Of a stretch of DNA of 59,433 nucleotides, positions 1-59,433 are shown one piece after another (within the stretch, counting starts at the first letter, position 1; every line of letters begins with the position of its first letter). The position numbers were made by a program, and so were the translations under genes. The DNA comes from Flavobacteriales bacterium (GTDB taxonomy: Bacteria > Bacteroidota > Bacteroidia > Flavobacteriales_D > CAJJDF01): positions 28,564 to 87,996 of the forward strand of contig JAHDBM010000005.1 in assembly GCA_020630395.1 (NCBI GenBank), read 5' to 3'. A model generated the notes under the pieces. It was not told where the DNA came from. It made no database searches and worked only from the letters and a program-made list of their open reading frames with translations.

Positions 1-323
1 AAGATTCACAGGCTACTTGAGTTGTACTACTAGAAGTTGCTGTATCGATTGTTAGATTAAGTGTCATTAACGAATCACATCCTGTTGCATTCGATATAGT
101 ATCGTGATATACTCCACTTGTTGTATAGGTTGTTCCTTGCCAATCATAAGATTCACAAGCTACTTGAGTTGTACTACTAGAAGTTGCTGTATCGATTGTT
201 AGGTTAAGTGTCATTAACGAATCACATCCTATTGCATTCGATATGGTATCGTGATATACTCCACTTGCAGTATAAGTTGTTCCTTGCCAATCATAAGATT
301 CACAAGCTACTTGAGTTGTACTG
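1..323 (-). repeat. Near-identical 147-bp tandem coding repeats
   Basis: Copies begin at 1, 148 and 295, a period of 147 bp or 49 codons. Copies 1-147 and 148-294 differ at only about eight bases by eye. The third copy is recognisable for about 29 bases (295-323) before it diverges. The array continues off the left edge. Each copy encodes one CES...GCDS repeat of the giant protein. Confidence 0.9.
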
Positions 324-3300
324 CTTGTAGTAGTCATATTAATTACTAGATTAACAGTATCAATATGACAAGAAGAAGAAGTCTTTGTTGTATCAATATA
401 CATTCCCGAAATGTTCCAAACATAATTTCCAGATGGACTTACTAAACTATCACAAGCTGTATCGTGATATGTATTTGTAGTTGGATCGAATACATTGATG
501 CTTAAAACATCATCCATTTCGCTCGAACACCCAAAAGCTCTTTTAAGCCATAGAGTAGGGGATGTATTTTTAGCGATACCTTCATTACCAACTAAAGCCG
601 AGATTGTGTCATCTTGATTTTCGATAAACGGTAAAGATTGAACCAAATTTGGATGGGTTCCATTTAAAAGTGAATCCCTGTATGTAATAAGTTCTCCGGA
701 TGTTCGTGCTTCATTCCATACTCTAAAATTTGAGTATGCTGAGGTTGTTGATCTACCTGGAGTTCCAGCTGGAAATCTAGGATCTTTACCTATGTGTATT
801 TCGGAAGCGGGATTTTGAACAATTGATGAACTTATTCCTACTCCAGCAGCACCTTGCTGAACACCATCAAAATATACTCTTAAACCAGAAGCATCAGCAA
901 CTGTTGCAAGATGTGTCCATCCAGCTGGTAAAGCTGGAATTCCAATCGCTCTCCATACTCCAGCATCATTTACATAGAATACATTGTTATGCCAAAGCCA
1001 AACATTTGTACCCATGTTATCAACACTAGGTGTAGATTGTCCAGCCCAAATTTCATCATTACCAGTATCTGAATATACCCAACCTTCAATTGTTAGCTCG
1101 GTTCCATAAGCGCTATATGGAGATTGTATTTCAATGTAATCATTCATAAGTGGAAGATTCACTCCATAATAAGGTGTTTCTCCCTCTGCTAGGATATTAT
1201 AATCAATTGAACTAGATAATAAACCAGTTGAGAAGGTAATTGAACTACCAGTTCCTGTTATTGGTCCTAAAATAATACTATCATTCGTATTGTCTCTTAA
1301 ATAATATTGTATGCCTACTTGAGATGAATCTAAGATAACAAGAGTGCTATCACCATTACATAAAATAGTGTCAACTGCATATACAGTTTGATTAATTGGA
1401 TTAAGACTTGTGAAGTTTAATCGAACTATAGAATCACATCCATTACCAGCTGTTCCAACAGTATCATAATATGTTCCAGTTACATTGTATATATTGCCTC
1501 TCCAATTAAAGTCTCCACATGCTGAAGCAGCTGTATCTGTTACTGCATTTGGTGATAGTGCTAAGTTTAATGTAATGATAGAATCACAACCATTTGTATT
1601 ACTAATAGTGGTTTGATGCACTCCTGAAAGGTTATAAGTAGAATCAGCAGCTGGCCAATAATAGCTTCCGCAAGTTGAAACTGTTTCATTTCCTGTAGTG
1701 CTTTGATTAATGGTTAAGTGTAATCTTAAAATAGAATCACACCCACTTGTTGTATTTAACGTATCCATGTAAATCCCTGAGATTAAATACGTGTTGCCCC
1801 TCCAAAATACACTATCACATGACACAAGAGTGCTATCAGATATTATGCTATTATTAATGGTTAGATTTAAAGATATAATAGAATCACATCCATTTATAGA
1901 ACTTAGTGTATCTCTATAAATACCACTTGAAATATAGTTGTTTCCTCTCCAAGTAAATGAATCACAACTTACAGCAAATGTATCAATGCTATAGCTGTCA
2001 ATAATATTAAGTGTCAATTGCTCAATTGAATCACAACCATTACTATTAATTAGAGAGTCTTGATATACACCATTTATTGAGTAGTAATTTCCCCTCCACA
2101 TAAATGAATCACAAGCTATTACATTGGTGTCATGTATACTTCCTGTATCAATTGTTAGGTTTAAAGTAATAATGGAGTCACACCCATTAGCATTGAAAAT
2201 AGTATCATGATATGTTCCTGATATATTGTAAACGTTACCCTTCCAAGAAATAGGGATGCATGAAGTAGCATTTGTGTCAGAATATGTTGTTGTATCTATA
2301 GTTAAATGTAGGGTTAGAATAGAGTCGCAACCTACTGAATTTATTAATGTATCATGATATGTTCCTGAGCTTTGATAAACAACTCCTCTCCATTCATAAC
2401 TATAACAATTATTTATAGATGTATCTGAACTAGAAGCACTATTAAGAGTTAAATTGAGGGTAACTATTGAATCACATCCACCATTATTTACTAAAGTGTC
2501 TTTGTATATACCTGATGTGGTATACACATTACCAATCCAATTGAAAGCTTGACAAGCGATAATTGCTGTGTCGAAAGTAGAACTAGAATCGATAAATAAG
2601 AATAACTTGAGTATTGAATCACAACCAGTAGCTGTGGTAAGGGTGTCATAATACGTACCACTGTTTGAATATGTGTTTCCTTGCCAAAAATAGGAATCAC
2701 ATGCGGTAACAATCGTGTCTTCTAATTTATTTTGGTTAATAGTTAGATGTAGTGTGTAAACAGAGTCACATCCTTGAGAATTTATTAAGGAATCATAGAA
2801 AGTTCCACTTGATACGTAAATACTATCTCTCCAATTGAATGATTCACATGCGATAACATTTGTATCAAGTATTGATGAACTATTTACAATCGTCAGGTTG
2901 AGCGTTACTGTAGAATCACACCCAAATGGATTAGTACCAACCCAAGTTGGACCATTTGTTGACACATAGTAGGTAGAATCGTGCCAAACTAACGAGTCGC
3001 AAGCAACAATTGAATCGGTATAGAAGGATGGTTGAAAAATAGTTAAGTCTAAAGTTGCTATAGAATCACAACCTGCTGCTGAGGTTAACGTATCAGTATA
3101 GATACCAGTTGATGTATAGGTGTTTCCGTTCCAAAAATAACTGTTACATATAGCAGCTAAAGTTGTTGACCTTGCTTCACCAACTGATATAGTTAAAGTA
3201 TCAGTTAAATTAAGATTGCATGTAATATCTTGGCTGCCTAAAGAGTCAGAATTACTAGCCTCAACAACATACCCCGTATTTACATTAAGTAATCCCGTAT

Positions 3301-6300
3301 TAACATATATGTTAAAACCATTTCCTAGAACTGGACCTGCAATAATATTGTTATTACTGGTATCTCTGATGGTGTAGGAGTATCCTAACTGTGTATTGGT
3401 TAATATAATATCTGTCGAGTCTCCAACACAAATATTATGTTGAGTAGCATCAACCGTTATATCATTAATGTTGTTGATTAACAGATTAAGATGAAATAAA
3501 CTATCACATCCACTTGGATTACTTTTTTGATAAGTAATATTGGTATCCGATACATAGTATGTATTGCTGTCTATCCAGGTGTAAGGATCACAAGATAAAA
3601 TAGTGTCAAAACTTTCTTGAAACCCACCAATTGTAACATCAACTTGCTGTCCATTTGACCAACAATAATCTCCGCCAAGAACATAAATCCAGTACGTTTC
3701 AGAAGAAGTTAAAACTGGTGTTACAAAAGTATCTCCCACATGAACAACAAAGGATTGACTTGCATCCCACCATTCGACAACACCATTAACCCCATTAGCA
3801 ACCAATGTTGCACTTCCAGGTTCGCAAAGTGTTGTGTCTCCACTATAATAAGTAATTTGTGGCACATTAACATTAACAATATGAGGTACTCTACCTGTGC
3901 TACATAAAACTGTATCATTATTTGGGTCAAGTTGAACTGCTTCAATGTAAATAGTGTCAGTTCTGCTTAACTCAATATCATATTCATCTTCAGGAGAACC
4001 CCCAATAGAATCAGTATAGATATAGTATTCATCTCCATTGTAATAAACATTTAAATTAGCTTCTCCTAATGAAGGAGGTCTTCCACTGAAGGCATCAAAG
4101 CAGAGTGTATCAGATAAAATAGAATCAATACTTGCAAACCCAGGAATGTCCATAGCATATACTTCAATCCTTTCACATGGGGTATTCGCAGCTTGTGCAA
4201 AGAAAGATGAATCTTTTTCAAGGTAAACTTTTAATGTATCTCCGGTTGCAATCAAATTTCCTCCTTCAATGGAATCATACCATTGAACCATTCCATTGGA
4301 AGCTGTTGCAACAAGAATAGCCGTATCTCCTCCACAATAATCGTAAAGAGGAGAATAATAATCAGTAGTACTAGTAATTTGATCTTCTCCAGTAAGTACA
4401 ACAACTTTAAAAGGATCTAAAAACATTTCACTAACAGCAGTATCCCCACAATCCCCATTTCTAAATCCTTGATATGGATAAATAGTGTTGTTTTTATTTT
4501 TTACATATGCATTGTTACCTATTGCTGAGGTGAATTTTAACGAATCTAAATTAAACTCTGTAAAATCGTTATATAAAAGCAGACCAAATGAATTTTGGTT
4601 GACACAAGAATCGTAAAAAGAAGCAATTTCAGAAGGAGATCTTTCCACATTCCAAACTTTAAACTCATCAATTTGAGCTAGACTGGTTGCCTTGACTTTA
4701 TACTCATCAAGCCCTAAGCTTAACGTAGCATTATGACTATTTATTGGAGCAAAAGTTGTATCATTACTACTAGCAACCTGAACACCATTATAATATATTT
4801 TTAAACCATTTTCATTAGCAGTTGTAGCTACATGAAACCATTGATTTGATGGATTGCTTGGGAAACTAATTTCTCTGTTTGTATTTCCATGATAAACTCT
4901 GAATTTTCCTTGTGACCATTCCCAATTTTTTAAACTATCAGGATCGTTAAATTCTGCATCCGTATATAATAAACCAAAGGTATTGCTCGAAGATGAACTC
5001 GTAGAGTATATCCAAGCTTCTGTGGTTAATTCATTATTTACAGGTAGGTTTGGTTTTCCAAAACTCCAATGCTCAGTTAATGATGGATTTACCTCTGTAG
5101 ATGCCGCATCATAAATTTTTTCGACAATTTTCAATCTATATTCTGAAGTTGAATCAGGAGTGTGGTATTTATCTGGCCAAGGTGCCGGACCCGAAGTAGC
5201 ATAAAAATTACCATCTACTCCCTTTTTCTCTAATTGATACCAAAAAGGATATTGTGTACTATCTAACGAAGCTAACATTGATTCGCCAAAGCAAATTGTA
5301 TCTGTGTAAGTAAACGTATGATGCATTATACTATCATCATTTACAAATACATTTACTGTTAACGTATCAGATAGGCATGGACTATTATCGGCATAAACGT
5401 AGTAAACAGCATCTTCAATTAAATTTGGAGTGGTGTAAGTATTTCCTGTATCAAGAAAACTATAGGCTGAATTTAGCCAATTAACTTCTCCTGCAGTAGT
5501 CTGAGGATTTAACACCACAGAACCAGCATATAGAATAGCAGTATCCGCTACAGTTAAAGAAGGCACTTCTTTAACAATTACTTTCTTTGTGCCTGATACT
5601 GTATACGCACAGTTATTTTTTTTGGATATTACTCTGTATTCGTATTCTCCAGGAACATCAGTTGGAACCTGTAAAGCACTATTGTAATTATAATGTTCCC
5701 ATCCTTGATTAACGATTAATCTTTCTATGCCACCATACTTTACATATATTCCTGGGTTATCATTTATATCGACTATTTCTACTGAAGAAATGCCATTTAG
5801 TAAAGATAGATCATTAGTTGGTGATCCCATATTTACCCATGAAGAACCATTAAATTTTTTAACTTCTAGATGTCCTCCGGTTTCAAGGTATGTTGCATAA
5901 AGTGTATCGTTTACTTCGCCAATATCTATTAAAAATACTTCGTTCGAAGAAAAATCTAAACTCCCTACATTACTCCATGTGTTAGCTCCATCATATTTTT
6001 TTACTGATATTTTACCAGTTGCTGATTTATAGGCGACATGTGCAACATCATTATGAGAATCCATTGTAAATAATGCACTATTGTCTGTTGGATCATTAGT
6101 TAAAGAATCAAAACCAATTATAGTACCACCTACATTCGAAAGAAGTTCAAAAAATAAATTTTGATTAAGCGTATTTCTCATTCCAGCAACATTATCTGCA
6201 TTAGTTACATAGGTAGAAAATGAAACGCTTTCATTATACATATTCCATTGATCCTTAAAGCCAATACTTGTTTTTTCTTTGGCTGCGTGTACTATACCAT

Positions 6301-9300
6301 CATATCTAACTGGAAAAAAAGAACCGTCATTGCCGTATAAATCATTAAAGTCTTGATTAATAGTAAAAAACAACAAGGTGTCTATTGGTTCCCAATTCTT
6401 ATTAGGAAAAGCATCTCTTCCTCCTCCACCATACCTTCTTGTTTCCACTTTACCCAAAGCATCTAAATAAGTAACAAAAGGAAAATCATCATAGTTAAAT
6501 AAGTCGAAATAATATTTACCACTAGCAGGTCTTTCTAAAGGAACAAAAGCTGGCTCCCATTTCTCTGTAATTGTATCTAACCGGGCAAAATGAATATCAT
6601 TATTTTTTAAGTATGACATGTAAGTATAATCATGGTATTGATTTATTTTTAATCTTGCAAATTGGTTATTTGTTGAAATAGCTCCATTTATCATTGGGAC
6701 TTCATGCTGAGAGGTATAAAAATTCCATGCTTGAATTGTATCTTTTTTACTTCTTCTTTGCCATTCGTATGTTAATGGGTTACCAACAGCTCCAGACTTA
6801 GCAAAATAAGTTAATTCTTGACCTACACAGACTGTTTCTTCACTGCTAGGATCATTAACAAAGCTAGAAGGATAAACATCAACTACTATTTCTGAAGTGG
6901 TCACATTACCACTAGAATCTATAGCAGTTACCAAAATTGAATTTGCCCCACTAAATGAACAATCAAAAGTAGTTGTTGCAGCATATACAGTATCTAAATA
7001 ACAATTATCAGAGGTGACAGTATACAGTAAGGAGTCATTTAATGTACCATTACCCGCATTATCTAAATCAACCCTAACTCTTAAGCTTTGAATAACAGGT
7101 GGTGTAATATCTAAAACAGTAATATTTGGGGTGCAGGTTAAAGTATCTCCGTTACCATCTATGCTTTGTACAATAATTTGTTTAGTACCAATATCTCCAC
7201 AATCGAATGTATCTTTACTTAGTGTAGTCGAAGAAACCGAAAAGCATGAAGTAACAATGTTTTCTGTTTCAAGAATTGCTCTACCATCATCATTTAAATA
7301 AATAGTATCGTCTACGCAAGCTAAAGTTGCTGCAAAATCATCAATTACTGTTACTTTTTGGGTACAAGTAAATCTATTTCCATTGTTTTGGTTGTATAGT
7401 ACATAATCAATTTCATGCTCACCTATTGTAAAATTAGTTTTTCTATGTGCTTCATAATATAATAATGGATGTTCGGTAAAAATAGGCTCAGGAATACTAT
7501 CTGTAGGATCGGAATAAGGGGCTGAGAAGTTACTGATTTTTAAATATCCTGGATCTTTACCTCCTTCATTTAAACCAAAAATTACAATTTCACCAGTATC
7601 TACAGCTAAAGTAAATGTACCTGTTTGAATTCCACTTAAACTAGGGTTGTAACCTGGAAGTGCAGGCTTAAAATATTCATCAGGATCGTATTTGTTTACG
7701 ACATAAAATGGTCTAAAATTTCCTGTAAACGAGCTGCTGTATTCCCAATCAAAAGAAAGTGTTCCGCTACAATTAATAGGAATTAAAATAAAGGCATCAT
7801 TATTAGATTGTACTGTTTCTTTTGAACGCAGTGTTATGGAATTAGGCATGTCAGATTTATCAATCTCAATACTTCCATTGTTACCTTGTAGTCCTATACC
7901 ACTTATACCAAATGGATAATTAAAGCCATTGATTTGTTGACAGGTTGCGCCAACATTAATGTCACATTCAGCAGGATTAGATCTACGTAAACTAACATCA
8001 GATGGACAGGTCATACTTGGAGTAGATGTATCAACAACATTTACTATGTAAGTGCAAGTATCTAGTACATTACCACTTTGCTCTAAAAATCTTAGCTTAA
8101 CATAGTTTAATCCAGGATTTAAAGCTACAGTTACTGTTGAATCTATGTTATATATTGGATAAGCTCTACTCCAATTGTAAAAGCTTAATACCTCTGCTTG
8201 ATTGGGAGAATAATTAGCTGAGAGATCTTGTTCTGAATACGCCACTGTTGCTCCTGAAACTTCGTATCCCCACTTTGATAAGGGACAAAATTCTTGAGGC
8301 ACTTTTATGGCGTAGTCATATGTATAGGAAATTGTATTTGCAAAGAAAATAGTAGTGTCAAAATTACAAAGAACATCATCTGCTTGATCATATACTCGAA
8401 CTGAAGAATGTGTTGAATATATTCTTGCACCAGTTGTTTTGTTGTGATATCCAAAATGAACTACATTAAAAATATTTTGATTAAACTGAGAACTAATTAG
8501 TATGGGTATGAGTGCTCCAGAATCTTCTGAAATGAAATCTCTTTCATACAGGATATTTCCTAAATAACCATCTCTTACTTCGTAATACCATTGGTAATCT
8601 GTGTGCTGACATCCATTTTTAACTGGACTAGAAATTTGATAATTATATGTTTCTCCGCAAAAATCTCCAACAATCACATCATTATCTTCCATCTCATCTG
8701 ATTTAACAGTTGGTGTTTGTAAGAATTGTACAAATAAATCATAGGTATAGGTTAAAACAGTTTCATTTCCTATTTGATCAATTGCTCTTAGCGTAATAGT
8801 GGTTATTCCTGGCTTTAATTCAACATCTCTATCTTGATAATATAAATAGTCGTTTATATTAAATGCTTGAGAATCTACAGTGGCACCAGTCATGGTATAG
8901 CTCCATTGAACATAAGACTGTTGTTGGAATGGATTTTCAATGGTATAATTGAGCGTACAGGCTCCTAAAGATGGTAATGCTCTTGTTTCGTTATTTGGTG
9001 CAGACACCACAGCAGGTGGAGTATCATCTTTGACATAAATAACTTGAGAACATGTGTAAGTTTCTCCATTTGAGGTAGCTGTTCTTGTTAAATATGTTAT
9101 TCCAACAGGAAAACTAGCAAATAGATTACCTGTAGTTGAGGTGTTTAAACTACCAGCTCCATTTGCAGTAACCGTGTAGTTAATTTGACTAGAACAGAAT
9201 GAACTTAACGGGGGAGTGATGGTGTAAGGAGCCTGAAAATCTAAGCTATAGGAAGGAACCGATAGGTATATTGTGTCATCACAAGTTATCGCTTCTGAAT

Positions 9301-11815
9301 ATTGGTTTACCGTTACGTTCGATATACAAGAATGAGGGTTGTTAGATGCATCCAAATAAGAAACTGTTATCGGTATTGTTTGATTTACATTAACACAATT
9401 AAAATTAAACTGAGAAACAGAAGCGTTATAAATACCACAAACACCATTTCCACCATTTAATAATAAATCTCCTGGCTCAATTGTTTTTGTTCCTGTTGGT
9501 CCTTCTAAATCAATACTTATATCCCTACACTGTGGATTTTCAGGAGGCATTATTCGAACATATGATGAACATACATCTTTATTTCCTGCCCTATCTTCAA
9601 CTTGAAGTGAAACCATAAATCCGGTATCGGCATCAGCACAAGAGAATGTAATGCCATTTTGCCAAGTTGTGTTTCCATTCCATGTTGTAGAAACCTTAGC
9701 TCTAGGCGCAAGACTTCCATTATCTTCACTATCATCATCTAAATCAATTGGTTTGATTTGTGTTTTAATAGCCCAATCTCCAGCTATTAACTCCGTGTAA
9801 CCTATATTGACTGTGTCAAAACAGAAAGCTCGTGGGTTAACTGTATCTAATACGTTAATCACACTAGTACATTTTCCCTTATTACCTCCACCATCAATAG
9901 CTTCCCAATTGGCAATATATTCACCTGCTCCAATTTCATTTGGAATTCCAATACTCTCAAAGTTTCCATAATATTGCTTTTGAGTAAGGTTGGTTAAATT
10001 AGGAGTAGTAGAACATACACTAGTAACAACTGGAGCTTGACTAGTAATTGAAGTTAACGGGATTGTTGAATTAAGTTGAATGCCTAAATAATAGTTTAAG
10101 GTATCTACACATGTTAATTGAGGAACAGTAGCAGGACGAATAGTAACATTTACTGGGCATTTATTTGTTTGTCCCCCGTTTGTTTCGAAACCATTTTCAA
10201 CAACCATATAAAATGTTTTGGTGTTTGAACTTGATTGAGTAATTGCTCCAGCATCACTACAGGTAAAGGGATATGGTTCAAAACCAGTATTTGCCCAATG
10301 ATGAGGTGTGATACTGTATTTTAGGTCTTTACCTCCGCATCCATCAACAGAACCAGCATCAAATAATGTTTTAATTTCGGTTTGATCCATCATATAAATG
10401 CCTGTTGAATCATCTAACACAACACTTTCTGTAAATGTTTTACATTTGGCAGCTGGAGGTCCAATTGGTTCTTTTGCAAATCTTAAGTTTTCGGCTAATC
10501 TAAACGCATTATTTTCTCTAACGACTAATATTCCAGATCCTGTTTTTAGACTTCCAACACTTATGTTTTTTAATTCAACAGTAATTAACTCTGCTTTACC
10601 AGGTTGTATAGTTAAAGTTGTAGGTGTAGTAATTTGAAAATCTTCAGGATTAGATCCTGGCTCTATATCTACAGTAACTGTAATTGGTGTTTTGCGGTTA
10701 TTCCAAAGCCAAAAGTCTTTATAATATTTATAGGGGTAATTAGGAGCATTACAAGAAGTAGAACCTTTAAATCCTAATGTTAAAGAACCATATGTATATT
10801 CTCTAGTTCCTCCTCCATGTTGTAATATTAATTCTTCAGAATAGTGTCTTAGATCATCAATCCCAATGTAAGTTCCATTAAATCCTAGCTGAGTTTGAGC
10901 TTGAGCTGTTATAACATCAATACTAGAAAATAATACTGCAGCAGCATAACCTACTTGAGAATTTAATTCACTAATAATGCTTGTTGCTGAATTAAATGTA
11001 TAAGCTACTGGAGTAGGTAATTGATTTCGTGTTTGGCAGTTTTTGTAACCTCCATTTGGAAAATGATACCAAAATCCAATTCTACCAGTTCTAAACTCCC
11101 CTTCAGGAATACCGGAAACAACAGCTTCAATCTCTGTCCAATTACTAGGGTATCCATTCACTGTTAAATTTGGATTTACAGTAGTTAATAGAATATTAAA
11201 ATCACCAAAGTCATTCGGGCCTGTTCCAACATTAGGTTGGCCATTAGGATCAGTAATACTGAGCCTTACTTCTAATTTATTGGGTCTATCGCAATCTGCT
11301 AATCCAGCTACATCTCCTGTAAATGTATTGGCAATAATATCGGTTATAGATTTAGTTTGTTGTTTCGTTTTAAAACGAATGGTATCTCCATTTTGCAACA
11401 AAGAAATAGGAGGTGATATTAGCCAATTACTCATGGTTGCATTATCGTGATCGTATGCAGAATAACCTACAACAACATAATTCATTGGGATACTAAAGGG
11501 TTCACCTGTTATGCTTTGACCAATATCGGGTAATAAGCCTGTTTTATCAGCAAATGCTCCAAAAGCATTCATAGCACTGTTAAGTTGATCTACAGGATTA
11601 GCTCCAGATGCATCTTCAGGCCCCATATATCCTGCCGAAGAATTCTGGGTCCATTTATTTTCTTTAGCTGGTACAGGACTAGTTTGGTTTATTTGAACCC
11701 AACCTTTCATGGTGCTTCCATTGTAAAATTGTTCCCTATATCTTTGAGAGAAAACATTTTGAACAATTGAAAAACTAAAAATTAAAAAAAGGAGAAAGTA
11801 ATTTTTGTATGTCAT
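1..11815 (-). CDS. Giant secreted multidomain repeat protein (T9SS-type adhesin), 3' end beyond window
   Basis: The frame is open from ATG 11815-11813 to the window edge, giving 3938 complete codons with no stop. The product starts with a Sec-type signal peptide (about residues 1-23, ending NVFSQ). A choice-of-anchor J-like region follows (about 25-330, with NWLISP). Next come long Ig/HYR-like stretches (for example about 560-660 and 1485-1575, with DITPPVI), a propeller-like stretch (about 1690-2030) and a LamG-like domain (about 2235-2395). Residues about 2770-3463 hold CDS...W.G..Y...G.Y.DTL...GCDS...LNLTI repeats. A second LamG-like domain lies at about 3540-3710, and further repeats run to the edge. 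Each repeat has two cysteines that could form a disulfide. Such proteins in Bacteroidota are normally T9SS cargo, but the sorting domain lies outside the window, so T9SS export is inferred. The likely role is surface adhesion. Domain borders are approximate, read by eye. Confidence 0.9.
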   Translation of the reverse strand, partial: MTYKNYFLLFLIFSFSIVQNVFSQRYREQFYNGSTMKGWVQINQTSPVPAKENKWTQNSSAGYMGPEDASGANPVDQLNSAMNAFGAFADKTGLLPDIGQSITGEPFSIPMNYVVVGYSAYDHDNATMSNWLISPPISLLQNGDTIRFKTKQQTKSITDIIANTFTGDVAGLADCDRPNKLEVRLSITDPNGQPNVGTGPNDFGDFNILLTTVNPNLTVNGYPSNWTEIEAVVSGIPEGEFRTGRIGFWYHFPNGGYKNCQTRNQLPTPVAYTFNSATSIISELNSQVGYAAAVLFSSIDVITAQAQTQLGFNGTYIGIDDLRHYSEELILQHGGGTREYTYGSLTLGFKGSTSCNAPNYPYKYYKDFWLWNNRKTPITVTVDIEPGSNPEDFQITTPTTLTIQPGKAELITVELKNISVGSLKTGSGILVVRENNAFRLAENLRFAKEPIGPPAAKCKTFTESVVLDDSTGIYMMDQTEIKTLFDAGSVDGCGGKDLKYSITPHHWANTGFEPYPFTCSDAGAITQSSSNTKTFYMVVENGFETNGGQTNKCPVNVTIRPATVPQLTCVDTLNYYLGIQLNSTIPLTSITSQAPVVTSVCSTTPNLTNLTQKQYYGNFESIGIPNEIGAGEYIANWEAIDGGGNKGKCTSVINVLDTVNPRAFCFDTVNIGYTELIAGDWAIKTQIKPIDLDDDSEDNGSLAPRAKVSTTWNGNTTWQNGITFSCADADTGFMVSLQVEDRAGNKDVCSSYVRIMPPENPQCRDISIDLEGPTGTKTIEPGDLLLNGGNGVCGIYNASVSQFNFNCVNVNQTIPITVSYLDASNNPHSCISNVTVNQYSEAITCDDTIYLSVPSYSLDFQAPYTITPPLSSFCSSQINYTVTANGAGSLNTSTTGNLFASFPVGITYLTRTATSNGETYTCSQVIYVKDDTPPAVVSAPNNETRALPSLGACTLNYTIENPFQQQSYVQWSYTMTGATVDSQAFNINDYLYYQDRDVELKPGITTITLRAIDQIGNETVLTYTYDLFVQFLQTPTVKSDEMEDNDVIVGDFCGETYNYQISSPVKNGCQHTDYQWYYEVRDGYLGNILYERDFISEDSGALIPILISSQFNQNIFNVVHFGYHNKTTGARIYSTHSSVRVYDQADDVLCNFDTTIFFANTISYTYDYAIKVPQEFCPLSKWGYEVSGATVAYSEQDLSANYSPNQAEVLSFYNWSRAYPIYNIDSTVTVALNPGLNYVKLRFLEQSGNVLDTCTYIVNVVDTSTPSMTCPSDVSLRRSNPAECDINVGATCQQINGFNYPFGISGIGLQGNNGSIEIDKSDMPNSITLRSKETVQSNNDAFILIPINCSGTLSFDWEYSSSFTGNFRPFYVVNKYDPDEYFKPALPGYNPSLSGIQTGTFTLAVDTGEIVIFGLNEGGKDPGYLKISNFSAPYSDPTDSIPEPIFTEHPLLYYEAHRKTNFTIGEHEIDYVLYNQNNGNRFTCTQKVTVIDDFAATLACVDDTIYLNDDGRAILETENIVTSCFSVSSTTLSKDTFDCGDIGTKQIIVQSIDGNGDTLTCTPNITVLDITPPVIQSLRVRVDLDNAGNGTLNDSLLYTVTSDNCYLDTVYAATTTFDCSFSGANSILVTAIDSSGNVTTSEIVVDVYPSSFVNDPSSEETVCVGQELTYFAKSGAVGNPLTYEWQRRSKKDTIQAWNFYTSQHEVPMINGAISTNNQFARLKINQYHDYTYMSYLKNNDIHFARLDTITEKWEPAFVPLERPASGKYYFDLFNYDDFPFVTYLDALGKVETRRYGGGGRDAFPNKNWEPIDTLLFFTINQDFNDLYGNDGSFFPVRYDGIVHAAKEKTSIGFKDQWNMYNESVSFSTYVTNADNVAGMRNTLNQNLFFELLSNVGGTIIGFDSLTNDPTDNSALFTMDSHNDVAHVAYKSATGKISVKKYDGANTWSNVGSLDFSSNEVFLIDIGEVNDTLYATYLETGGHLEVKKFNGSSWVNMGSPTNDLSLLNGISSVEIVDINDNPGIYVKYGGIERLIVNQGWEHYNYNSALQVPTDVPGEYEYRVISKKNNCAYTVSGTKKVIVKEVPSLTVADTAILYAGSVVLNPQTTAGEVNWLNSAYSFLDTGNTYTTPNLIEDAVYYVYADNSPCLSDTLTVNVFVNDDSIMHHTFTYTDTICFGESMLASLDSTQYPFWYQLEKKGVDGNFYATSGPAPWPDKYHTPDSTSEYRLKIVEKIYDAASTEVNPSLTEHWSFGKPNLPVNNELTTEAWIYSTSSSSSNTFGLLYTDAEFNDPDSLKNWEWSQGKFRVYHGNTNREISFPSNPSNQWFHVATTANENGLKIYYNGVQVASSNDTTFAPINSHNATLSLGLDEYKVKATSLAQIDEFKVWNVERSPSEIASFYDSCVNQNSFGLLLYNDFTEFNLDSLKFTSAIGNNAYVKNKNNTIYPYQGFRNGDCGDTAVSEMFLDPFKVVVLTGEDQITSTTDYYSPLYDYCGGDTAILVATASNGMVQWYDSIEGGNLIATGDTLKVYLEKDSSFFAQAANTPCERIEVYAMDIPGFASIDSILSDTLCFDAFSGRPPSLGEANLNVYYNGDEYYIYTDSIGGSPEDEYDIELSRTDTIYIEAVQLDPNNDTVLCSTGRVPHIVNVNVPQITYYSGDTTLCEPGSATLVANGVNGVVEWWDASQSFVVHVGDTFVTPVLTSSETYWIYVLGGDYCWSNGQQVDVTIGGFQESFDTILSCDPYTWIDSNTYYVSDTNITYQKSNPSGCDSLFHLNLLINNINDITVDATQHNICVGDSTDIILTNTQLGYSYTIRDTSNNNIIAGPVLGNGFNIYVNTGLLNVNTGYVVEASNSDSLGSQDITCNLNLTDTLTISVGEARSTTLAAICNSYFWNGNTYTSTGIYTDTLTSAAGCDSIATLDLTIFQPSFYTDSIVACDSLVWHDSTYYVSTNGPTWVGTNPFGCDSTVTLNLTIVNSSSILDTNVIACESFNWRDSIYVSSGTFYDSLINSQGCDSVYTLHLTINQNKLEDTIVTACDSYFWQGNTYSNSGTYYDTLTTATGCDSILKLFLFIDSSSTFDTAIIACQAFNWIGNVYTTSGIYKDTLVNNGGCDSIVTLNLTLNSASSSDTSINNCYSYEWRGVVYQSSGTYHDTLINSVGCDSILTLHLTIDTTTYSDTNATSCIPISWKGNVYNISGTYHDTIFNANGCDSIITLNLTIDTGSIHDTNVIACDSFMWRGNYYSINGVYQDSLINSNGCDSIEQLTLNIIDSYSIDTFAVSCDSFTWRGNNYISSGIYRDTLSSINGCDSIISLNLTINNSIISDSTLVSCDSVFWRGNTYLISGIYMDTLNTTSGCDSILRLHLTINQSTTGNETVSTCGSYYWPAADSTYNLSGVHQTTISNTNGCDSIITLNLALSPNAVTDTAASACGDFNWRGNIYNVTGTYYDTVGTAGNGCDSIVRLNFTSLNPINQTVYAVDTILCNGDSTLVILDSSQVGIQYYLRDNTNDSIILGPITGTGSSITFSTGLLSSSIDYNILAEGETPYYGVNLPLMNDYIEIQSPYSAYGTELTIEGWVYSDTGNDEIWAGQSTPSVDNMGTNVWLWHNNVFYVNDAGVWRAIGIPALPAGWTHLATVADASGLRVYFDGVQQGAAGVGISSSIVQNPASEIHIGKDPRFPAGTPGRSTTSAYSNFRVWNEARTSGELITYRDSLLNGTHPNLVQSLPFIENQDDTISALVGNEGIAKNTSPTLWLKRAFGCSSEMDDVLSINVFDPTTNTYHDTACDSLVSPSGNYVWNISGMYIDTTKTSSSCHIDTVNLVINMTTTSSTTQVACESYDWQGTTYTASGVYHDTISNAIGCDSLMTLNLTIDTATSSSTTQVACESYDWQGTTYTTSGVYHDTISNATGCDSLMTLNLTIDTATSSSTTQVACES
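1425..3170 (-). repeat. Array of about 12 degenerate 49-residue repeats inside the giant gene
   Basis: The codons for the GCDS motif recur near 1428, 1580, 1733, 1880, 2023, 2175, 2320, 2467, 2613, 2762, 2910 and 3060. The spacing is 143-153 bp, averaging about 148. A further outlying copy lies near 3505. These copies are clearly diverged at DNA level, unlike the near-identical copies at the left edge. Conserved positions are an upstream Cys-Asp/Glu-Ser, a Trp, a Tyr-x-x-Ser/Thr-Gly, and the GCDS followed by a beta-strand-like LNLTI. Confidence 0.85.
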
Positions 11816-11862
11816 ATTATGCAATTAATATTAAACGAGCACCACTAAAAAATGAGGATATA

Positions 11863-11895
11863 CAAATATACGTATAGGTTGGGATCAAGATTCAA
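11863..11895 (-). promoter_or_regulatory. Putative Bacteroidota promoter of the giant gene
   Basis: On the minus strand TATATTTG (11870-11863) matches the TAnnTTTG -7 box. A TTG at 11895-11893 lies 22 bases upstream, acceptable for the -33 element. The box ends 47 bases before the ATG at 11815. It lies between the end of the AraC-type gene and the giant gene, so the giant gene probably has its own promoter. Confidence 0.55.
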
Positions 11896-11917
11896 AAAAC
11901 AACACTCCGAAACGACA

Positions 11918-12997
11918 TTATTTTAAGATTTCAGAAGGCAATTGATTATATGTTTTTTGAAATCTACTCGAGAATTTACTCGTATTAGCATAACCTAGAT
12001 TACTAGCCACTTCTTTTACAGAAATTTTACCTGATTCAAGTAAAGTTTTGGCATATTTCATTTGCTGATGAGAATAATATTGATACAGAGTTGCTCCAAA
12101 CATCTTTTTAAACTCCTCTTTGAGTTTTGTTTCACCCATTCTTACATCTTTTGAGATGCTCTTAATTGTGGGGAATCCATCAAAAATTGCTTTTTTTAAT
12201 ATGTTTTCTGCCTTAAATAATTTTAAGCGATATTTATTGAGAGTTGTATTTGTAACTTTAATGGTGTTTTTATCATTCAATTCAGCTATGAAGTTTGATA
12301 ATAATGTATGCATTTGTTTTTTGAGCAAGGGAAAGTTTTTAATACCACTTTCATCTTTATCTAATACACTTTTTATTATGGGTTCATATAGGTCTTTTCT
12401 TTCTCCTAAAAAGTTTGGTAAGAATAAACATTCTTCATCCGAATCATTAAAGTTTTTTAGGAATTCATTTTCAAATATACCAGAGTTAGCATTGTTTTTT
12501 TTCATCCATTCTTTTGAAATCATGATGCTTAAAAAAATAGAATTTTCTCCTTTAAAATGGGCATTTAAACTATTTGTTCCCGGTTTAAATAAAGTCCAAG
12601 TTCTGTCTTTGTGTTCTATCTCAATATTTAATTTAGGAGATTTTATTACTGCATTTCCATTATTAACGTGTAGGGTTAAGAAATAGTAGTTTTTAGGAAT
12701 ATGTTTGTCATAAAGTAGTCTAAAACATACACTTTTTTTTATTTTAACATCTGTTAGCAATAGCCAAAGACCTTCTTCTATTTCTTCATAGTGACAAATT
12801 CCATCTAAAAAAGGAGTGTTTGATTTATAAAAATTTTGTTCAGGAAAAAAGGTAACCATTGGCATGTTTTTCATGCTTTCTAACATCAATTGTGGATTGT
12901 TGGCAATGTAGGGTAGCTCGTATAAACCATCTCTATAAGAAAGTAGGTATCTTCTAATATACTTAAGCCATTTATCTTTTAAGAGTGCTTCTTCCAA
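11918..12997 (-). CDS. AraC-family transcriptional regulator
   Basis: A 359-residue cytoplasmic protein. The last ~90 residues carry the two helix-turn-helix motifs of the AraC/XylS DNA-binding domain: a first helix pair around DVRMGETKLKEEFKKMFG, then QMKYAKTLLESGKISVKEVA, then LGYANTSKFSSRFQKTYNQLP. The N-terminal ~260 residues are not recognisable to me; they are presumably a sensory or dimerisation domain typical of Bacteroidota AraC regulators. The gene lies directly upstream of the giant adhesin gene on the same strand, 102 bp away, and might control it. That link is inferred from position only. Upstream, 12998-13100 is AT-rich with no clear promoter box. Confidence 0.9.
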   Translation of the reverse strand: MEEALLKDKWLKYIRRYLLSYRDGLYELPYIANNPQLMLESMKNMPMVTFFPEQNFYKSNTPFLDGICHYEEIEEGLWLLLTDVKIKKSVCFRLLYDKHIPKNYYFLTLHVNNGNAVIKSPKLNIEIEHKDRTWTLFKPGTNSLNAHFKGENSIFLSIMISKEWMKKNNANSGIFENEFLKNFNDSDEECLFLPNFLGERKDLYEPIIKSVLDKDESGIKNFPLLKKQMHTLLSNFIAELNDKNTIKVTNTTLNKYRLKLFKAENILKKAIFDGFPTIKSISKDVRMGETKLKEEFKKMFGATLYQYYSHQQMKYAKTLLESGKISVKEVASNLGYANTSKFSSRFQKTYNQLPSEILK

Positions 12998-13104
12998 TTT
13001 ATAAATTTAGTTAAATTACTTTAAGTTACTATACGGAATAGTTTTTCTCAAATTAAACAATATCCCAATACGACATATTGAAAATAAATAAAACAGAAGA
13101 AAAA

Positions 13105-13131
13105 AAAGCCAATCGATATTCGATTGGCTTT
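13105..13131 (-). terminator. Rho-independent terminator of the efflux operon
   Basis: Perfect 11-bp inverted repeat (13106-13116 and 13120-13130) with a 3-base TAT loop. On the minus strand it is followed by an unbroken T run, as expected after the RND gene that ends at 13151. Confidence 0.9.
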
Positions 13132-13150
13132 AAAAATTGGTTAAATCTTA

Positions 13151-16100
13151 TTAATCTAACAAAGTACTTTCTAGTAATTCATCATCACTTATCGGGTCAC
13201 TTTCATCTTTTGGTCCATAGATTCTTAATTTAATTCTATACAACCATAAGTACATAACTGGAACTAATACCAAGGTTAAGAATGTAGCGAATGTTAAACC
13301 AAATATAATAGCCCAACTCATAGGACCAAAGAACATTACGTTATCTCCACCTACCGAAATATTTGGACTATAATCTGCAATAAGGTTTACAAAATCTATA
13401 TTAAGACCTGTTGCTAATGGTAATAAACCAAGTATAGTTGTAATAGCAGTAAGTAATACCGGACGTAAACGCGTTTTACCTCCTTCTACTATTGCTTTAA
13501 TTACATCTTCCATTGGTAACCATTCTTCTTTTTTAAGACCAAGTTCTTTTTTGCGCCTGTCTTGAATTAGGTTGGTGTAATCAATTAATACAATGGCATT
13601 GTTTACTACAACTCCAGCTAATGATATAATACCAATCATGGTCATAATAATAACGAAATCCATTCCAGATAATGATAATCCAAGAAAAACGCCTAATAAA
13701 CTTAAGACAACAGCAGTTAAAATAATAGCTGGCGCAGAGAATGAATTAAACTGAGCAACTATGATAAATAGAATTAGGAATACGGCAAATAATAGAGCTC
13801 CAGAAAGGAAACTCATCTCTTTTGCTTGTTCTTCCATTTGTCCAGTAAATGTTGCTGTATATCCAGCATCTTGCATTGCTTTACCATCAGTAGTTTCATA
13901 ATATTCCTCTAAATGTCCTTTAAGGATATCTACAACTTCATTTGGATTACTATTTGGATCTACAGTAGAGTATACTGTTACCATTTGGTTTTGATCTTTT
14001 CTTACAACCGAACCATAACTAGATAACTCCTTAGGCTCTCCTCTTAACATAGAACGGATAGGAATATTTAAAAGTTTTCCTTTATTATTTCTAAACGTAA
14101 TCTTTTGATCTAGAATCTCGTCTAAGTCATTACGTTTATCTTCAGCTAATCGAACGTTAACATCATACGTTTCATCACCAACTTTATAGGTAGACACATC
14201 ACTACCAAAAACTGCTGTTCTTATTTGAGAGGCAATTTGAGAAGTTGACAATCCAAAACGAATAGCTTTATTACGATCAATTTCTATTAATACTTCTGGC
14301 TTACCTGTCTCAACATCTAAACGAAGCTTATCAACCCCTTTAACGTTTTTGTTAGCCATGAATTTCTTCACTTTTTCTGCCCATTCGATCGTATTTTCAT
14401 ATTTATCGGGTCCATATATTTCAATATTAACTGGCGGCTCTTGTGGAGGTCCATTTTGGTTTTTATCTACTACTATACTAATATCTGCCGTAAATTTACC
14501 TTTAACTGCTTCTTTTACTTCGGTCATGATATCACTTGTGCTAATACCATTTCGATCTTCAAAATCGGCAAACTGTAGTGCAATTCTGGCCTTGTGTGGA
14601 GTACTACCTCCTGCAACTTGTCCACTTGCAGGATCACTTGTTCCTTCTCCAACTTGTTCTAATAATGATGATATGATATTTACTGTATCAACACGTTTAG
14701 AACCGTCTTCTAGCTCAATTGTTTTTAACTTGTAGTGATCTTTATGTTTTTGAACAACCTCTTTGTCGATAATAGAAGCAATCTCTTTAGTAACGTTATC
14801 GGTTTCTTGAATACTAGTTCCTATAGGAGTTTCAATGTAAACGTTTACATATAAAGGATCGTTTTCTGGGAAAAATAATACTTTTGGAGGTAAAATATTC
14901 ATTACCATGATGGTTAGTATAAAAACAGCTAACATTCCCAGCCAAACTCTTCTTGGTTTTGCTACTGCACCTTTAAGGAATTTTTCATAGAAATTCTCTA
15001 CAATAGGTAAGAACTTCTCTTGGAAATTTTTCGTCCATGGTGTGAAAAGGTATATGTTTACTAGAGTAAGTATTGCAAATAAAACTAATAAGTTACCTAG
15101 CCATATTACACCTCCAACAATCATCAACATGCCCACTACGAACATAATGATAACATTTCGGAATACTTTTTTCATGTTTTTTTCAGGTTCCTTAAGTTTC
15201 ATAAACACAGCAATAAATACTGGGTTAATAACTAAGGCAACAAATAATGATGAGCCAAGAACTATGATTAAGGTTATTGGTAAATATTTCATGAATTCCC
15301 CCATAATTCCTGGCCATAATGCTAAAGGAACAAAGGCAGCTAGAGTAGTAGCAGTAGACGCTATAATTGGCCATGCTACTTCACCAACACCCTTTTTCGT
15401 GGCTTCAAAACGATCCATGCCTTCGTCCATTAATCGGTATACATTTTCTACAACTACAATACCATTATCCACTAACATACCTAATGCAAGTACAAGTGAG
15501 AATAATACCATAACATTTAGGGTAACCCCCATAGAGCTTAATATCATAAAAGACATAAACATGGAAAGTGGTATCGCAACCCCCACAAATAATGCATTTC
15601 TAAGTCCTAGGAAGAACATTAATACTAATACAACTAAAATAACTCCAAATATGATTGAGTTTTCTAGGTTACTAACCATGTTTTTGGTGTTAGAAGATTG
15701 ATCATTAGTAACACTAATCTCAACACCACTAGGAATACCAGCTCTTTCAGCAACAATTTGCTTAATCTTAGCTGCAGCATCAAGTAAGTTTTCACCTGAA
15801 CGTTTCTTTATATCTAGCATAACCACAGGCTTACCAAACTGACGAGCATAACTTGTCATATCAGCATCACCAAAACTAACGTCAGCCACTTCTTTTAGTT
15901 TTATTTGGTTACCACCATCTTCACTTTTAATGATTATGTTGGCAAGTTCTTCTGGAGATTGAAATTCTCCCTCAATACGAACAGAACGCTTTTTACTCCC
16001 TATAATAATTTCACCACCAGGTGTATCTCTGTTTTCACTTTGAATTTTACCTATGATATCATTGAAAGAAACATTTCTAGCTTCAGCAGCATATTTATTA

Positions 16101-16708
16101 ATCTCTACTTTTAATTTTTTCTCTTGAATACCTCTAATATCAACCTCATTTACTTCTTGTAAAGCTTCTATACGATCTTCTAACAGTTCTCCATATTCTT
16201 TTAATTTATCAGATGTATAATCTCCTGATAAGTTAATGTTCATTACTGGCATATCTGCAAAATCTACCTCTTGAACCATAGGTTCTAATTGCAGTTCAGG
16301 AAACTCAGGTTTAGCTCTAGCGTCTTTTATAGCATCTTGAACTTTTCTTTTGGCTTCTTCAACAGAAATAGAAAATTCAAATTCAATTTTAACAGATGAA
16401 TATCCATAGATTGATGTAGATGAAATTTCTTTAACACCTTTAATTGAGTTAAACTCCTTCTCGAAAGGCTGTGTTACTTTATCTTCAATATATTCTGGGG
16501 AACCACCTGGGTATGGTGTTCCAACATATATTTCAGGAATAACTAATTCAGGAAAGTTTTCTTTTGGCATACCTATATAAGCACTTAATCCCATAAATAG
16601 GATAAGAACTGCAATAAGCCAAACAGTTTTTCTATTGTTAACCGATAGAGTAGATAAAGCAAATTCTTTATGCTCTTCGGTAGATATATTTTGTTCGTCT
16701 TTACTCAT
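13151..16708 (-). CDS. RND-family efflux transporter permease (AcrB/HAE-1-like)
   Basis: 1185 residues, somewhat longer than the usual ~1030-1050. This is the inner-membrane proton-driven pump of a tripartite efflux system. It begins with the first membrane helix (about 28-46), then a periplasmic porter region, then the TM2-TM6 block (about 350-500). After a second periplasmic loop comes the TM8-TM12 block near the C-terminus. The TM4 motif reads LVDNGIVVVEN, with Asp414 kept and Asn at 415 where E. coli AcrB has a second Asp. Extra hydrophobic segments lie at about 512-555. Residues after about 1165 form an acidic cytoplasmic tail. It is third downstream of tetR in the operon. Substrate cannot be read from the sequence; drug, bile-salt-like or metal efflux are all possible. 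Confidence 0.95.
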   Translation of the reverse strand: MSKDEQNISTEEHKEFALSTLSVNNRKTVWLIAVLILFMGLSAYIGMPKENFPELVIPEIYVGTPYPGGSPEYIEDKVTQPFEKEFNSIKGVKEISSTSIYGYSSVKIEFEFSISVEEAKRKVQDAIKDARAKPEFPELQLEPMVQEVDFADMPVMNINLSGDYTSDKLKEYGELLEDRIEALQEVNEVDIRGIQEKKLKVEINKYAAEARNVSFNDIIGKIQSENRDTPGGEIIIGSKKRSVRIEGEFQSPEELANIIIKSEDGGNQIKLKEVADVSFGDADMTSYARQFGKPVVMLDIKKRSGENLLDAAAKIKQIVAERAGIPSGVEISVTNDQSSNTKNMVSNLENSIIFGVILVVLVLMFFLGLRNALFVGVAIPLSMFMSFMILSSMGVTLNVMVLFSLVLALGMLVDNGIVVVENVYRLMDEGMDRFEATKKGVGEVAWPIIASTATTLAAFVPLALWPGIMGEFMKYLPITLIIVLGSSLFVALVINPVFIAVFMKLKEPEKNMKKVFRNVIIMFVVGMLMIVGGVIWLGNLLVLFAILTLVNIYLFTPWTKNFQEKFLPIVENFYEKFLKGAVAKPRRVWLGMLAVFILTIMVMNILPPKVLFFPENDPLYVNVYIETPIGTSIQETDNVTKEIASIIDKEVVQKHKDHYKLKTIELEDGSKRVDTVNIISSLLEQVGEGTSDPASGQVAGGSTPHKARIALQFADFEDRNGISTSDIMTEVKEAVKGKFTADISIVVDKNQNGPPQEPPVNIEIYGPDKYENTIEWAEKVKKFMANKNVKGVDKLRLDVETGKPEVLIEIDRNKAIRFGLSTSQIASQIRTAVFGSDVSTYKVGDETYDVNVRLAEDKRNDLDEILDQKITFRNNKGKLLNIPIRSMLRGEPKELSSYGSVVRKDQNQMVTVYSTVDPNSNPNEVVDILKGHLEEYYETTDGKAMQDAGYTATFTGQMEEQAKEMSFLSGALLFAVFLILFIIVAQFNSFSAPAIILTAVVLSLLGVFLGLSLSGMDFVIIMTMIGIISLAGVVVNNAIVLIDYTNLIQDRRKKELGLKKEEWLPMEDVIKAIVEGGKTRLRPVLLTAITTILGLLPLATGLNIDFVNLIADYSPNISVGGDNVMFFGPMSWAIIFGLTFATFLTLVLVPVMYLWLYRIKLRIYGPKDESDPISDDELLESTLLD

Positions 16709-16741
16709 GGTAAACTATTCTTAAAGTGATCGTGTAATAAT

Positions 16742-17866
16742 TTATTTTCTTACGCTTACTTTTTCTCCGTCAACAATTGCATTTGCGCCAGCTACAATAA
16801 CCTGTGTTCCTATTTTAAGCCCACTCTTTTTAGATATTTGTGTATTATCTCCTTCTGTGGCTTCTACTGAAACAAGCTTCTTTTTAGCTATTCCTTCATT
16901 CAATATGTATACATATTTCTGCCCTTTGTTATCTTCTAAGACACTGGCAGAAGGAACAACTATAGCGCTATCTGTATATCTTTTTGTAACTGTAACTTCT
17001 GCAATTAAGTTTGGTAAGATTTTATTGTCTTTGTTATTAATGTTAACACGAATATCAAATGTTCTATTAGCAGGATTAATAAACTTACCTGTTTGAGATA
17101 TTGCTAAATCATCTAGTGTTAAATCTAATGAAGGAAAATAAACAGATACTTTACTCCCTTTATTAATAGTTGATAAGTAGTTTTCTGCAATATCGCTTAC
17201 CACTGTAATTTTATCAAGATTTAATACTCTAAACATGGGCATAGCAGGGTTTGCCATTTCCCCAACATTAGGGAAAATTTCATCTACATAACCTGTTATT
17301 GGAGATGATACTCTAGATTTACTTGCTTGCATACCAAGAGTAGCTAGTTTTTTCTCTAATGCTTCTTTTTGATTTTTTGCTTGTTCGTATTGAACTTCAG
17401 TTCCAACACCTTTTTTTCTTAAATTCTCTTGCTTTTCTAGCATGTAATTAGCCAATTCAAGAGATTTTTCTAGCTCAGCTACGTTTTTATTTAGTATATC
17501 CGAATCTAAACTAGCTAATGTTTTTCCTGCAGAAATTTTTTGACCTTCTTTAACAAAAATGCCTCTAATAGTACCACTAGCTTGCGGACTTACGAGTACA
17601 TTTTTATCAGCCTCAACATTACCTTGAAACGTAACGGTTTCAGCAAATGGTTCTTGGGTAATGTTAGCTACAGCAACAGAAGGATAGTTAGGTTTACTGG
17701 TTGTATCTAAATCTTCAATTTTTTTATCAATTTCTTTCAAATCAGCATTAAGAGCTGATATTTCAGATTCAATTTTTTTTCTATCTTTTTTTAATTCATC
17801 AATACTACCTCCAGCTGCACAAGCTGCAAGGATGATTATTGAAACTGGTATGATTAACTTTTTCAT
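16742..17866 (-). CDS. RND efflux periplasmic adaptor (membrane fusion lipoprotein)
   Basis: 374 residues. The signal peptide ends in a lipobox (LAAC, Cys at about 16), so it is a lipoprotein. A coiled-coil segment (about 22-58) precedes the biotinyl-lipoyl-like half (VLVSPQASGTIRGIFVKEGQ). Next come an alpha-helical hairpin (about 130-180), the second lipoyl half (SRVSSPITGYVDEI), a beta-barrel domain and a C-terminal membrane-proximal domain. This order is the standard HlyD/AcrA architecture. The protein bridges the pump encoded 33 bp downstream and the TolC-like channel encoded 23 bp upstream. Confidence 0.94.
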   Translation of the reverse strand: MKKLIIPVSIIILAACAAGGSIDELKKDRKKIESEISALNADLKEIDKKIEDLDTTSKPNYPSVAVANITQEPFAETVTFQGNVEADKNVLVSPQASGTIRGIFVKEGQKISAGKTLASLDSDILNKNVAELEKSLELANYMLEKQENLRKKGVGTEVQYEQAKNQKEALEKKLATLGMQASKSRVSSPITGYVDEIFPNVGEMANPAMPMFRVLNLDKITVVSDIAENYLSTINKGSKVSVYFPSLDLTLDDLAISQTGKFINPANRTFDIRVNINNKDNKILPNLIAEVTVTKRYTDSAIVVPSASVLEDNKGQKYVYILNEGIAKKKLVSVEATEGDNTQISKKSGLKIGTQVIVAGANAIVDGEKVSVRK

Positions 17867-17889
17867 TTTTATAATTGGTTTAAAAGGGC

Positions 17890-19215
17890 TTATAGTTTAT
17901 TACTTAATTTATCTAATTGAAGTTTAGTGTTTATTAGGTTGTACATAGCCTGTATGTACTGAGATTCTGAACTAACATATTGCGATTGAGCTTGGGTTAA
18001 TTCCATACTAGAAACAACACCTTCTTTATATTTAATTTGGTATCGATCGTATATTTTTTTAGCAGTTTCAACAGCTTCTTGTTGTACTTCGTAAGCTTCT
18101 TTAGCATTATCATAGGCAGTTTTAGCATTTTTAAGCTGTAAGCTTAATCCGTCTTCTACTAATTTAAGTTCGTTTTCACTTTGTTTAAGTGTAAGTTTAG
18201 CTTGGTTAACTAATGCTTTTTGTTGGCCACCACTCCAAACAGGAATAGAAAGTTTTAACCCCCAAATTGTTGTTGGATACCATGGTTTGTTTTCAAAAAA
18301 GTCGAAATCATTTCTAAATGCATTTTGTTGATGAGAAAAGAATGCTCCCAAACTTGGTAATCCTCTTGATTTTTCATATTTAACACCTAATTGATTTAGT
18401 TCAACTTGGGTGTTTAGTAATTGAACATCAAGGTTGTTAGCTAAATCAGTATCAGTATTTACATTTTGAACTTGAGATACAACTTCCTTAAAAGAAGAGG
18501 TTAAGCTAATTGTACTATTTAGATCAAGTCCCATCTCATATTTAAGCATAGTTTCAGCAAGTTCTAATTGCTTTTTAGCACTTGATATAGCATTTTTTGT
18601 ATTTAAAACAGATAAGTTTAGTTGATCGAGATTGTCTTCTTCAATTAGTCCTTCTTCAAATATGATTTTAGTATCATCATACATTTTTTGTGAAGTTTTT
18701 AAAAGATCTTCAAGAGTAGTTATGCTTTCAGAAGAAACAAGTACACTGTAGTATGCTTTGGTAACCGCCTCTTTAATATCGAGTTCAGTTTTTTGTTTTT
18801 GGAGAGCACTTACATTTTTAAATTTCTTTGCAGTTTGTAACCCAACTAGAAAACTACCATCAAATATTAACTGAGATACAGTTAAAGATGCTCCCATATT
18901 AAACTCTGTTCCAAATTGCAATTCTACGATATCATCAGGTCCTGCAAATGGGTTAAAAGCTTGAGCAGGAGCAACAGTAGTAGCAATATCTAAAAAATGA
19001 TTAAAAGTACCTTCGGCACTAATATTAGGTAATCCAATACCAAACGTTTGTTTTACTTTTTGATTTGCTTTTTCGATTTCAAAATCTGCATTATCCACTT
19101 TTTTATTATTCTTAAGTGCATAATCTACAGCTTCTGTTATCGAGTATTTTTGGGCATTAACACTCTGGAATACCAGTAGTGTTGCAATAAAACCAATTAA
19201 TCTTTTTCTTTTCAT
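17890..19215 (-). CDS. TolC-family outer-membrane efflux channel
   Basis: 441 residues with a cleavable signal peptide (ends QSVNAQ). The rest is two related halves of long amphipathic helices and strands typical of outer-membrane efflux proteins. Repeated heptad-like segments (YDNAKEAYEVQQEAVETAKK; SSMELTQAQSQYVSSESQYI) are the tunnel helices. It is the outer-membrane exit duct for the RND complex. It lies 41 bp after tetR and 23 bp before the adaptor gene. Confidence 0.93.
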   Translation of the reverse strand: MKRKRLIGFIATLLVFQSVNAQKYSITEAVDYALKNNKKVDNADFEIEKANQKVKQTFGIGLPNISAEGTFNHFLDIATTVAPAQAFNPFAGPDDIVELQFGTEFNMGASLTVSQLIFDGSFLVGLQTAKKFKNVSALQKQKTELDIKEAVTKAYYSVLVSSESITTLEDLLKTSQKMYDDTKIIFEEGLIEEDNLDQLNLSVLNTKNAISSAKKQLELAETMLKYEMGLDLNSTISLTSSFKEVVSQVQNVNTDTDLANNLDVQLLNTQVELNQLGVKYEKSRGLPSLGAFFSHQQNAFRNDFDFFENKPWYPTTIWGLKLSIPVWSGGQQKALVNQAKLTLKQSENELKLVEDGLSLQLKNAKTAYDNAKEAYEVQQEAVETAKKIYDRYQIKYKEGVVSSMELTQAQSQYVSSESQYIQAMYNLINTKLQLDKLSNKL

Positions 19216-19241
19216 TTATATAAAATTTGCAATTATTAGTT

Positions 19242-19254
19242 GCCCATTATGGGC
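19242..19254 (-). other. Small GC-rich hairpin after the tetR stop codon
   Basis: GCCCA-TTA-TGGGC (19242-19254) sits directly after the tetR stop codon (19258-19256) in the 41-bp tetR-tolC gap. There is no T run, so it is not a full terminator. It could be an RNA-processing or stabilising hairpin. Confidence 0.3.
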
Positions 19255-19255
19255 T

Positions 19256-19879
19256 TTATATATCGATTGATTCTTTTTTGATTCTTTCTATTAAGTATGT
19301 TCTACCATTTTCATTGGCAAGTCCTCTAATATGATAGCGTATCATTTCTAGGTATACCTCATGAAACGAATATTTTTTTCCTCCAAATCCTTCTCGGTCC
19401 ATGAATATTTCCATTTTATGAACAAATAATCCAGCCAAAATAGTAGAGTCAAGATTTTTACGATAAAGTCCTTCTTGCATACCTCTTTCGATATTGTCTT
19501 TAATACAACCAAAAACAAATTCAGTTTTATGTTTTTCGAACATTTTTTTTGCAAAAGGGTAGTATTTTTCCATTTCAAAATGAACTGAAGGATGTAGTTC
19601 TTCGAATCTAGCTGTAATTGCTTTCGCCATCTGAATAATTTTATCAATAGCATTTTCACTTTGTTCCAGTATGTGGCAAGTTTGAGTTTCCTCTAACTTC
19701 ATGAAAGCTTTTACTGTTTCTTCTATGATTTCATTTTTATCTTTAAACTCCTGGTATAATGTTTTTTTAGAAATACCTAGTTCTTTGGCTATATCATTTA
19801 CCCCTACACTTTTAAAGCCATACTTTAGGAATAACCTCATGATTTGCTCTAAATATTCATATCTTTTTTCCGAACTCAT
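19256..19879 (-). CDS. TetR/AcrR-family transcriptional regulator of the efflux operon
   Basis: 207 residues. The N-terminal helix-turn-helix (about 8-55) contains IAKELGISKKTLYQEFKDKN, the classical TetR recognition helix. The C-terminal ligand-binding domain is variable. As first gene of the operon it most likely represses its own promoter and the efflux genes. The 5' region contains a striking inverted repeat around the -7 box (see separate entry), a plausible autoregulatory operator. The inducer is unknown. Confidence 0.93.
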   Translation of the reverse strand: MSSEKRYEYLEQIMRLFLKYGFKSVGVNDIAKELGISKKTLYQEFKDKNEIIEETVKAFMKLEETQTCHILEQSENAIDKIIQMAKAITARFEELHPSVHFEMEKYYPFAKKMFEKHKTEFVFGCIKDNIERGMQEGLYRKNLDSTILAGLFVHKMEIFMDREGFGGKKYSFHEVYLEMIRYHIRGLANENGRTYLIERIKKESIDI

Positions 19880-19884
19880 GGAAC

Positions 19885-19942
19885 AAAGTTTGTTAAAAAA
19901 ACTTTGGAAACAAATTTAACTTAAAAAGTTTCCAAAGTTTTT
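19885..19942. promoter_or_regulatory. Inverted-repeat operator around the tetR promoter
   Basis: A perfect 15-bp inverted repeat, 19897-19911 and 19928-19942, is separated by 16 bp. The octamer CAAAGTTT occurs three times: 19885-19892 (+), 19899-19906 (-) and 19933-19940 (+). Between the arms and touching one of them, the minus strand reads TAAATTTG (19918-19911), a match to the TAnnTTTG -7 box. No convincing -33 TTG at normal spacing was found. Binding here by the divergent TetR is inferred. Confidence 0.55.
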
Positions 19943-20011
19943 CGTCTCCATTAAACTAGTTTTATTGAAATGTTTCTTTTTTAGTAGCTTTATCTATTAT
20001 AATTTGAATAT

Positions 20012-21286
20012 ATGATTGATTTTAATTCACTTGAATATGCCCAAAAACTCGATAATAATGATGAGTTAAGAGCTTACAGAGAACGATTTCATTTCCCTGT
20101 TATAGATAATAAAGAGGTAATCTATTTTACGGGAAATTCACTAGGTCTTCAACCTAAATTGGTAAGCGATTATATTAAACAAGAGCTGGATGATTGGGCT
20201 AAATGGGGAGTGGAAGGTCATTTTCATGGTAAAAACCCTTGGTTTTCTTATCATGAAATCTTGACGAGTAAAATGGCTAGAGTTGTAGGAGCTAAAGATG
20301 AAGAGGTGGTGGTTATGGGAAGTTTATCATCTAATGTTCATTTGTTAATGGTTTCTTTTTATCAACCAAAAGGAAAACGTACTAAAATTATTTGTGAAGC
20401 AAAAGCTTTTCCAAGCGATCAATATATCTTAGAAACTCAAGTTAAACATCATGGATTAAATCCTGATGATACCATTATTGAAATTACCCCAAGAGAAGGT
20501 GAAGAGCTTATTCATGAAGAAGATATTATTAAGGCTATTGATGAAACTGGAGATGAATTAGCCTTGGTAATGATTGGTGGTGTAAATTATTACACGGGTC
20601 AGTTATTCAATATGAAAAACATTGCTAAACACGGTCATGCTGTTGGTGCAAAAGTAGGTTTTGATTTAGCTCATGCAGCTGGTAATATTAACCTAACCTT
20701 ACATGACGATAATATTGATTTTGCAGCTTGGTGTACTTATAAATATTTAAACTCTGGTCCAGGAGGGATTTCAGGAATTTTTATTCATGAGCGACATGTT
20801 ACAAATAAAGAGTTAAACCGATTTGCTGGCTGGTGGGGTCAAGATAAAGACACACGTTTTTTAATGGAAAAGGGGTTTAATCCAATACCTACAGCCGAAG
20901 GTTGGCAATTGAGTAATGCACCTGTATTACTAATGGCTTCTTTAAATGCATCACTTGATATTTTTGATGAAGCAGGTATGGATAGAATAGGAGCTAAGCG
21001 GGATGAATTAACTGCCTATCTTGAAGAGATTATACATTCAATTAGTGCTAGAAATGAGAACGTAGAGTTTGATCTGATAACTCCTAAAGATAAAACTAAA
21101 AGAGGAGCTCAGCTTTCTATTGCCGCAAAAGGACAGGGTAAAGCATTGTTTGATAAATTAACAAAAGAAGGAGTAATTGCAGATTGGCGAGAACCAAATG
21201 TAATACGAATAGCTCCTGCTCCGTTATATAATAGTTTTGAAGATTGTTATCGTTTTGGTCAAGCTTTAGAACGATCAATTTCTTAA
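20012..21286 (+). CDS. kynU: Kynureninase
   Basis: 424 residues, full length for the family. This PLP enzyme cleaves kynurenine to anthranilate plus alanine, or 3-hydroxykynurenine to 3-hydroxyanthranilate plus alanine. Visible features are the N-terminal [11 protein letters not shown] motif, the PLP-pocket Asp218 in [10 protein letters not shown], and Lys244 in [12 protein letters not shown] as the Schiff-base lysine. A conserved WWGQ segment follows. Kynurenine 3-monooxygenase is encoded downstream at 23258, so the likely route is tryptophan to 3-hydroxyanthranilate. The gene is divergent from the efflux operon (132-bp gap) and starts the + strand cluster. Confidence 0.96.
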
Positions 21287-21290
21287 TTGT

Positions 21291-22169
21291 ATGGCGAAAT
21301 TTTTGATAACCATTTTAGTATTAAATTCATCAATTTTTGCTCAACATAACTTGTGCGGAATATGGGCTTTTGATGAAACAATATCAGGAAAATATACCAA
21401 AGCTTTTCTTATTGATAAGCAATGTGAATCTTTTTTTTCGGGTTATTTTTATGATGAAGATGAAAATAGAGATTATACGATATATTATTTTTCAGGTAGT
21501 ATTTATGAAAATAATCTTATAGGAACGGCTAGTATAGTAAATCATTATTTTGGTGTTAAGCAAAATAAAAGGATTACGATAAGAGCTAATCTTATGAATG
21601 ATTCTGTAATGCAATATCCTAGGTATGAATATAGTCTTCCTCCGTATAGGGATAGTGAAACTGATATTTCCTTTTTTAAAATCAAAAGAATAAATAAAGA
21701 TGAGATTAACTACAGAAGGGTTATTCACGCACTCTCAAGATATCGAATAGATAAAAAGAATTGTAGTTGTGATACTGTAAGAGATAGCTTAGTTGAAAAA
21801 CAATTAACATTAGATAGTAATATTGTAAATAGGGAAAATAAAGTGATCCAAACAATTATTTACAAAGGAGATCATGTTTTGGTAAAACTTAAGGATAATA
21901 ATCAAATAGATGGGGATATAGTAAGTGTGTATTTGGATCAAAAATTGATAAAATCTAATATTAAACTAAAAAGAAGAAATAAAAAAATCAAAATATCATT
22001 ACCTACAAATAGGAAAGATCATACGTTACTTTTTGTTGCTGAAAACATAGGTGAAGTTCCACCAAATACAGCAGATATTGAAATGATTTTTAATGAAAAA
22101 AGAGTTAGTCTTCGCCTCAATTGTGACATGAAAACAAATAGTAGTATTATACTTAAACAAGAAGAATAA
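21291..22169 (+). CDS. Secreted protein of unknown function, first of a tandem paralogous pair
   Basis: 292 residues beginning with a short signal peptide (cleavage after SSIFA). The mature start HNLCGIW is shared with the next gene. The N-terminal half is beta-rich and may be lipocalin-like; this is a guess. The C-terminal ~100 residues form a distinct module. It begins with VLVKLKDNNQIDGDIVSVYL, has a VPPNTADIEM signature, and ends in a conserved SLRLNCDMKTNSSIIL strand. The same module is in the next gene, so the pair arose by duplication. It starts 4 bp after kynU and lies 1 bp before its paralogue, so co-transcription is likely. No function is assigned. Confidence 0.8.
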   Translation: MAKFLITILVLNSSIFAQHNLCGIWAFDETISGKYTKAFLIDKQCESFFSGYFYDEDENRDYTIYYFSGSIYENNLIGTASIVNHYFGVKQNKRITIRANLMNDSVMQYPRYEYSLPPYRDSETDISFFKIKRINKDEINYRRVIHALSRYRIDKKNCSCDTVRDSLVEKQLTLDSNIVNRENKVIQTIIYKGDHVLVKLKDNNQIDGDIVSVYLDQKLIKSNIKLKRRNKKIKISLPTNRKDHTLLFVAENIGEVPPNTADIEMIFNEKRVSLRLNCDMKTNSSIILKQEE

Positions 22170-22170
22170 A

Positions 22171-23052
22171 ATGAAGGCATTAGCTCTTTTAATAGCTCAG
22201 TTTTCAGTTGTTTGTTTAGTATCTTATGCTCAGCATAATTTATGCGGGATATGGGTAAATGGGAATAGTTATAATAAAGAATATGATGATGTACTTATTT
22301 TGAATGAGGTATGTGGAGATAATGTTGTAGGCTATTCTTACGATCAAGATGAAAGGGGAGGCTTTTGTAATTATAGGTTTGTTGGAAAAATAAAGCACAA
22401 AAGAAAAAAAGATATTTTAAAAGGCAAGTGTACGTTTTCCTATGAAAAGAAAAACGGGCATGTTGCAACTAGTTTAAAGCTTAATGTGTCGAATAAAAAA
22501 GCCACTACTATATCTGGTAAAAAATGGATAACCAGTCTTGGGATTTTATCCACTAAAAACGTCACCTATAGAAAAATTTCACTTAGTGAGTTTAATAAAA
22601 ATACAAGTTATAATAGGTTAAGATATTATCTTAATAAGTTAGATAGATGTGAGTGTGTAAAGAAAAAAGATTCAGTCGAAAGTACACAGAGTTCTGATAA
22701 AAAAAGATTGACAGAACGAAAGAATAAGCGTTTAAACACGTTTAAAATTAAATACTCTGAGCTTACCTTAAAACTAAGAGATGCTAATAAAGCTGATGGC
22801 GATAAAATAAGCATTTATCTAAATGGAGAATTAATCGTATCAAACTTTGAGGTTACAAAAAGAGCCAAGAAGCTTTCAGTGGTTTTGCCACCAGGCAAAA
22901 AGGAACATAGTTTAGTGTTTGTTGCTGATGATTTAGGGAGAACACCCCCTAATACTGCAGATATTGAAATTTCAAATTACAAGGATGTTTATCGCGTATC
23001 TTTAAACTGCGATCTCAAAACGAATAATGAAATTATTATTCAAAAGCCATAA
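22171..23052 (+). CDS. Secreted protein of unknown function, second of a tandem paralogous pair
   Basis: 293 residues with a signal peptide (ends LVSYA) and the same mature N-terminus HNLCGIW as its neighbour. Mid-region similarity is weak. The C-terminal module is well conserved: LRDANKADGDKISIYLNGEL, PPNTADIEI, and a final LNCDLKTNNEIIIQ. The central linker (about 160-195) is Lys/Ser-rich. The N-terminal half has diverged faster, which suggests different ligands and a shared C-terminal scaffold. Function unknown. Confidence 0.8.
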   Translation: MKALALLIAQFSVVCLVSYAQHNLCGIWVNGNSYNKEYDDVLILNEVCGDNVVGYSYDQDERGGFCNYRFVGKIKHKRKKDILKGKCTFSYEKKNGHVATSLKLNVSNKKATTISGKKWITSLGILSTKNVTYRKISLSEFNKNTSYNRLRYYLNKLDRCECVKKKDSVESTQSSDKKRLTERKNKRLNTFKIKYSELTLKLRDANKADGDKISIYLNGELIVSNFEVTKRAKKLSVVLPPGKKEHSLVFVADDLGRTPPNTADIEISNYKDVYRVSLNCDLKTNNEIIIQKP

Positions 23053-23140
23053 TTTAGTATTTGATATTTTTAAAGAATCTAGTCGTACAAGTTATTCTTA
23101 ATCCTTAAATTTAAAGTAGAGATAGTATCAGTGTGCCACA

Positions 23141-23210
23141 TTTGGTTCTCGATACAATTTTGGTTATTTCAACCAAAATCACTCGAACTGACATTAGTAT
23201 ATCTAATGTC
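23141..23210. repeat. Palindromic intergenic repeat with two hairpins
   Basis: The 205-bp gap before kmo contains two perfect hairpins. One is 9 bp (23157-23165 / 23171-23179, loop ATTTC); the other is 8 bp (23190-23197 / 23203-23210, loop TATAT). The text around them (TTCTCGATACAA ... ACTCGAACTGACA) resembles dispersed repeats I recall from flavobacterial genomes. No T run follows either hairpin. Only one copy is in this window. Confidence 0.65.
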
Positions 23211-23257
23211 TGTTAATTAGTAAATTAGATATTTCTTAGGGATAAAAACTATATTTA

Positions 23258-24601
23258 ATGAGTAAAAAAGCAATTGTTGTAGGTGCAGGTTTATCAGGTT
23301 CTTTATGGTCTATTTATTTAGCTAAGGCTGGCTATGAAGTAACCATTTATGAAAGACGTCAAAACATTAGAGATGTTGAGATATCAGCAGGAAAGTCAAT
23401 AAATTTGGCTCTATCTACAAGAGGATGGAAAGCTGTTGAAGGAGCTGGTATTAAAGATGAAGTAGCGGAAATTGCTATTCCTATGCCAGGTAGAATTATG
23501 CATGCTGTTGATGGGGAATTAACTTTTCAACCTTATGGCAAAGAAGGTGAAGCAATTTATTCTGTGTCAAGAGGACATCTTAATGCTATCATGATGAATA
23601 TGGCAGAAGAGAAAGGAGAAGCAACAATTCATTATCAGCATAAATGTGTAGGAGCAGATTTAGAGGAAGGGAAAGTAACAATCAAGAATCAATTAACAGG
23701 AGAAGTCTTTGAAGACACAGCAGATGTTGTGTTTGCAGCAGATGGTGCATTCTCTGCAGTACGTTATAAAGCGTTTCAAAAAACCAAACGATTCGATTAT
23801 TTACAGGACTTTATAGATGATGGCTATAAAGAATTATTGCTTCCAGCTAATGAAGATGGATCTTATCGTTTAGATAAACATGCCCTTCATATATGGCCTA
23901 GAGGTAGGTTTATGTTAATTGCTTTGCCAAATGAAGATGGGTCGTTTACCTGTACGTTATTCATGCCTTTTGAAGGAGAAAACTCTTTTGAAACTTTAAA
24001 AACTGATGAAGATGTAAAGACTTTCTTTAAAACAACATTTCCTGATTTTTACGATATGATGCCTAACCTTATTGAAAATTGGCATCAACATCCATTATCG
24101 GCCTTATCTATTATTAGATGCTATCCTTGGACAAAAGGAAAGACAGCACTAATGGGAGATGCTTGTCATGCAACTGTGCCATTTTATGGGCAAGGTATGA
24201 ATGCATCATTTGAAGATTGTACAGTACTCAATGATCTTATGCTAAAACATAATGAAAACTGGGAAGCTGTATTTAATGAATACCAGGAAACTAGAAAATC
24301 AGATGGAGATGCATTACAAGATTTGTCTTTACATAATTACTATGTGATGAGAGATTATGTAGCTGATCCTATGTTTTTATTACAAAAGAAAATTGAAGGA
24401 AAATTAATGGAGAAGCATCCAGAAAAATGGATGCCATTGTATAGTCAAGTTACGTTTAGTCATATTCCCTATTCTAAAGCATGGGAGACAGGACAAAAGC
24501 AAGATGCTATCATGAAAAAAGTAATGGATAAGCCAAATATCGAAGCTATTTGGGATAGCAAAGAGATTGAAAACGAGATTTTAGGTCTGTTAGGTGAGTA
24601 A
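23258..24601 (+). CDS. kmo: Kynurenine 3-monooxygenase
   Basis: 447 residues. This FAD- and NADPH-dependent hydroxylase converts L-kynurenine to 3-hydroxykynurenine. The Rossmann FAD motif GAGLSGSLWSIYLAKAG is at residues 8-24, followed by the YERR acidic strand end. The second FAD motif GDACHATVPFYGQGMNASFEDC lies near residue 305. Membrane-anchoring helices of the eukaryotic enzyme are not evident. With kynU, it supplies 3-hydroxyanthranilate for NAD synthesis or degradation. Its stop overlaps the GTG start of the next gene by 8 bp. Confidence 0.95.
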   Translation: MSKKAIVVGAGLSGSLWSIYLAKAGYEVTIYERRQNIRDVEISAGKSINLALSTRGWKAVEGAGIKDEVAEIAIPMPGRIMHAVDGELTFQPYGKEGEAIYSVSRGHLNAIMMNMAEEKGEATIHYQHKCVGADLEEGKVTIKNQLTGEVFEDTADVVFAADGAFSAVRYKAFQKTKRFDYLQDFIDDGYKELLLPANEDGSYRLDKHALHIWPRGRFMLIALPNEDGSFTCTLFMPFEGENSFETLKTDEDVKTFFKTTFPDFYDMMPNLIENWHQHPLSALSIIRCYPWTKGKTALMGDACHATVPFYGQGMNASFEDCTVLNDLMLKHNENWEAVFNEYQETRKSDGDALQDLSLHNYYVMRDYVADPMFLLQKKIEGKLMEKHPEKWMPLYSQVTFSHIPYSKAWETGQKQDAIMKKVMDKPNIEAIWDSKEIENEILGLLGE

Positions 24602-25247
24602 GCAACCTCATATTTATTTGTTTAGTGGGTTGGGAGCTGATGAGGATCTGCTTAGGCGAATATCATTACCGTTTGAATCAACTTTTATTCCTTGGAGTAA
24701 TAATCTTTCATCTAGCGAAACAATTAAAGAGTATGCAAAAAGATTTTTACCAAGTATTGAGCATGAAAACCCCATTTTGATAGGGGTTTCATTTGGAGGT
24801 ATTGTTGCAATAGAACTTGCTAAATTAATCTCAGTACAAAAAGTCATTATAATATCTTCTGTGAAGGAAAAAGTTGAAATTCCAATATTATATAAATTGG
24901 CAGGAATATCAAATATTGACACGCTAATACCAACTGGTTTATTTAATTTAAATTTTCCTTTATTAGATTATGTTGTTGGAGCTTCCAATAAAGATTCGAG
25001 AGCATTGTTTCATGATATCATTAATAATTCGGATCCTAATTTTATTAAATGGAGCATAGTATCTTTTATAAGGTGGAATAATAAAGAAAAAATTGCTAAT
25101 TTAATTCATATACACGGGGATAATGATAAGTTTATTCCCGCAAAAGGAAAAATAGATTATGTAATTAAGGGAGGAGGGCATTTGATGGTATTTGATAAAG
25201 CAGATGAAGTTTCGAAAGCAATAGCGGAGGCTTTAAAAGAAATGTAA
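24594..25247 (+). CDS. Alpha/beta hydrolase
   Basis: 217 residues, start GTG overlapping kmo by 8 bp; no ATG is available nearby. The nucleophile elbow is GVSFGG (Ser about 66). The acid lies in HGDNDKFIP, and the catalytic His is probably in GGGHLMVF near residue 195. The oxyanion-loop region is FSGLGAD near the N-terminus. Translational coupling to kmo suggests a linked role, but the substrate cannot be read from sequence. Some kynurenine formamidases have this fold, so that is one option, not a call. Confidence 0.85.
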   Translation: MSKQPHIYLFSGLGADEDLLRRISLPFESTFIPWSNNLSSSETIKEYAKRFLPSIEHENPILIGVSFGGIVAIELAKLISVQKVIIISSVKEKVEIPILYKLAGISNIDTLIPTGLFNLNFPLLDYVVGASNKDSRALFHDIINNSDPNFIKWSIVSFIRWNNKEKIANLIHIHGDNDKFIPAKGKIDYVIKGGGHLMVFDKADEVSKAIAEALKEM

Positions 25248-25259
25248 TTCTTAATAAAG

Positions 25260-25481
25260 TTGCAACAGTATAAGGATAAACTTTTTTTAACCCCAGAAGA
25301 ACCGGCAAAACTATTTGCCATTTTGCCAGGAAACAAACTTGTAGTTTTTCCTTTATCGAAATTTAATACCATAGATTTTGCAGCAATGAGACAAGAACAA
25401 GATCCCACTCATTATTTTGAGTTTTCACAAGTATATGGATTAAAAAATGCCCAGGATGTTAGGAATGCTTTTGGGAGTTGA
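25260..25481 (+). CDS. Small conserved-looking protein of unknown function
   Basis: 73 residues from a TTG start; the only Met codon within the frame comes late. The gene follows the hydrolase by 12 bp. The protein is soluble, with no signal peptide, and contains FLTPEEPAKLFAILPGNKLVVFPLSKF. The frame is open only between close stops, and the length is short, so support is the operon position and a protein-like composition. Function unknown. Confidence 0.6.
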   Translation: MQQYKDKLFLTPEEPAKLFAILPGNKLVVFPLSKFNTIDFAAMRQEQDPTHYFEFSQVYGLKNAQDVRNAFGS

Positions 25482-25563
25482 GGTGTCTTGTTTGTTTTGT
25501 TTCTTTCACAATAAAAAAGTATTTGAAAGGAAGATTAATAATCTGGAGGTAGTAAATTATTTG

Positions 25564-26715
25564 TTATTCAATTTCTGAGTATTCCATTACATTGATGAAC
25601 TTTTGTATTAGATCTAAGTTTTTGTTTTCTTTAAATATGTCTATATCAAAAAACTCTTTTTTGATTTGATTATTAGCTATATTCATTTTTTTTAGCATTG
25701 GAATTATACTTTTTAAATATCTATTGTAAAAGCCAATCAAGTCATTTTTTTTGTTAGGTATTTTGTAGCCGTATTTCCCTTCAATACTAACAATTATTAA
25801 TCCTTTATATCTAAGACTTGATATTAAATCTCTTAGATTATCAATCGAAAATTTAGGATTAACTCTTTTTAGAATATTAACTAAATCATAAGATTCACAG
25901 AGTCTATATGGCGCAGTTTTGTATATTAACAATAGATGTTTAAGAAGTTCTATTTCTTCAAGAGTCCCTTTATTATTTTTTAAGTAGTCTACTATTAATT
26001 TGACACATAATTCTCCCACATTTTTATCGGAGATGTCAATATCATTGTTGTAGTTTCCTAAGTAATTGGATGTTTCGTATGGTAGAAAATCAACAAATAA
26101 TCGTTCATTTATTTCGTTAAATATTTTATCAGCATTTTCGTCTTTATTACTAGTGCAATATATTTTTCCTACACATCCAGAGAAGAAATCTGCTATTTGA
26201 ATCAAAGGTTCTTCAAACTTATCATCTGCTATTTTATAAATTCTGTCAGGATTGAATAGAGTAGGTTGAAACACTCTTTTTGCTATGTAACTCTTTAAAC
26301 TATTTTGAAAATTTTCTTCACCTATTTTGTCAAAGTATATTTCAAACTTATCGTATTTTTCGACAAATTGTGTCAAAAATAATCTTTGGAAAAATTTATA
26401 AAAAACTGTTTTATCTTCTAGGTTTTTGTTTTCTATTTTTCGCTTATCAATTACCAGGCTATATATGCCAAAACTAACCTCCTTAAATTGAGTAATCATT
26501 CTAATCCTTTTCTCAAGAGGAAGTTTATTTGATTTTAAAGGGGAGCCTTGTCTGAATTTATTAGAAATTTCTGTTCTTAGATCTTTTGCTTTTTTTAGAT
26601 CTTTTTCATCAATGACTACAGCAGTATAAATAAAATGAGAAAATGTCCCAGCCTTAGACTCTGTATCTAAGTGAGGGTTGCCAAACTCATCAAAATAAAT
26701 ATATGCTTTATTCAT
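25564..26715 (-). CDS. DUF3800 domain-containing protein
   Basis: 383 residues. The N-terminus YIYFDEFGNP fits the DUF3800 opening motif, a predicted RNase H-like metal-binding Asp. The later QIADFFSGCVGKIY fits the second conserved block (QLADF-type). After about residue 235 a helical region follows, with a possible winged-helix-like segment around RVNPKFSIDNLRDLISSL. DUF3800 genes are patchy and often lie in accessory or mobile-element regions. The gene stands alone, convergent with the kynurenine cluster. Its molecular function is not established. Confidence 0.85.
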   Translation of the reverse strand: MNKAYIYFDEFGNPHLDTESKAGTFSHFIYTAVVIDEKDLKKAKDLRTEISNKFRQGSPLKSNKLPLEKRIRMITQFKEVSFGIYSLVIDKRKIENKNLEDKTVFYKFFQRLFLTQFVEKYDKFEIYFDKIGEENFQNSLKSYIAKRVFQPTLFNPDRIYKIADDKFEEPLIQIADFFSGCVGKIYCTSNKDENADKIFNEINERLFVDFLPYETSNYLGNYNNDIDISDKNVGELCVKLIVDYLKNNKGTLEEIELLKHLLLIYKTAPYRLCESYDLVNILKRVNPKFSIDNLRDLISSLRYKGLIIVSIEGKYGYKIPNKKNDLIGFYNRYLKSIIPMLKKMNIANNQIKKEFFDIDIFKENKNLDLIQKFINVMEYSEIE

Positions 26716-26844
26716 TATTTTGTAATACTAATATCAATTTACTTATATAGATAACTATTCATGTAAATTAGAAAAAATAAATTGTTTAACAGGTTAACTG
26801 TAAGAGATATTTTGTTCTAATCAAATCATAATATTTAACAGAAA

Positions 26845-28419
26845 TCACTCCCCAACCATCTTATACCCATTCACAAACGTGAACAATACATCCGTTTTTA
26901 GGATTTCTTCAGGAGAAACGGTCATGATATCTCGGTTAATGACAATAAAGTCGGCTTTTTTACCAATTTCAAGGGTTCCTTTGTCTTTGTCTTCAAATTG
27001 AGCTTTGGCTGCCCAAATCGTCATGGCTTTTAGGGCTTGCTCTCGTGTAATGGTTTCTTTGCTTAGATAATCTGCTTGGTTACGTTCAATAGCATGGTAA
27101 AACGTTCTAAAAGGATTAATAGGTTCTACAGGGAAATCTGTTCCAAAAGCGATATACTTGTTTTGAGCAAGTAGGGTCTTTATTAAATACGATTGGTTTA
27201 GTCTTTCTTTTCCTATCTTCCCTTCTGCCATACCATAATCTGATATACCATGAGAAGGTTGTACAGAAGGTATAATGGAATAGGCACTTAATAGGTTAAT
27301 ATTGGTTGAGTCTATAAGTTGAGCATGTTCAATACGCCATCTTTTATCATTGGCATTAACCAATACTTCCCTCATGGCTTTTATCGCATTTTTAAAAGCC
27401 GAATCTCCAATACAATGCACATTCATTTGAAAACCTAACGATTTCATGGAGTTGGCATAACTTAAAAGCTCTTCATAGCTTAATAATTCTTTCCCATAGT
27501 TGGCTGTTTCTTGGTATGGTTTAGTTAATAGTGCTGTACTAGAACCAAACGAGCCATCTGCAAGAAATTTAAAGCTGTTTACATGTAAATAATCTCCATG
27601 GTAGGGTCCTTCCTTCCCAGCTTGCTTAAAATTTTTAGGTGTAGGTTTAAGCATGGCATATACTCGTACATCTAAATTCCCATTTCGTTCAAACTGAGCT
27701 AAAATATCCCATTCTTCATTGGTTATACCAGCATCTGCCACAGAGGTTAATCCGTTTTTAAGGCAGGCCTCTTGCGCTAGTCGTATGGCTTGTTTTAGTT
27801 GAGAACGGGTATAGTTTATTTTTTCAGTAAAAAGCGGAATGTGTTCGTCATAAACTCTTCCGTCAGTAGCGATAATACTATCTCCAAAAACTTGTTTAAG
27901 TGCTGCATGATTCACTAATAATTGATGTCCGTCTACTCGCCATAGCATTACAGGTGTATTAGGGAAAGCAGTATTGAGAACCTTGTTCGTTATAACCGAA
28001 TCTTTCCAGTTTTTTTCATTCCAACCATACCCAACTATCCAACTGTCTTTTTGGTCATTGTTAATGGATTGTAGTTGCTCAGCAATTCCTTCAATACTTT
28101 TAGCTCCAGAAACATCAGTAGCTAATTGATTTAAACCATAGCCTATAAAATGACAATGAGCATCAATAAAACCAGGGAAAATAGGTTGAGTTTGAGCATC
28201 AAAAAAATCATCTGCTCGATATTTGTTCATAATTTCATGTTCTTTACCAACAGCAACAATTTCTCCATCCTGAATGGCCATGGCTTGAGCAATATCCATA
28301 TTACTGTTTACGGTATAGATTTTAGCATTATGAACAACCAGGTCAACTTTTTTAAGTTTAACACAAGCTGATAGTGAAAGAATTATTACTAGTACTACTG
28401 ATCGTTTAATCTTTTCCAT
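26845..28419 (-). CDS. Amidohydrolase-family lipoprotein (YtcJ/amidohydrolase_3 type)
   Basis: 524 residues with an SPII lipobox (LSLSAC), so membrane anchored. The metal-binding site is FIDAHCHFIG (about 83). Further conserved features are the VHCIGDSA segment (about 335), HAQLIDS, and the late FGTDFPVEP Asp of the amidohydrolase barrel. C-terminal KGTLEIGKKADFIVINRD is the usual return strand. Family members hydrolyse N-acyl amino acids, cyclic amides and related bonds; the substrate here is unknown. The start overlaps the previous gene (28406-29431) by 14 bp. Confidence 0.92.
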   Translation of the reverse strand: MEKIKRSVVLVIILSLSACVKLKKVDLVVHNAKIYTVNSNMDIAQAMAIQDGEIVAVGKEHEIMNKYRADDFFDAQTQPIFPGFIDAHCHFIGYGLNQLATDVSGAKSIEGIAEQLQSINNDQKDSWIVGYGWNEKNWKDSVITNKVLNTAFPNTPVMLWRVDGHQLLVNHAALKQVFGDSIIATDGRVYDEHIPLFTEKINYTRSQLKQAIRLAQEACLKNGLTSVADAGITNEEWDILAQFERNGNLDVRVYAMLKPTPKNFKQAGKEGPYHGDYLHVNSFKFLADGSFGSSTALLTKPYQETANYGKELLSYEELLSYANSMKSLGFQMNVHCIGDSAFKNAIKAMREVLVNANDKRWRIEHAQLIDSTNINLLSAYSIIPSVQPSHGISDYGMAEGKIGKERLNQSYLIKTLLAQNKYIAFGTDFPVEPINPFRTFYHAIERNQADYLSKETITREQALKAMTIWAAKAQFEDKDKGTLEIGKKADFIVINRDIMTVSPEEILKTDVLFTFVNGYKMVGE

Positions 28420-29431
28420 GTAGCATTACATTCATTTGATTTTCTAATATGTCTCCCATGCTGGTGCATGCAGAAAAGGACGTAGTTTTATGGTGTTTGT
28501 TTAATTCACTTTTAAGTTGTTCAACTTTCTCGGGAGTTGATATTGTATCTTCTTTCATGCACATCAATAATCGCTCAATTTTTTTCTGAGATAAGACTAA
28601 ACGTTTCTTAATTAATGTGCGTTCTTCTAATTGATATTGTAGTGTAGTGTCAGCATTCATGGTATCGACACAAAACTGTACAATCTTATTGTTTTCTTTA
28701 AAAAACTGTGGTAAGTACATGTTCTTTTTCCCTTCATAACAATGTTGATCAAAATCTATCGCACGTACTCGATATTGTTCAGCATCAAAATCAGGGGTAA
28801 CATCTATTACATAGTTATAGGACCTCATATCTCCAATTAGTTTAACAAAGCATCTCTCGTTAAATTTTATAAATTCTTTAGCCAATCGAACCTTGTTTAA
28901 GGTGTCTCGGTTTAAATCATATTTTATAAATTGATCACCTGGTATTCCTGATATATGTTCTTCGATTAAGGTGTCTTTATCTACTATGTAGTTGATTCGG
29001 TTTGGAGACAAAATATGTTCCATTTCTAGCCCATAAATTCTAGAAGCATCAACTTGTTTCACATAGAAATAGTCGTAATTATCATTATATTGATTGATAA
29101 TTCTAATACGGAAAGGTTTAGAATTTCCAAAGGTGCAATAATCTACTCGGTCTACTTTTAAGTGATTCATAGAATGCTTATTTCCTTGTGCTTTCAACAT
29201 TAAGTAGATGTAAGTGAGGCTCTCATTTATTTCAGCAAATGTACTCGGGTCATACATTTGAGTTTCCCATAAGGTGTCATTTCCTTTTGCATCATGTAAA
29301 GGGAAGCTACCCTTAGAATATGCTAGATCCGAATATTTAATAGGAATCTCAATTTGACGGTCATAATCAATTAAGTAATGCTCGAGCTTCTTATAAACTG
29401 GAAAAAAAGGTTTTTTCTTAGAGATAATCAT
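28406..29431 (-). CDS. Conserved kinase-like protein of unknown function
   Basis: 341 residues, cytoplasmic, no signal peptide. The order FYVKQVD, then EEHISGIPGDQF, then GDMRSYNYVI, then RAIDFDQHCYEGKKNMY is reminiscent of the ATP-lysine, hinge, catalytic-loop and metal-binding Asp order of kinase-like (HipA/phosphotransferase) folds. This is pattern reading only. The C-terminal ~80 residues are helical and charged. The downstream amidohydrolase lipoprotein overlaps by 14 bp, so the two are co-translated. A small 6-bp hairpin (29453-29467) lies upstream of the start. Confidence 0.6.
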   Translation of the reverse strand: MIISKKKPFFPVYKKLEHYLIDYDRQIEIPIKYSDLAYSKGSFPLHDAKGNDTLWETQMYDPSTFAEINESLTYIYLMLKAQGNKHSMNHLKVDRVDYCTFGNSKPFRIRIINQYNDNYDYFYVKQVDASRIYGLEMEHILSPNRINYIVDKDTLIEEHISGIPGDQFIKYDLNRDTLNKVRLAKEFIKFNERCFVKLIGDMRSYNYVIDVTPDFDAEQYRVRAIDFDQHCYEGKKNMYLPQFFKENNKIVQFCVDTMNADTTLQYQLEERTLIKKRLVLSQKKIERLLMCMKEDTISTPEKVEQLKSELNKHHKTTSFSACTSMGDILENQMNVMLHGKD

Positions 29432-29555
29432 AGTACTCGAAGATACCGAATTAATCCCTAAGGGATTTTTTATTTTTAATATTTCTATTTATAATATGCA
29501 TATGTTATTCTGATGCAGATTAGGATCCATGTATTAATGCATTGCCTATTTAGTT

Positions 29556-29680
29556 TTAGATTCCTGCCTTCGCATGAATGACAATAAAGATTGACTTAAC
29601 GATTTTGTTTATGGAGTTGTCATCCTGAACTTGATTCAGGATCTATAGTTAACAGATTCCAAACTCGATTTGGAATGATA
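29556..29680. repeat. Cluster of three sequence-distinct small palindromes
   Basis: Three units lie in a row. Unit 1 (29559-29578) is an 8-bp stem with one mismatch and a CTTC loop. Unit 2 (29622-29642) is a perfect 8-bp stem (ATCCTGAA/TTCAGGAT). Unit 3 (29656-29676) is a perfect 8-bp stem (ATTCCAAA/TTTGGAAT). All have 8-bp arms and a 4-5 base loop that begins with C, but the arm sequences differ. The gap between genes is 277 bp. The motifs recall REP-like units (GATTCC...GGAATGA). Confidence 0.7.
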
Positions 29681-29708
29681 AAAGACTAAGGTGTCTATCA
29701 ATCAAATG

Positions 29709-31124
29709 TTACTTCAAAAAGTTAGGTTTTGCTCTTGAAGGATTTTTCCAATTAGTTAAGTCAGTATATAAGGTTTTGTCATCTTGCTGAACCTTTTTGA
29801 GTAGATTGCTCCATTCTTGTTCTTTTATTAAAAAGTAATTGCCTGCCAAAGCATAAAATGAGGATGTCTTGTCTCTTAAATAATAATGAAGATTTTGTTC
29901 GGATAAACCATAACCAACTCTCCATAGATTGTTAGTTAGGTCTTCTTCAGGAACCCATGGCATAACATCTTTTTCTAAATGAAAAGATAGAAATTCTGCT
30001 AATGATTTATGCGCAACAAGTTCTTGTATGTCTTTTTTTAGTAGTACAGGCTCAATTCTGTGCGATAAAGTTTCATAAAAAGGATAGTTTGGATCGTGTT
30101 TTTCAGGGCTGTAATTTTTCCATGAGAAAAAACTCAACCCAATTAGTAATCCTCCTAGCACATATACCACATATTTATTGATTGCAGTTTTTAAGCAGAG
30201 TAGTAAAATTGGAGATAATACAAATAGCAAAAGGGTTAAGCGCAGGGATAAACCTTGTGTGTTCCATTCAAGAAAAGGGAAGAGCATAAAGATGAGTAAA
30301 AACCATATTAGGATAATGCCTTTGTGTTGTTTAGTTAATGTTATCCCAGTAATAAATAATAACAGAAGCAACAATATGATTTCAATAATCCAAAGCGAAC
30401 TCATACTTTCTTTATAAAGTGCTATTAATTTTAATGGCATAAAAGAAGGTTGTAAGATAATTTCAGAAGATAATCTCGAGCTAAACATCCCAAATAAAAC
30501 AAGTGTTATCCAAGGGGTTATTAGTAAAAATAGGTTTGTAACAAAAGATCGTTTGGGACCATTTATTACAAAGAACAGGTAAAATAGGACTATGCTCAAT
30601 CCTCCAGTTAGTTTGTGAGTTAAAAAGGATAAGATTACACATAATATGCTGAGGATGATTTTTCGTTCTAATAATGATTGTAGGGTAAGCAAAAGAAAAA
30701 CAATGCCTAGTGTATTTTTTAAATATTGTGAACCAAAAAAAGTAAGGTGTGGAGAGAATATCATAAATGCACCAAGCACTAGTCCCCAATAAAAGCTGCT
30801 AGATATTTTTTTTCCAATAAAGAAAAACAATACAGGAATTATGGATATAATAATACTTGATAATACTTTATAACTTAGGATATAATCTTGAGTGAACCAC
30901 TGTATTACTTGAAGTAGAGGGTAGAGGATAGAAACTCTTGCTGTATGCAATTCTCCATGTTCGATAAGGTGTTTTACTTGATCCAAATAGAAATAACTGT
31001 CCCATCCATTTGCAAAAGACGTTTGATTTAATGCTTGCCACCTTATTAATAGACTAATAATAAAAAGACTCATTGGTATACCAATGAGTCCAATCCAATT
31101 AAAGATGTTGGATTTTTTTATCAT
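29709..31124 (-). CDS. Polytopic membrane protein, probable GT-C-type glycosyltransferase
   Basis: 471 residues with about 10-12 membrane segments. After the first helix the loop has NGWDSYFYLDQV, an acidic pair typical of the first periplasmic loop of GT-C (ArnT/oligosaccharyltransferase-like) enzymes. The C-terminal ~110 residues form a soluble periplasmic tail containing VMPWVPEED. The gene sits 3 bp after the discoidin-like lipoprotein gene and is likely in one operon with it. The acceptor and donor are unknown; another membrane transferase is possible. Confidence 0.7.
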   Translation of the reverse strand: MIKKSNIFNWIGLIGIPMSLFIISLLIRWQALNQTSFANGWDSYFYLDQVKHLIEHGELHTARVSILYPLLQVIQWFTQDYILSYKVLSSIIISIIPVLFFFIGKKISSSFYWGLVLGAFMIFSPHLTFFGSQYLKNTLGIVFLLLTLQSLLERKIILSILCVILSFLTHKLTGGLSIVLFYLFFVINGPKRSFVTNLFLLITPWITLVLFGMFSSRLSSEIILQPSFMPLKLIALYKESMSSLWIIEIILLLLLLFITGITLTKQHKGIILIWFLLIFMLFPFLEWNTQGLSLRLTLLLFVLSPILLLCLKTAINKYVVYVLGGLLIGLSFFSWKNYSPEKHDPNYPFYETLSHRIEPVLLKKDIQELVAHKSLAEFLSFHLEKDVMPWVPEEDLTNNLWRVGYGLSEQNLHYYLRDKTSSFYALAGNYFLIKEQEWSNLLKKVQQDDKTLYTDLTNWKNPSRAKPNFLK

Positions 31125-31127
31125 AAA

Positions 31128-32576
31128 TTATTGTAGTCTTATGTTCTTCAAAAATTTCTTACCAGAGATAGCTTTTTTAGTGATGGTAACTTCATCTTTA
31201 AAAATTTTCACACTTTTCATATCTACTTTACCAGTATACATTTCTTCATTTGAAGTTGGAACAAATACTTTTCCGTAAACGGTTATGGTTACTTTATCAT
31301 CAGTTGTTTTAACAAGTTCCCAGTTTCCATCAATAATTTCATAACAATATGCTCCACAATGGTCGTCTTTATAATAAACAAATGTACCATTAGAACGAAT
31401 ATTTAAACTAGTTTCGCTCCATGAATCTCCGTACTCGATACTGTTATTAAATCCTTTATCCAAAAACCACAATTTATCATTTGCTTTGTTCGCTTTCACT
31501 ATGTTTTCAATAGCATCTGTTTCTATTTTAATAGGGTAACCATTACTGTAAAGAATCATTTCACTAATCCCCAAATCTTGGTATGAATTGCCTTCGTATG
31601 CTTCCTTTATTGTTAAGTCAATTTTATTCGTAATGGTTGGTTTTGATAAAGTAGTAAGTTGAGGTTTTTCAGAATTATCAAGTGTTAAACTATCTTCTAA
31701 TTCCTCACTTTTTATGGTAAAAGATTTTAGTTTAGCATTTGCATAAAAATGAGATGGTGATCTTTGGTAGCCGTTCCATATTTTAAGAGCGTCTATAGAT
31801 AGTATTTCTTCAGTTTCTAATGATAAAGTTGATCCAATACCATTATCTTCAACTCCTTCAATCCATGCATAACCTGTCATATTATCGAATAAATTATCTC
31901 CTGCATAAGAAGGGGATTCTTTTAGTACTGATGGTGTATTGATATTACCTTTTACTCTTTTAGGTAATACAATGTTCATTGCTTTACCTTTTGTGTCAAA
32001 AAAATCGATTGTAGATAATGAAAGGTAGCTCGAAGGGTTTGTTTTACTAATAGTTTGAATTTCTTCTTCTCCAAGTTTAAATTCTTGCTGAATGTTGTCT
32101 TTTCCTCTAAACTTAATAAAGAGATTTTTAACAGTTTTATTAATGTTTTGAGATCGTTTGGTTGTTCCATATTGTTGATCTACGAGCGTTCCATTTACAT
32201 AATAGTAATAGGTCTGTTCTTCATTAGCTGTAAGTTTAAAAGAACCAATTTTAGTTGGTTTTGAAAATGAAATTAATATTCCTTCAGCATCTGTTGCTCC
32301 CTTAGGTGATTTCCAAAAGGTGGTAGAATCATTATCGAAACAATTGTATAGATGGTTTTCATGAAATGGAAGGGCTGTTGAGGTTGCATAAATATTATCT
32401 ACTAAAACTGGGTTTTCGGGTAAAATTAATGCTAGAGGTTTTTTTTCTTCAGTAACAAGAGAGTCTGTAATGTTATCATTAACTACTTTATTTTCGGTAT
32501 TTACTTCAGTTTCTTCTCCACAAGAAATAGTAAATAGAACACTGCTTATTATTAGTATATAAAGCTGTTTTGTCAT
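31128..32576 (-). CDS. Lipoprotein with discoidin/NADase-type glycan-binding-like domains
   Basis: 482 residues from the ATG at 32576. An upstream in-frame ATG at 32690 would bury the lipobox, so the shorter start is chosen. The lipobox is TISC (about 19). Residues about 50-180 (NHLYNCFDNDSTTFWKSP; GILISFSKPTKIGSFKLTANEE) look like an F5/8 type C or NADase-type glycan-binding domain. A second similar region follows (DNLFDNMTGYAWIEG; ALKIWNGYQRSP). The last ~100 residues are beta-rich. It probably binds cell-envelope carbohydrates. A divergent gene (VanW-like) begins 87 bp away. Confidence 0.8.
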   Translation of the reverse strand: MTKQLYILIISSVLFTISCGEETEVNTENKVVNDNITDSLVTEEKKPLALILPENPVLVDNIYATSTALPFHENHLYNCFDNDSTTFWKSPKGATDAEGILISFSKPTKIGSFKLTANEEQTYYYYVNGTLVDQQYGTTKRSQNINKTVKNLFIKFRGKDNIQQEFKLGEEEIQTISKTNPSSYLSLSTIDFFDTKGKAMNIVLPKRVKGNINTPSVLKESPSYAGDNLFDNMTGYAWIEGVEDNGIGSTLSLETEEILSIDALKIWNGYQRSPSHFYANAKLKSFTIKSEELEDSLTLDNSEKPQLTTLSKPTITNKIDLTIKEAYEGNSYQDLGISEMILYSNGYPIKIETDAIENIVKANKANDKLWFLDKGFNNSIEYGDSWSETSLNIRSNGTFVYYKDDHCGAYCYEIIDGNWELVKTTDDKVTITVYGKVFVPTSNEEMYTGKVDMKSVKIFKDEVTITKKAISGKKFLKNIRLQ

Positions 32577-32596
32577 TTTTTTCGATTGATTTCGGT

Positions 32597-32604
32597 CAAA
32601 AATA
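32597..32604 (-). promoter_or_regulatory. Possible -7 box of the lipoprotein gene
   Basis: The minus strand reads TATTTTTG at 32604-32597, fitting TAnnTTTG, 20 bases before the ATG at 32576. No -33 TTG lies at standard spacing. Confidence 0.35.
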
Positions 32605-32662
32605 CAATTTTTTAGTTGTACATTGGTTATCATCAAAGGGTTATATCGTTCGCTTATATTGT

Positions 32663-33481
32663 ATGCAAAACCAACCAGTAGAAAAACCAAAAAAAAGAAG
32701 TTTACTCAGAAAAAAACTGGGGAAAGAATATTTTATTTTTAAAAGAAGAATAAAATGGATGTTTGGTAAAACTAAATGGGCAAAAACGTTTAATAAAACC
32801 CAATTAAAACATAATGTTTTTCAACATAAATCCTTTTTACTTCGTCCTTTGAAGAATGTTGATATGTACTTGCAGCATAATAAAGTAGAAAATCTTAGGA
32901 TTGCTATTAGTAAGATAAATGGTGTGGTGATAAAACCAGGAGAGACCTTCTCATTATGGTTGTTAGTTGGCAGACCTACTAAACTAAAAGGGTATAAAGA
33001 GGGAATGACATTGAGTAATGGTCAAGTTGAAAAAGGAATAGGAGGAGGGCTCTGTCAATTAGGAAATTTATTGTTTTGGATGACGATTCATTCCCCTTTA
33101 AAAATAAAAGAAAGATGGAGGCATAGCTATGATGTTTTTCCAGATGTTAATAGAAAGGTCCCTTTTGGAAGTGGAGCAACTCTATCGTATAACTATATTG
33201 ATTTGCAAGTAGAGAATATTGGACATACTGATTTTCAATTTAATTTATGGTTAGATGATACACATTTAAATGGATTATTATCCACCAGTAAGCCTTTAAT
33301 GAAAACATATAAAGTGTATGAAGAGGATCATCATTTTCAACAACAGTATTGGGGAGGTTACACTAGGCATAACAAAATAATGCGAGATGTAATTGAGCAA
33401 AATGGAGAAGTGAAAAAAGAGCTTGTTACCGAGAATCATGCAGTATTGATGTATACACCATTTTTAGATCAAAATAAGTAA
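32663..33481 (+). CDS. VanW-family protein
   Basis: 272 residues from the ATG at 32663. A start at 32570 would overlap the divergent lipoprotein gene and lacks family resemblance, so it is rejected. The VanW core is visible: INGVVIKPGETFSLW near residue 92, GMTLSNGQVEKGIGGGLCQL near 130, and SYDVFPDVNRKVPFGSGATL near 170. VanW proteins occur in some vancomycin-resistance clusters and widely elsewhere; the biochemical function is not established. Here it overlaps the next gene by one base. Confidence 0.88.
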   Translation: MQNQPVEKPKKRSLLRKKLGKEYFIFKRRIKWMFGKTKWAKTFNKTQLKHNVFQHKSFLLRPLKNVDMYLQHNKVENLRIAISKINGVVIKPGETFSLWLLVGRPTKLKGYKEGMTLSNGQVEKGIGGGLCQLGNLLFWMTIHSPLKIKERWRHSYDVFPDVNRKVPFGSGATLSYNYIDLQVENIGHTDFQFNLWLDDTHLNGLLSTSKPLMKTYKVYEEDHHFQQQYWGGYTRHNKIMRDVIEQNGEVKKELVTENHAVLMYTPFLDQNK

Positions 33482-33906
33482 TGAAAATCGATTTTAATTA
33501 TACCATTAATCATTCAAGAGAAAAGGTATTTGATGCTTTAAAAGAATTTGAACACTATAATCTTTGGTGGCCTAATAAATTTAAAGTTGCGTACATAAAC
33601 TTAGATGGAATAGATCAGTTGTATTTATCACCTATTATTGGGGTTGTTATTGTTTGGAAATTAGAAATACAGAAACAAGAATTGAAAACTACCTATATCA
33701 AAGGTCCTGTTGAAGGTTTTGGTAGATGGTATATAGATAATGAAACTGCAAATTCATGTGTATTGCATTATGATATAGAAGTTAGATCAAAAAATCTTTT
33801 TTGGAAAGCATTATTAATCCCTTCTTTGTTTAGAAGAATGCATGTAAAACATATGGAGGAATTATTTGAGTCATTAAACAACTATCTAGAAACAAAAAAG
33901 GACTAG
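33481..33906 (+). CDS. SRPBCC (START-like) superfamily protein
   Basis: 141 residues. The opening YTINHSREKVFDALKEFEHYNLWWP is typical of polyketide-cyclase/SRPBCC proteins, which form a lipid- or ligand-binding cavity. No active-site motif defines a reaction. The start codon shares one base with the VanW stop codon, so the pair is coupled. The stop lies inside the left arm of the shared terminator. Confidence 0.7.
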   Translation: MKIDFNYTINHSREKVFDALKEFEHYNLWWPNKFKVAYINLDGIDQLYLSPIIGVVIVWKLEIQKQELKTTYIKGPVEGFGRWYIDNETANSCVLHYDIEVRSKNLFWKALLIPSLFRRMHVKHMEELFESLNNYLETKKD

Positions 33907-33924
33907 CTTCTGCTAGTCCTTTTT
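33895..33924. terminator. Bidirectional terminator between convergent genes
   Basis: Perfect 13-bp stem (33895-33907 / 33912-33924) with a TTCT loop, and A/T runs forming both stem bases. It lies between the SRPBCC-like gene end at 33906 (+) and the fusion protein gene end at 33945 (-). Confidence 0.9.
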
Positions 33925-33944
33925 AAATATATTAAGTTCAAATA

Positions 33945-35726
33945 TTAATCATATAGTAGATATCCTTTACTCTTTTTAGATATCATAAATTGTAAACCAA
34001 TTTCATGTTGTAAAGAACTAAAGCCAATATCTTGGATTAAATTTGTATATCCTGTTGCATGGTAAGCAATTCTAAAACCTTTATATTCTCCTCCAAGTAC
34101 AAGATGTAAATCTTTTTCGGTAGAAGCTCCAACACCTGCAATAATACCTTTTAGTCTTCCAGTTACAGCTAGTGTATATCGTTTATTAGCTTCAAATAAA
34201 TTATCTACGTAAAATTGAGGACTAATTAGGATGTCTTTTTGAAATGATTTTCTATAATCAGTACCAACAACTAAAGTAGTAGACGGGCTTCCAATTGCAT
34301 CTTCTTTATATTTAGTATTTCCTCCAAGATTAAATTGGTTGTTGGTTTGAATACCTGCATATAATGATGAAGTTTCAATTAATATACCTAAGTCTAATGT
34401 GCTGTGCTCTGTTGAGTAGGGTGTGTTTCTATCAGCTAAACTATTCGAAGATAAATTTGTGTTCTTAGCATAAGAGAATGTTGCAGATGGAATAACATTT
34501 ACTACTTCTAGATCTAACTTTTGCGAATAAGTAAAGGAAGTATTAATTAAGCTATTGTTTTCAGTTCTGCTCCAAAAAGATGTTAAACCTAAACCAGAGT
34601 TTTTAATTCTAGTATCAAAACTTAGTCCACCACTTATTCCATCAATACTTAACTTTTCTCCATTTAATTGTACTCTTGAAGTGTTGTAGCTGCCCGTTAG
34701 AGATTTATTAGATGAAACTGTCATTAAGTTGTCTTTTAGCATTAAACGATTTGGAAAAACAGTTAAAGCTAAATCTCTATTTATAAATTTAGCTAAACTC
34801 TTAGCCCAAGAATTATTTCGTTTTGCTTTGTCTTTTTCAGTCGTTTCTTTTTTATTGTTATCAGTAGATGTTTTTGAAATAGGATTAATTGGTTGGTATT
34901 CTCTACCATTTTTTTCAATACCATTAATTGAAGTAGCTCGATCAATATATTTACTTAAAAACACATACATTTTGGCAGTAGTTCTTCTGTAATCTTTATT
35001 ATTTATATCGGCTTTTTTGATGTCATTAATACCATTCAAAAAGGTATTGTTGTTATTATTAGTATATCCAGCTGGTGTTATATTTGATGTATTGTTAGCA
35101 GTATGGTTATTTAAGCTAGTATTAGTATTAACTATTTGAGAGTAATTATTACTTAAGTTGTTTTGAGAGCTATTGCTAACTGTTATGTTACTGTAGTTAG
35201 ACTGATTATTGTCTTCTACAAAGTATGCTTTCTTAGAGTAATTTCTGTTTTTAGCAATATCATTGTTAAGTATTTCTTCTTTAGCATTAAATTGCTTTGT
35301 ATTAGCTGAAGCTTGACTTAAGTTAGATGATTGCTTATTATAATTTATTCTTTGGTTTTGATTGTTATATAATTCGTATGAAATTGAATTAAAATTACTA
35401 GCTGTTGAAGACGAGATATCAGTGTTAGTTTGATCAAAAGAGTTACTAAAAAATAGAGCAGTCCCAGTTCCTAAAAGTAATGCTAAAGAAAAGAAAAGAA
35501 TAAAGCCTTTATTATCCCAAATGCTTTTTTTAATTAATGAATCAGTATACTCATAAACTAAGTTATTGTCAGGGGCGAATGATTCGTTCCAAGAATTAAA
35601 ATCACTTTGAAAGCTGGGGTTTTCTTTGATAAAATTTTCGAATTCTAGTTTTTCATGAAGAGAAAGATTCCCTTCGAAATAGTCGAATAACCATTTATCA
35701 ATATTGTTCGTGTTAATTATTTTCAT
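33945..35726 (-). CDS. Anti-sigma/PorP-SprF-like beta-barrel fusion, predicted to span both membranes
   Basis: 593 residues. Residues 1-70 resemble the short Bacteroidota anti-sigma N-terminus (YFEGNLSLHEKLEFENFI; WNESF). One hydrophobic helix follows (about 74-93), then a linker (about 100-310). The stretch 101-240 is about 27% Asn with much Ser/Thr, probably disordered. Residues about 315-593 look like an outer-membrane barrel: alternating beta-strands, LGGEYKGFRIAYHATGY, then LQHEIGLQFMI as in PorP/SprF C-termini. This order matches the dual membrane-spanning anti-sigma factors (Dma) reported in gut Bacteroides, as I recall them. The ECF sigma gene lies 15 bp upstream, supporting an anti-sigma role. 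Barrel assignment is by eye. Confidence 0.75.
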   Translation of the reverse strand: MKIINTNNIDKWLFDYFEGNLSLHEKLEFENFIKENPSFQSDFNSWNESFAPDNNLVYEYTDSLIKKSIWDNKGFILFFSLALLLGTGTALFFSNSFDQTNTDISSSTASNFNSISYELYNNQNQRINYNKQSSNLSQASANTKQFNAKEEILNNDIAKNRNYSKKAYFVEDNNQSNYSNITVSNSSQNNLSNNYSQIVNTNTSLNNHTANNTSNITPAGYTNNNNNTFLNGINDIKKADINNKDYRRTTAKMYVFLSKYIDRATSINGIEKNGREYQPINPISKTSTDNNKKETTEKDKAKRNNSWAKSLAKFINRDLALTVFPNRLMLKDNLMTVSSNKSLTGSYNTSRVQLNGEKLSIDGISGGLSFDTRIKNSGLGLTSFWSRTENNSLINTSFTYSQKLDLEVVNVIPSATFSYAKNTNLSSNSLADRNTPYSTEHSTLDLGILIETSSLYAGIQTNNQFNLGGNTKYKEDAIGSPSTTLVVGTDYRKSFQKDILISPQFYVDNLFEANKRYTLAVTGRLKGIIAGVGASTEKDLHLVLGGEYKGFRIAYHATGYTNLIQDIGFSSLQHEIGLQFMISKKSKGYLLYD

Positions 35727-35741
35727 TCTAATTCTTCGTAA

Positions 35742-36233
35742 TTATGCTACCAAATGTTTGTTCTTTTTTAGTTGTTCTTTTAACCTTTTTCGAGCTCGAA
35801 ATAGATATACTTTTACCTGTGATTCACTAAGGCTAAGAATGTTTCCGATTTCCTTATAATCGTAGCCTTCATAATCGCGCAGCATAATGATTGATTGTTG
35901 TTGAGGTGATAAGAACGCCATTAATTTGTCGATCAAATCTCTATTTTCAAAACGAGTGCTATCTTCATTTTTCATAGAAATCTCTGGGATTTCTTCTCGA
36001 ACATCCATTCGGTTTTCTCGTTTAATGGTGTTTAACATTAAGCGGTAACCAGTTGTGAATAACCATTGCTTTGCTTTTTCATTGTCAACAGATTTTCTGT
36101 TAATCCAAAGCTTTTCAAAGGTATCCTGAACCAAATCATTAGCCATTTCCTTATTCTTACAATTTTTCACAAAAAATGCGAATAATCGATTCGAAAAGGT
36201 TTGAGCGGCAATATTGTATTCTTTTCTGTTCAA
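35742..36233 (-). CDS. ECF-type RNA polymerase sigma factor
   Basis: 163 residues. Sigma region 2 is at about 10-75 (EMANDLVQDTFEKLWINR, AKQWLFTTGYRLMLNTIKRE). Region 4 is at about 105-155, with LSPQQQSIIMLRDYEGYDYKEIGNILSLSESQVKVYLFRARKRL read in two parts around the helix-turn-helix. It is followed 15 bp later by the membrane-spanning anti-sigma-like gene, the usual ECF/anti-sigma order. No target promoter was identified. It is divergent from the phosphatase gene, with a 212-bp spacer that holds no clear promoter box. Confidence 0.94.
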   Translation of the reverse strand: MNRKEYNIAAQTFSNRLFAFFVKNCKNKEMANDLVQDTFEKLWINRKSVDNEKAKQWLFTTGYRLMLNTIKRENRMDVREEIPEISMKNEDSTRFENRDLIDKLMAFLSPQQQSIIMLRDYEGYDYKEIGNILSLSESQVKVYLFRARKRLKEQLKKNKHLVA

Positions 36234-36445
36234 TGGTTAATAATTACTATTTTCTCTTTTTCTGGTACTAAAACAATTTCACTAGCATAAAAGTTACAAA
36301 AAATTGATTTTTATTTTTCTAATAACTAATAAGAATATGTTTTAATTTAAGCTAAGAGCATAATTCACTATCATATAATTACGTAAATTAGTATGTTAAG
36401 TTGTATTAAATGTAGTATTTAACATTTATCAATTAATTGATTTTT

Positions 36446-36904
36446 ATGAAAAAAGTAGTTATGGTATGTTTGGGTAACATCTGTAGATCACCTTTAGCAG
36501 AAGGAATATTGAGGGATAAGGCAAGTAAAGCAGGAGTTGATTTGGAGATTGATTCAGCAGGAACAGCAGCCTATCATGAGGGAGAATTGCCAGATAGACG
36601 ATCAATTGCTGTTGCGAAAAAGAATGGATTAGATATTACAAATCAAAGAGCAAGACAATTTAAAGAAGAAGATTTAGTCTATTATGATGTTATTTTTGCC
36701 ATGGATCAAAGTAATTATAATAATATTTGTAGACTAACTGATAATGAAGTATTAAAAAGTAAAGTAGATTTAATTTTAAATAAATCTTATCCAAACGAAA
36801 ATATAGCTGTGCCCGATCCATATTATGGAGGAGATAATGGATTTGATGAAGTGTATAGTATACTAGATAAAGCTTGTGATGTTATTATAAATGAATTAAT
36901 ATGA
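36446..36904 (+). CDS. Low-molecular-weight protein tyrosine phosphatase
   Basis: 152 residues from ATG 36446; an in-frame TTG at 36437 adds only three residues and is less likely. The catalytic P-loop CLGNICRS begins at residue 8 (nucleophile Cys8, Arg14). The general-acid Asp lies in VPDPYYGG near residue 119. These define the LMW-PTP family, acting on phosphotyrosine or phosphoarginine proteins. Its stop overlaps the next start by 4 bp (ATGA). Confidence 0.93.
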   Translation: MKKVVMVCLGNICRSPLAEGILRDKASKAGVDLEIDSAGTAAYHEGELPDRRSIAVAKKNGLDITNQRARQFKEEDLVYYDVIFAMDQSNYNNICRLTDNEVLKSKVDLILNKSYPNENIAVPDPYYGGDNGFDEVYSILDKACDVIINELI

Positions 36905-37602
36905 GTAACAAAGGATCCGTTTTCTTAATTCCGATTCCAATTGCAGATGATATGAGTATGAGTACTTGTATTCCAGCTGATATCGTTAAGATAACTCAAG
37001 AAGTAGATGTTTTTTTTGTGGAAAACATTAAAACTACAAGGCGATATTTAAGAAAGTTAGATAGAGATTATCCCATTGATGATAAAACGTTTCATATATT
37101 AAATAAACGATCTGATGAGATGGAGATAGCTAAAATATTAGCTCAAGAAAAAGGTAAAACTATTGGCGTGATGAGTGAGGCTGGATGTCCAGGGATTGCT
37201 GATCCTGGAGAATTGGTTGTTAAGCATGCACATAAACTTAAGTTAAAAGTAAAACCATTGGTAGGTCCCTCATCTATTTTACTAGCCTTAATTTCATCTG
37301 GGAAGAATGGTCAAAACTTTACGTTTAACGGATATTTGCCAAAGGAACGATTAGAACGAATTAAAAAAATAAAACAATTAGAGAGTAATGCTAGGAGGGG
37401 AGTTACACAATTATTTATGGAAACACCTTTTAGAAACAATCATTTATTAGAAGATGTATTAGAAAATGTTGATAATACAATGACATTATGTATAGCTAGT
37501 AATATAACGGCTGGAAATGAGATTATTAAAACTAAAACAATTAGTGATTGGAAAAAGCATGTTCCAAATTTGAATAAAAAGCCAACTATATTCGTTTTAT
37601 AA
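36901..37602 (+). CDS. SAM-dependent methyltransferase of the RsmI/tetrapyrrole-methylase family
   Basis: 233 residues. It contains MSEAGCPGIADPGELVVKHA (about 90), PLVGPSSILLALISSGKNGQ and FTFNGYLPKE. These are the SAM-binding and substrate motifs of RsmI-like enzymes, which 2'-O-methylate C1402 of 16S rRNA. It is shorter than typical RsmI (about 280) and lacks its C-terminal extension, as in many Bacteroidota paralogues, so the exact target is uncertain. It overlaps the phosphatase gene by 4 bp. Confidence 0.88.
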   Translation: MSNKGSVFLIPIPIADDMSMSTCIPADIVKITQEVDVFFVENIKTTRRYLRKLDRDYPIDDKTFHILNKRSDEMEIAKILAQEKGKTIGVMSEAGCPGIADPGELVVKHAHKLKLKVKPLVGPSSILLALISSGKNGQNFTFNGYLPKERLERIKKIKQLESNARRGVTQLFMETPFRNNHLLEDVLENVDNTMTLCIASNITAGNEIIKTKTISDWKKHVPNLNKKPTIFVL

Positions 37603-37603
37603 C

Positions 37604-37611
37604 TAACTTTG
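37604..37611 (+). promoter_or_regulatory. Possible -7 box of the outer-membrane protein gene
   Basis: TAACTTTG at 37604-37611 fits TAnnTTTG and ends 26 bases before the ATG at 37638. A well-spaced -33 TTG is not seen. Confidence 0.35.
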
Positions 37612-37637
37612 TATAACAATTAATCATAACATATAAA

Positions 37638-38201
37638 ATGAAAAGGTTATTTACATTATTTGTATCGATAGTATTTATTAGTTCTATTTCGTTTGCTCAA
37701 GCAAGAGAAGAAGAACCTGATAACATTGATGGATTAAGTTTTAAGGATAGATTATATACTGGAGGCAATTTAGGGTTAAGTTTTGGTACGTTTACATTTG
37801 TAGATGTGTCGCCTATTTTGGGCTATCGAATTACAAAAGATTTTTCTGCAGGCATTGGAGCTAAATATATCTACAGTGCATTTAATGGTACTCCTAGAAC
37901 AAGTGTATCTATGTATGGCGGAAGTTTGTTTTCTAGGTATCTTTTTTTGGAGAATTTCTTAGCTCATACAGAATTTGAGATGATTAACATGCCTTTACAA
38001 CAACCCTTTACAGGTGAAGTTAAAAGAGAATGGATACCAATCGGCTTGGTTGGAGGAGGATATAGACAAGGTTTTGGTAATTCTTATTTCCAAATTATGT
38101 TATTGTATGATCTTATTGGTGATGAAAGAAATCCATATGTTAGCCCATTTGGACCTCAATCTAGGCTATACCTTAGGACAGGAATAACTATAGGTTTCTA
38201 A
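37638..38201 (+). CDS. Small outer-membrane beta-barrel-like protein of unknown function
   Basis: 187 residues with a signal peptide (ends SISFAQA). The mature protein alternates beta-strand stretches with loops (YTGGNLGLSFGTFTFVDVSP; FSAGIGAKYIYSAF) and ends in YLRTGITIGF, an aromatic C-terminus typical of small outer-membrane barrels. Acidic residues follow the signal peptide. No family assigned. It follows the methyltransferase gene by 35 bp with a possible own promoter. Confidence 0.75.
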   Translation: MKRLFTLFVSIVFISSISFAQAREEEPDNIDGLSFKDRLYTGGNLGLSFGTFTFVDVSPILGYRITKDFSAGIGAKYIYSAFNGTPRTSVSMYGGSLFSRYLFLENFLAHTEFEMINMPLQQPFTGEVKREWIPIGLVGGGYRQGFGNSYFQIMLLYDLIGDERNPYVSPFGPQSRLYLRTGITIGF

Positions 38202-38359
38202 TTTTAAAGGGATTTTAATTCTCTGATACACTTATCGAATAAATTACGGTTATATTTAATTTGATAGCTTGTCCTCTTTTGACACTTCATTTTTGATGAT
38301 ATCTTAAAGATCTAAATCTTTAATATGTGATCAATTTTTCGTATTTTAGTTTTTCTCTG

Positions 38360-40984
38360 ATGAAAACTAGAACGTTCATATTTACATTTTTTGCTTGCTT
38401 GTTAAGTGTGCTTACATTTTCTCAATCTGCTATGACTAATATAAGCAGTCAAGATATGAGTGCTGATGTTGGTATTCCGTTTATACGTAATGATTTTAGT
38501 AATTCTTCTAATGTAAATGGTGAGCTTTTACTAAAATCAACTTATTCGCAAGGTATTAATTCAATAGGTGTTGGATGGGAAAGTGTAGGAAGTAATGTTC
38601 CATCAGATTATCATATAGATTACAGGTTTAAAGATAGTAATGGTGTGTGGATGAATTGGAAACATACTCATGGTGAAATTACACCTGCTGAATCTCCATC
38701 TAATAAGTTTTGGTCTTCTTTAATTATTACAGATTATATGATTCCTTCTACCGAAATAGAAGTAAAACTTTTCCCGCCTAATGGTTCTGCCATATCAACA
38801 GTAAGATTAGATGCAAGTTACATTGGAGATACAAAAGGAAGCAATGTTGGGGTAAGGTCTAACCGTTCATCATCATCCTGTCCATCACAGCCTTTTATTT
38901 TTCAAAGAAGCGATTGGTGGGGATCGTTACCGGCTGATGAATTGTATTATCCTAATGGTACAAACAGCAAAACTCCGAGTTATAATTCTAATACAACCCA
39001 TGCTTTTATTCACCATGGAGCATCAACTAATAGCTATACTGATGGAGCTGCTGTAGTGCGTTCATATTGGAATTTCCATGTTAATTCTAGAGGATGGAAA
39101 GATATTGGTTATACTTATCTTGTTGATAAATTTGGAAACCTTTACATGGGTAGATATAACCCAGATTGGCCAAATAGAGACATTTTAGGAGCACATACTG
39201 GTGTTGCTAATCCTAATTCGTTTGCTATTTGTGCAATTGGAGATTATGCAACTACATCTTTGTCTTCATCAGCATTGCAAAGTATAGAAAATTTATTAGC
39301 CTATAAATGTGATTTAAGAACAATGAATCCTGTAGGGACTGGTTTTATACATTCTATTACTATCGATATTATATCTGGTCATAGAGATGCTCCGCAAGCT
39401 AACACTACATGTCCTGGAAGTGCCGCTCATGCAGATTTACAATTAATTAGGAACAGAGTAAAATCTCATTTAGATAGTTGTGCTTTGGGGCCAGTACCAG
39501 TTGATAATATTGCACCAGTAACTTCTATTAATTCTCCTCATTTGTGGGAAAGAAGTGATTTTACCATGCCAATTTCTGATGTTGATGACTCTGCTGGAAC
39601 AGGTATTAAGGAAAAGTTGGTGAGTGTTTCTTATTTTGATAACGATTGGAAGGCCAATGTTAGTAATGGTTATTTTAATGATCAATTTACTCAACTTAGT
39701 CCAGCTTGGACACCAGTTATTGGTAATTGGTTTGTACAGTCTAGCACTAGTGAGCTTATACAAAATGATGAAAACGAAGCAAATACTAACTTGTATGCAT
39801 CATTAAATCAAAATAATTCTAACGTGTTTTTATATCACTGGAACGCTAGTATTTCTGGTGTTGGTTCAAATAAACGAGCTGGATTACATTTTATGTGTAG
39901 TGCTCCAAATCAATCTGAGAGAGGAGACTCCTATATGGTGTATTTCAGAGAGGATAATGATAAAATTCAAATATATAAAAGCGTAGGTAATACACTTTAT
40001 TTAAGAGAAGATACTTCTTATACTATTAATCAGGGAGTTGTTTATGATTGTAAAGTTTTATACAATAAATCTATTGGAGAAATTAAAGTATATGTTAATA
40101 ATCAGTTGGCAGCAATATATAGTGATCCATGGCCTTTATTGAGCGGAAATTTTGTTTCTGTAAGAACAGGAAACTGTATCTATTCAATTGATAAACTAGA
40201 GGTGTTTAAAGAGAGACAAAATAGTGTTACTGTAACAGTAGGTCAAGGTTCTAAAGACATACCGGTAGAAAATACTTCCCCATCAATTGCAGCAGGCTTA
40301 ATAAAGTCTATCGCGTTAGATAGTGCAAGTAACTTATCTCTTATTCAATCTAGGTTTGTCAATGTAGATTGGTCAAAACCAAGTCCAGTTTATGTAAATG
40401 ATGAATATGTACAAGGAGTAGATGTTGATACTATTTTAAGAGATGATAGGATAAGCGGTAATTGGTTAGTTAATGATGTTAATTCGGGAATAAAAAAATA
40501 TTCATTTGGTGTTGGTAATGCTCCTGGTTTAACTAATATAATTCCGTTTACAGATATTGGGGCAATAAGTCAATATACAGTTAATACTACTTTAAACTTT
40601 GGTACAACATACTACATAACAATAAAAGCATTCAATGGTGCTGGTTTAGATACCATTATTACATCAGATGGGCAATATTTGAAGGAAGAATCAAATCCAG
40701 CTTCTATCCAAGAAAATAATATATTTAAAGAAATACTATTGTATCCAAACCCTGCAAGCAATGAAGTCTTTGCTAAATTTTATTCGCCAATTGAGGGTAA
40801 TGGAAATATAGATCTAATAGATGCTTCTGGTAAACTTGTTTTATCTCACCAAGTTTATATTAAAGACGGGGAAAATAATCATCAAATAGAGCTATTTGAT
40901 AAAAACCTTTCAGCTGGATTTTATTTTGTCAAGCTAAATATTGATAGTCATAGTTTATTATTAGGGATTCAAGGTGTTAAATAA
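38360..40984 (+). CDS. Secreted PGRP-type N-acetylmuramoyl-L-alanine amidase with T9SS type A sorting domain
   Basis: 874 residues from ATG 38360; the upstream GTG 38327 would hide the signal peptide (MKTRTFIFTFFACLLSVLTF). A PGRP/amidase_2 domain lies at about 170-375. It has the zinc His in THAFIHHGA, YTYLVDKFGNLYMGR, and the distal zinc/Cys motif GHRDAPQANTTCPGSAAH. Next is a concanavalin-like domain (about 420-610, with GLHFMCSAPNQSERGDSYMV). The C-terminal ~85 residues (ILLYPNPASNE ... GFYFVKL) are a T9SS type A sorting domain. Cleavage of the muramoyl-alanine bond outside the cell is inferred from the family. The gene ends at a strong terminator. Confidence 0.92.
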   Translation: MKTRTFIFTFFACLLSVLTFSQSAMTNISSQDMSADVGIPFIRNDFSNSSNVNGELLLKSTYSQGINSIGVGWESVGSNVPSDYHIDYRFKDSNGVWMNWKHTHGEITPAESPSNKFWSSLIITDYMIPSTEIEVKLFPPNGSAISTVRLDASYIGDTKGSNVGVRSNRSSSSCPSQPFIFQRSDWWGSLPADELYYPNGTNSKTPSYNSNTTHAFIHHGASTNSYTDGAAVVRSYWNFHVNSRGWKDIGYTYLVDKFGNLYMGRYNPDWPNRDILGAHTGVANPNSFAICAIGDYATTSLSSSALQSIENLLAYKCDLRTMNPVGTGFIHSITIDIISGHRDAPQANTTCPGSAAHADLQLIRNRVKSHLDSCALGPVPVDNIAPVTSINSPHLWERSDFTMPISDVDDSAGTGIKEKLVSVSYFDNDWKANVSNGYFNDQFTQLSPAWTPVIGNWFVQSSTSELIQNDENEANTNLYASLNQNNSNVFLYHWNASISGVGSNKRAGLHFMCSAPNQSERGDSYMVYFREDNDKIQIYKSVGNTLYLREDTSYTINQGVVYDCKVLYNKSIGEIKVYVNNQLAAIYSDPWPLLSGNFVSVRTGNCIYSIDKLEVFKERQNSVTVTVGQGSKDIPVENTSPSIAAGLIKSIALDSASNLSLIQSRFVNVDWSKPSPVYVNDEYVQGVDVDTILRDDRISGNWLVNDVNSGIKKYSFGVGNAPGLTNIIPFTDIGAISQYTVNTTLNFGTTYYITIKAFNGAGLDTIITSDGQYLKEESNPASIQENNIFKEILLYPNPASNEVFAKFYSPIEGNGNIDLIDASGKLVLSHQVYIKDGENNHQIELFDKNLSAGFYFVKLNIDSHSLLLGIQGVK

Positions 40985-41015
40985 AAAAGGATCAATAAAT
41001 TATTGATCCTTTTTT
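40983..41015. terminator. Bidirectional terminator between the amidase and hsp20 genes
   Basis: Perfect 15-bp stem (40983-40997 / 41001-41015) with an AAT loop and A/T runs on each side. It is placed between convergent stops at 40984 (+) and 41035 (-). Confidence 0.93.
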
Positions 41016-41034
41016 ACTATGTGTTGATTATATA

Positions 41035-41451
41035 TTAGATCACCTTTATAGGTGTAGAATTGTTAACTTCTTCTTTTTTTGGTATCGTAATAGTTAATAT
41101 CCCATTCGTATACTTTGCCGTTATATTTTCTTTGTCAGTATGTTTTGGAATTGTAAATGAGCGATCGAAATTAGCTATTGAAAACTCTTTTCTATTATAT
41201 TTTAAATCATCATTCTTCGTTTTGTTTTCATAATTTGCAGTAACAGATAATTTGTTTTCAGTTAGATTTAGATTGAAGTTTTCTTTTTCAAATCCTGGAG
41301 CTATAAATTCGATACTATAAGCATCTTCGTTTTCTATTATGTTAGCTTTAGGTGACCAATTATTATGTTTGGTTAAGGTTTCAAATGTATTACTTCCAAA
41401 AACTTCATCTAGCATAGCGCTTAATCCTGGTAATGTGTGTGTATTATTCAT
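41035..41451 (-). CDS. Hsp20/alpha-crystallin small heat-shock protein
   Basis: 138 residues. The alpha-crystallin domain runs from about 37 to 130: YSIEFIAPGFEKENFNLNL, then SFTIPKHTDKENITAKYTNG and ILTITIPKK (the A-x-x-x-N-G-I-L signature). A short N-terminal arm and a C-terminal STPIKVI tail with the I-x-V-type anchor motif complete the fold. It is an ATP-independent holdase that binds unfolding proteins. Single gene; promoter region in separate entry. Confidence 0.95.
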   Translation of the reverse strand: MNNTHTLPGLSAMLDEVFGSNTFETLTKHNNWSPKANIIENEDAYSIEFIAPGFEKENFNLNLTENKLSVTANYENKTKNDDLKYNRKEFSIANFDRSFTIPKHTDKENITAKYTNGILTITIPKKEEVNNSTPIKVI

Positions 41452-41500
41452 AGTAATTATATTTTTAATTGTTTTGCTAGGTATAGATCAAAGCATACAC

Positions 41501-41533
41501 CAAAATTAAAAATAAGTCAAAATGTCATTTTGA
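41501..41533 (-). promoter_or_regulatory. Putative hsp20 promoter with an inverted repeat
   Basis: The minus strand reads TAATTTTG at 41508-41501 (TAnnTTTG), 49 bases before the ATG. A perfect 8-bp palindrome, TCAAAATG-T-CATTTTGA (41517-41533), covers the region upstream, where a -33 TTG would be expected. TGTCATTTT recurs at 41523-41531 and 41554-41562. A repressor or heat-shock site is a plausible reading. Confidence 0.4.
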
Positions 41534-41617
41534 GACCTAAAAAAGAGACATATTGTCATTTTCCGTGTGTGCTTTAATTACATTATAGCCTTTCATATCT
41601 ATCTTAGTTATCATGTT

Positions 41618-41679
41618 TTAAGAGAGGAATCCATTAAATTTCAATAAATGGGACTATATTATTGAAATTTATCTCTTAA
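41618..41679 (+). repeat. Long interrupted inverted repeat upstream of the threonine dehydrogenase gene
   Basis: A perfect 13-bp stem (41635-41647 / 41659-41671, loop of 11 bases) is nested in a perfect 8-bp outer stem (41618-41625 / 41672-41679). A 9-base one-sided bulge (41626-41634) separates them. It ends 45 bases before the ATG, so it could be a leader RNA hairpin or an operator. It could also be a small dispersed element. There is no T run. Confidence 0.6.
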
Positions 41680-41724
41680 CTTAACCATAGATTTAATAAT
41701 TCTTACTTAGTATATTGTAATGTT

Positions 41725-42675
41725 ATGGTAAAAAGTCTTGTTATTGGTGCGAATGGGCAAATTGGTACAGATTTAGTTGAAGGTTTAGTCGATATATATG
41801 GTATTGAAAATGTAGTTGCTTCTGATATTCGAGAGAGTAAATTACCAGTAGATATAGCTTTTGAACAAATAGATGTATTGGATACTGATGCATTAAAAAA
41901 AGCAATAGTCGCTCATGATATAGATGAAGTCTATTTATTAGCGGCATTGTTATCGGCTACTGGAGAGAAAAAACCACTTTTTGCTTGGGAACTCAATATG
42001 CAGGGGTTATTAAATATATTAGAACTTGCCAAAGAAGGAGTTATAAAGAAAATATTTTGGCCAAGTTCTATTGCTGTATTCGGACCAACTACTCCTAGAG
42101 AACATACGCCTCAAGTTACCATAATGGAGCCATCTACAGTTTATGGCATAAGTAAGTTAGCAGGTGAAAGATGGTGTGAATATTACCACAATAAATATGG
42201 TGTAGATGTGAGAAGTATTCGTTATCCAGGTTTAATAAGTTATAAAGCAGAGCCAGGAGGTGGAACTACTGATTATGCAGTAGATATTTTTCATAAGGCT
42301 ATTAAAGAAGGTAAATACACCTGTTACTTAAAAGAAGATACTTATTTACCAATGATGTATATGGATGATGCAATACATGCTACAATATCATTAATGCAAT
42401 CTCCAAGTAGTTCTATAAAAGTCAGATCTAGCTATAATGTATCAGGGATTAGTTTTTCTCCAGCAGAAATTGCTGCCGAAGTAGCTAAATTGGTACCAGA
42501 TTTTATTATAGACTACGAGATTGATTTTAGACAATCAATTGCAGACTCATGGCCTAAAAGTATTGATGATGATATAGCTAAAGATCAATGGGGATGGAGT
42601 AATAAAACAGATCTAGCAACAATGTCTAAGAAGATGATTGAAGGATTAAGAGAATTGAAACAAGAACACCATTAA
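41725..42675 (+). CDS. Short-chain (epimerase-type) L-threonine 3-dehydrogenase
   Basis: 316 residues of the extended SDR family. NAD-binding GANGQIG is at 8-14, the catalytic pair Tyr140/Lys144 in YGISK, and Ser in WPSSIAVFG near 114. PGLISYKAEPGGGTTDYAV is characteristic of the epimerase-type threonine dehydrogenases of Bacteroidota, which oxidise L-threonine to 2-amino-3-ketobutyrate. It differs from the zinc-dependent Tdh. Its stop shares the TTAA palindrome with the stop of the convergent porP gene. Another SDR sugar enzyme is possible but less likely. Confidence 0.85.
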   Translation: MVKSLVIGANGQIGTDLVEGLVDIYGIENVVASDIRESKLPVDIAFEQIDVLDTDALKKAIVAHDIDEVYLLAALLSATGEKKPLFAWELNMQGLLNILELAKEGVIKKIFWPSSIAVFGPTTPREHTPQVTIMEPSTVYGISKLAGERWCEYYHNKYGVDVRSIRYPGLISYKAEPGGGTTDYAVDIFHKAIKEGKYTCYLKEDTYLPMMYMDDAIHATISLMQSPSSSIKVRSSYNVSGISFSPAEIAAEVAKLVPDFIIDYEIDFRQSIADSWPKSIDDDIAKDQWGWSNKTDLATMSKKMIEGLRELKQEHH

Positions 42676-43724
42676 AATGTTCTTCTCCTAATTGTTCTAA
42701 CGCTTCTTGTGTTATAACCAAAATTACCTAACCAAGCTAAAGAGATTTCCATACCTCCTCTAGAGGCACTAGCTGGCGTTAATAAAGAGAAGTTAATATC
42801 ATAACTAAATCCAACCTTAAGCATTGATCTATACTCGTATGCAACATTAGCTATTAAAGCATCCCTGTATCTATAAAAGCCACCAATGTATAAATAAGAT
42901 TGAGAATTGTATCCAGTATAAAGAGATTTCATTCCTAGACTAGTTTTTACATTCAATCCACCCACATATTCTGTACTAGCTGATTGTAAAGCTACATAAG
43001 CAGAAGGAATGATTGATGTTCCAGGAGCCTGTCCTACGGGAATTTCTGTTCTCCCATGAGCTATTATTTTCATTCTTAGAACATCAGTATTAACATCAGA
43101 TAGTGTTCCTTGCCATGGTCTATTAAGGTGAGAAGCGCTTATTCCTACTTGAGATTCGTTTAAGTTCTGGTCAAAAAATCGAGCAAGGAACCCCGCAGAA
43201 ATATCAAAGTAATTAGATTTAGGAAAATATAGCCCTTCACCTGTTGCTAAAGATGGATCATATTCTACACCATTGTATTGGTTATCCCACCTTAGTCCAT
43301 TAAGATTAGCAGCAACTTGACCATAACCAAAAGATAAACCTATAGATAACTCTTGAAATTTACTAACGGCTACAGCTTGTGATACATTTAAATTAATTTG
43401 AGTAAATCCATATTCACTTTTACCAGCTTTGTCTCTTAAAAAAGAAATACCTAAACCAGTCATTTTATATCCATTATAGTTTCTTAAAGCAGGCATATCA
43501 AAAGAGGCAGCCATTGTTTTGAATGGTGTTGCAACACTACTCCATTGAGTTTTGTAATTCATGTTGGCACGATAGTCGCCTTGATATGAACCCGCAGCAG
43601 CAGGATTTATTAATAAAGGAGCTTGATTAAATTGCGAAAAGTGCCAATCTTGAGAATAGGTGTGATTATTGAAAATTAAAATTCCAATTACTATAATAAC
43701 AATATGTTTAGTTAACCTAATCAT
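42672..43724 (-). CDS. PorP/SprF-family type IX secretion membrane protein
   Basis: 350 residues with a signal peptide (ends NHTYSQ). The opening of the mature protein, DWHFSQFNQAPLLINPAAAG, is the hallmark of PorP/SprF. Strands follow (LGISFLRDKAGKSEYGFTQI) and the barrel ends near MEISLAWLGNFG. These outer-membrane proteins pair with individual type B T9SS cargo, helping anchor or deliver it. It overlaps the upstream 1730-residue cargo gene by 4 bp, as in sprB-sprF pairs. It is the last gene of the operon. Confidence 0.95.
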   Translation of the reverse strand: MIRLTKHIVIIVIGILIFNNHTYSQDWHFSQFNQAPLLINPAAAGSYQGDYRANMNYKTQWSSVATPFKTMAASFDMPALRNYNGYKMTGLGISFLRDKAGKSEYGFTQINLNVSQAVAVSKFQELSIGLSFGYGQVAANLNGLRWDNQYNGVEYDPSLATGEGLYFPKSNYFDISAGFLARFFDQNLNESQVGISASHLNRPWQGTLSDVNTDVLRMKIIAHGRTEIPVGQAPGTSIIPSAYVALQSASTEYVGGLNVKTSLGMKSLYTGYNSQSYLYIGGFYRYRDALIANVAYEYRSMLKVGFSYDINFSLLTPASASRGGMEISLAWLGNFGYNTRSVRTIRRRTF

Positions 43725-46700
43725 CTTACTAATGTTACATCTCCTTTTAATTCATAAATCTCTCCACTTTCTAAAAGTGCTTTTACATAATAAACATAAA
43801 CACCTGCATTAGCTTCTTTTCCATTGTAATTACCGTCCCACCCTAAGCTCATATCTCTCGATTGGAAAAGTTGATTACCCCATCTATCAAAAACGAAGAA
43901 TTCAAGTTTATCAATTTGCTGACCTCTAACAAAAAGAACATCATTAGCACCATCTCTATTTGGAGAAAATACGTCTGGAACAAAAACCGGTTCTTCTAGT
44001 ACACATATAGTATCTGTTGCTGTATCATAACATGGTCCAGCATTTTTAATAATAAGTGATATTTCATAAATACCACCATTTTCATAAGTATAGTTAACAT
44101 CTACACCAGGAGCATAAGAAAAGCTAGCTTCACCTAAATCCCAGGTGCCTGTTAAACCACCAAATGATTGGTCTATTAAATCTACGGTAGGATCAGTAAA
44201 AGGTAAACAAATACCGTCTGGCAAATCAGGAATTGTAGCGAAATCAGCAAAAATTTGACCATAACTAGGTATTTCAAGTGATGTATCTATTGAACAACCA
44301 GCACCATTAATTACTCTAACCTTAACAGAATCTTCAGCAAAAGCATAAACAGTATCACCTGTTGTGGCGGGTTGTAGCCAAACATAAGTATAACCAGCTT
44401 GAGTTAAGTCATAAGTAACATAACCTAAATCTCCAAAACAAACAGTTGGTCCTGTAGTGAGGGTAGGGATGACTTTAGGAAATACTTCAATAAAATAGCT
44501 TGCAGTTTTTGGATCAGAGCATCCATCATTTAGCGTAACTGTATAGATTTGAGATGCAGCTGGTGTTTCAGTTTGAACAGGATTAGTACTTGCAGTATGA
44601 GTCCATGTGTACGTGTAACCAGGGCTAGGATTACCTCCACTTCCGGTAGCAGTTAAAGTTGTGCTTTCACCTGGACAAATCTTATCAAGTGTAGCATTAA
44701 GTCCAAGATCTAAAGAATCTCTAATGTGTACATAATGTGTATCTGTAGTTAAGCATTGTCCTACACCAAACTTATATATAAGTTGTTGATCAGTAAGGTT
44801 ACCTGCAATAATTGGATTAATTGTACCTGCAGTTTGGTCATATATCCCAGTTCCTCCCCATGTGCCTCCTGGTGGTACAGCAGTAATTAAAGAATCGTAA
44901 TTAAAGTAGCATAGCGTATCTGGAAAATTAATACTGGCTTGAATAAAAGGATAGACTGTTATTATAATGCTATCTGTACATAAGAATGCTGGATTTAAAT
45001 AATGTATAACATTTGCACCAATGTTTGCAACAGATGGATCAAATAATCCGGTTGTACTATTTGTTATTCCGGGTCCAACCCAACTGGCTCCAACTATGTT
45101 ATTAATTGGGTCTAATTGAAACGGTAAATGTGTATTACAAACTGTAGAGTCATTATAATTTAGTGTATCGGGATAAACTACCATTACGATTGAATCGCTA
45201 CAAGTGTTTTTCTCATATATTAGTGTATGAGCACCTATACCCGCTAAATCTGGGTGGAAATAATAGTCTGGTGGGGTATGCACAACACCATTACCAGTCC
45301 ATACTCCTCCAGCAGGTGTTATAGGATTAGAGGCACTACCAATTAATTGAATTGGTAATTCATTTAAACAAAATGAAATGGTATCTACCTGTATATCCGT
45401 TTGAATAATATCAATTAATAGGGTGTCAGAACAACCATAAAAAGTATATAAAACTGTGTCAGTTTGTCCATTACCTACTAATGAAGGATCATATAGGCCA
45501 GTATTAGGATTAATAATTCCTAATCCACTCCAAATTCCACCAGCAGGAGAAGGAGCAGGTAAGTTAAAAGGAGTTTGAGAGGGACAAGCAACAGTATCGG
45601 GTCCTGCATTAATATCTACAACATATATAGTTACACTATCTCTACAGTCAATATAATCATAATATACAGTGTTATTCCCAGTATTTGCTATAGAAGGATC
45701 AAATGTTCCTAATGATGGATTTATTATACCTAATCCACTCCATGTTCCGCCATTAGGTGTAATTGGAATGTTGAATGGACTATCATATCTACAAACTGTG
45801 TCAAATGAGTAAGTAGTGGCAATTGTATCAACAAATATTTCAGTAGAATCTACGCAGCCATTAACTGTATAGTATAACATAAAGGCACCATGACTAATAG
45901 GAGTAAATACACCTGCTGGTGTTACATTAGGACCAGTCCATGTTCCTCCACTAGGAGAAAATCCAGTTAAATTATAGGGATTGCCACTATTACACAAAGT
46001 ATCAGGAGGACCAGCTTCAGGGTTTGTAATTAGAATATAGACAGAGTCTCTACAGCCTAGTAGATCGTAAGTAATCTTATGATTACCGGTTCCGGCAACT
46101 GAAGGGTTAAATGTTCCTAAATTTACGTCAGTAATACCAGTTCCGCCCCATATTCCACCTGGTGTTGCAGCATTAAAGTTAAAAGGAGCATCATAGATAC
46201 AGGCATTATTTATAGGAGTTATTCTCGTATTAATGTATTTAATTCGGATGGTATCACGATAAACCTGTCCTGTAAATAATTCATTGAGTACTACGGTAAA
46301 TACTGTGTCTGATGTTGGACAAATATTATGTGGTCCTGCTATTCCTGGAAGACCATTTGACCATGTAAAGGCAACTGGATAGCAACTATTTGTCGTTCCA
46401 TTAAGTTGAGTACACGAATTGTAACATACTGTATCATCATAAGTGAAATTGGCAACCAAAGGACAGCTATGAATAATAATAGGAGTCGATATTGTATTGC
46501 TACAAAAATCAGAATTAATAGTGAAATTTAATGTGTAATCACAGTTTCCAGGAAAAGGATTTGCAATTATAACTGTAGCTGTAGTTGTGCTATCATTTGG
46601 TCCAGAGCAACCAGTAGGAAAAGCATTTATTACTAATGGTGGTGAGCCACCGCCTAGTAAATTAAAAGCAGCTGTGTAAATGGAATCACACAGTATTTTA

Positions 46701-48913
46701 CGATTAAATTCTACATGAATATTAATAGAGTCACATTCAGGTATTCCTTTGGCGCTATCAAGTTGCATTGAATAGGATACTAGAGATGTGTCAACATACA
46801 TTGTAACAGTATCATAAGCAACAACTCCAGTGGTGTCTTCTGTGATAATTACAGTAAAAGTTGTATCTCCGTTAGGGCATATAATATGAGGTCCTGGATC
46901 ATCTGGGAGTCCATTGCTCCAATTGTAATGTAATCCAAAACAAGTACTAACAGGTGTAATAGTAACATTTCCACATGTTCCTCCACATATAGTATCGGGA
47001 TAAGTAAGTGTATAGTTAATTTCACAATCAGCAACTCTAAATGTATCTGTAAAAGACAAATTAAATAAATTCCCACAGGGATCTGTTGTGTCTATATCAA
47101 ACGTTATTTCGTAATCACAATTATACTGGAAGTTATTACTTAAGTATACTATTGCAGAAGTAGTATTGCCTCCTACACAATTTGTTGGAACAACAGAAGT
47201 GATTGTTGGCACTTGAATTCCTCCAATTAAATTGAATTGTGATACCTGTAATGCTCCACAATTAACATTTGGGAAAAAATCAAGAATAATTGAGTCTGCA
47301 GCACAATCTGGAGCAGATGCATTAATGTTTTGGTCTAATATTATTCCTTGAGGGAATGCCCTTATTCTAACAGTGTCAGTTCTAGTTAAACCAGTAGAAT
47401 CTTCAATTATATCAACCCAAAAAACGGTATCACCAGTTGGACATATTGAATGAGGACCAGCTGTAGCAGGGAGACCATTACTCCATGTATAAGAATAGGT
47501 ACTACACCCATTTTCAACTACAGTAACATTGTCACAGTTACCAATACATATTGTATCGGGATAATTAGTGGTAACAGATAAATCACAAGTAGTTAAACTA
47601 AAGGTGTCAGTTATGGTGAAGTTTGTCGGGCCATTACATGGATCTACATAGTTTAAAACAAAATCTAAATAATATTCACAATTAGACACCAAAGGAGATG
47701 CTAAATCTATTCGAACAGAGTCTATTAGGTTATTGGTACAATTTAATGAAGTATGATTAATAATAACAGGAGGAGTATTAGCGCTTCTCAAAACAAAAGA
47801 ACCAGAGTCAATTAAATAACAAAGTAATTGAGGGTTGAAAATTACATCAAAATTTGTCGAGTCACATTCCGGTGGATTACTGCTGCTTATTTGCATTCCT
47901 AGATTAGCATCTAATGTGTCGATTACGGTTACTGTTATTGAATCTTGAAATTGAATACCAGTACCAGTTTCAGTTACCCCAATATAATAAGTTGTAGTAG
48001 TTGTTGGACACACGCTATGAGGGCCTTGTGTAAATGTTCCATTAGACCAAAAAATATTATAGGTTCTACAGCCAGGTAGTATGTTGATTCCTATATTAGC
48101 GCATTGACCTAAACATATTGTTGTATCGGGTAGTATGGTGTGTTGTATATCACAGGTAGTAAAATCAAAAGTATCTGATACTATAAAATCATATACACTA
48201 TCACATACATCAGGTATTTTTAAATTAAAATCTAAAAAATACTCACAATTGTAAAGCAATGGTGTTGCTAATGTAATTCTAGCTGAGCGTGTACTATCAT
48301 TAACGCAACTCAGAGGTGTAACATTAGTTATGGCTGGAGCATTTGTTCCTGTTAAACTAAAGTTTGCTGTAATAATCGAATCACAATGAACTAATGTATC
48401 AAAATCTACAATAAAGGTAGTTGAGTCACAAGCCGGAGGTGATGATGTTGCACTTGTCATTTTAGGAGGGACAGGAGGCTCAGCAATTGTATTCCATATT
48501 GCTTCCCATCCATTTAAATCAACTGTACCATCAGAAATAAATCGAATGGTTAAGCATCCACTGTTTGCTATTACAGGTGGTGGAACAGGAGTAAAACTAC
48601 CTGCATACCCAACAATAAATGGAGAGCCTGTTGTTGGCCCATCATAAAACATGATACTATCACAACCCCCACATGCACCTTCTAGATTTAAAAAATTCCA
48701 AGTATAAATTATTTGAGCTCCGTTTCCAGGACATATACTAAAAATAAAATCTTCGTTTTTTCCATATTTACCACCAAATTGAGCATCACTATCCCTGTGT
48801 ACACCATCACAGTCATCAACAGTAGTATCTTTCATATTAAACACAGCTAGCTGTGAATATGAATTACTATAGCTAATAGCAAATAAGATAAATATGTATA
48901 CTAATTTATTCAT
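43721..48913 (-). CDS. Large T9SS surface protein with gliding-motility-type C-terminal (type B) sorting domain
   Basis: 1730 residues. A signal peptide (ends SNSYSQ) is followed by a CUB-like domain (about 30-145, with GACGGCDSIMFYDGPTTGSP). About four long related repeats follow (PECDS ... DTICIGNC ... SNGLPATAGPHSICP), then a series of shorter YDAPFN/GGTWSGLGI ... PSLAG-type repeats. A PKD-like domain lies at about 1560-1640 (NYTYENGGIYEISLII). The CHU_C type B sorting domain occupies the last ~85 residues (FSPNRDGANDVLFV; FDRWGNQLF; AGVYVYYVKA). It is likely displayed on the cell surface by the neighbouring PorP/SprF. Ligand unknown. It is the sixth gene of the operon. Confidence 0.93.
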   Translation of the reverse strand: MNKLVYIFILFAISYSNSYSQLAVFNMKDTTVDDCDGVHRDSDAQFGGKYGKNEDFIFSICPGNGAQIIYTWNFLNLEGACGGCDSIMFYDGPTTGSPFIVGYAGSFTPVPPPVIANSGCLTIRFISDGTVDLNGWEAIWNTIAEPPVPPKMTSATSSPPACDSTTFIVDFDTLVHCDSIITANFSLTGTNAPAITNVTPLSCVNDSTRSARITLATPLLYNCEYFLDFNLKIPDVCDSVYDFIVSDTFDFTTCDIQHTILPDTTICLGQCANIGINILPGCRTYNIFWSNGTFTQGPHSVCPTTTTTYYIGVTETGTGIQFQDSITVTVIDTLDANLGMQISSSNPPECDSTNFDVIFNPQLLCYLIDSGSFVLRSANTPPVIINHTSLNCTNNLIDSVRIDLASPLVSNCEYYLDFVLNYVDPCNGPTNFTITDTFSLTTCDLSVTTNYPDTICIGNCDNVTVVENGCSTYSYTWSNGLPATAGPHSICPTGDTVFWVDIIEDSTGLTRTDTVRIRAFPQGIILDQNINASAPDCAADSIILDFFPNVNCGALQVSQFNLIGGIQVPTITSVVPTNCVGGNTTSAIVYLSNNFQYNCDYEITFDIDTTDPCGNLFNLSFTDTFRVADCEINYTLTYPDTICGGTCGNVTITPVSTCFGLHYNWSNGLPDDPGPHIICPNGDTTFTVIITEDTTGVVAYDTVTMYVDTSLVSYSMQLDSAKGIPECDSINIHVEFNRKILCDSIYTAAFNLLGGGSPPLVINAFPTGCSGPNDSTTTATVIIANPFPGNCDYTLNFTINSDFCSNTISTPIIIHSCPLVANFTYDDTVCYNSCTQLNGTTNSCYPVAFTWSNGLPGIAGPHNICPTSDTVFTVVLNELFTGQVYRDTIRIKYINTRITPINNACIYDAPFNFNAATPGGIWGGTGITDVNLGTFNPSVAGTGNHKITYDLLGCRDSVYILITNPEAGPPDTLCNSGNPYNLTGFSPSGGTWTGPNVTPAGVFTPISHGAFMLYYTVNGCVDSTEIFVDTIATTYSFDTVCRYDSPFNIPITPNGGTWSGLGIINPSLGTFDPSIANTGNNTVYYDYIDCRDSVTIYVVDINAGPDTVACPSQTPFNLPAPSPAGGIWSGLGIINPNTGLYDPSLVGNGQTDTVLYTFYGCSDTLLIDIIQTDIQVDTISFCLNELPIQLIGSASNPITPAGGVWTGNGVVHTPPDYYFHPDLAGIGAHTLIYEKNTCSDSIVMVVYPDTLNYNDSTVCNTHLPFQLDPINNIVGASWVGPGITNSTTGLFDPSVANIGANVIHYLNPAFLCTDSIIITVYPFIQASINFPDTLCYFNYDSLITAVPPGGTWGGTGIYDQTAGTINPIIAGNLTDQQLIYKFGVGQCLTTDTHYVHIRDSLDLGLNATLDKICPGESTTLTATGSGGNPSPGYTYTWTHTASTNPVQTETPAASQIYTVTLNDGCSDPKTASYFIEVFPKVIPTLTTGPTVCFGDLGYVTYDLTQAGYTYVWLQPATTGDTVYAFAEDSVKVRVINGAGCSIDTSLEIPSYGQIFADFATIPDLPDGICLPFTDPTVDLIDQSFGGLTGTWDLGEASFSYAPGVDVNYTYENGGIYEISLIIKNAGPCYDTATDTICVLEEPVFVPDVFSPNRDGANDVLFVRGQQIDKLEFFVFDRWGNQLFQSRDMSLGWDGNYNGKEANAGVYVYYVKALLESGEIYELKGDVTLVR

Positions 48914-48927
48914 TTAATTAAGCTTGC

Positions 48928-49374
48928 TTATGATGCCTTTCTTATGGTGATATTAGATGTTTCAATTGAATTACTTGTGTTTCCGGCTCTATCTTTAATT
49001 TCAACTGTAAAATTTGTTGATTCTGAATTATTTGCAGTATCTATAACAAACAACCCTGTTAATACGATATCTAATTCCCCTTGAATTTGGAGCGATTGAT
49101 CCGGAGGTGTTAATGGTTGCAAATGATATTCATCTGCAGCTGGTAACCTTTTATCTTTTACAAATACCGAATAAACATCCGGGTCGGTTGAGCCTAAGTC
49201 CCCATCACCATCTACATAACAGATGCGAATCACTACTTGATTTTGAAATTCAACAGAACTTTTAGGTGAAATGCTTATGAATTCAATAGCAGGTACTTCT
49301 GATATTTTCTCTTCTTTTTTACAAGAAGAAAACATAAACATACCTATGGATAATATGACAATATAATTTCTCAT
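48928..49374 (-). CDS. Small lipoprotein of unknown function
   Basis: 148 residues with lipobox FSSC (Cys about 18). The mature part has a beta-rich, Ig/cadherin-like pattern: ICYVDGDGDLGSTDPDVYSVFV, an acidic Asp-rich, possibly calcium-binding, loop, and VEIKDRAGN. It lies between a cytochrome-like lipoprotein gene (2 bp away) and the T9SS cargo gene (14 bp), in one tight operon. No characterised family recognised. Confidence 0.75.
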   Translation of the reverse strand: MRNYIVILSIGMFMFSSCKKEEKISEVPAIEFISISPKSSVEFQNQVVIRICYVDGDGDLGSTDPDVYSVFVKDKRLPAADEYHLQPLTPPDQSLQIQGELDIVLTGLFVIDTANNSESTNFTVEIKDRAGNTSNSIETSNITIRKAS

Positions 49375-49376
49375 GT

Positions 49377-50333
49377 TTAATTTACGTAAAGCGAAAATAA
49401 GTATAATACTTGTTTTGCGGAACCATCATTAGGAGTTTCTAGTGGAGAAATATGATCTGCGTCTTGAATATATAGTCTAACAAAGAGTATAGTCCCTGAT
49501 GGATAGATAGATGCGTCTAAATCTAATTTATGTGTAAAGGTTGCATTATTGTTTTGAAAATCATTAGCAGATAATGTGCTAGATGTAGACATAACTGATG
49601 GAACTAGCCCTTCAAAACCATACATTTCTTCTGAAATAAGTACTTCGTTAACGGTTAAACTTGTGGCAGGTGTTTGATCATCTGTTATGTTAAACCATAA
49701 ATCTACATTTGATCTAGGTATAACAATTGGCAATACACCAGCACCTGAAGCTCTATTGTATGGGCTAGCAGTATTATTATCTGGAAAAGCATGAAAACCT
49801 GTAACTATTGGATGTGGATTACCTTCATTTGGTAAATTTCCATACATATCTTTTGCTCCATTATTAATCCATGTTTTTATAGAATTTATGTAGCTATTTT
49901 TATTTTTATCCCAATCAGAATTTGTTACTAGTGGCATAATACCTGAAGTGCTAGGTAAAAAAGTGATCAGTCTTTCATGCAGTAAAGAACCAAAATGATC
50001 ATTAGGTTTTACTCTGTAAGTAAATGTGTTGGATGCATCATTAGTAATAACATTTTGATAAACAGTAGTGTTATAAGAGCTCGCAATAGTTCTAAAATCT
50101 GGCTCGAATGCACCATCATGACAGCCAGAATTAGCACAAGTAGGGGCAAATACCTTTTTTTGTAAGTAGGCAAAGTTGTCGCTTGGTAATGCATCTAATA
50201 CTTGGTCATTGCTGTACAATGGAGGTGTTGAGTATGAATCGTAAGGATTATCAAAATCATCTTTTTTCTTACATGAGATAATGGTAATTATAATACTTAC
50301 ACCAATAAATAGTATGTTTTTTAATTTATTCAT
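49377..50333 (-). CDS. Cytochrome-c-like lipoprotein with a CX4CH heme motif
   Basis: 318 residues, lipobox IISC. A domain at about 50-165 carries APTCANSGCHDG, a CX4CH arrangement rather than CX2CH, followed by HERLITFLPSTSGIMPLV with a Met as possible distal ligand, and INSIKTWINNGAKD. This succession is that of PSCyt1-type cytochrome domains. The C-terminal half is a beta-rich domain with VNEVLISEEMYG. If heme-bound, it would act in electron transfer at the outer membrane; CX4CH heme attachment is known in cytochromes c3 but is unusual. The redox partner is unknown. Part of the tight operon with DUF1501. Confidence 0.72.
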   Translation of the reverse strand: MNKLKNILFIGVSIIITIISCKKKDDFDNPYDSYSTPPLYSNDQVLDALPSDNFAYLQKKVFAPTCANSGCHDGAFEPDFRTIASSYNTTVYQNVITNDASNTFTYRVKPNDHFGSLLHERLITFLPSTSGIMPLVTNSDWDKNKNSYINSIKTWINNGAKDMYGNLPNEGNPHPIVTGFHAFPDNNTASPYNRASGAGVLPIVIPRSNVDLWFNITDDQTPATSLTVNEVLISEEMYGFEGLVPSVMSTSSTLSANDFQNNNATFTHKLDLDASIYPSGTILFVRLYIQDADHISPLETPNDGSAKQVLYLFSLYVN

Positions 50334-50339
50334 AAATGA

Positions 50340-51704
50340 TTAAATTTTTCTGAGTAATGATTGAGTTTGCGGATGCAAATATCCAGCACTCAACATTTCA
50401 GTTTCAATTCCTAATATATGTCCAATCGTAACAGCTGCATCAATATTGAATGAATTAGGATTGTTAGGATCAGTACTTTGATCTGGTTCATTAGAAATAC
50501 CCTTTCCAGCCATCAATGTAAATACTCTTTTCGTATTAGCATCTGAGTGATCGTAGGCAAAGAAATTGTTTTCTTGGTCTAATATAGGATTAGGGTTTAG
50601 GTTCCTTCCTTGATCTGGAGTAGCTATAAAAACTGTTTCTCCAGCCATTTCAGGGATATTATTTTGTATATAATCCCACATCCAACCAATTGCATGATCA
50701 GCAGCATGCATGGCTCTTACATAACCAGTAAAGTTTGCATGACATACATCAGGACCATCAATTTTTATAACAGTAAGTGCAGGTTTAAATTTTTTCATGA
50801 CCTCACAAGCATATCCAACAGCTAAACCATCAGCTCCTCCTCCTGCAGGTGGTTGCAATACATTGCTTGCTTGTTTTTTAGCAAACATGTCTGTCATAAA
50901 AGTTTTTATTTCTTGTTTTTCATCCACTGTATTTCCAACTGTATCTAATACAGAAGTTCCTATTAAACTTTCATAAGTATTATCTAAGAAATATTTCATT
51001 TTATACATAGGGTCTAGCTCATCATCTGGATGATATATTTTAGCATTTGCTAAAAATTGATCTCCTTGGCTACCAAAAGTAACTCCAGGAATAAACATAT
51101 TTGCCCCATATTGAGCTCCATATCCTTCTGTGTCACTGTGGTTATACAATGGAACAGAGTTTAATAATGAATTACCTATAAACCAGGTGTCAGTTGCACT
51201 ATAACCACCATGTCTTCTTAAATATTCGAAAATAGTTGGTGTGCTTGGTCTTGATTGTAATGGCTGTGCTAGATCATTTGTTCCTTGAAGCAAACCAACT
51301 GATCCGCCATAATGACCTGGAGCTAATGCTTGTACTTCTTTAAATAAAACTCCTTGATCTTGTAAAGTTGTTCCTAATATTTGTGGGATTGGAGTGTTAC
51401 CAGCAACACCAGTTCCATATACAATTTTTGATGTAGGAGCAGGACCAGATAACATATTATAAAGAATATTTCCTGGTATATTAATGCTTGGGTCTGGATT
51501 CCAAGAATATTGACTTTGTGTAAGGTATAATTGATCTACAGATTCTTGATTTCTAATACCACCTGCAAACATTACCAATACTACATGAGGAGCAATTTGC
51601 GATCCAGTTGGAGCGAATAGTCTACCACTTGGTAAGATATATGGAGCAGCAAAGGTACCTGCTGTTACAAGTCCGGCTTTTTTTATAAAATCTCGTCTTT
51701 TCAT
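50340..51704 (-). CDS. Tat-exported DUF1501 protein (alkaline phosphatase/sulfatase-like)
   Basis: 454 residues. The N-terminus MKRRDFIKKAGLVTAGTFAAP is a twin-arginine signal. The start of the mature domain, PHVVLVMFAGGIRNQESVDQL, and GHYGGSVGLLQGTND, then IDGPDVCHANFTGYVRAM and ATPDQGRN, match DUF1501 proteins. The fold is related to alkaline phosphatases and sulfatases. Family function is not established. In planctomycetes these genes travel with DUF1549/PSCyt genes, which is also the case here. It follows the 176-residue lipoprotein gene by 16 bp and lies 6 bp before the cytochrome-like gene. Confidence 0.88.
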   Translation of the reverse strand: MKRRDFIKKAGLVTAGTFAAPYILPSGRLFAPTGSQIAPHVVLVMFAGGIRNQESVDQLYLTQSQYSWNPDPSINIPGNILYNMLSGPAPTSKIVYGTGVAGNTPIPQILGTTLQDQGVLFKEVQALAPGHYGGSVGLLQGTNDLAQPLQSRPSTPTIFEYLRRHGGYSATDTWFIGNSLLNSVPLYNHSDTEGYGAQYGANMFIPGVTFGSQGDQFLANAKIYHPDDELDPMYKMKYFLDNTYESLIGTSVLDTVGNTVDEKQEIKTFMTDMFAKKQASNVLQPPAGGGADGLAVGYACEVMKKFKPALTVIKIDGPDVCHANFTGYVRAMHAADHAIGWMWDYIQNNIPEMAGETVFIATPDQGRNLNPNPILDQENNFFAYDHSDANTKRVFTLMAGKGISNEPDQSTDPNNPNSFNIDAAVTIGHILGIETEMLSAGYLHPQTQSLLRKI

Positions 51705-51720
51705 GATTAATTGGCTTTAC

Positions 51721-52251
51721 TTAGTAGTACAAGTATTCTTTAGATAATGCAAAAGAAAAATAAACTATTTCAGGTGTAACATTGGGATCATTTTCAATAA
51801 AATTTTTAAAGAATAATTTTTCACCTTCTGTAGGTCTTCTTATTAGAAAACGTTCGTAAGTATCTAAAATAAATTGGTTTACATCTGCTCTCATTGCACC
51901 ATCAGTTGGCATAACAGGAGAAGGGGCAACTTGATTCATGAAGTTAGATATTATGACTTCTCGAGCTAATTCTTTATCTCCAATTGAAGTGATACATTGT
52001 CCTGCTCGGTATATGTCTCCAGCTGTTAGAGCTTCTTGGAACATGTTGGTATATAAAACAGCAACCCATTGGCTATTGTTTTTTGCTTTAAACTTATCGG
52101 CTGCGGTTGCATAAAGCGTTTCTTTTTCAAGAAGAAAGACTCTTTCTTCGAGTTTTAATTCTTTTTTACAGCTTTGAGTACCTAACATTAAAACTGTTAA
52201 GAAAAGCAAAGGCAGTATTTTATTGGGAAATTTAGAAGTTCGCATATTCAT
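51721..52251 (-). CDS. Lipoprotein of unknown function, related helical motif to upstream gene
   Basis: 176 residues with lipobox TQSC. The mature protein is helical: YTNMFQEALTAGDIYRAGQC and, near the C-terminus, ILDTYERFLIRRPTEGEKLFF. That RxPTxxE pattern also occurs in the upstream lipoprotein (ARE-P-NAQEKFHY), suggesting a common DUF1549-like helical piece. The gene overlaps the upstream gene by 20 bp, so translation is coupled. Function unknown. Confidence 0.75.
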   Translation of the reverse strand: MNMRTSKFPNKILPLLFLTVLMLGTQSCKKELKLEERVFLLEKETLYATAADKFKAKNNSQWVAVLYTNMFQEALTAGDIYRAGQCITSIGDKELAREVIISNFMNQVAPSPVMPTDGAMRADVNQFILDTYERFLIRRPTEGEKLFFKNFIENDPNVTPEIVYFSFALSKEYLYY

Positions 52252-53146
52252 CAGATTTAACGATTTCTTTAATAATATAATTTACGTCATTATTAGTAGC
52301 ATAATGATTACTGTAATGAAATTTTTCTTGAGCATTGGGCTCTCTTGCCATATATGAGCGATATACCCAATTAACTGTGCCGTCATGAAATTCAGTAGAA
52401 CGAGTAATAATGCTAATAAAATCAAATTTACTTGACCCAGATTGCCCGAATAGAATATCGGCAGTACTGTTTTCGACCATTTCGTAACTGCTTAAAAACT
52501 CTTGCTGAGTTGGAAAACGGTAAAATGTATTATCAAAAACGGCATTTACATAATTAAATGAGTTCATGTTAATGTCATCATAAATATTATTGTAGCACAT
52601 GCGTAAACACATTTGAGCGAAATCTATACTGTCATTTTGTAGATCATCTTTAGATTCGAGTACGTTTCTTAGAAGTTGTGCTTGGTTCATTTTATATTGA
52701 TAACTAAGCATATCTCCATAAGTAGAATCTAACCTTGCACCATTTTCTAAAATTCCAATATCTTGGTTAAATTCAGCATCTGGTAGTCCTTCAACAAATC
52801 GCGCTTTTTGCAATTCATACATTCTTTGGTAGTATTGGTCTTTATACGATTCCCCATTAGCACCTGGGACTGTATCAGTTTGGAGACTAGTAATAATTTG
52901 ATCTCTAGTTGCAAAGTTTAATTTGTTGTTTTCTAGTAATATGACTAATGAATCCATTTCTACATCTAATGGTTCACGACCTGTTAGATCAATAAAAATT
53001 CGATTAATATAGTTTTTAACCTTTACAGTAGGAACTCCATAATAGTCGGGAGCTTCATTACAGGGAACAAACTTATCTGGTTTTTTACAACCAATAGATA
53101 TCACGAGGAAAGTGATAAGTATACTATATGTAGTTTTTCTTAACAT
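52232..53146 (-). CDS. DUF1549-like lipoprotein, first gene of the seven-gene operon
   Basis: 304 residues, lipobox SIGC. VKNYINRIFIDLTGREPLDVE (about 45) closely follows the DUF1549 pattern (F-I-R-R-x-x-L-D-L-T-G-x-x-P). A C-terminal repeat of the same kind appears around VNWVYRSYMAREPNAQEKF. The heme-binding domain that planctomycete relatives carry is on a separate protein here (49377-50333). It starts the operon, and 53147-53269 upstream shows no clear promoter box. Function unknown. Confidence 0.75.
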   Translation of the reverse strand: MLRKTTYSILITFLVISIGCKKPDKFVPCNEAPDYYGVPTVKVKNYINRIFIDLTGREPLDVEMDSLVILLENNKLNFATRDQIITSLQTDTVPGANGESYKDQYYQRMYELQKARFVEGLPDAEFNQDIGILENGARLDSTYGDMLSYQYKMNQAQLLRNVLESKDDLQNDSIDFAQMCLRMCYNNIYDDINMNSFNYVNAVFDNTFYRFPTQQEFLSSYEMVENSTADILFGQSGSSKFDFISIITRSTEFHDGTVNWVYRSYMAREPNAQEKFHYSNHYATNNDVNYIIKEIVKSDEYANF

Positions 53147-53269
53147 CTGATAATCAGTTTTAAAGCAAAAATATGTTAATATTTACTTAACAAGATAAAT
53201 AAAAACCTTCATTGGTTAGTCAATATTGCTATACTTTTTACGGGATAGAGTAGTAATAGGTTGCTAGTT

Positions 53270-54592
53270 TTAACTAAAAGAATGTTGAACAAACTTATTT
53301 GTAATGGTTGCTTTTAAATCATCCATGATAGCAAATAGTCCAAAGTTTGTTCTATTTATATAAAGAAGATGCTTTGATCCTCTGGCTGTGTTTAGTTTTC
53401 TTAACTCTTTATCGGTAGATACTCTTTTGCCAACTTCATTTACTTTATCCATAAACCCGGATGATGAAAAGTCGAACACTCCATTGGCTCTAAATGGAAT
53501 TGAAAAAAGAGGAATCATTTCTTTAAATAATTCAAAAAACACTTGTTGTTCTTCTTCAGTATCTTCTGGAAGTAAAAATTCTAATTCATATAGTGCATCT
53601 TTAAAACGTTTTTCATCTTCAAAGATAGATTCATCTAAAAATTTAGCATAAGATTTATAAAATTCATCTGGAATTCGTTTTACACACCCAAAGTCAATAA
53701 CTGCTACTGTACCATCAGGTTGAACTAGAAAATTACCTGGATGAGGATCAGCATGAATAGCTTTTAGTTCATTCATTTGGAAGGTGTAAAAATCCCATAT
53801 TGCTTGCCCAACTTTATTTCTTATTTCTTGTGATGGATTACTTTTTAAAAAAACACTTAAGGGTTCTCCTTCTACCCAGCTCATAGTTAATACCTTTTCT
53901 GTGGATAAATCTCGATAATATTTAGGGAAAATAGTGTTTTCAATATGTGCACAAGCCTCAGCCATTTCTATAGATTGTGCTATTTCATTTTTATAGTCGG
54001 TTTCTTCTAATAATTTACTTTCTACTTCATCAAAATATTTATCTATGTCTTTACCTTTTAGATTTAGCATCCTCACAGCCAAAGGCCTTACTAGTTTTAA
54101 ATCAGATGAAATACTATCAGCAACACCAGGATATTGAACTTTTACGGCATATGTTTTACCATCTTTGGTAGCTTTATGAACTTGACCAATAGAAGCAGCA
54201 TTTAATGCTTCTTTGGTAAAAGTTTCAAATATTTCGGTAGGTGTTTTTCCAAAATTTGTTTTAAATGTTTTTACCACTAAAGGGTAGGATAGAGGGGGTA
54301 CTTTGTATTGAGCTTGAGCAAATTTTTCTTGGAAAGCCTTAGGAAGAAAGTTTCTATCCATACTTACTATTTGAGCAGCCTTAAGAGCTCCACCTTTTAA
54401 TTCACTTAACGTATCATATATGTCACTAGCATTAGCTTCATCAAGATCTTCTTTAGCATGTTTATTTCCAATAGCTTTTTTGGCAAAATATTTAACATAA
54501 TTACCGCCTACTTTAGCACCAGCTCCAATAATTTTGGTAGCTCTTTTTACTTTTCCGGTTGGAATTTTCATTTGATCTTTTTTCATGCTCAT
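53270..54592 (-). CDS. ABC1/AarF/UbiB-family atypical kinase
   Basis: 440 residues. It contains the KxGQ-like segment SELKGGALKAAQIVSMD (about 65), an Ala-rich loop ALNAASIGQVHKA, the ATP-lysine in YAVKVQYPG, catalytic HADPHPGNFL and metal-binding IDFGCVKR. This is the ordered motif set of the ABC1 (ADCK/UbiB) family, protein-like kinases or ATPases linked to ubiquinone and lipid metabolism. No membrane helix is evident. It follows a TetR gene by 65 bp, possibly under that regulator. Confidence 0.93.
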   Translation of the reverse strand: MSMKKDQMKIPTGKVKRATKIIGAGAKVGGNYVKYFAKKAIGNKHAKEDLDEANASDIYDTLSELKGGALKAAQIVSMDRNFLPKAFQEKFAQAQYKVPPLSYPLVVKTFKTNFGKTPTEIFETFTKEALNAASIGQVHKATKDGKTYAVKVQYPGVADSISSDLKLVRPLAVRMLNLKGKDIDKYFDEVESKLLEETDYKNEIAQSIEMAEACAHIENTIFPKYYRDLSTEKVLTMSWVEGEPLSVFLKSNPSQEIRNKVGQAIWDFYTFQMNELKAIHADPHPGNFLVQPDGTVAVIDFGCVKRIPDEFYKSYAKFLDESIFEDEKRFKDALYELEFLLPEDTEEEQQVFFELFKEMIPLFSIPFRANGVFDFSSSGFMDKVNEVGKRVSTDKELRKLNTARGSKHLLYINRTNFGLFAIMDDLKATITNKFVQHSFS

Positions 54593-54657
54593 AACGTTTT
54601 AAGAGGATCTACTTAAAGATACCTTTTATTTAAGTTAATTGCAATAAATAAGATTAC

Positions 54658-55320
54658 TTAAAATGCTTTGTTTTGGTAGGCAAATTTTGCAAAATCAATT
54701 ATGGCATCTAGCGGTCCTTTTTGTAATAAATCGAATGTTAAATTAACTGATTTTTCAATTGCAGCATCAGTTGTTTGATATTCACTGCTGCTATCATTAA
54801 TCCATACTTTCATAATGTAGCCCATCAATAACTTGTATGCTTGGATGTATTGATCTGAAATAATCGGGCGAGCTACAATTTCTTGATTTTCCATTGCTTC
54901 TGTAAGCAATTCCTTCATATATTGATTATATGATTTAAAAAAGTCACTTAAAAAAAATGGAATAGTTCTTTTAGTGAAAATATCGTCTAATCTAAATAAA
55001 ACCAAACTTCTATTTTGTTTTAAAACCTCAATAAAAGTATAGAAAAAAGCGAGAGACTTTTCTCTCGAAGAGTATGTTGAATATTCACTATCGTTATGTA
55101 ACACTTCAATAGTTTGATCAATGAATGATTTCCAAACGGCTTTTTCAACTGATTTAAAGTTGTTGAAATGAGCGTAAAATTCTTGGTCTTCTATTCCAAT
55201 CGTTTCAGCAAATTGAAGAACAGAAATAGGGTCTTTACCATTACGTAAAAGATATAAAACGTATTCGTCCTGTATTAGGCTCGCTATTTGGTTTACTTCT
55301 TGATCTTCCATACTGTCCAA
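54658..55320 (-). CDS. TetR-family transcriptional regulator
   Basis: 220 residues. The N-terminus has a TetR-like helix-turn-helix (VLQFAETIGIEDQEFYAHFNNF, about 35-57), less canonical than usual. The long all-helical C-terminal domain includes LVLFRLDDIFTKRTIPFFLSDF. The next gene (ABC1 kinase, 65 bp downstream, same strand) is a plausible target. A second Met codon lies 3 residues in. Ligand unknown. Confidence 0.75.
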   Translation of the reverse strand: MDSMEDQEVNQIASLIQDEYVLYLLRNGKDPISVLQFAETIGIEDQEFYAHFNNFKSVEKAVWKSFIDQTIEVLHNDSEYSTYSSREKSLAFFYTFIEVLKQNRSLVLFRLDDIFTKRTIPFFLSDFFKSYNQYMKELLTEAMENQEIVARPIISDQYIQAYKLLMGYIMKVWINDSSSEYQTTDAAIEKSVNLTFDLLQKGPLDAIIDFAKFAYQNKAF

Positions 55321-55417
55321 AAGTAGCGATTTATAGTCATTAAATAAATTTTGTTTAGGTTAAAATGAACTTTTTAGTTGTTACCGTGTACTTAACATCA
55401 TATCAAGATTTAAAAAG

Positions 55418-55864
55418 ATGATGAAGTTACTATTTATGGGGGTTGGTTTATTAATGTTATGCAGTTTTACAAAGGTAAAAAAGAGAGCGCCTTTTCAATT
55501 ATTTGAAATAATAGAAAATTGTGACGTTATTACTTTTGGAAAAATAGTAGATACACTAGATGACTATTATATTATTGAAACTACAGATGTTATTAAGGGT
55601 AACTGCAAGGAAAAAATTGAAGTTTACATTAGTTCTCCTAGAACCAAAAGTAGATCGGAGTTAATTGGTAAAGAAGTTGCGTTAATGTTAAGAGCAAGCC
55701 AGGTAGTTTATAGTGAATATGATGTGTCTTGGAATTCCATATTCTTTAAAAGTGAAAAAGGATACTCTCTTAATTATTTTACTAGATCACCAATTTCGAA
55801 AAAAGAACTATCAACAGGGATTAGTTTATATTTTAAGTCATATAAAAAAAAGGAAAAGAGTTGA
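55418..55864 (+). CDS. Secreted/membrane-anchored protein of unknown function, ended by an in-frame TGA
   Basis: 148 residues to the TGA at 55862-55864. A signal peptide-like N-terminus (MKLLFMGVGLLMLCSF) leads a beta-rich region (DDYYIIETTDVIKGNC; EVYISSPRTK). The frame then stays open for 35 more codons to a TAA at 55970-55972, just 7 bp before the next start, so the gene is probably a 184-codon gene with a nonsense change or read-through (separate entry). The tail KSYKKKEKS before the stop is low-complexity. Family not recognised. Confidence 0.65.
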   Translation: MMKLLFMGVGLLMLCSFTKVKKRAPFQLFEIIENCDVITFGKIVDTLDDYYIIETTDVIKGNCKEKIEVYISSPRTKSRSELIGKEVALMLRASQVVYSEYDVSWNSIFFKSEKGYSLNYFTRSPISKKELSTGISLYFKSYKKKEKS

Positions 55865-55972
55865 GAGTATATTGCGTTAAAATCTCAAAAGGAATTGGAT
55901 AAACTTGGTAAAGAAAATATGGTGATGAATACCATTAATAAGCATATACCCTATTACCTAACTAAACAATAA
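55865..55972 (+). other. In-frame continuation of the preceding gene beyond the TGA
   Basis: 35 sense codons in the same frame as 55418-55864, encoding EYIALKSQKELDKLGKENM followed by VMNTINKHIPYYLTKQ, ended by TAA at 55970-55972. The peptide is protein-like (amphipathic, balanced charge), and its end is 7 bp before the next ATG (55980), the spacing expected of a normal operon. Confidence 0.6.
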
Positions 55973-55979
55973 TTGTATT

Positions 55980-56612
55980 ATGAAATTATCAATTCCAGAG
56001 TCTTGTCATGAAGATTGGGGTAAAATGAGTAAAGAGGAGAAAGGGCGTTTTTGTGGCGTTTGCTCAAAGTCAGTTGTTGATTTTACATCAATGAATAAAA
56101 AAGAAATTAAACATTACTTTATATCAAAGAAAGAAGAAAAAACCTGTGGGAGATTTTTTTCTAATCAATTAACCGAGCCTTTACCTAAAGTAGTAGATCT
56201 ATACAGTAAAGGTTTAAAACGATTTGCTGTTGCGCTATATTTTGTTTTTGGGTTAACCCTCTTTAGTTGTGAAGTTAATAATAGGGAGCATATAGTGGGA
56301 GAGCTAGAGGCTATCCCAGAAGTGTTTATTGATACTCCACAAACTAATATTGATTCGATATCTACAACTATACAATCTACTTTAATTGGAGATACAATAG
56401 ACATTATTGAAATTGAAACAATTGGAGAAATTGAAGCTATTGATGAGCCTGAACCAGAAGTTTTAATGGGTGCTCTTAAAAGAAATGATAAAGATATAGA
56501 GAGGGAGATGAGAATAGGTCAAGCTATAATAGAAGAAGATGAGCCAGTTAAAAAACTAGGAAAAGTTAAGGTTGAACATCTTAATGAAAAAGAATGCTCA
56601 AAAAACAATTAA
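55980..56612 (+). CDS. Membrane protein with N-terminal cysteine-rich (zinc-ribbon-like) domain
   Basis: 210 residues. The N-terminal ~60 residues have four Cys (about 9, 25, 28, 56) in IPESCHEDWGKMSKEEKG, RFCGVCSKSVVDFTS and EEKTCGRF. This Bacteroidota domain precedes various envelope proteins and looks metal-binding, which is not proven. A membrane helix lies at about 80-98 (FAVALYFVFGLTLFSC), followed by a Glu/Ile-rich periplasmic tail. It is probably co-transcribed with the preceding gene. Function unknown. Confidence 0.7.
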   Translation: MKLSIPESCHEDWGKMSKEEKGRFCGVCSKSVVDFTSMNKKEIKHYFISKKEEKTCGRFFSNQLTEPLPKVVDLYSKGLKRFAVALYFVFGLTLFSCEVNNREHIVGELEAIPEVFIDTPQTNIDSISTTIQSTLIGDTIDIIEIETIGEIEAIDEPEPEVLMGALKRNDKDIEREMRIGQAIIEEDEPVKKLGKVKVEHLNEKECSKNN

Positions 56613-56663
56613 TAAACAATCCGTTCCAAAACATCACATTAAAGGGAATCTCAAGATTGACGA

Positions 56664-57095
56664 TTAATTAATATTAAAATAGCAAAACACATTCGTGTCT
56701 TTTCTTAAAGTAGCTTTATATGTTCCTTTGGTTAAAGTTGGACTAAAAATATTTAAATTGTATTTAATGTTGTGTTCGTCATTTGGGTAAAGTTGTAGCG
56801 TATCAATTTTTATGTTTTCATTTGGTATACTTGGAGGTATAGTTAATAACCTCTCATGTTTTTCATTTTGGAAAGTTAATGATAAGATTGAGCTAGTTAT
56901 ATCTACTGTTAGTGGTAAGTGTTTTGTTGTGTTACCATTATTTTTTATTGTTAATACTATCTCTGAGATATCATTATTCTTTTCTGCTTTTAATGAATAT
57001 ATAAGCTTATTATTTGGAGTGGTTTTATTTTGTGAAGGCGAATTACAGCTTATTAAGGCTATAATTAGCATCATTAGACATATTATATGGTTCAT
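56664..57095 (-). CDS. Small lipoprotein of unknown function
   Basis: 143 residues, lipobox LISC. The mature protein alternates beta-strands (NDISEIVLTIKNNGNTTKHL; KGTYKATLRKDTNVF) in an Ig-like or transglutaminase-associated pattern. The ATG is preceded by a membrane protein gene 2 bp away. No family recognised. It is the last gene of the operon. Confidence 0.7.
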   Translation of the reverse strand: MNHIICLMMLIIALISCNSPSQNKTTPNNKLIYSLKAEKNNDISEIVLTIKNNGNTTKHLPLTVDITSSILSLTFQNEKHERLLTIPPSIPNENIKIDTLQLYPNDEHNIKYNLNIFSPTLTKGTYKATLRKDTNVFCYFNIN

Positions 57096-57097
57096 TT

Positions 57098-57586
57098 TTA
57101 TTTCATTTTAATCCATTGAGTTGAATCTATTTCGTTTTCTTTTATAAGTGTAGTTTGAATTAACCAACTATTCAATATATGGATTTTTTTTAGTTTTGGA
57201 TGAGGATAATCTGTGTCCCAAGCGCCACAATCAACATAACTATAAGTAATAACTTCGGTTTTGCTAGGATTTCTCAATGGTGTTGCAGTGTGTTTAGTTT
57301 GGCAAACACTTAAAAACCCCCAAGTTGAATTTATTAAAAAGAGCATCATCACTGTCGTTATAGAAAAGATCATTATAGCTACTCCTTTTTGAATTTTTGT
57401 TTTTCCATTTTTTGTTTGCATTACAATTAAGGCAATTGCTACTGGTAAAAATATATACCAGATTTCTTTATAACTAACTAAATGTTCTTCAGTAGCAAAA
57501 GATAATCCTAAAAGAAAAAACAGAGGAGGTCGAAGCAACCAAATCCATATAAGAATAATACCTATAGTTCTTGCTTTATTATTCAT
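57098..57586 (-). CDS. Membrane protein of unknown function
   Basis: 162 residues with about three hydrophobic helices (GIILIWIWLLRPPLFFLLGL; FLPVAIALIVMQT; GVAIMIFSITTVMMLFLI). A soluble C-terminal part contains SYVDCGAWDTDYPHPKLKKI, with Cys and acidic residues. It overlaps the DUF1361 gene by 4 bp (57583-57586), and the lipoprotein gene follows 2 bp later. Function unknown. Confidence 0.7.
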   Translation of the reverse strand: MNNKARTIGIILIWIWLLRPPLFFLLGLSFATEEHLVSYKEIWYIFLPVAIALIVMQTKNGKTKIQKGVAIMIFSITTVMMLFLINSTWGFLSVCQTKHTATPLRNPSKTEVITYSYVDCGAWDTDYPHPKLKKIHILNSWLIQTTLIKENEIDSTQWIKMK

Positions 57587-58224
57587 GATTTAAGATGGTT
57601 GTGACCATATAAAAAGAATTTATATCCTAAAAAGATAAGTGCCGAGAAGGCAAAGGAGGTCAAGTAAACAAATTTGTTTTCGATAGGATTAAGTAAAATT
57701 TGAATTAGGTCTTCAAGAATGCCTAGGGGATCTGTTACAATATCCCAGCTGTTCCATCTTAATACACGACCTATGTAAATACCAATTCCTGCAAGTAATA
57801 TAGAGCTGTAAAGAACTATTTTTGATGTTGTTAAGTTAAAGTGGTATGTTGAAGTTTTAATGATGTTGTCGAGTGAGGATAAACCAAATAAAAGTCCACA
57901 AAAAGCAAAAATTAGAATCATAATTAAATCGTACCAAAATAGGTTGCTTTCTCCAAAAGTTAAATGTTTTAGATCAGTAAGTATATAGGGGGCGTTAGGA
58001 AAGAATATAAGCCATAAAAACAATAGGAATACAAAAGTTAATAATGAGTTTTTATCTCTGTTTTTGAAACAATATCGAGCGATCCAAAAAGGTATTGCGG
58101 CTAAAAATAAATTCCATATTAAGAAAATAAATAGGAAACTTTGTGTGAAAGCTATTCTTGTTATAAGCATAGTTGTTGCAACTATAATAGCTTGATTTAG
58201 TGGGTTTTTTAATAGTGTTTTCAT
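57583..58224 (-). CDS. DUF1361-family membrane protein
   Basis: 213 residues with about six to seven helices. The loop LIFFPNAPYILTDLKHLTFG matches the DUF1361 signature (FPNAPY, then D-L and an aromatic), and WYDLIMILIFAFCGLLFGL follows. The family is of unknown function and predicted to be integral membrane. Located mid-operon. Confidence 0.85.
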   Translation of the reverse strand: MKTLLKNPLNQAIIVATTMLITRIAFTQSFLFIFLIWNLFLAAIPFWIARYCFKNRDKNSLLTFVFLLFLWLIFFPNAPYILTDLKHLTFGESNLFWYDLIMILIFAFCGLLFGLSSLDNIIKTSTYHFNLTTSKIVLYSSILLAGIGIYIGRVLRWNSWDIVTDPLGILEDLIQILLNPIENKFVYLTSFAFSALIFLGYKFFLYGHNHLKS

Positions 58225-58238
58225 TGTAATGTGTTTAA

Positions 58239-58895
58239 TTAGTCGAAATAAAATGGATCTATCATGCCAAATGAGCCATTGTTAAAAAATATGTTTAATA
58301 GATGCCATTGGTTGTTAGATGTTTGATTTAGTATTAGTTGGATAATAAAAAGGCTTAACCCACCGAGTACTAGTGTTAGTACAATTTTTGTTGCAGGTGA
58401 TAATTCAATTCCAAGATTTATATTTTTAGCCATCCATATCATTTCATAGAAGAAGTATAAGGTGAGTAAAAAGGGTATGATGATGAGTACACCAAAAAAA
58501 GGAAATAATGCTAAATAGATCATTTCACCAAAATAAACTGCAGTAGCTAACGTGATGATAAATGACATTCCACTGAATGTTAAATTTAGTATTGGATGGC
58601 CATTTTTTTTTGAATCAAAAATTAAAAAACCAGCATAGCTAACTATAATGACCAAGCAGTATATTAAAAAATTACCATTATAATGATGTCGATATTTAAA
58701 AACAGCATGCATTTCAGATTCGACTATTAAACAAATTAAGGTCATGGATAATAAGCTCCATTTAATGATATTTAATTGTATTTGAAATTTTCCTGATGAA
58801 CGATTTACTTCTTTGTTTGCTCTTATTATTCCGATAATAATAAATACAATGCTAACAATTTGAATAGCTGATAATAGAAATATGATGGGTAGCAT
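58239..58895 (-). CDS. Polytopic membrane protein, paralogue of the next gene
   Basis: 218 residues, about six hydrophobic helices. It shares the order HAVFKYRHHYNGNFLIYCLV, LATAVYFGEMIYLALFPFFG, and LILNQTSNNQWHLLNIFF with the neighbouring gene at 58959, showing tandem duplication. The HH pair and the QWHLL segment near the C-terminus are conserved in both copies. Function unknown. Confidence 0.7.
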   Translation of the reverse strand: MLPIIFLLSAIQIVSIVFIIIGIIRANKEVNRSSGKFQIQLNIIKWSLLSMTLICLIVESEMHAVFKYRHHYNGNFLIYCLVIIVSYAGFLIFDSKKNGHPILNLTFSGMSFIITLATAVYFGEMIYLALFPFFGVLIIIPFLLTLYFFYEMIWMAKNINLGIELSPATKIVLTLVLGGLSLFIIQLILNQTSNNQWHLLNIFFNNGSFGMIDPFYFD

Positions 58896-58958
58896 AATGT
58901 TAGTTTTAATAAGTTAGAAAGAGAAGTCTTTCATGAAGTTGCCAGATTGTAATTCACT

Positions 58959-59433
58959 TCAATCTTCAAAAATTTTTACGAGTTGCCATGAGTCATATGT
59001 GAATTGATTCAGTAATCCTTGAGTTAATAAGAGATTTAGAATGCCTAATAATATAGTAAGTGTTATTTTTGAGGTAAGATTATTAAATGAAGGAAGGTAA
59101 ACTGTTTTACTTGTTTTAATAAGATCTAAAAGGAATATAACGCTTAGCATTAATGGAACTAAAATTAATAATCCAAAAAAAGGAATTAACGATATCCATA
59201 TTAAGGGAAAGAAGTAAATAGCAGTAGCAAATGATACAATAAAAGAACTTGCTAAAAAAACCAGTTTTAGATAATGAGTTTTATATTTTTTGAATAAATG
59301 AAAAATAGCATATCCAGTAAAGTTAATTAAGACTACAATGGAGTAAATTAAGTAATTGTTGTTATGATGATTTTTGTGTGAAAAGAATATTTCTAATCCT
59401 GATTCTAACCATAAACAAAAGGGTGATGTTAAA
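58959..59433 (-). CDS. Polytopic membrane protein, 5' end beyond window
   Basis: The frame runs open from the right edge to the stop at 58959. 157 residues are visible, reading LESGLEIFFSHKNHHNNNYL, then FATAIYFFPLIWISLIPFFG, and QGLLNQFTYDSWQLVKIFED at the end. An internal ATG at 59150 could give a 63-residue product, but conservation with the 58239 paralogue continues upstream of it, so the true start lies beyond the window. Confidence 0.7.
   Translation of the reverse strand, partial: LTSPFCLWLESGLEIFFSHKNHHNNNYLIYSIVVLINFTGYAIFHLFKKYKTHYLKLVFLASSFIVSFATAIYFFPLIWISLIPFFGLLILVPLMLSVIFLLDLIKTSKTVYLPSFNNLTSKITLTILLGILNLLLTQGLLNQFTYDSWQLVKIFED

Follow-up and report, generated by a model that had tools for sequence, protein, structure and literature searches.

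The window (the whole stretch of 59,433 nucleotides that was analysed) carries on its minus strand a gene for an ECF sigma factor and, 15 bp downstream of it, a gene for a 593-residue protein. A preliminary description had proposed this pair, and both Pfam and the translation bear it out. The features of the locus are as follows.

36269..36298, minus strand: ECF-type promoter motif TGTAACTTTT-N12-TTGTTTTA, 35 bp upstream of the start codon of the sigma gene, 0 mismatches
35742..36233, minus strand: ECF sigma factor gene, 163 aa, TTG start (Pfam Sigma70_r2, E 2e-8; r4_2, E 2e-15)
33945..35726, minus strand: fusion gene for a dual membrane-spanning anti-sigma-like protein, 593 aa (translation, homologues, AlphaFold2 model)
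35577..35726, minus strand: residues 1-50, putative three-helix anti-sigma domain of no named family, the most conserved part (model, alignment)
35445..35519, minus strand: residues 70-94, predicted single inner-membrane helix, N-in (model, positive-inside rule)
34812..35444, minus strand: residues 95-305, predicted disordered Asn/Ser/Thr-rich periplasmic linker, ~210 residues (pLDDT < 50)
33948..34784, minus strand: residues 315-593, PorP/SprF-like 14-strand outer-membrane barrel (TIGR03519, model, PorV/FadL fold, clade)

Regions 2 and 4 were both found in the sigma protein with Pfam, and its length agrees with the ~160-200 aa of ECF factors. Its top NCBIfam match was sigma_PG0214, at a score under the cut-off of that model. 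The fusion frame is evidently not a chance open frame: 26 of 100 genomes from the order carry homologues laid out in the same way, one of them truncated at the end of its contig, and at least five families are represented. When contigs were searched for the fusion, a single-sequence query found nothing and an alignment query found 33 loci. Distribution in the phylum was followed with a profile of the N-terminal domain, which in 392 genomes, nearly all from outside the order, found only shorter proteins (frames up to 428 residues); a full-length profile returned mostly stand-alone PorPs. Short homologues of 353-467 aa (L055, L057-L061), which have the anti-sigma domain but no barrel, were left out. 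Elsewhere in the window, 32570-33481 encodes a VanW-like protein in what is a Bacteroidota genome (NF033128, 181 bits, below the cut-off of 365), and 21291-23052 holds a neighbouring pair of genes, apparently paralogues (292 and 293 aa), neither of which has an NCBIfam match.

The fusion protein was modelled with AlphaFold2 from 25 aligned sequences. Its N-terminus forms three helices (residues 9-18, 23-35 and 37-49) in which N8, W12, F14, D15, E18, G19, N20, L21, F32 and W46 are near-invariant in the alignment. The N-terminus had been called anti-sigma-like; a conserved three-helix domain is in keeping with this, but profile scans of residues 1-93 gave no match to any named anti-sigma family. 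Two homologues matched the LIMLP_03685 anti-sigma family (best 0.0028). The membrane helix, previously placed at about 74-93, spans residues 70-94 in the model, and mean net charge in 48 homologues is +3.6 before it and -0.1 after it. A linker of about 200 Asn/Ser/Thr-rich residues had also been proposed, and the model is disordered from 95 to 305, with 48% Asn/Ser/Thr/Gln in this segment. The boundaries given earlier differ from those of the model by only a few residues. Among the 48 homologues examined, 127-245 residues separate the helix from the barrel domain. The C-terminus, described earlier as strand-rich, is a closed barrel in the predicted structure of the fusion alone, with 14 strands between residues 350 and 582 (mostly pLDDT near 90) and an early plug helix. 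The domain layout of the fusion is that of the Dma family, whose members likewise combine an anti-sigma N-terminus, one membrane helix, a long disordered tether and a C-terminal barrel next to an ECF sigma gene; this layout, and control of the sigma factor by Dma, have been reported (PMC13088901).

The barrel had been proposed to be PorP/SprF-like. A profile search of residues 315-593, as the preliminary description had suggested, matched TIGR03519 (E 1.4e-10, 41.1 bits) below its curated cut-off of 90.55, and a search across the whole genome gave E 3.3e-10 for the same barrel. PF11751 was not matched by the window barrel. The fused barrel of a congener clears that model (45 bits, cut-off 22.3), and among 22 homologues 13 match PF11751 (best 4e-34) and 12 match TIGR03519 (best 5e-39). 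The full-length protein gave nothing in default hmmscan runs against Pfam and NCBIfam families, probably because the low-complexity linker affects the filter, since the barrel alone recovers TIGR03519. Most anti-sigma factors are ordinary inner-membrane proteins with a soluble periplasmic domain, and the blank full-length scans would suit such a protein; the PorP/SprF profile matches, the closed 14-strand model and a PorV/FadL fold at Z 22-23 make it most improbable here.

The separate, normal PorP/SprF that had been noted at 42672-43724 is clearly one (PF11751, 2e-35; TIGR03519, 2e-44), and its model, at lower confidence, has the same 14-strand order with a short plug helix ahead. The nearest folds of both barrels are PorV and FadL, which tie for the fused barrel. 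Among solved structures, the model of the fused barrel comes closest to PorV of the T9SS translocon (8gl6_F; Z 23.1, rmsd 2.9 over 247 residues), and a second PorV entry, 6h3i_F, has Z 22.7. A search of the PDB by sequence found no PorP/SprF relative. Profile-profile comparison of the window barrel with true PorPs, made with few sequences, gave a moderate match (41% probability, E 2.8e-4). A tree of 76 barrels places the 28 fused ones, that of the window included, together in a single clade (SH-aLRT 99). Thus computation shows that the fused barrel is of PorP/SprF descent. Judged from its sequence, the window barrel is strongly diverged from that family; mean identity is 28% for the fused barrel and 63% for the partner PorP. 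PorP-like proteins are 14-strand FadL-type barrels which bind type-B cargo (PMC9143113). The fusion resembles the PorP/SprF family (TIGR03519, PF11751; PMC9143113) in this barrel, in its profile match and in having a true PorP as neighbour gene, but differs in that it has no signal peptide, carries an anti-sigma-like head, has its barrel at the end of an inner-membrane-anchored chain and belongs to a diverged clade of its own.

Related genomes were surveyed for T9SS genes beside sigma-fusion pairs, as had been suggested, and a conserved PorP gene was found. A stand-alone PorP/SprF (~320 residues) lies directly 3' of the fusion wherever the contig continues, with the window and its congener as sole exceptions. 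This holds for 21 loci of a first set and for 30 named Flavobacteriales/Crocinitomicaceae loci, the genomes of the two sets being partly shared. In most of these loci neighbouring genes share 1 or 4 bp or are separated by 2-17 bp. The gene set of sigma factor, anti-sigma::PorP fusion and stand-alone PorP is conserved within the order. In the window genome and the congener the adjacent third gene has been lost and an orthologue is kept elsewhere in the genome. Third-gene PorPs form one clade (98), with the window-genome PorP from contig 4 among them. A second close copy, merged in the tree as a near relative, is on contig 128, where it adjoins PorV, PorU and GldJ; GldM is on contig 4. The presence of PorV, PorU, GldJ and GldM shows that the window genome has a T9SS. 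Pairwise distances of sigma factor, anti-sigma domain, barrel and PorP are correlated (Spearman 0.61-0.85), but this was rejected as evidence of interaction because it reflects mostly shared descent.

Alternatively, the protein might be cleaved after export so that no signalling rod exists; the barrel would then serve as a normal PorP paralogue, and the anti-sigma stub would function by itself. In the model the barrel is indeed complete, with all 14 strands and an early plug helix of its own. However, the fusion is kept in at least five families, always with a linker of at least 127 residues, and the next gene already supplies a separate PorP, so that this explanation is improbable.

The promoter motif TGTAACTTTT-N12-TTGTTTTA, with its fixed 12-bp spacer, precedes the sigma gene in nearly all homologous operons from several families. 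Some loci were missed in the motif count where the sigma start had been set too far upstream, and the motif is visible there on inspection. At ≤ 1 mismatch the window genome has only four sites: that of the operon, one on contig 4 (26 bp before the relocated PorP orthologue), one on contig 38 (before a gene for a secreted barrel-type protein) and one on contig 16 (before a gene for a small lipoprotein). Twenty fusion-bearing relatives have 35 sites in total, against 2 for the reversed pattern. The motif is present in 18 of the 20 fusion genomes and in none of 20 genomes of the order that have no fusion. It is clear that the motif and the fusion are linked, since they are shared among these operons and occur together; the window's sigma factor presumably reads the motif.

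PorP/SprF is the first gene at 5 of 21 non-operon sites (binomial P about 2e-7, with 19 per ~3100 genes assumed as background), and at four sites the first or the second gene encodes type-B cargo domains. One such cargo protein has 1164 residues and SprB repeats; its gene follows the relocated PorP of the congener, which has a perfect motif. Related small Ig-like lipoproteins are encoded behind the motif at six sites in different genera. The link to T9SS that had been proposed is thus supported by the conserved downstream PorP and by a motif common to PorP/SprF and type-B cargo genes. Within the window, a motif search found no copy upstream of 42672-48913, where a PorP/SprF gene and a gene for a 1730-residue type-B cargo overlap by 4 bp; therefore only part of the T9SS surface modules would belong to the regulon.

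Among the genes at these sites, the small lipoproteins are of ~125 residues with a weak Ig-like match and are sometimes arrayed (L251:7930-8316, L259:1852-2819, L258:2271-2693, L263:1772-2969, L264:2262-3026). Genes for uracil-DNA glycosylase and a BamA-like outer-membrane protein stand together at the motif (L252:6158-8564, L257:1163-3453); the corresponding site has 2 mismatches in the window genome and 1 in the congener.

Motif sites also precede genes with no clear tie to T9SS, such as that for uracil-DNA glycosylase and those for other barrels. The system might instead be a general sensor of outer-membrane stress which reports BAM folding and insertion or periplasmic strain; the PorP identity of the barrel would then be historical and the sigma factor would drive envelope repair. 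Such a barrel-assembly sensor must be taken seriously as a rival, because the fused barrel has evolved rapidly, as if contacts with cargo were not kept (28% against 63% for the partner PorP), and because the motif set includes a BamA-like protein, along with lipoproteins and other barrels. In addition, Dma1 and Dma2 of B. thetaiotaomicron affect vesiculation (PMC13088901). Against it stand the strong over-representation of PorP/SprF genes at motif sites and the constant presence of the partner PorP in the operon, and we regard a general sensor as rather unlikely.

Two other ECF sigma loci have the same or a related promoter. On contig 103 of the window genome (L176:7095-9572) a paralogous ECF sigma gene is accompanied by genes for a 339-residue anti-sigma protein, which has two copies of the N-terminal domain and no barrel, and for a 275-residue secreted protein. 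The promoters there share TGTAACTTTT but carry TTCGTCTTA in the second position; two further sites of this form are on contigs 46 and 54. The SM6 motif of F. psychrophilum (CGT box; PMC9723704) was considered as a match and rejected, as it resembles this TTCGTCTTA variant and not TGTAACTTTT-N12-TTGTTTTA. On contig 1 of another genome, G010 (L272:7553-9554), a further ECF sigma gene under TGTAACTTTT-N12-TTGTTTTA is followed by a gene whose 473-residue product has PKD domains and a type-B T9SS C-terminal domain; this product may be an anti-sigma protein and at the same time T9SS cargo.

In the FecA-FecR and FpvA-FpvR systems the state of an outer-membrane barrel, a 22-strand TonB-dependent receptor, controls an ECF sigma factor via a separate inner-membrane anti-sigma protein. 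The order from barrel state to anti-sigma protein to ECF sigma factor would be alike here, but two proteins are needed there and one here. The genus of Dma1 and Dma2 is not known to have a T9SS. Those proteins have been linked to the formation of vesicles and to glycan loci, whereas the present system has a PorP/SprF-descended barrel, a stand-alone PorP/SprF as next gene and a linked motif before T9SS surface genes. In PorY-PorX-SigP of Porphyromonas gingivalis an ECF sigma factor also serves T9SS genes, and PorA, a cargo protein with a C-terminal domain, feeds into the signal (PMC4800418, PMC7712824). The sigma factor there is the target of a two-component system, whereas here one polypeptide would carry the signal from the outer membrane. 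A search of open papers for PorP/SprF together with anti-sigma factors, a set that lies apart from the founding Dma paper, found no report of such a combination. The layout was already known from Dma; what is new is that the barrel is of PorP/SprF type, that a PorP gene is fixed beside the fusion and that the motif set is rich in T9SS genes.

The locus probably encodes a sigma/anti-sigma pair of Dma architecture whose outer-membrane end is a PorP/SprF barrel and which would provide feedback on the supply of surface modules. The N-terminal three-helix domain would hold the sigma factor at the inner membrane until an event at the barrel releases it; we infer this because loss of the anti-sigma protein Dma1 or Dma2 frees the sigma factor (PMC13088901). 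The linker would span the periplasm, and the barrel would sit in the outer membrane, the place at which PorP/SprF barrels come together with the T9SS translocon and bind domains of type-B cargo. The trigger may be a changed state of the barrel, whether through docking of cargo, through loss of a partner or through faulty assembly. Relayed along the chain, probably by cleavage or by a pull on the linker, this change would free the sigma factor, which would then transcribe PorP/SprF barrels, surface lipoproteins and some type-B cargo as well as the operon that encodes it. Such a feedback loop would match the supply of surface modules to the state of the outer membrane.

A T9SS-linked surface sensor is the most economical reading because PorP/SprF proteins bind type-B cargo (PMC9143113) and the motif supplies both PorP barrels and cargo. 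More specifically, as a dedicated T9SS surface sensor, the fused barrel may itself dock type-B cargo or compete with the partner PorP for the translocon; docking would then be relayed across both membranes within one polypeptide and release a sigma factor by which PorP/SprF barrels and cargo are replenished. This version is a real possibility, at a little under even chances.

With the sensor, sigma factor, promoter motif and candidate targets all named, it becomes directly testable how Bacteroidota adjust their output of T9SS cargo and PorP/SprF barrels to the state of the outer membrane. If the proposed role is true, type IX secretion in Flavobacteriales would join the control of vesicles in gut Bacteroides as a process served by Dma-type signalling.
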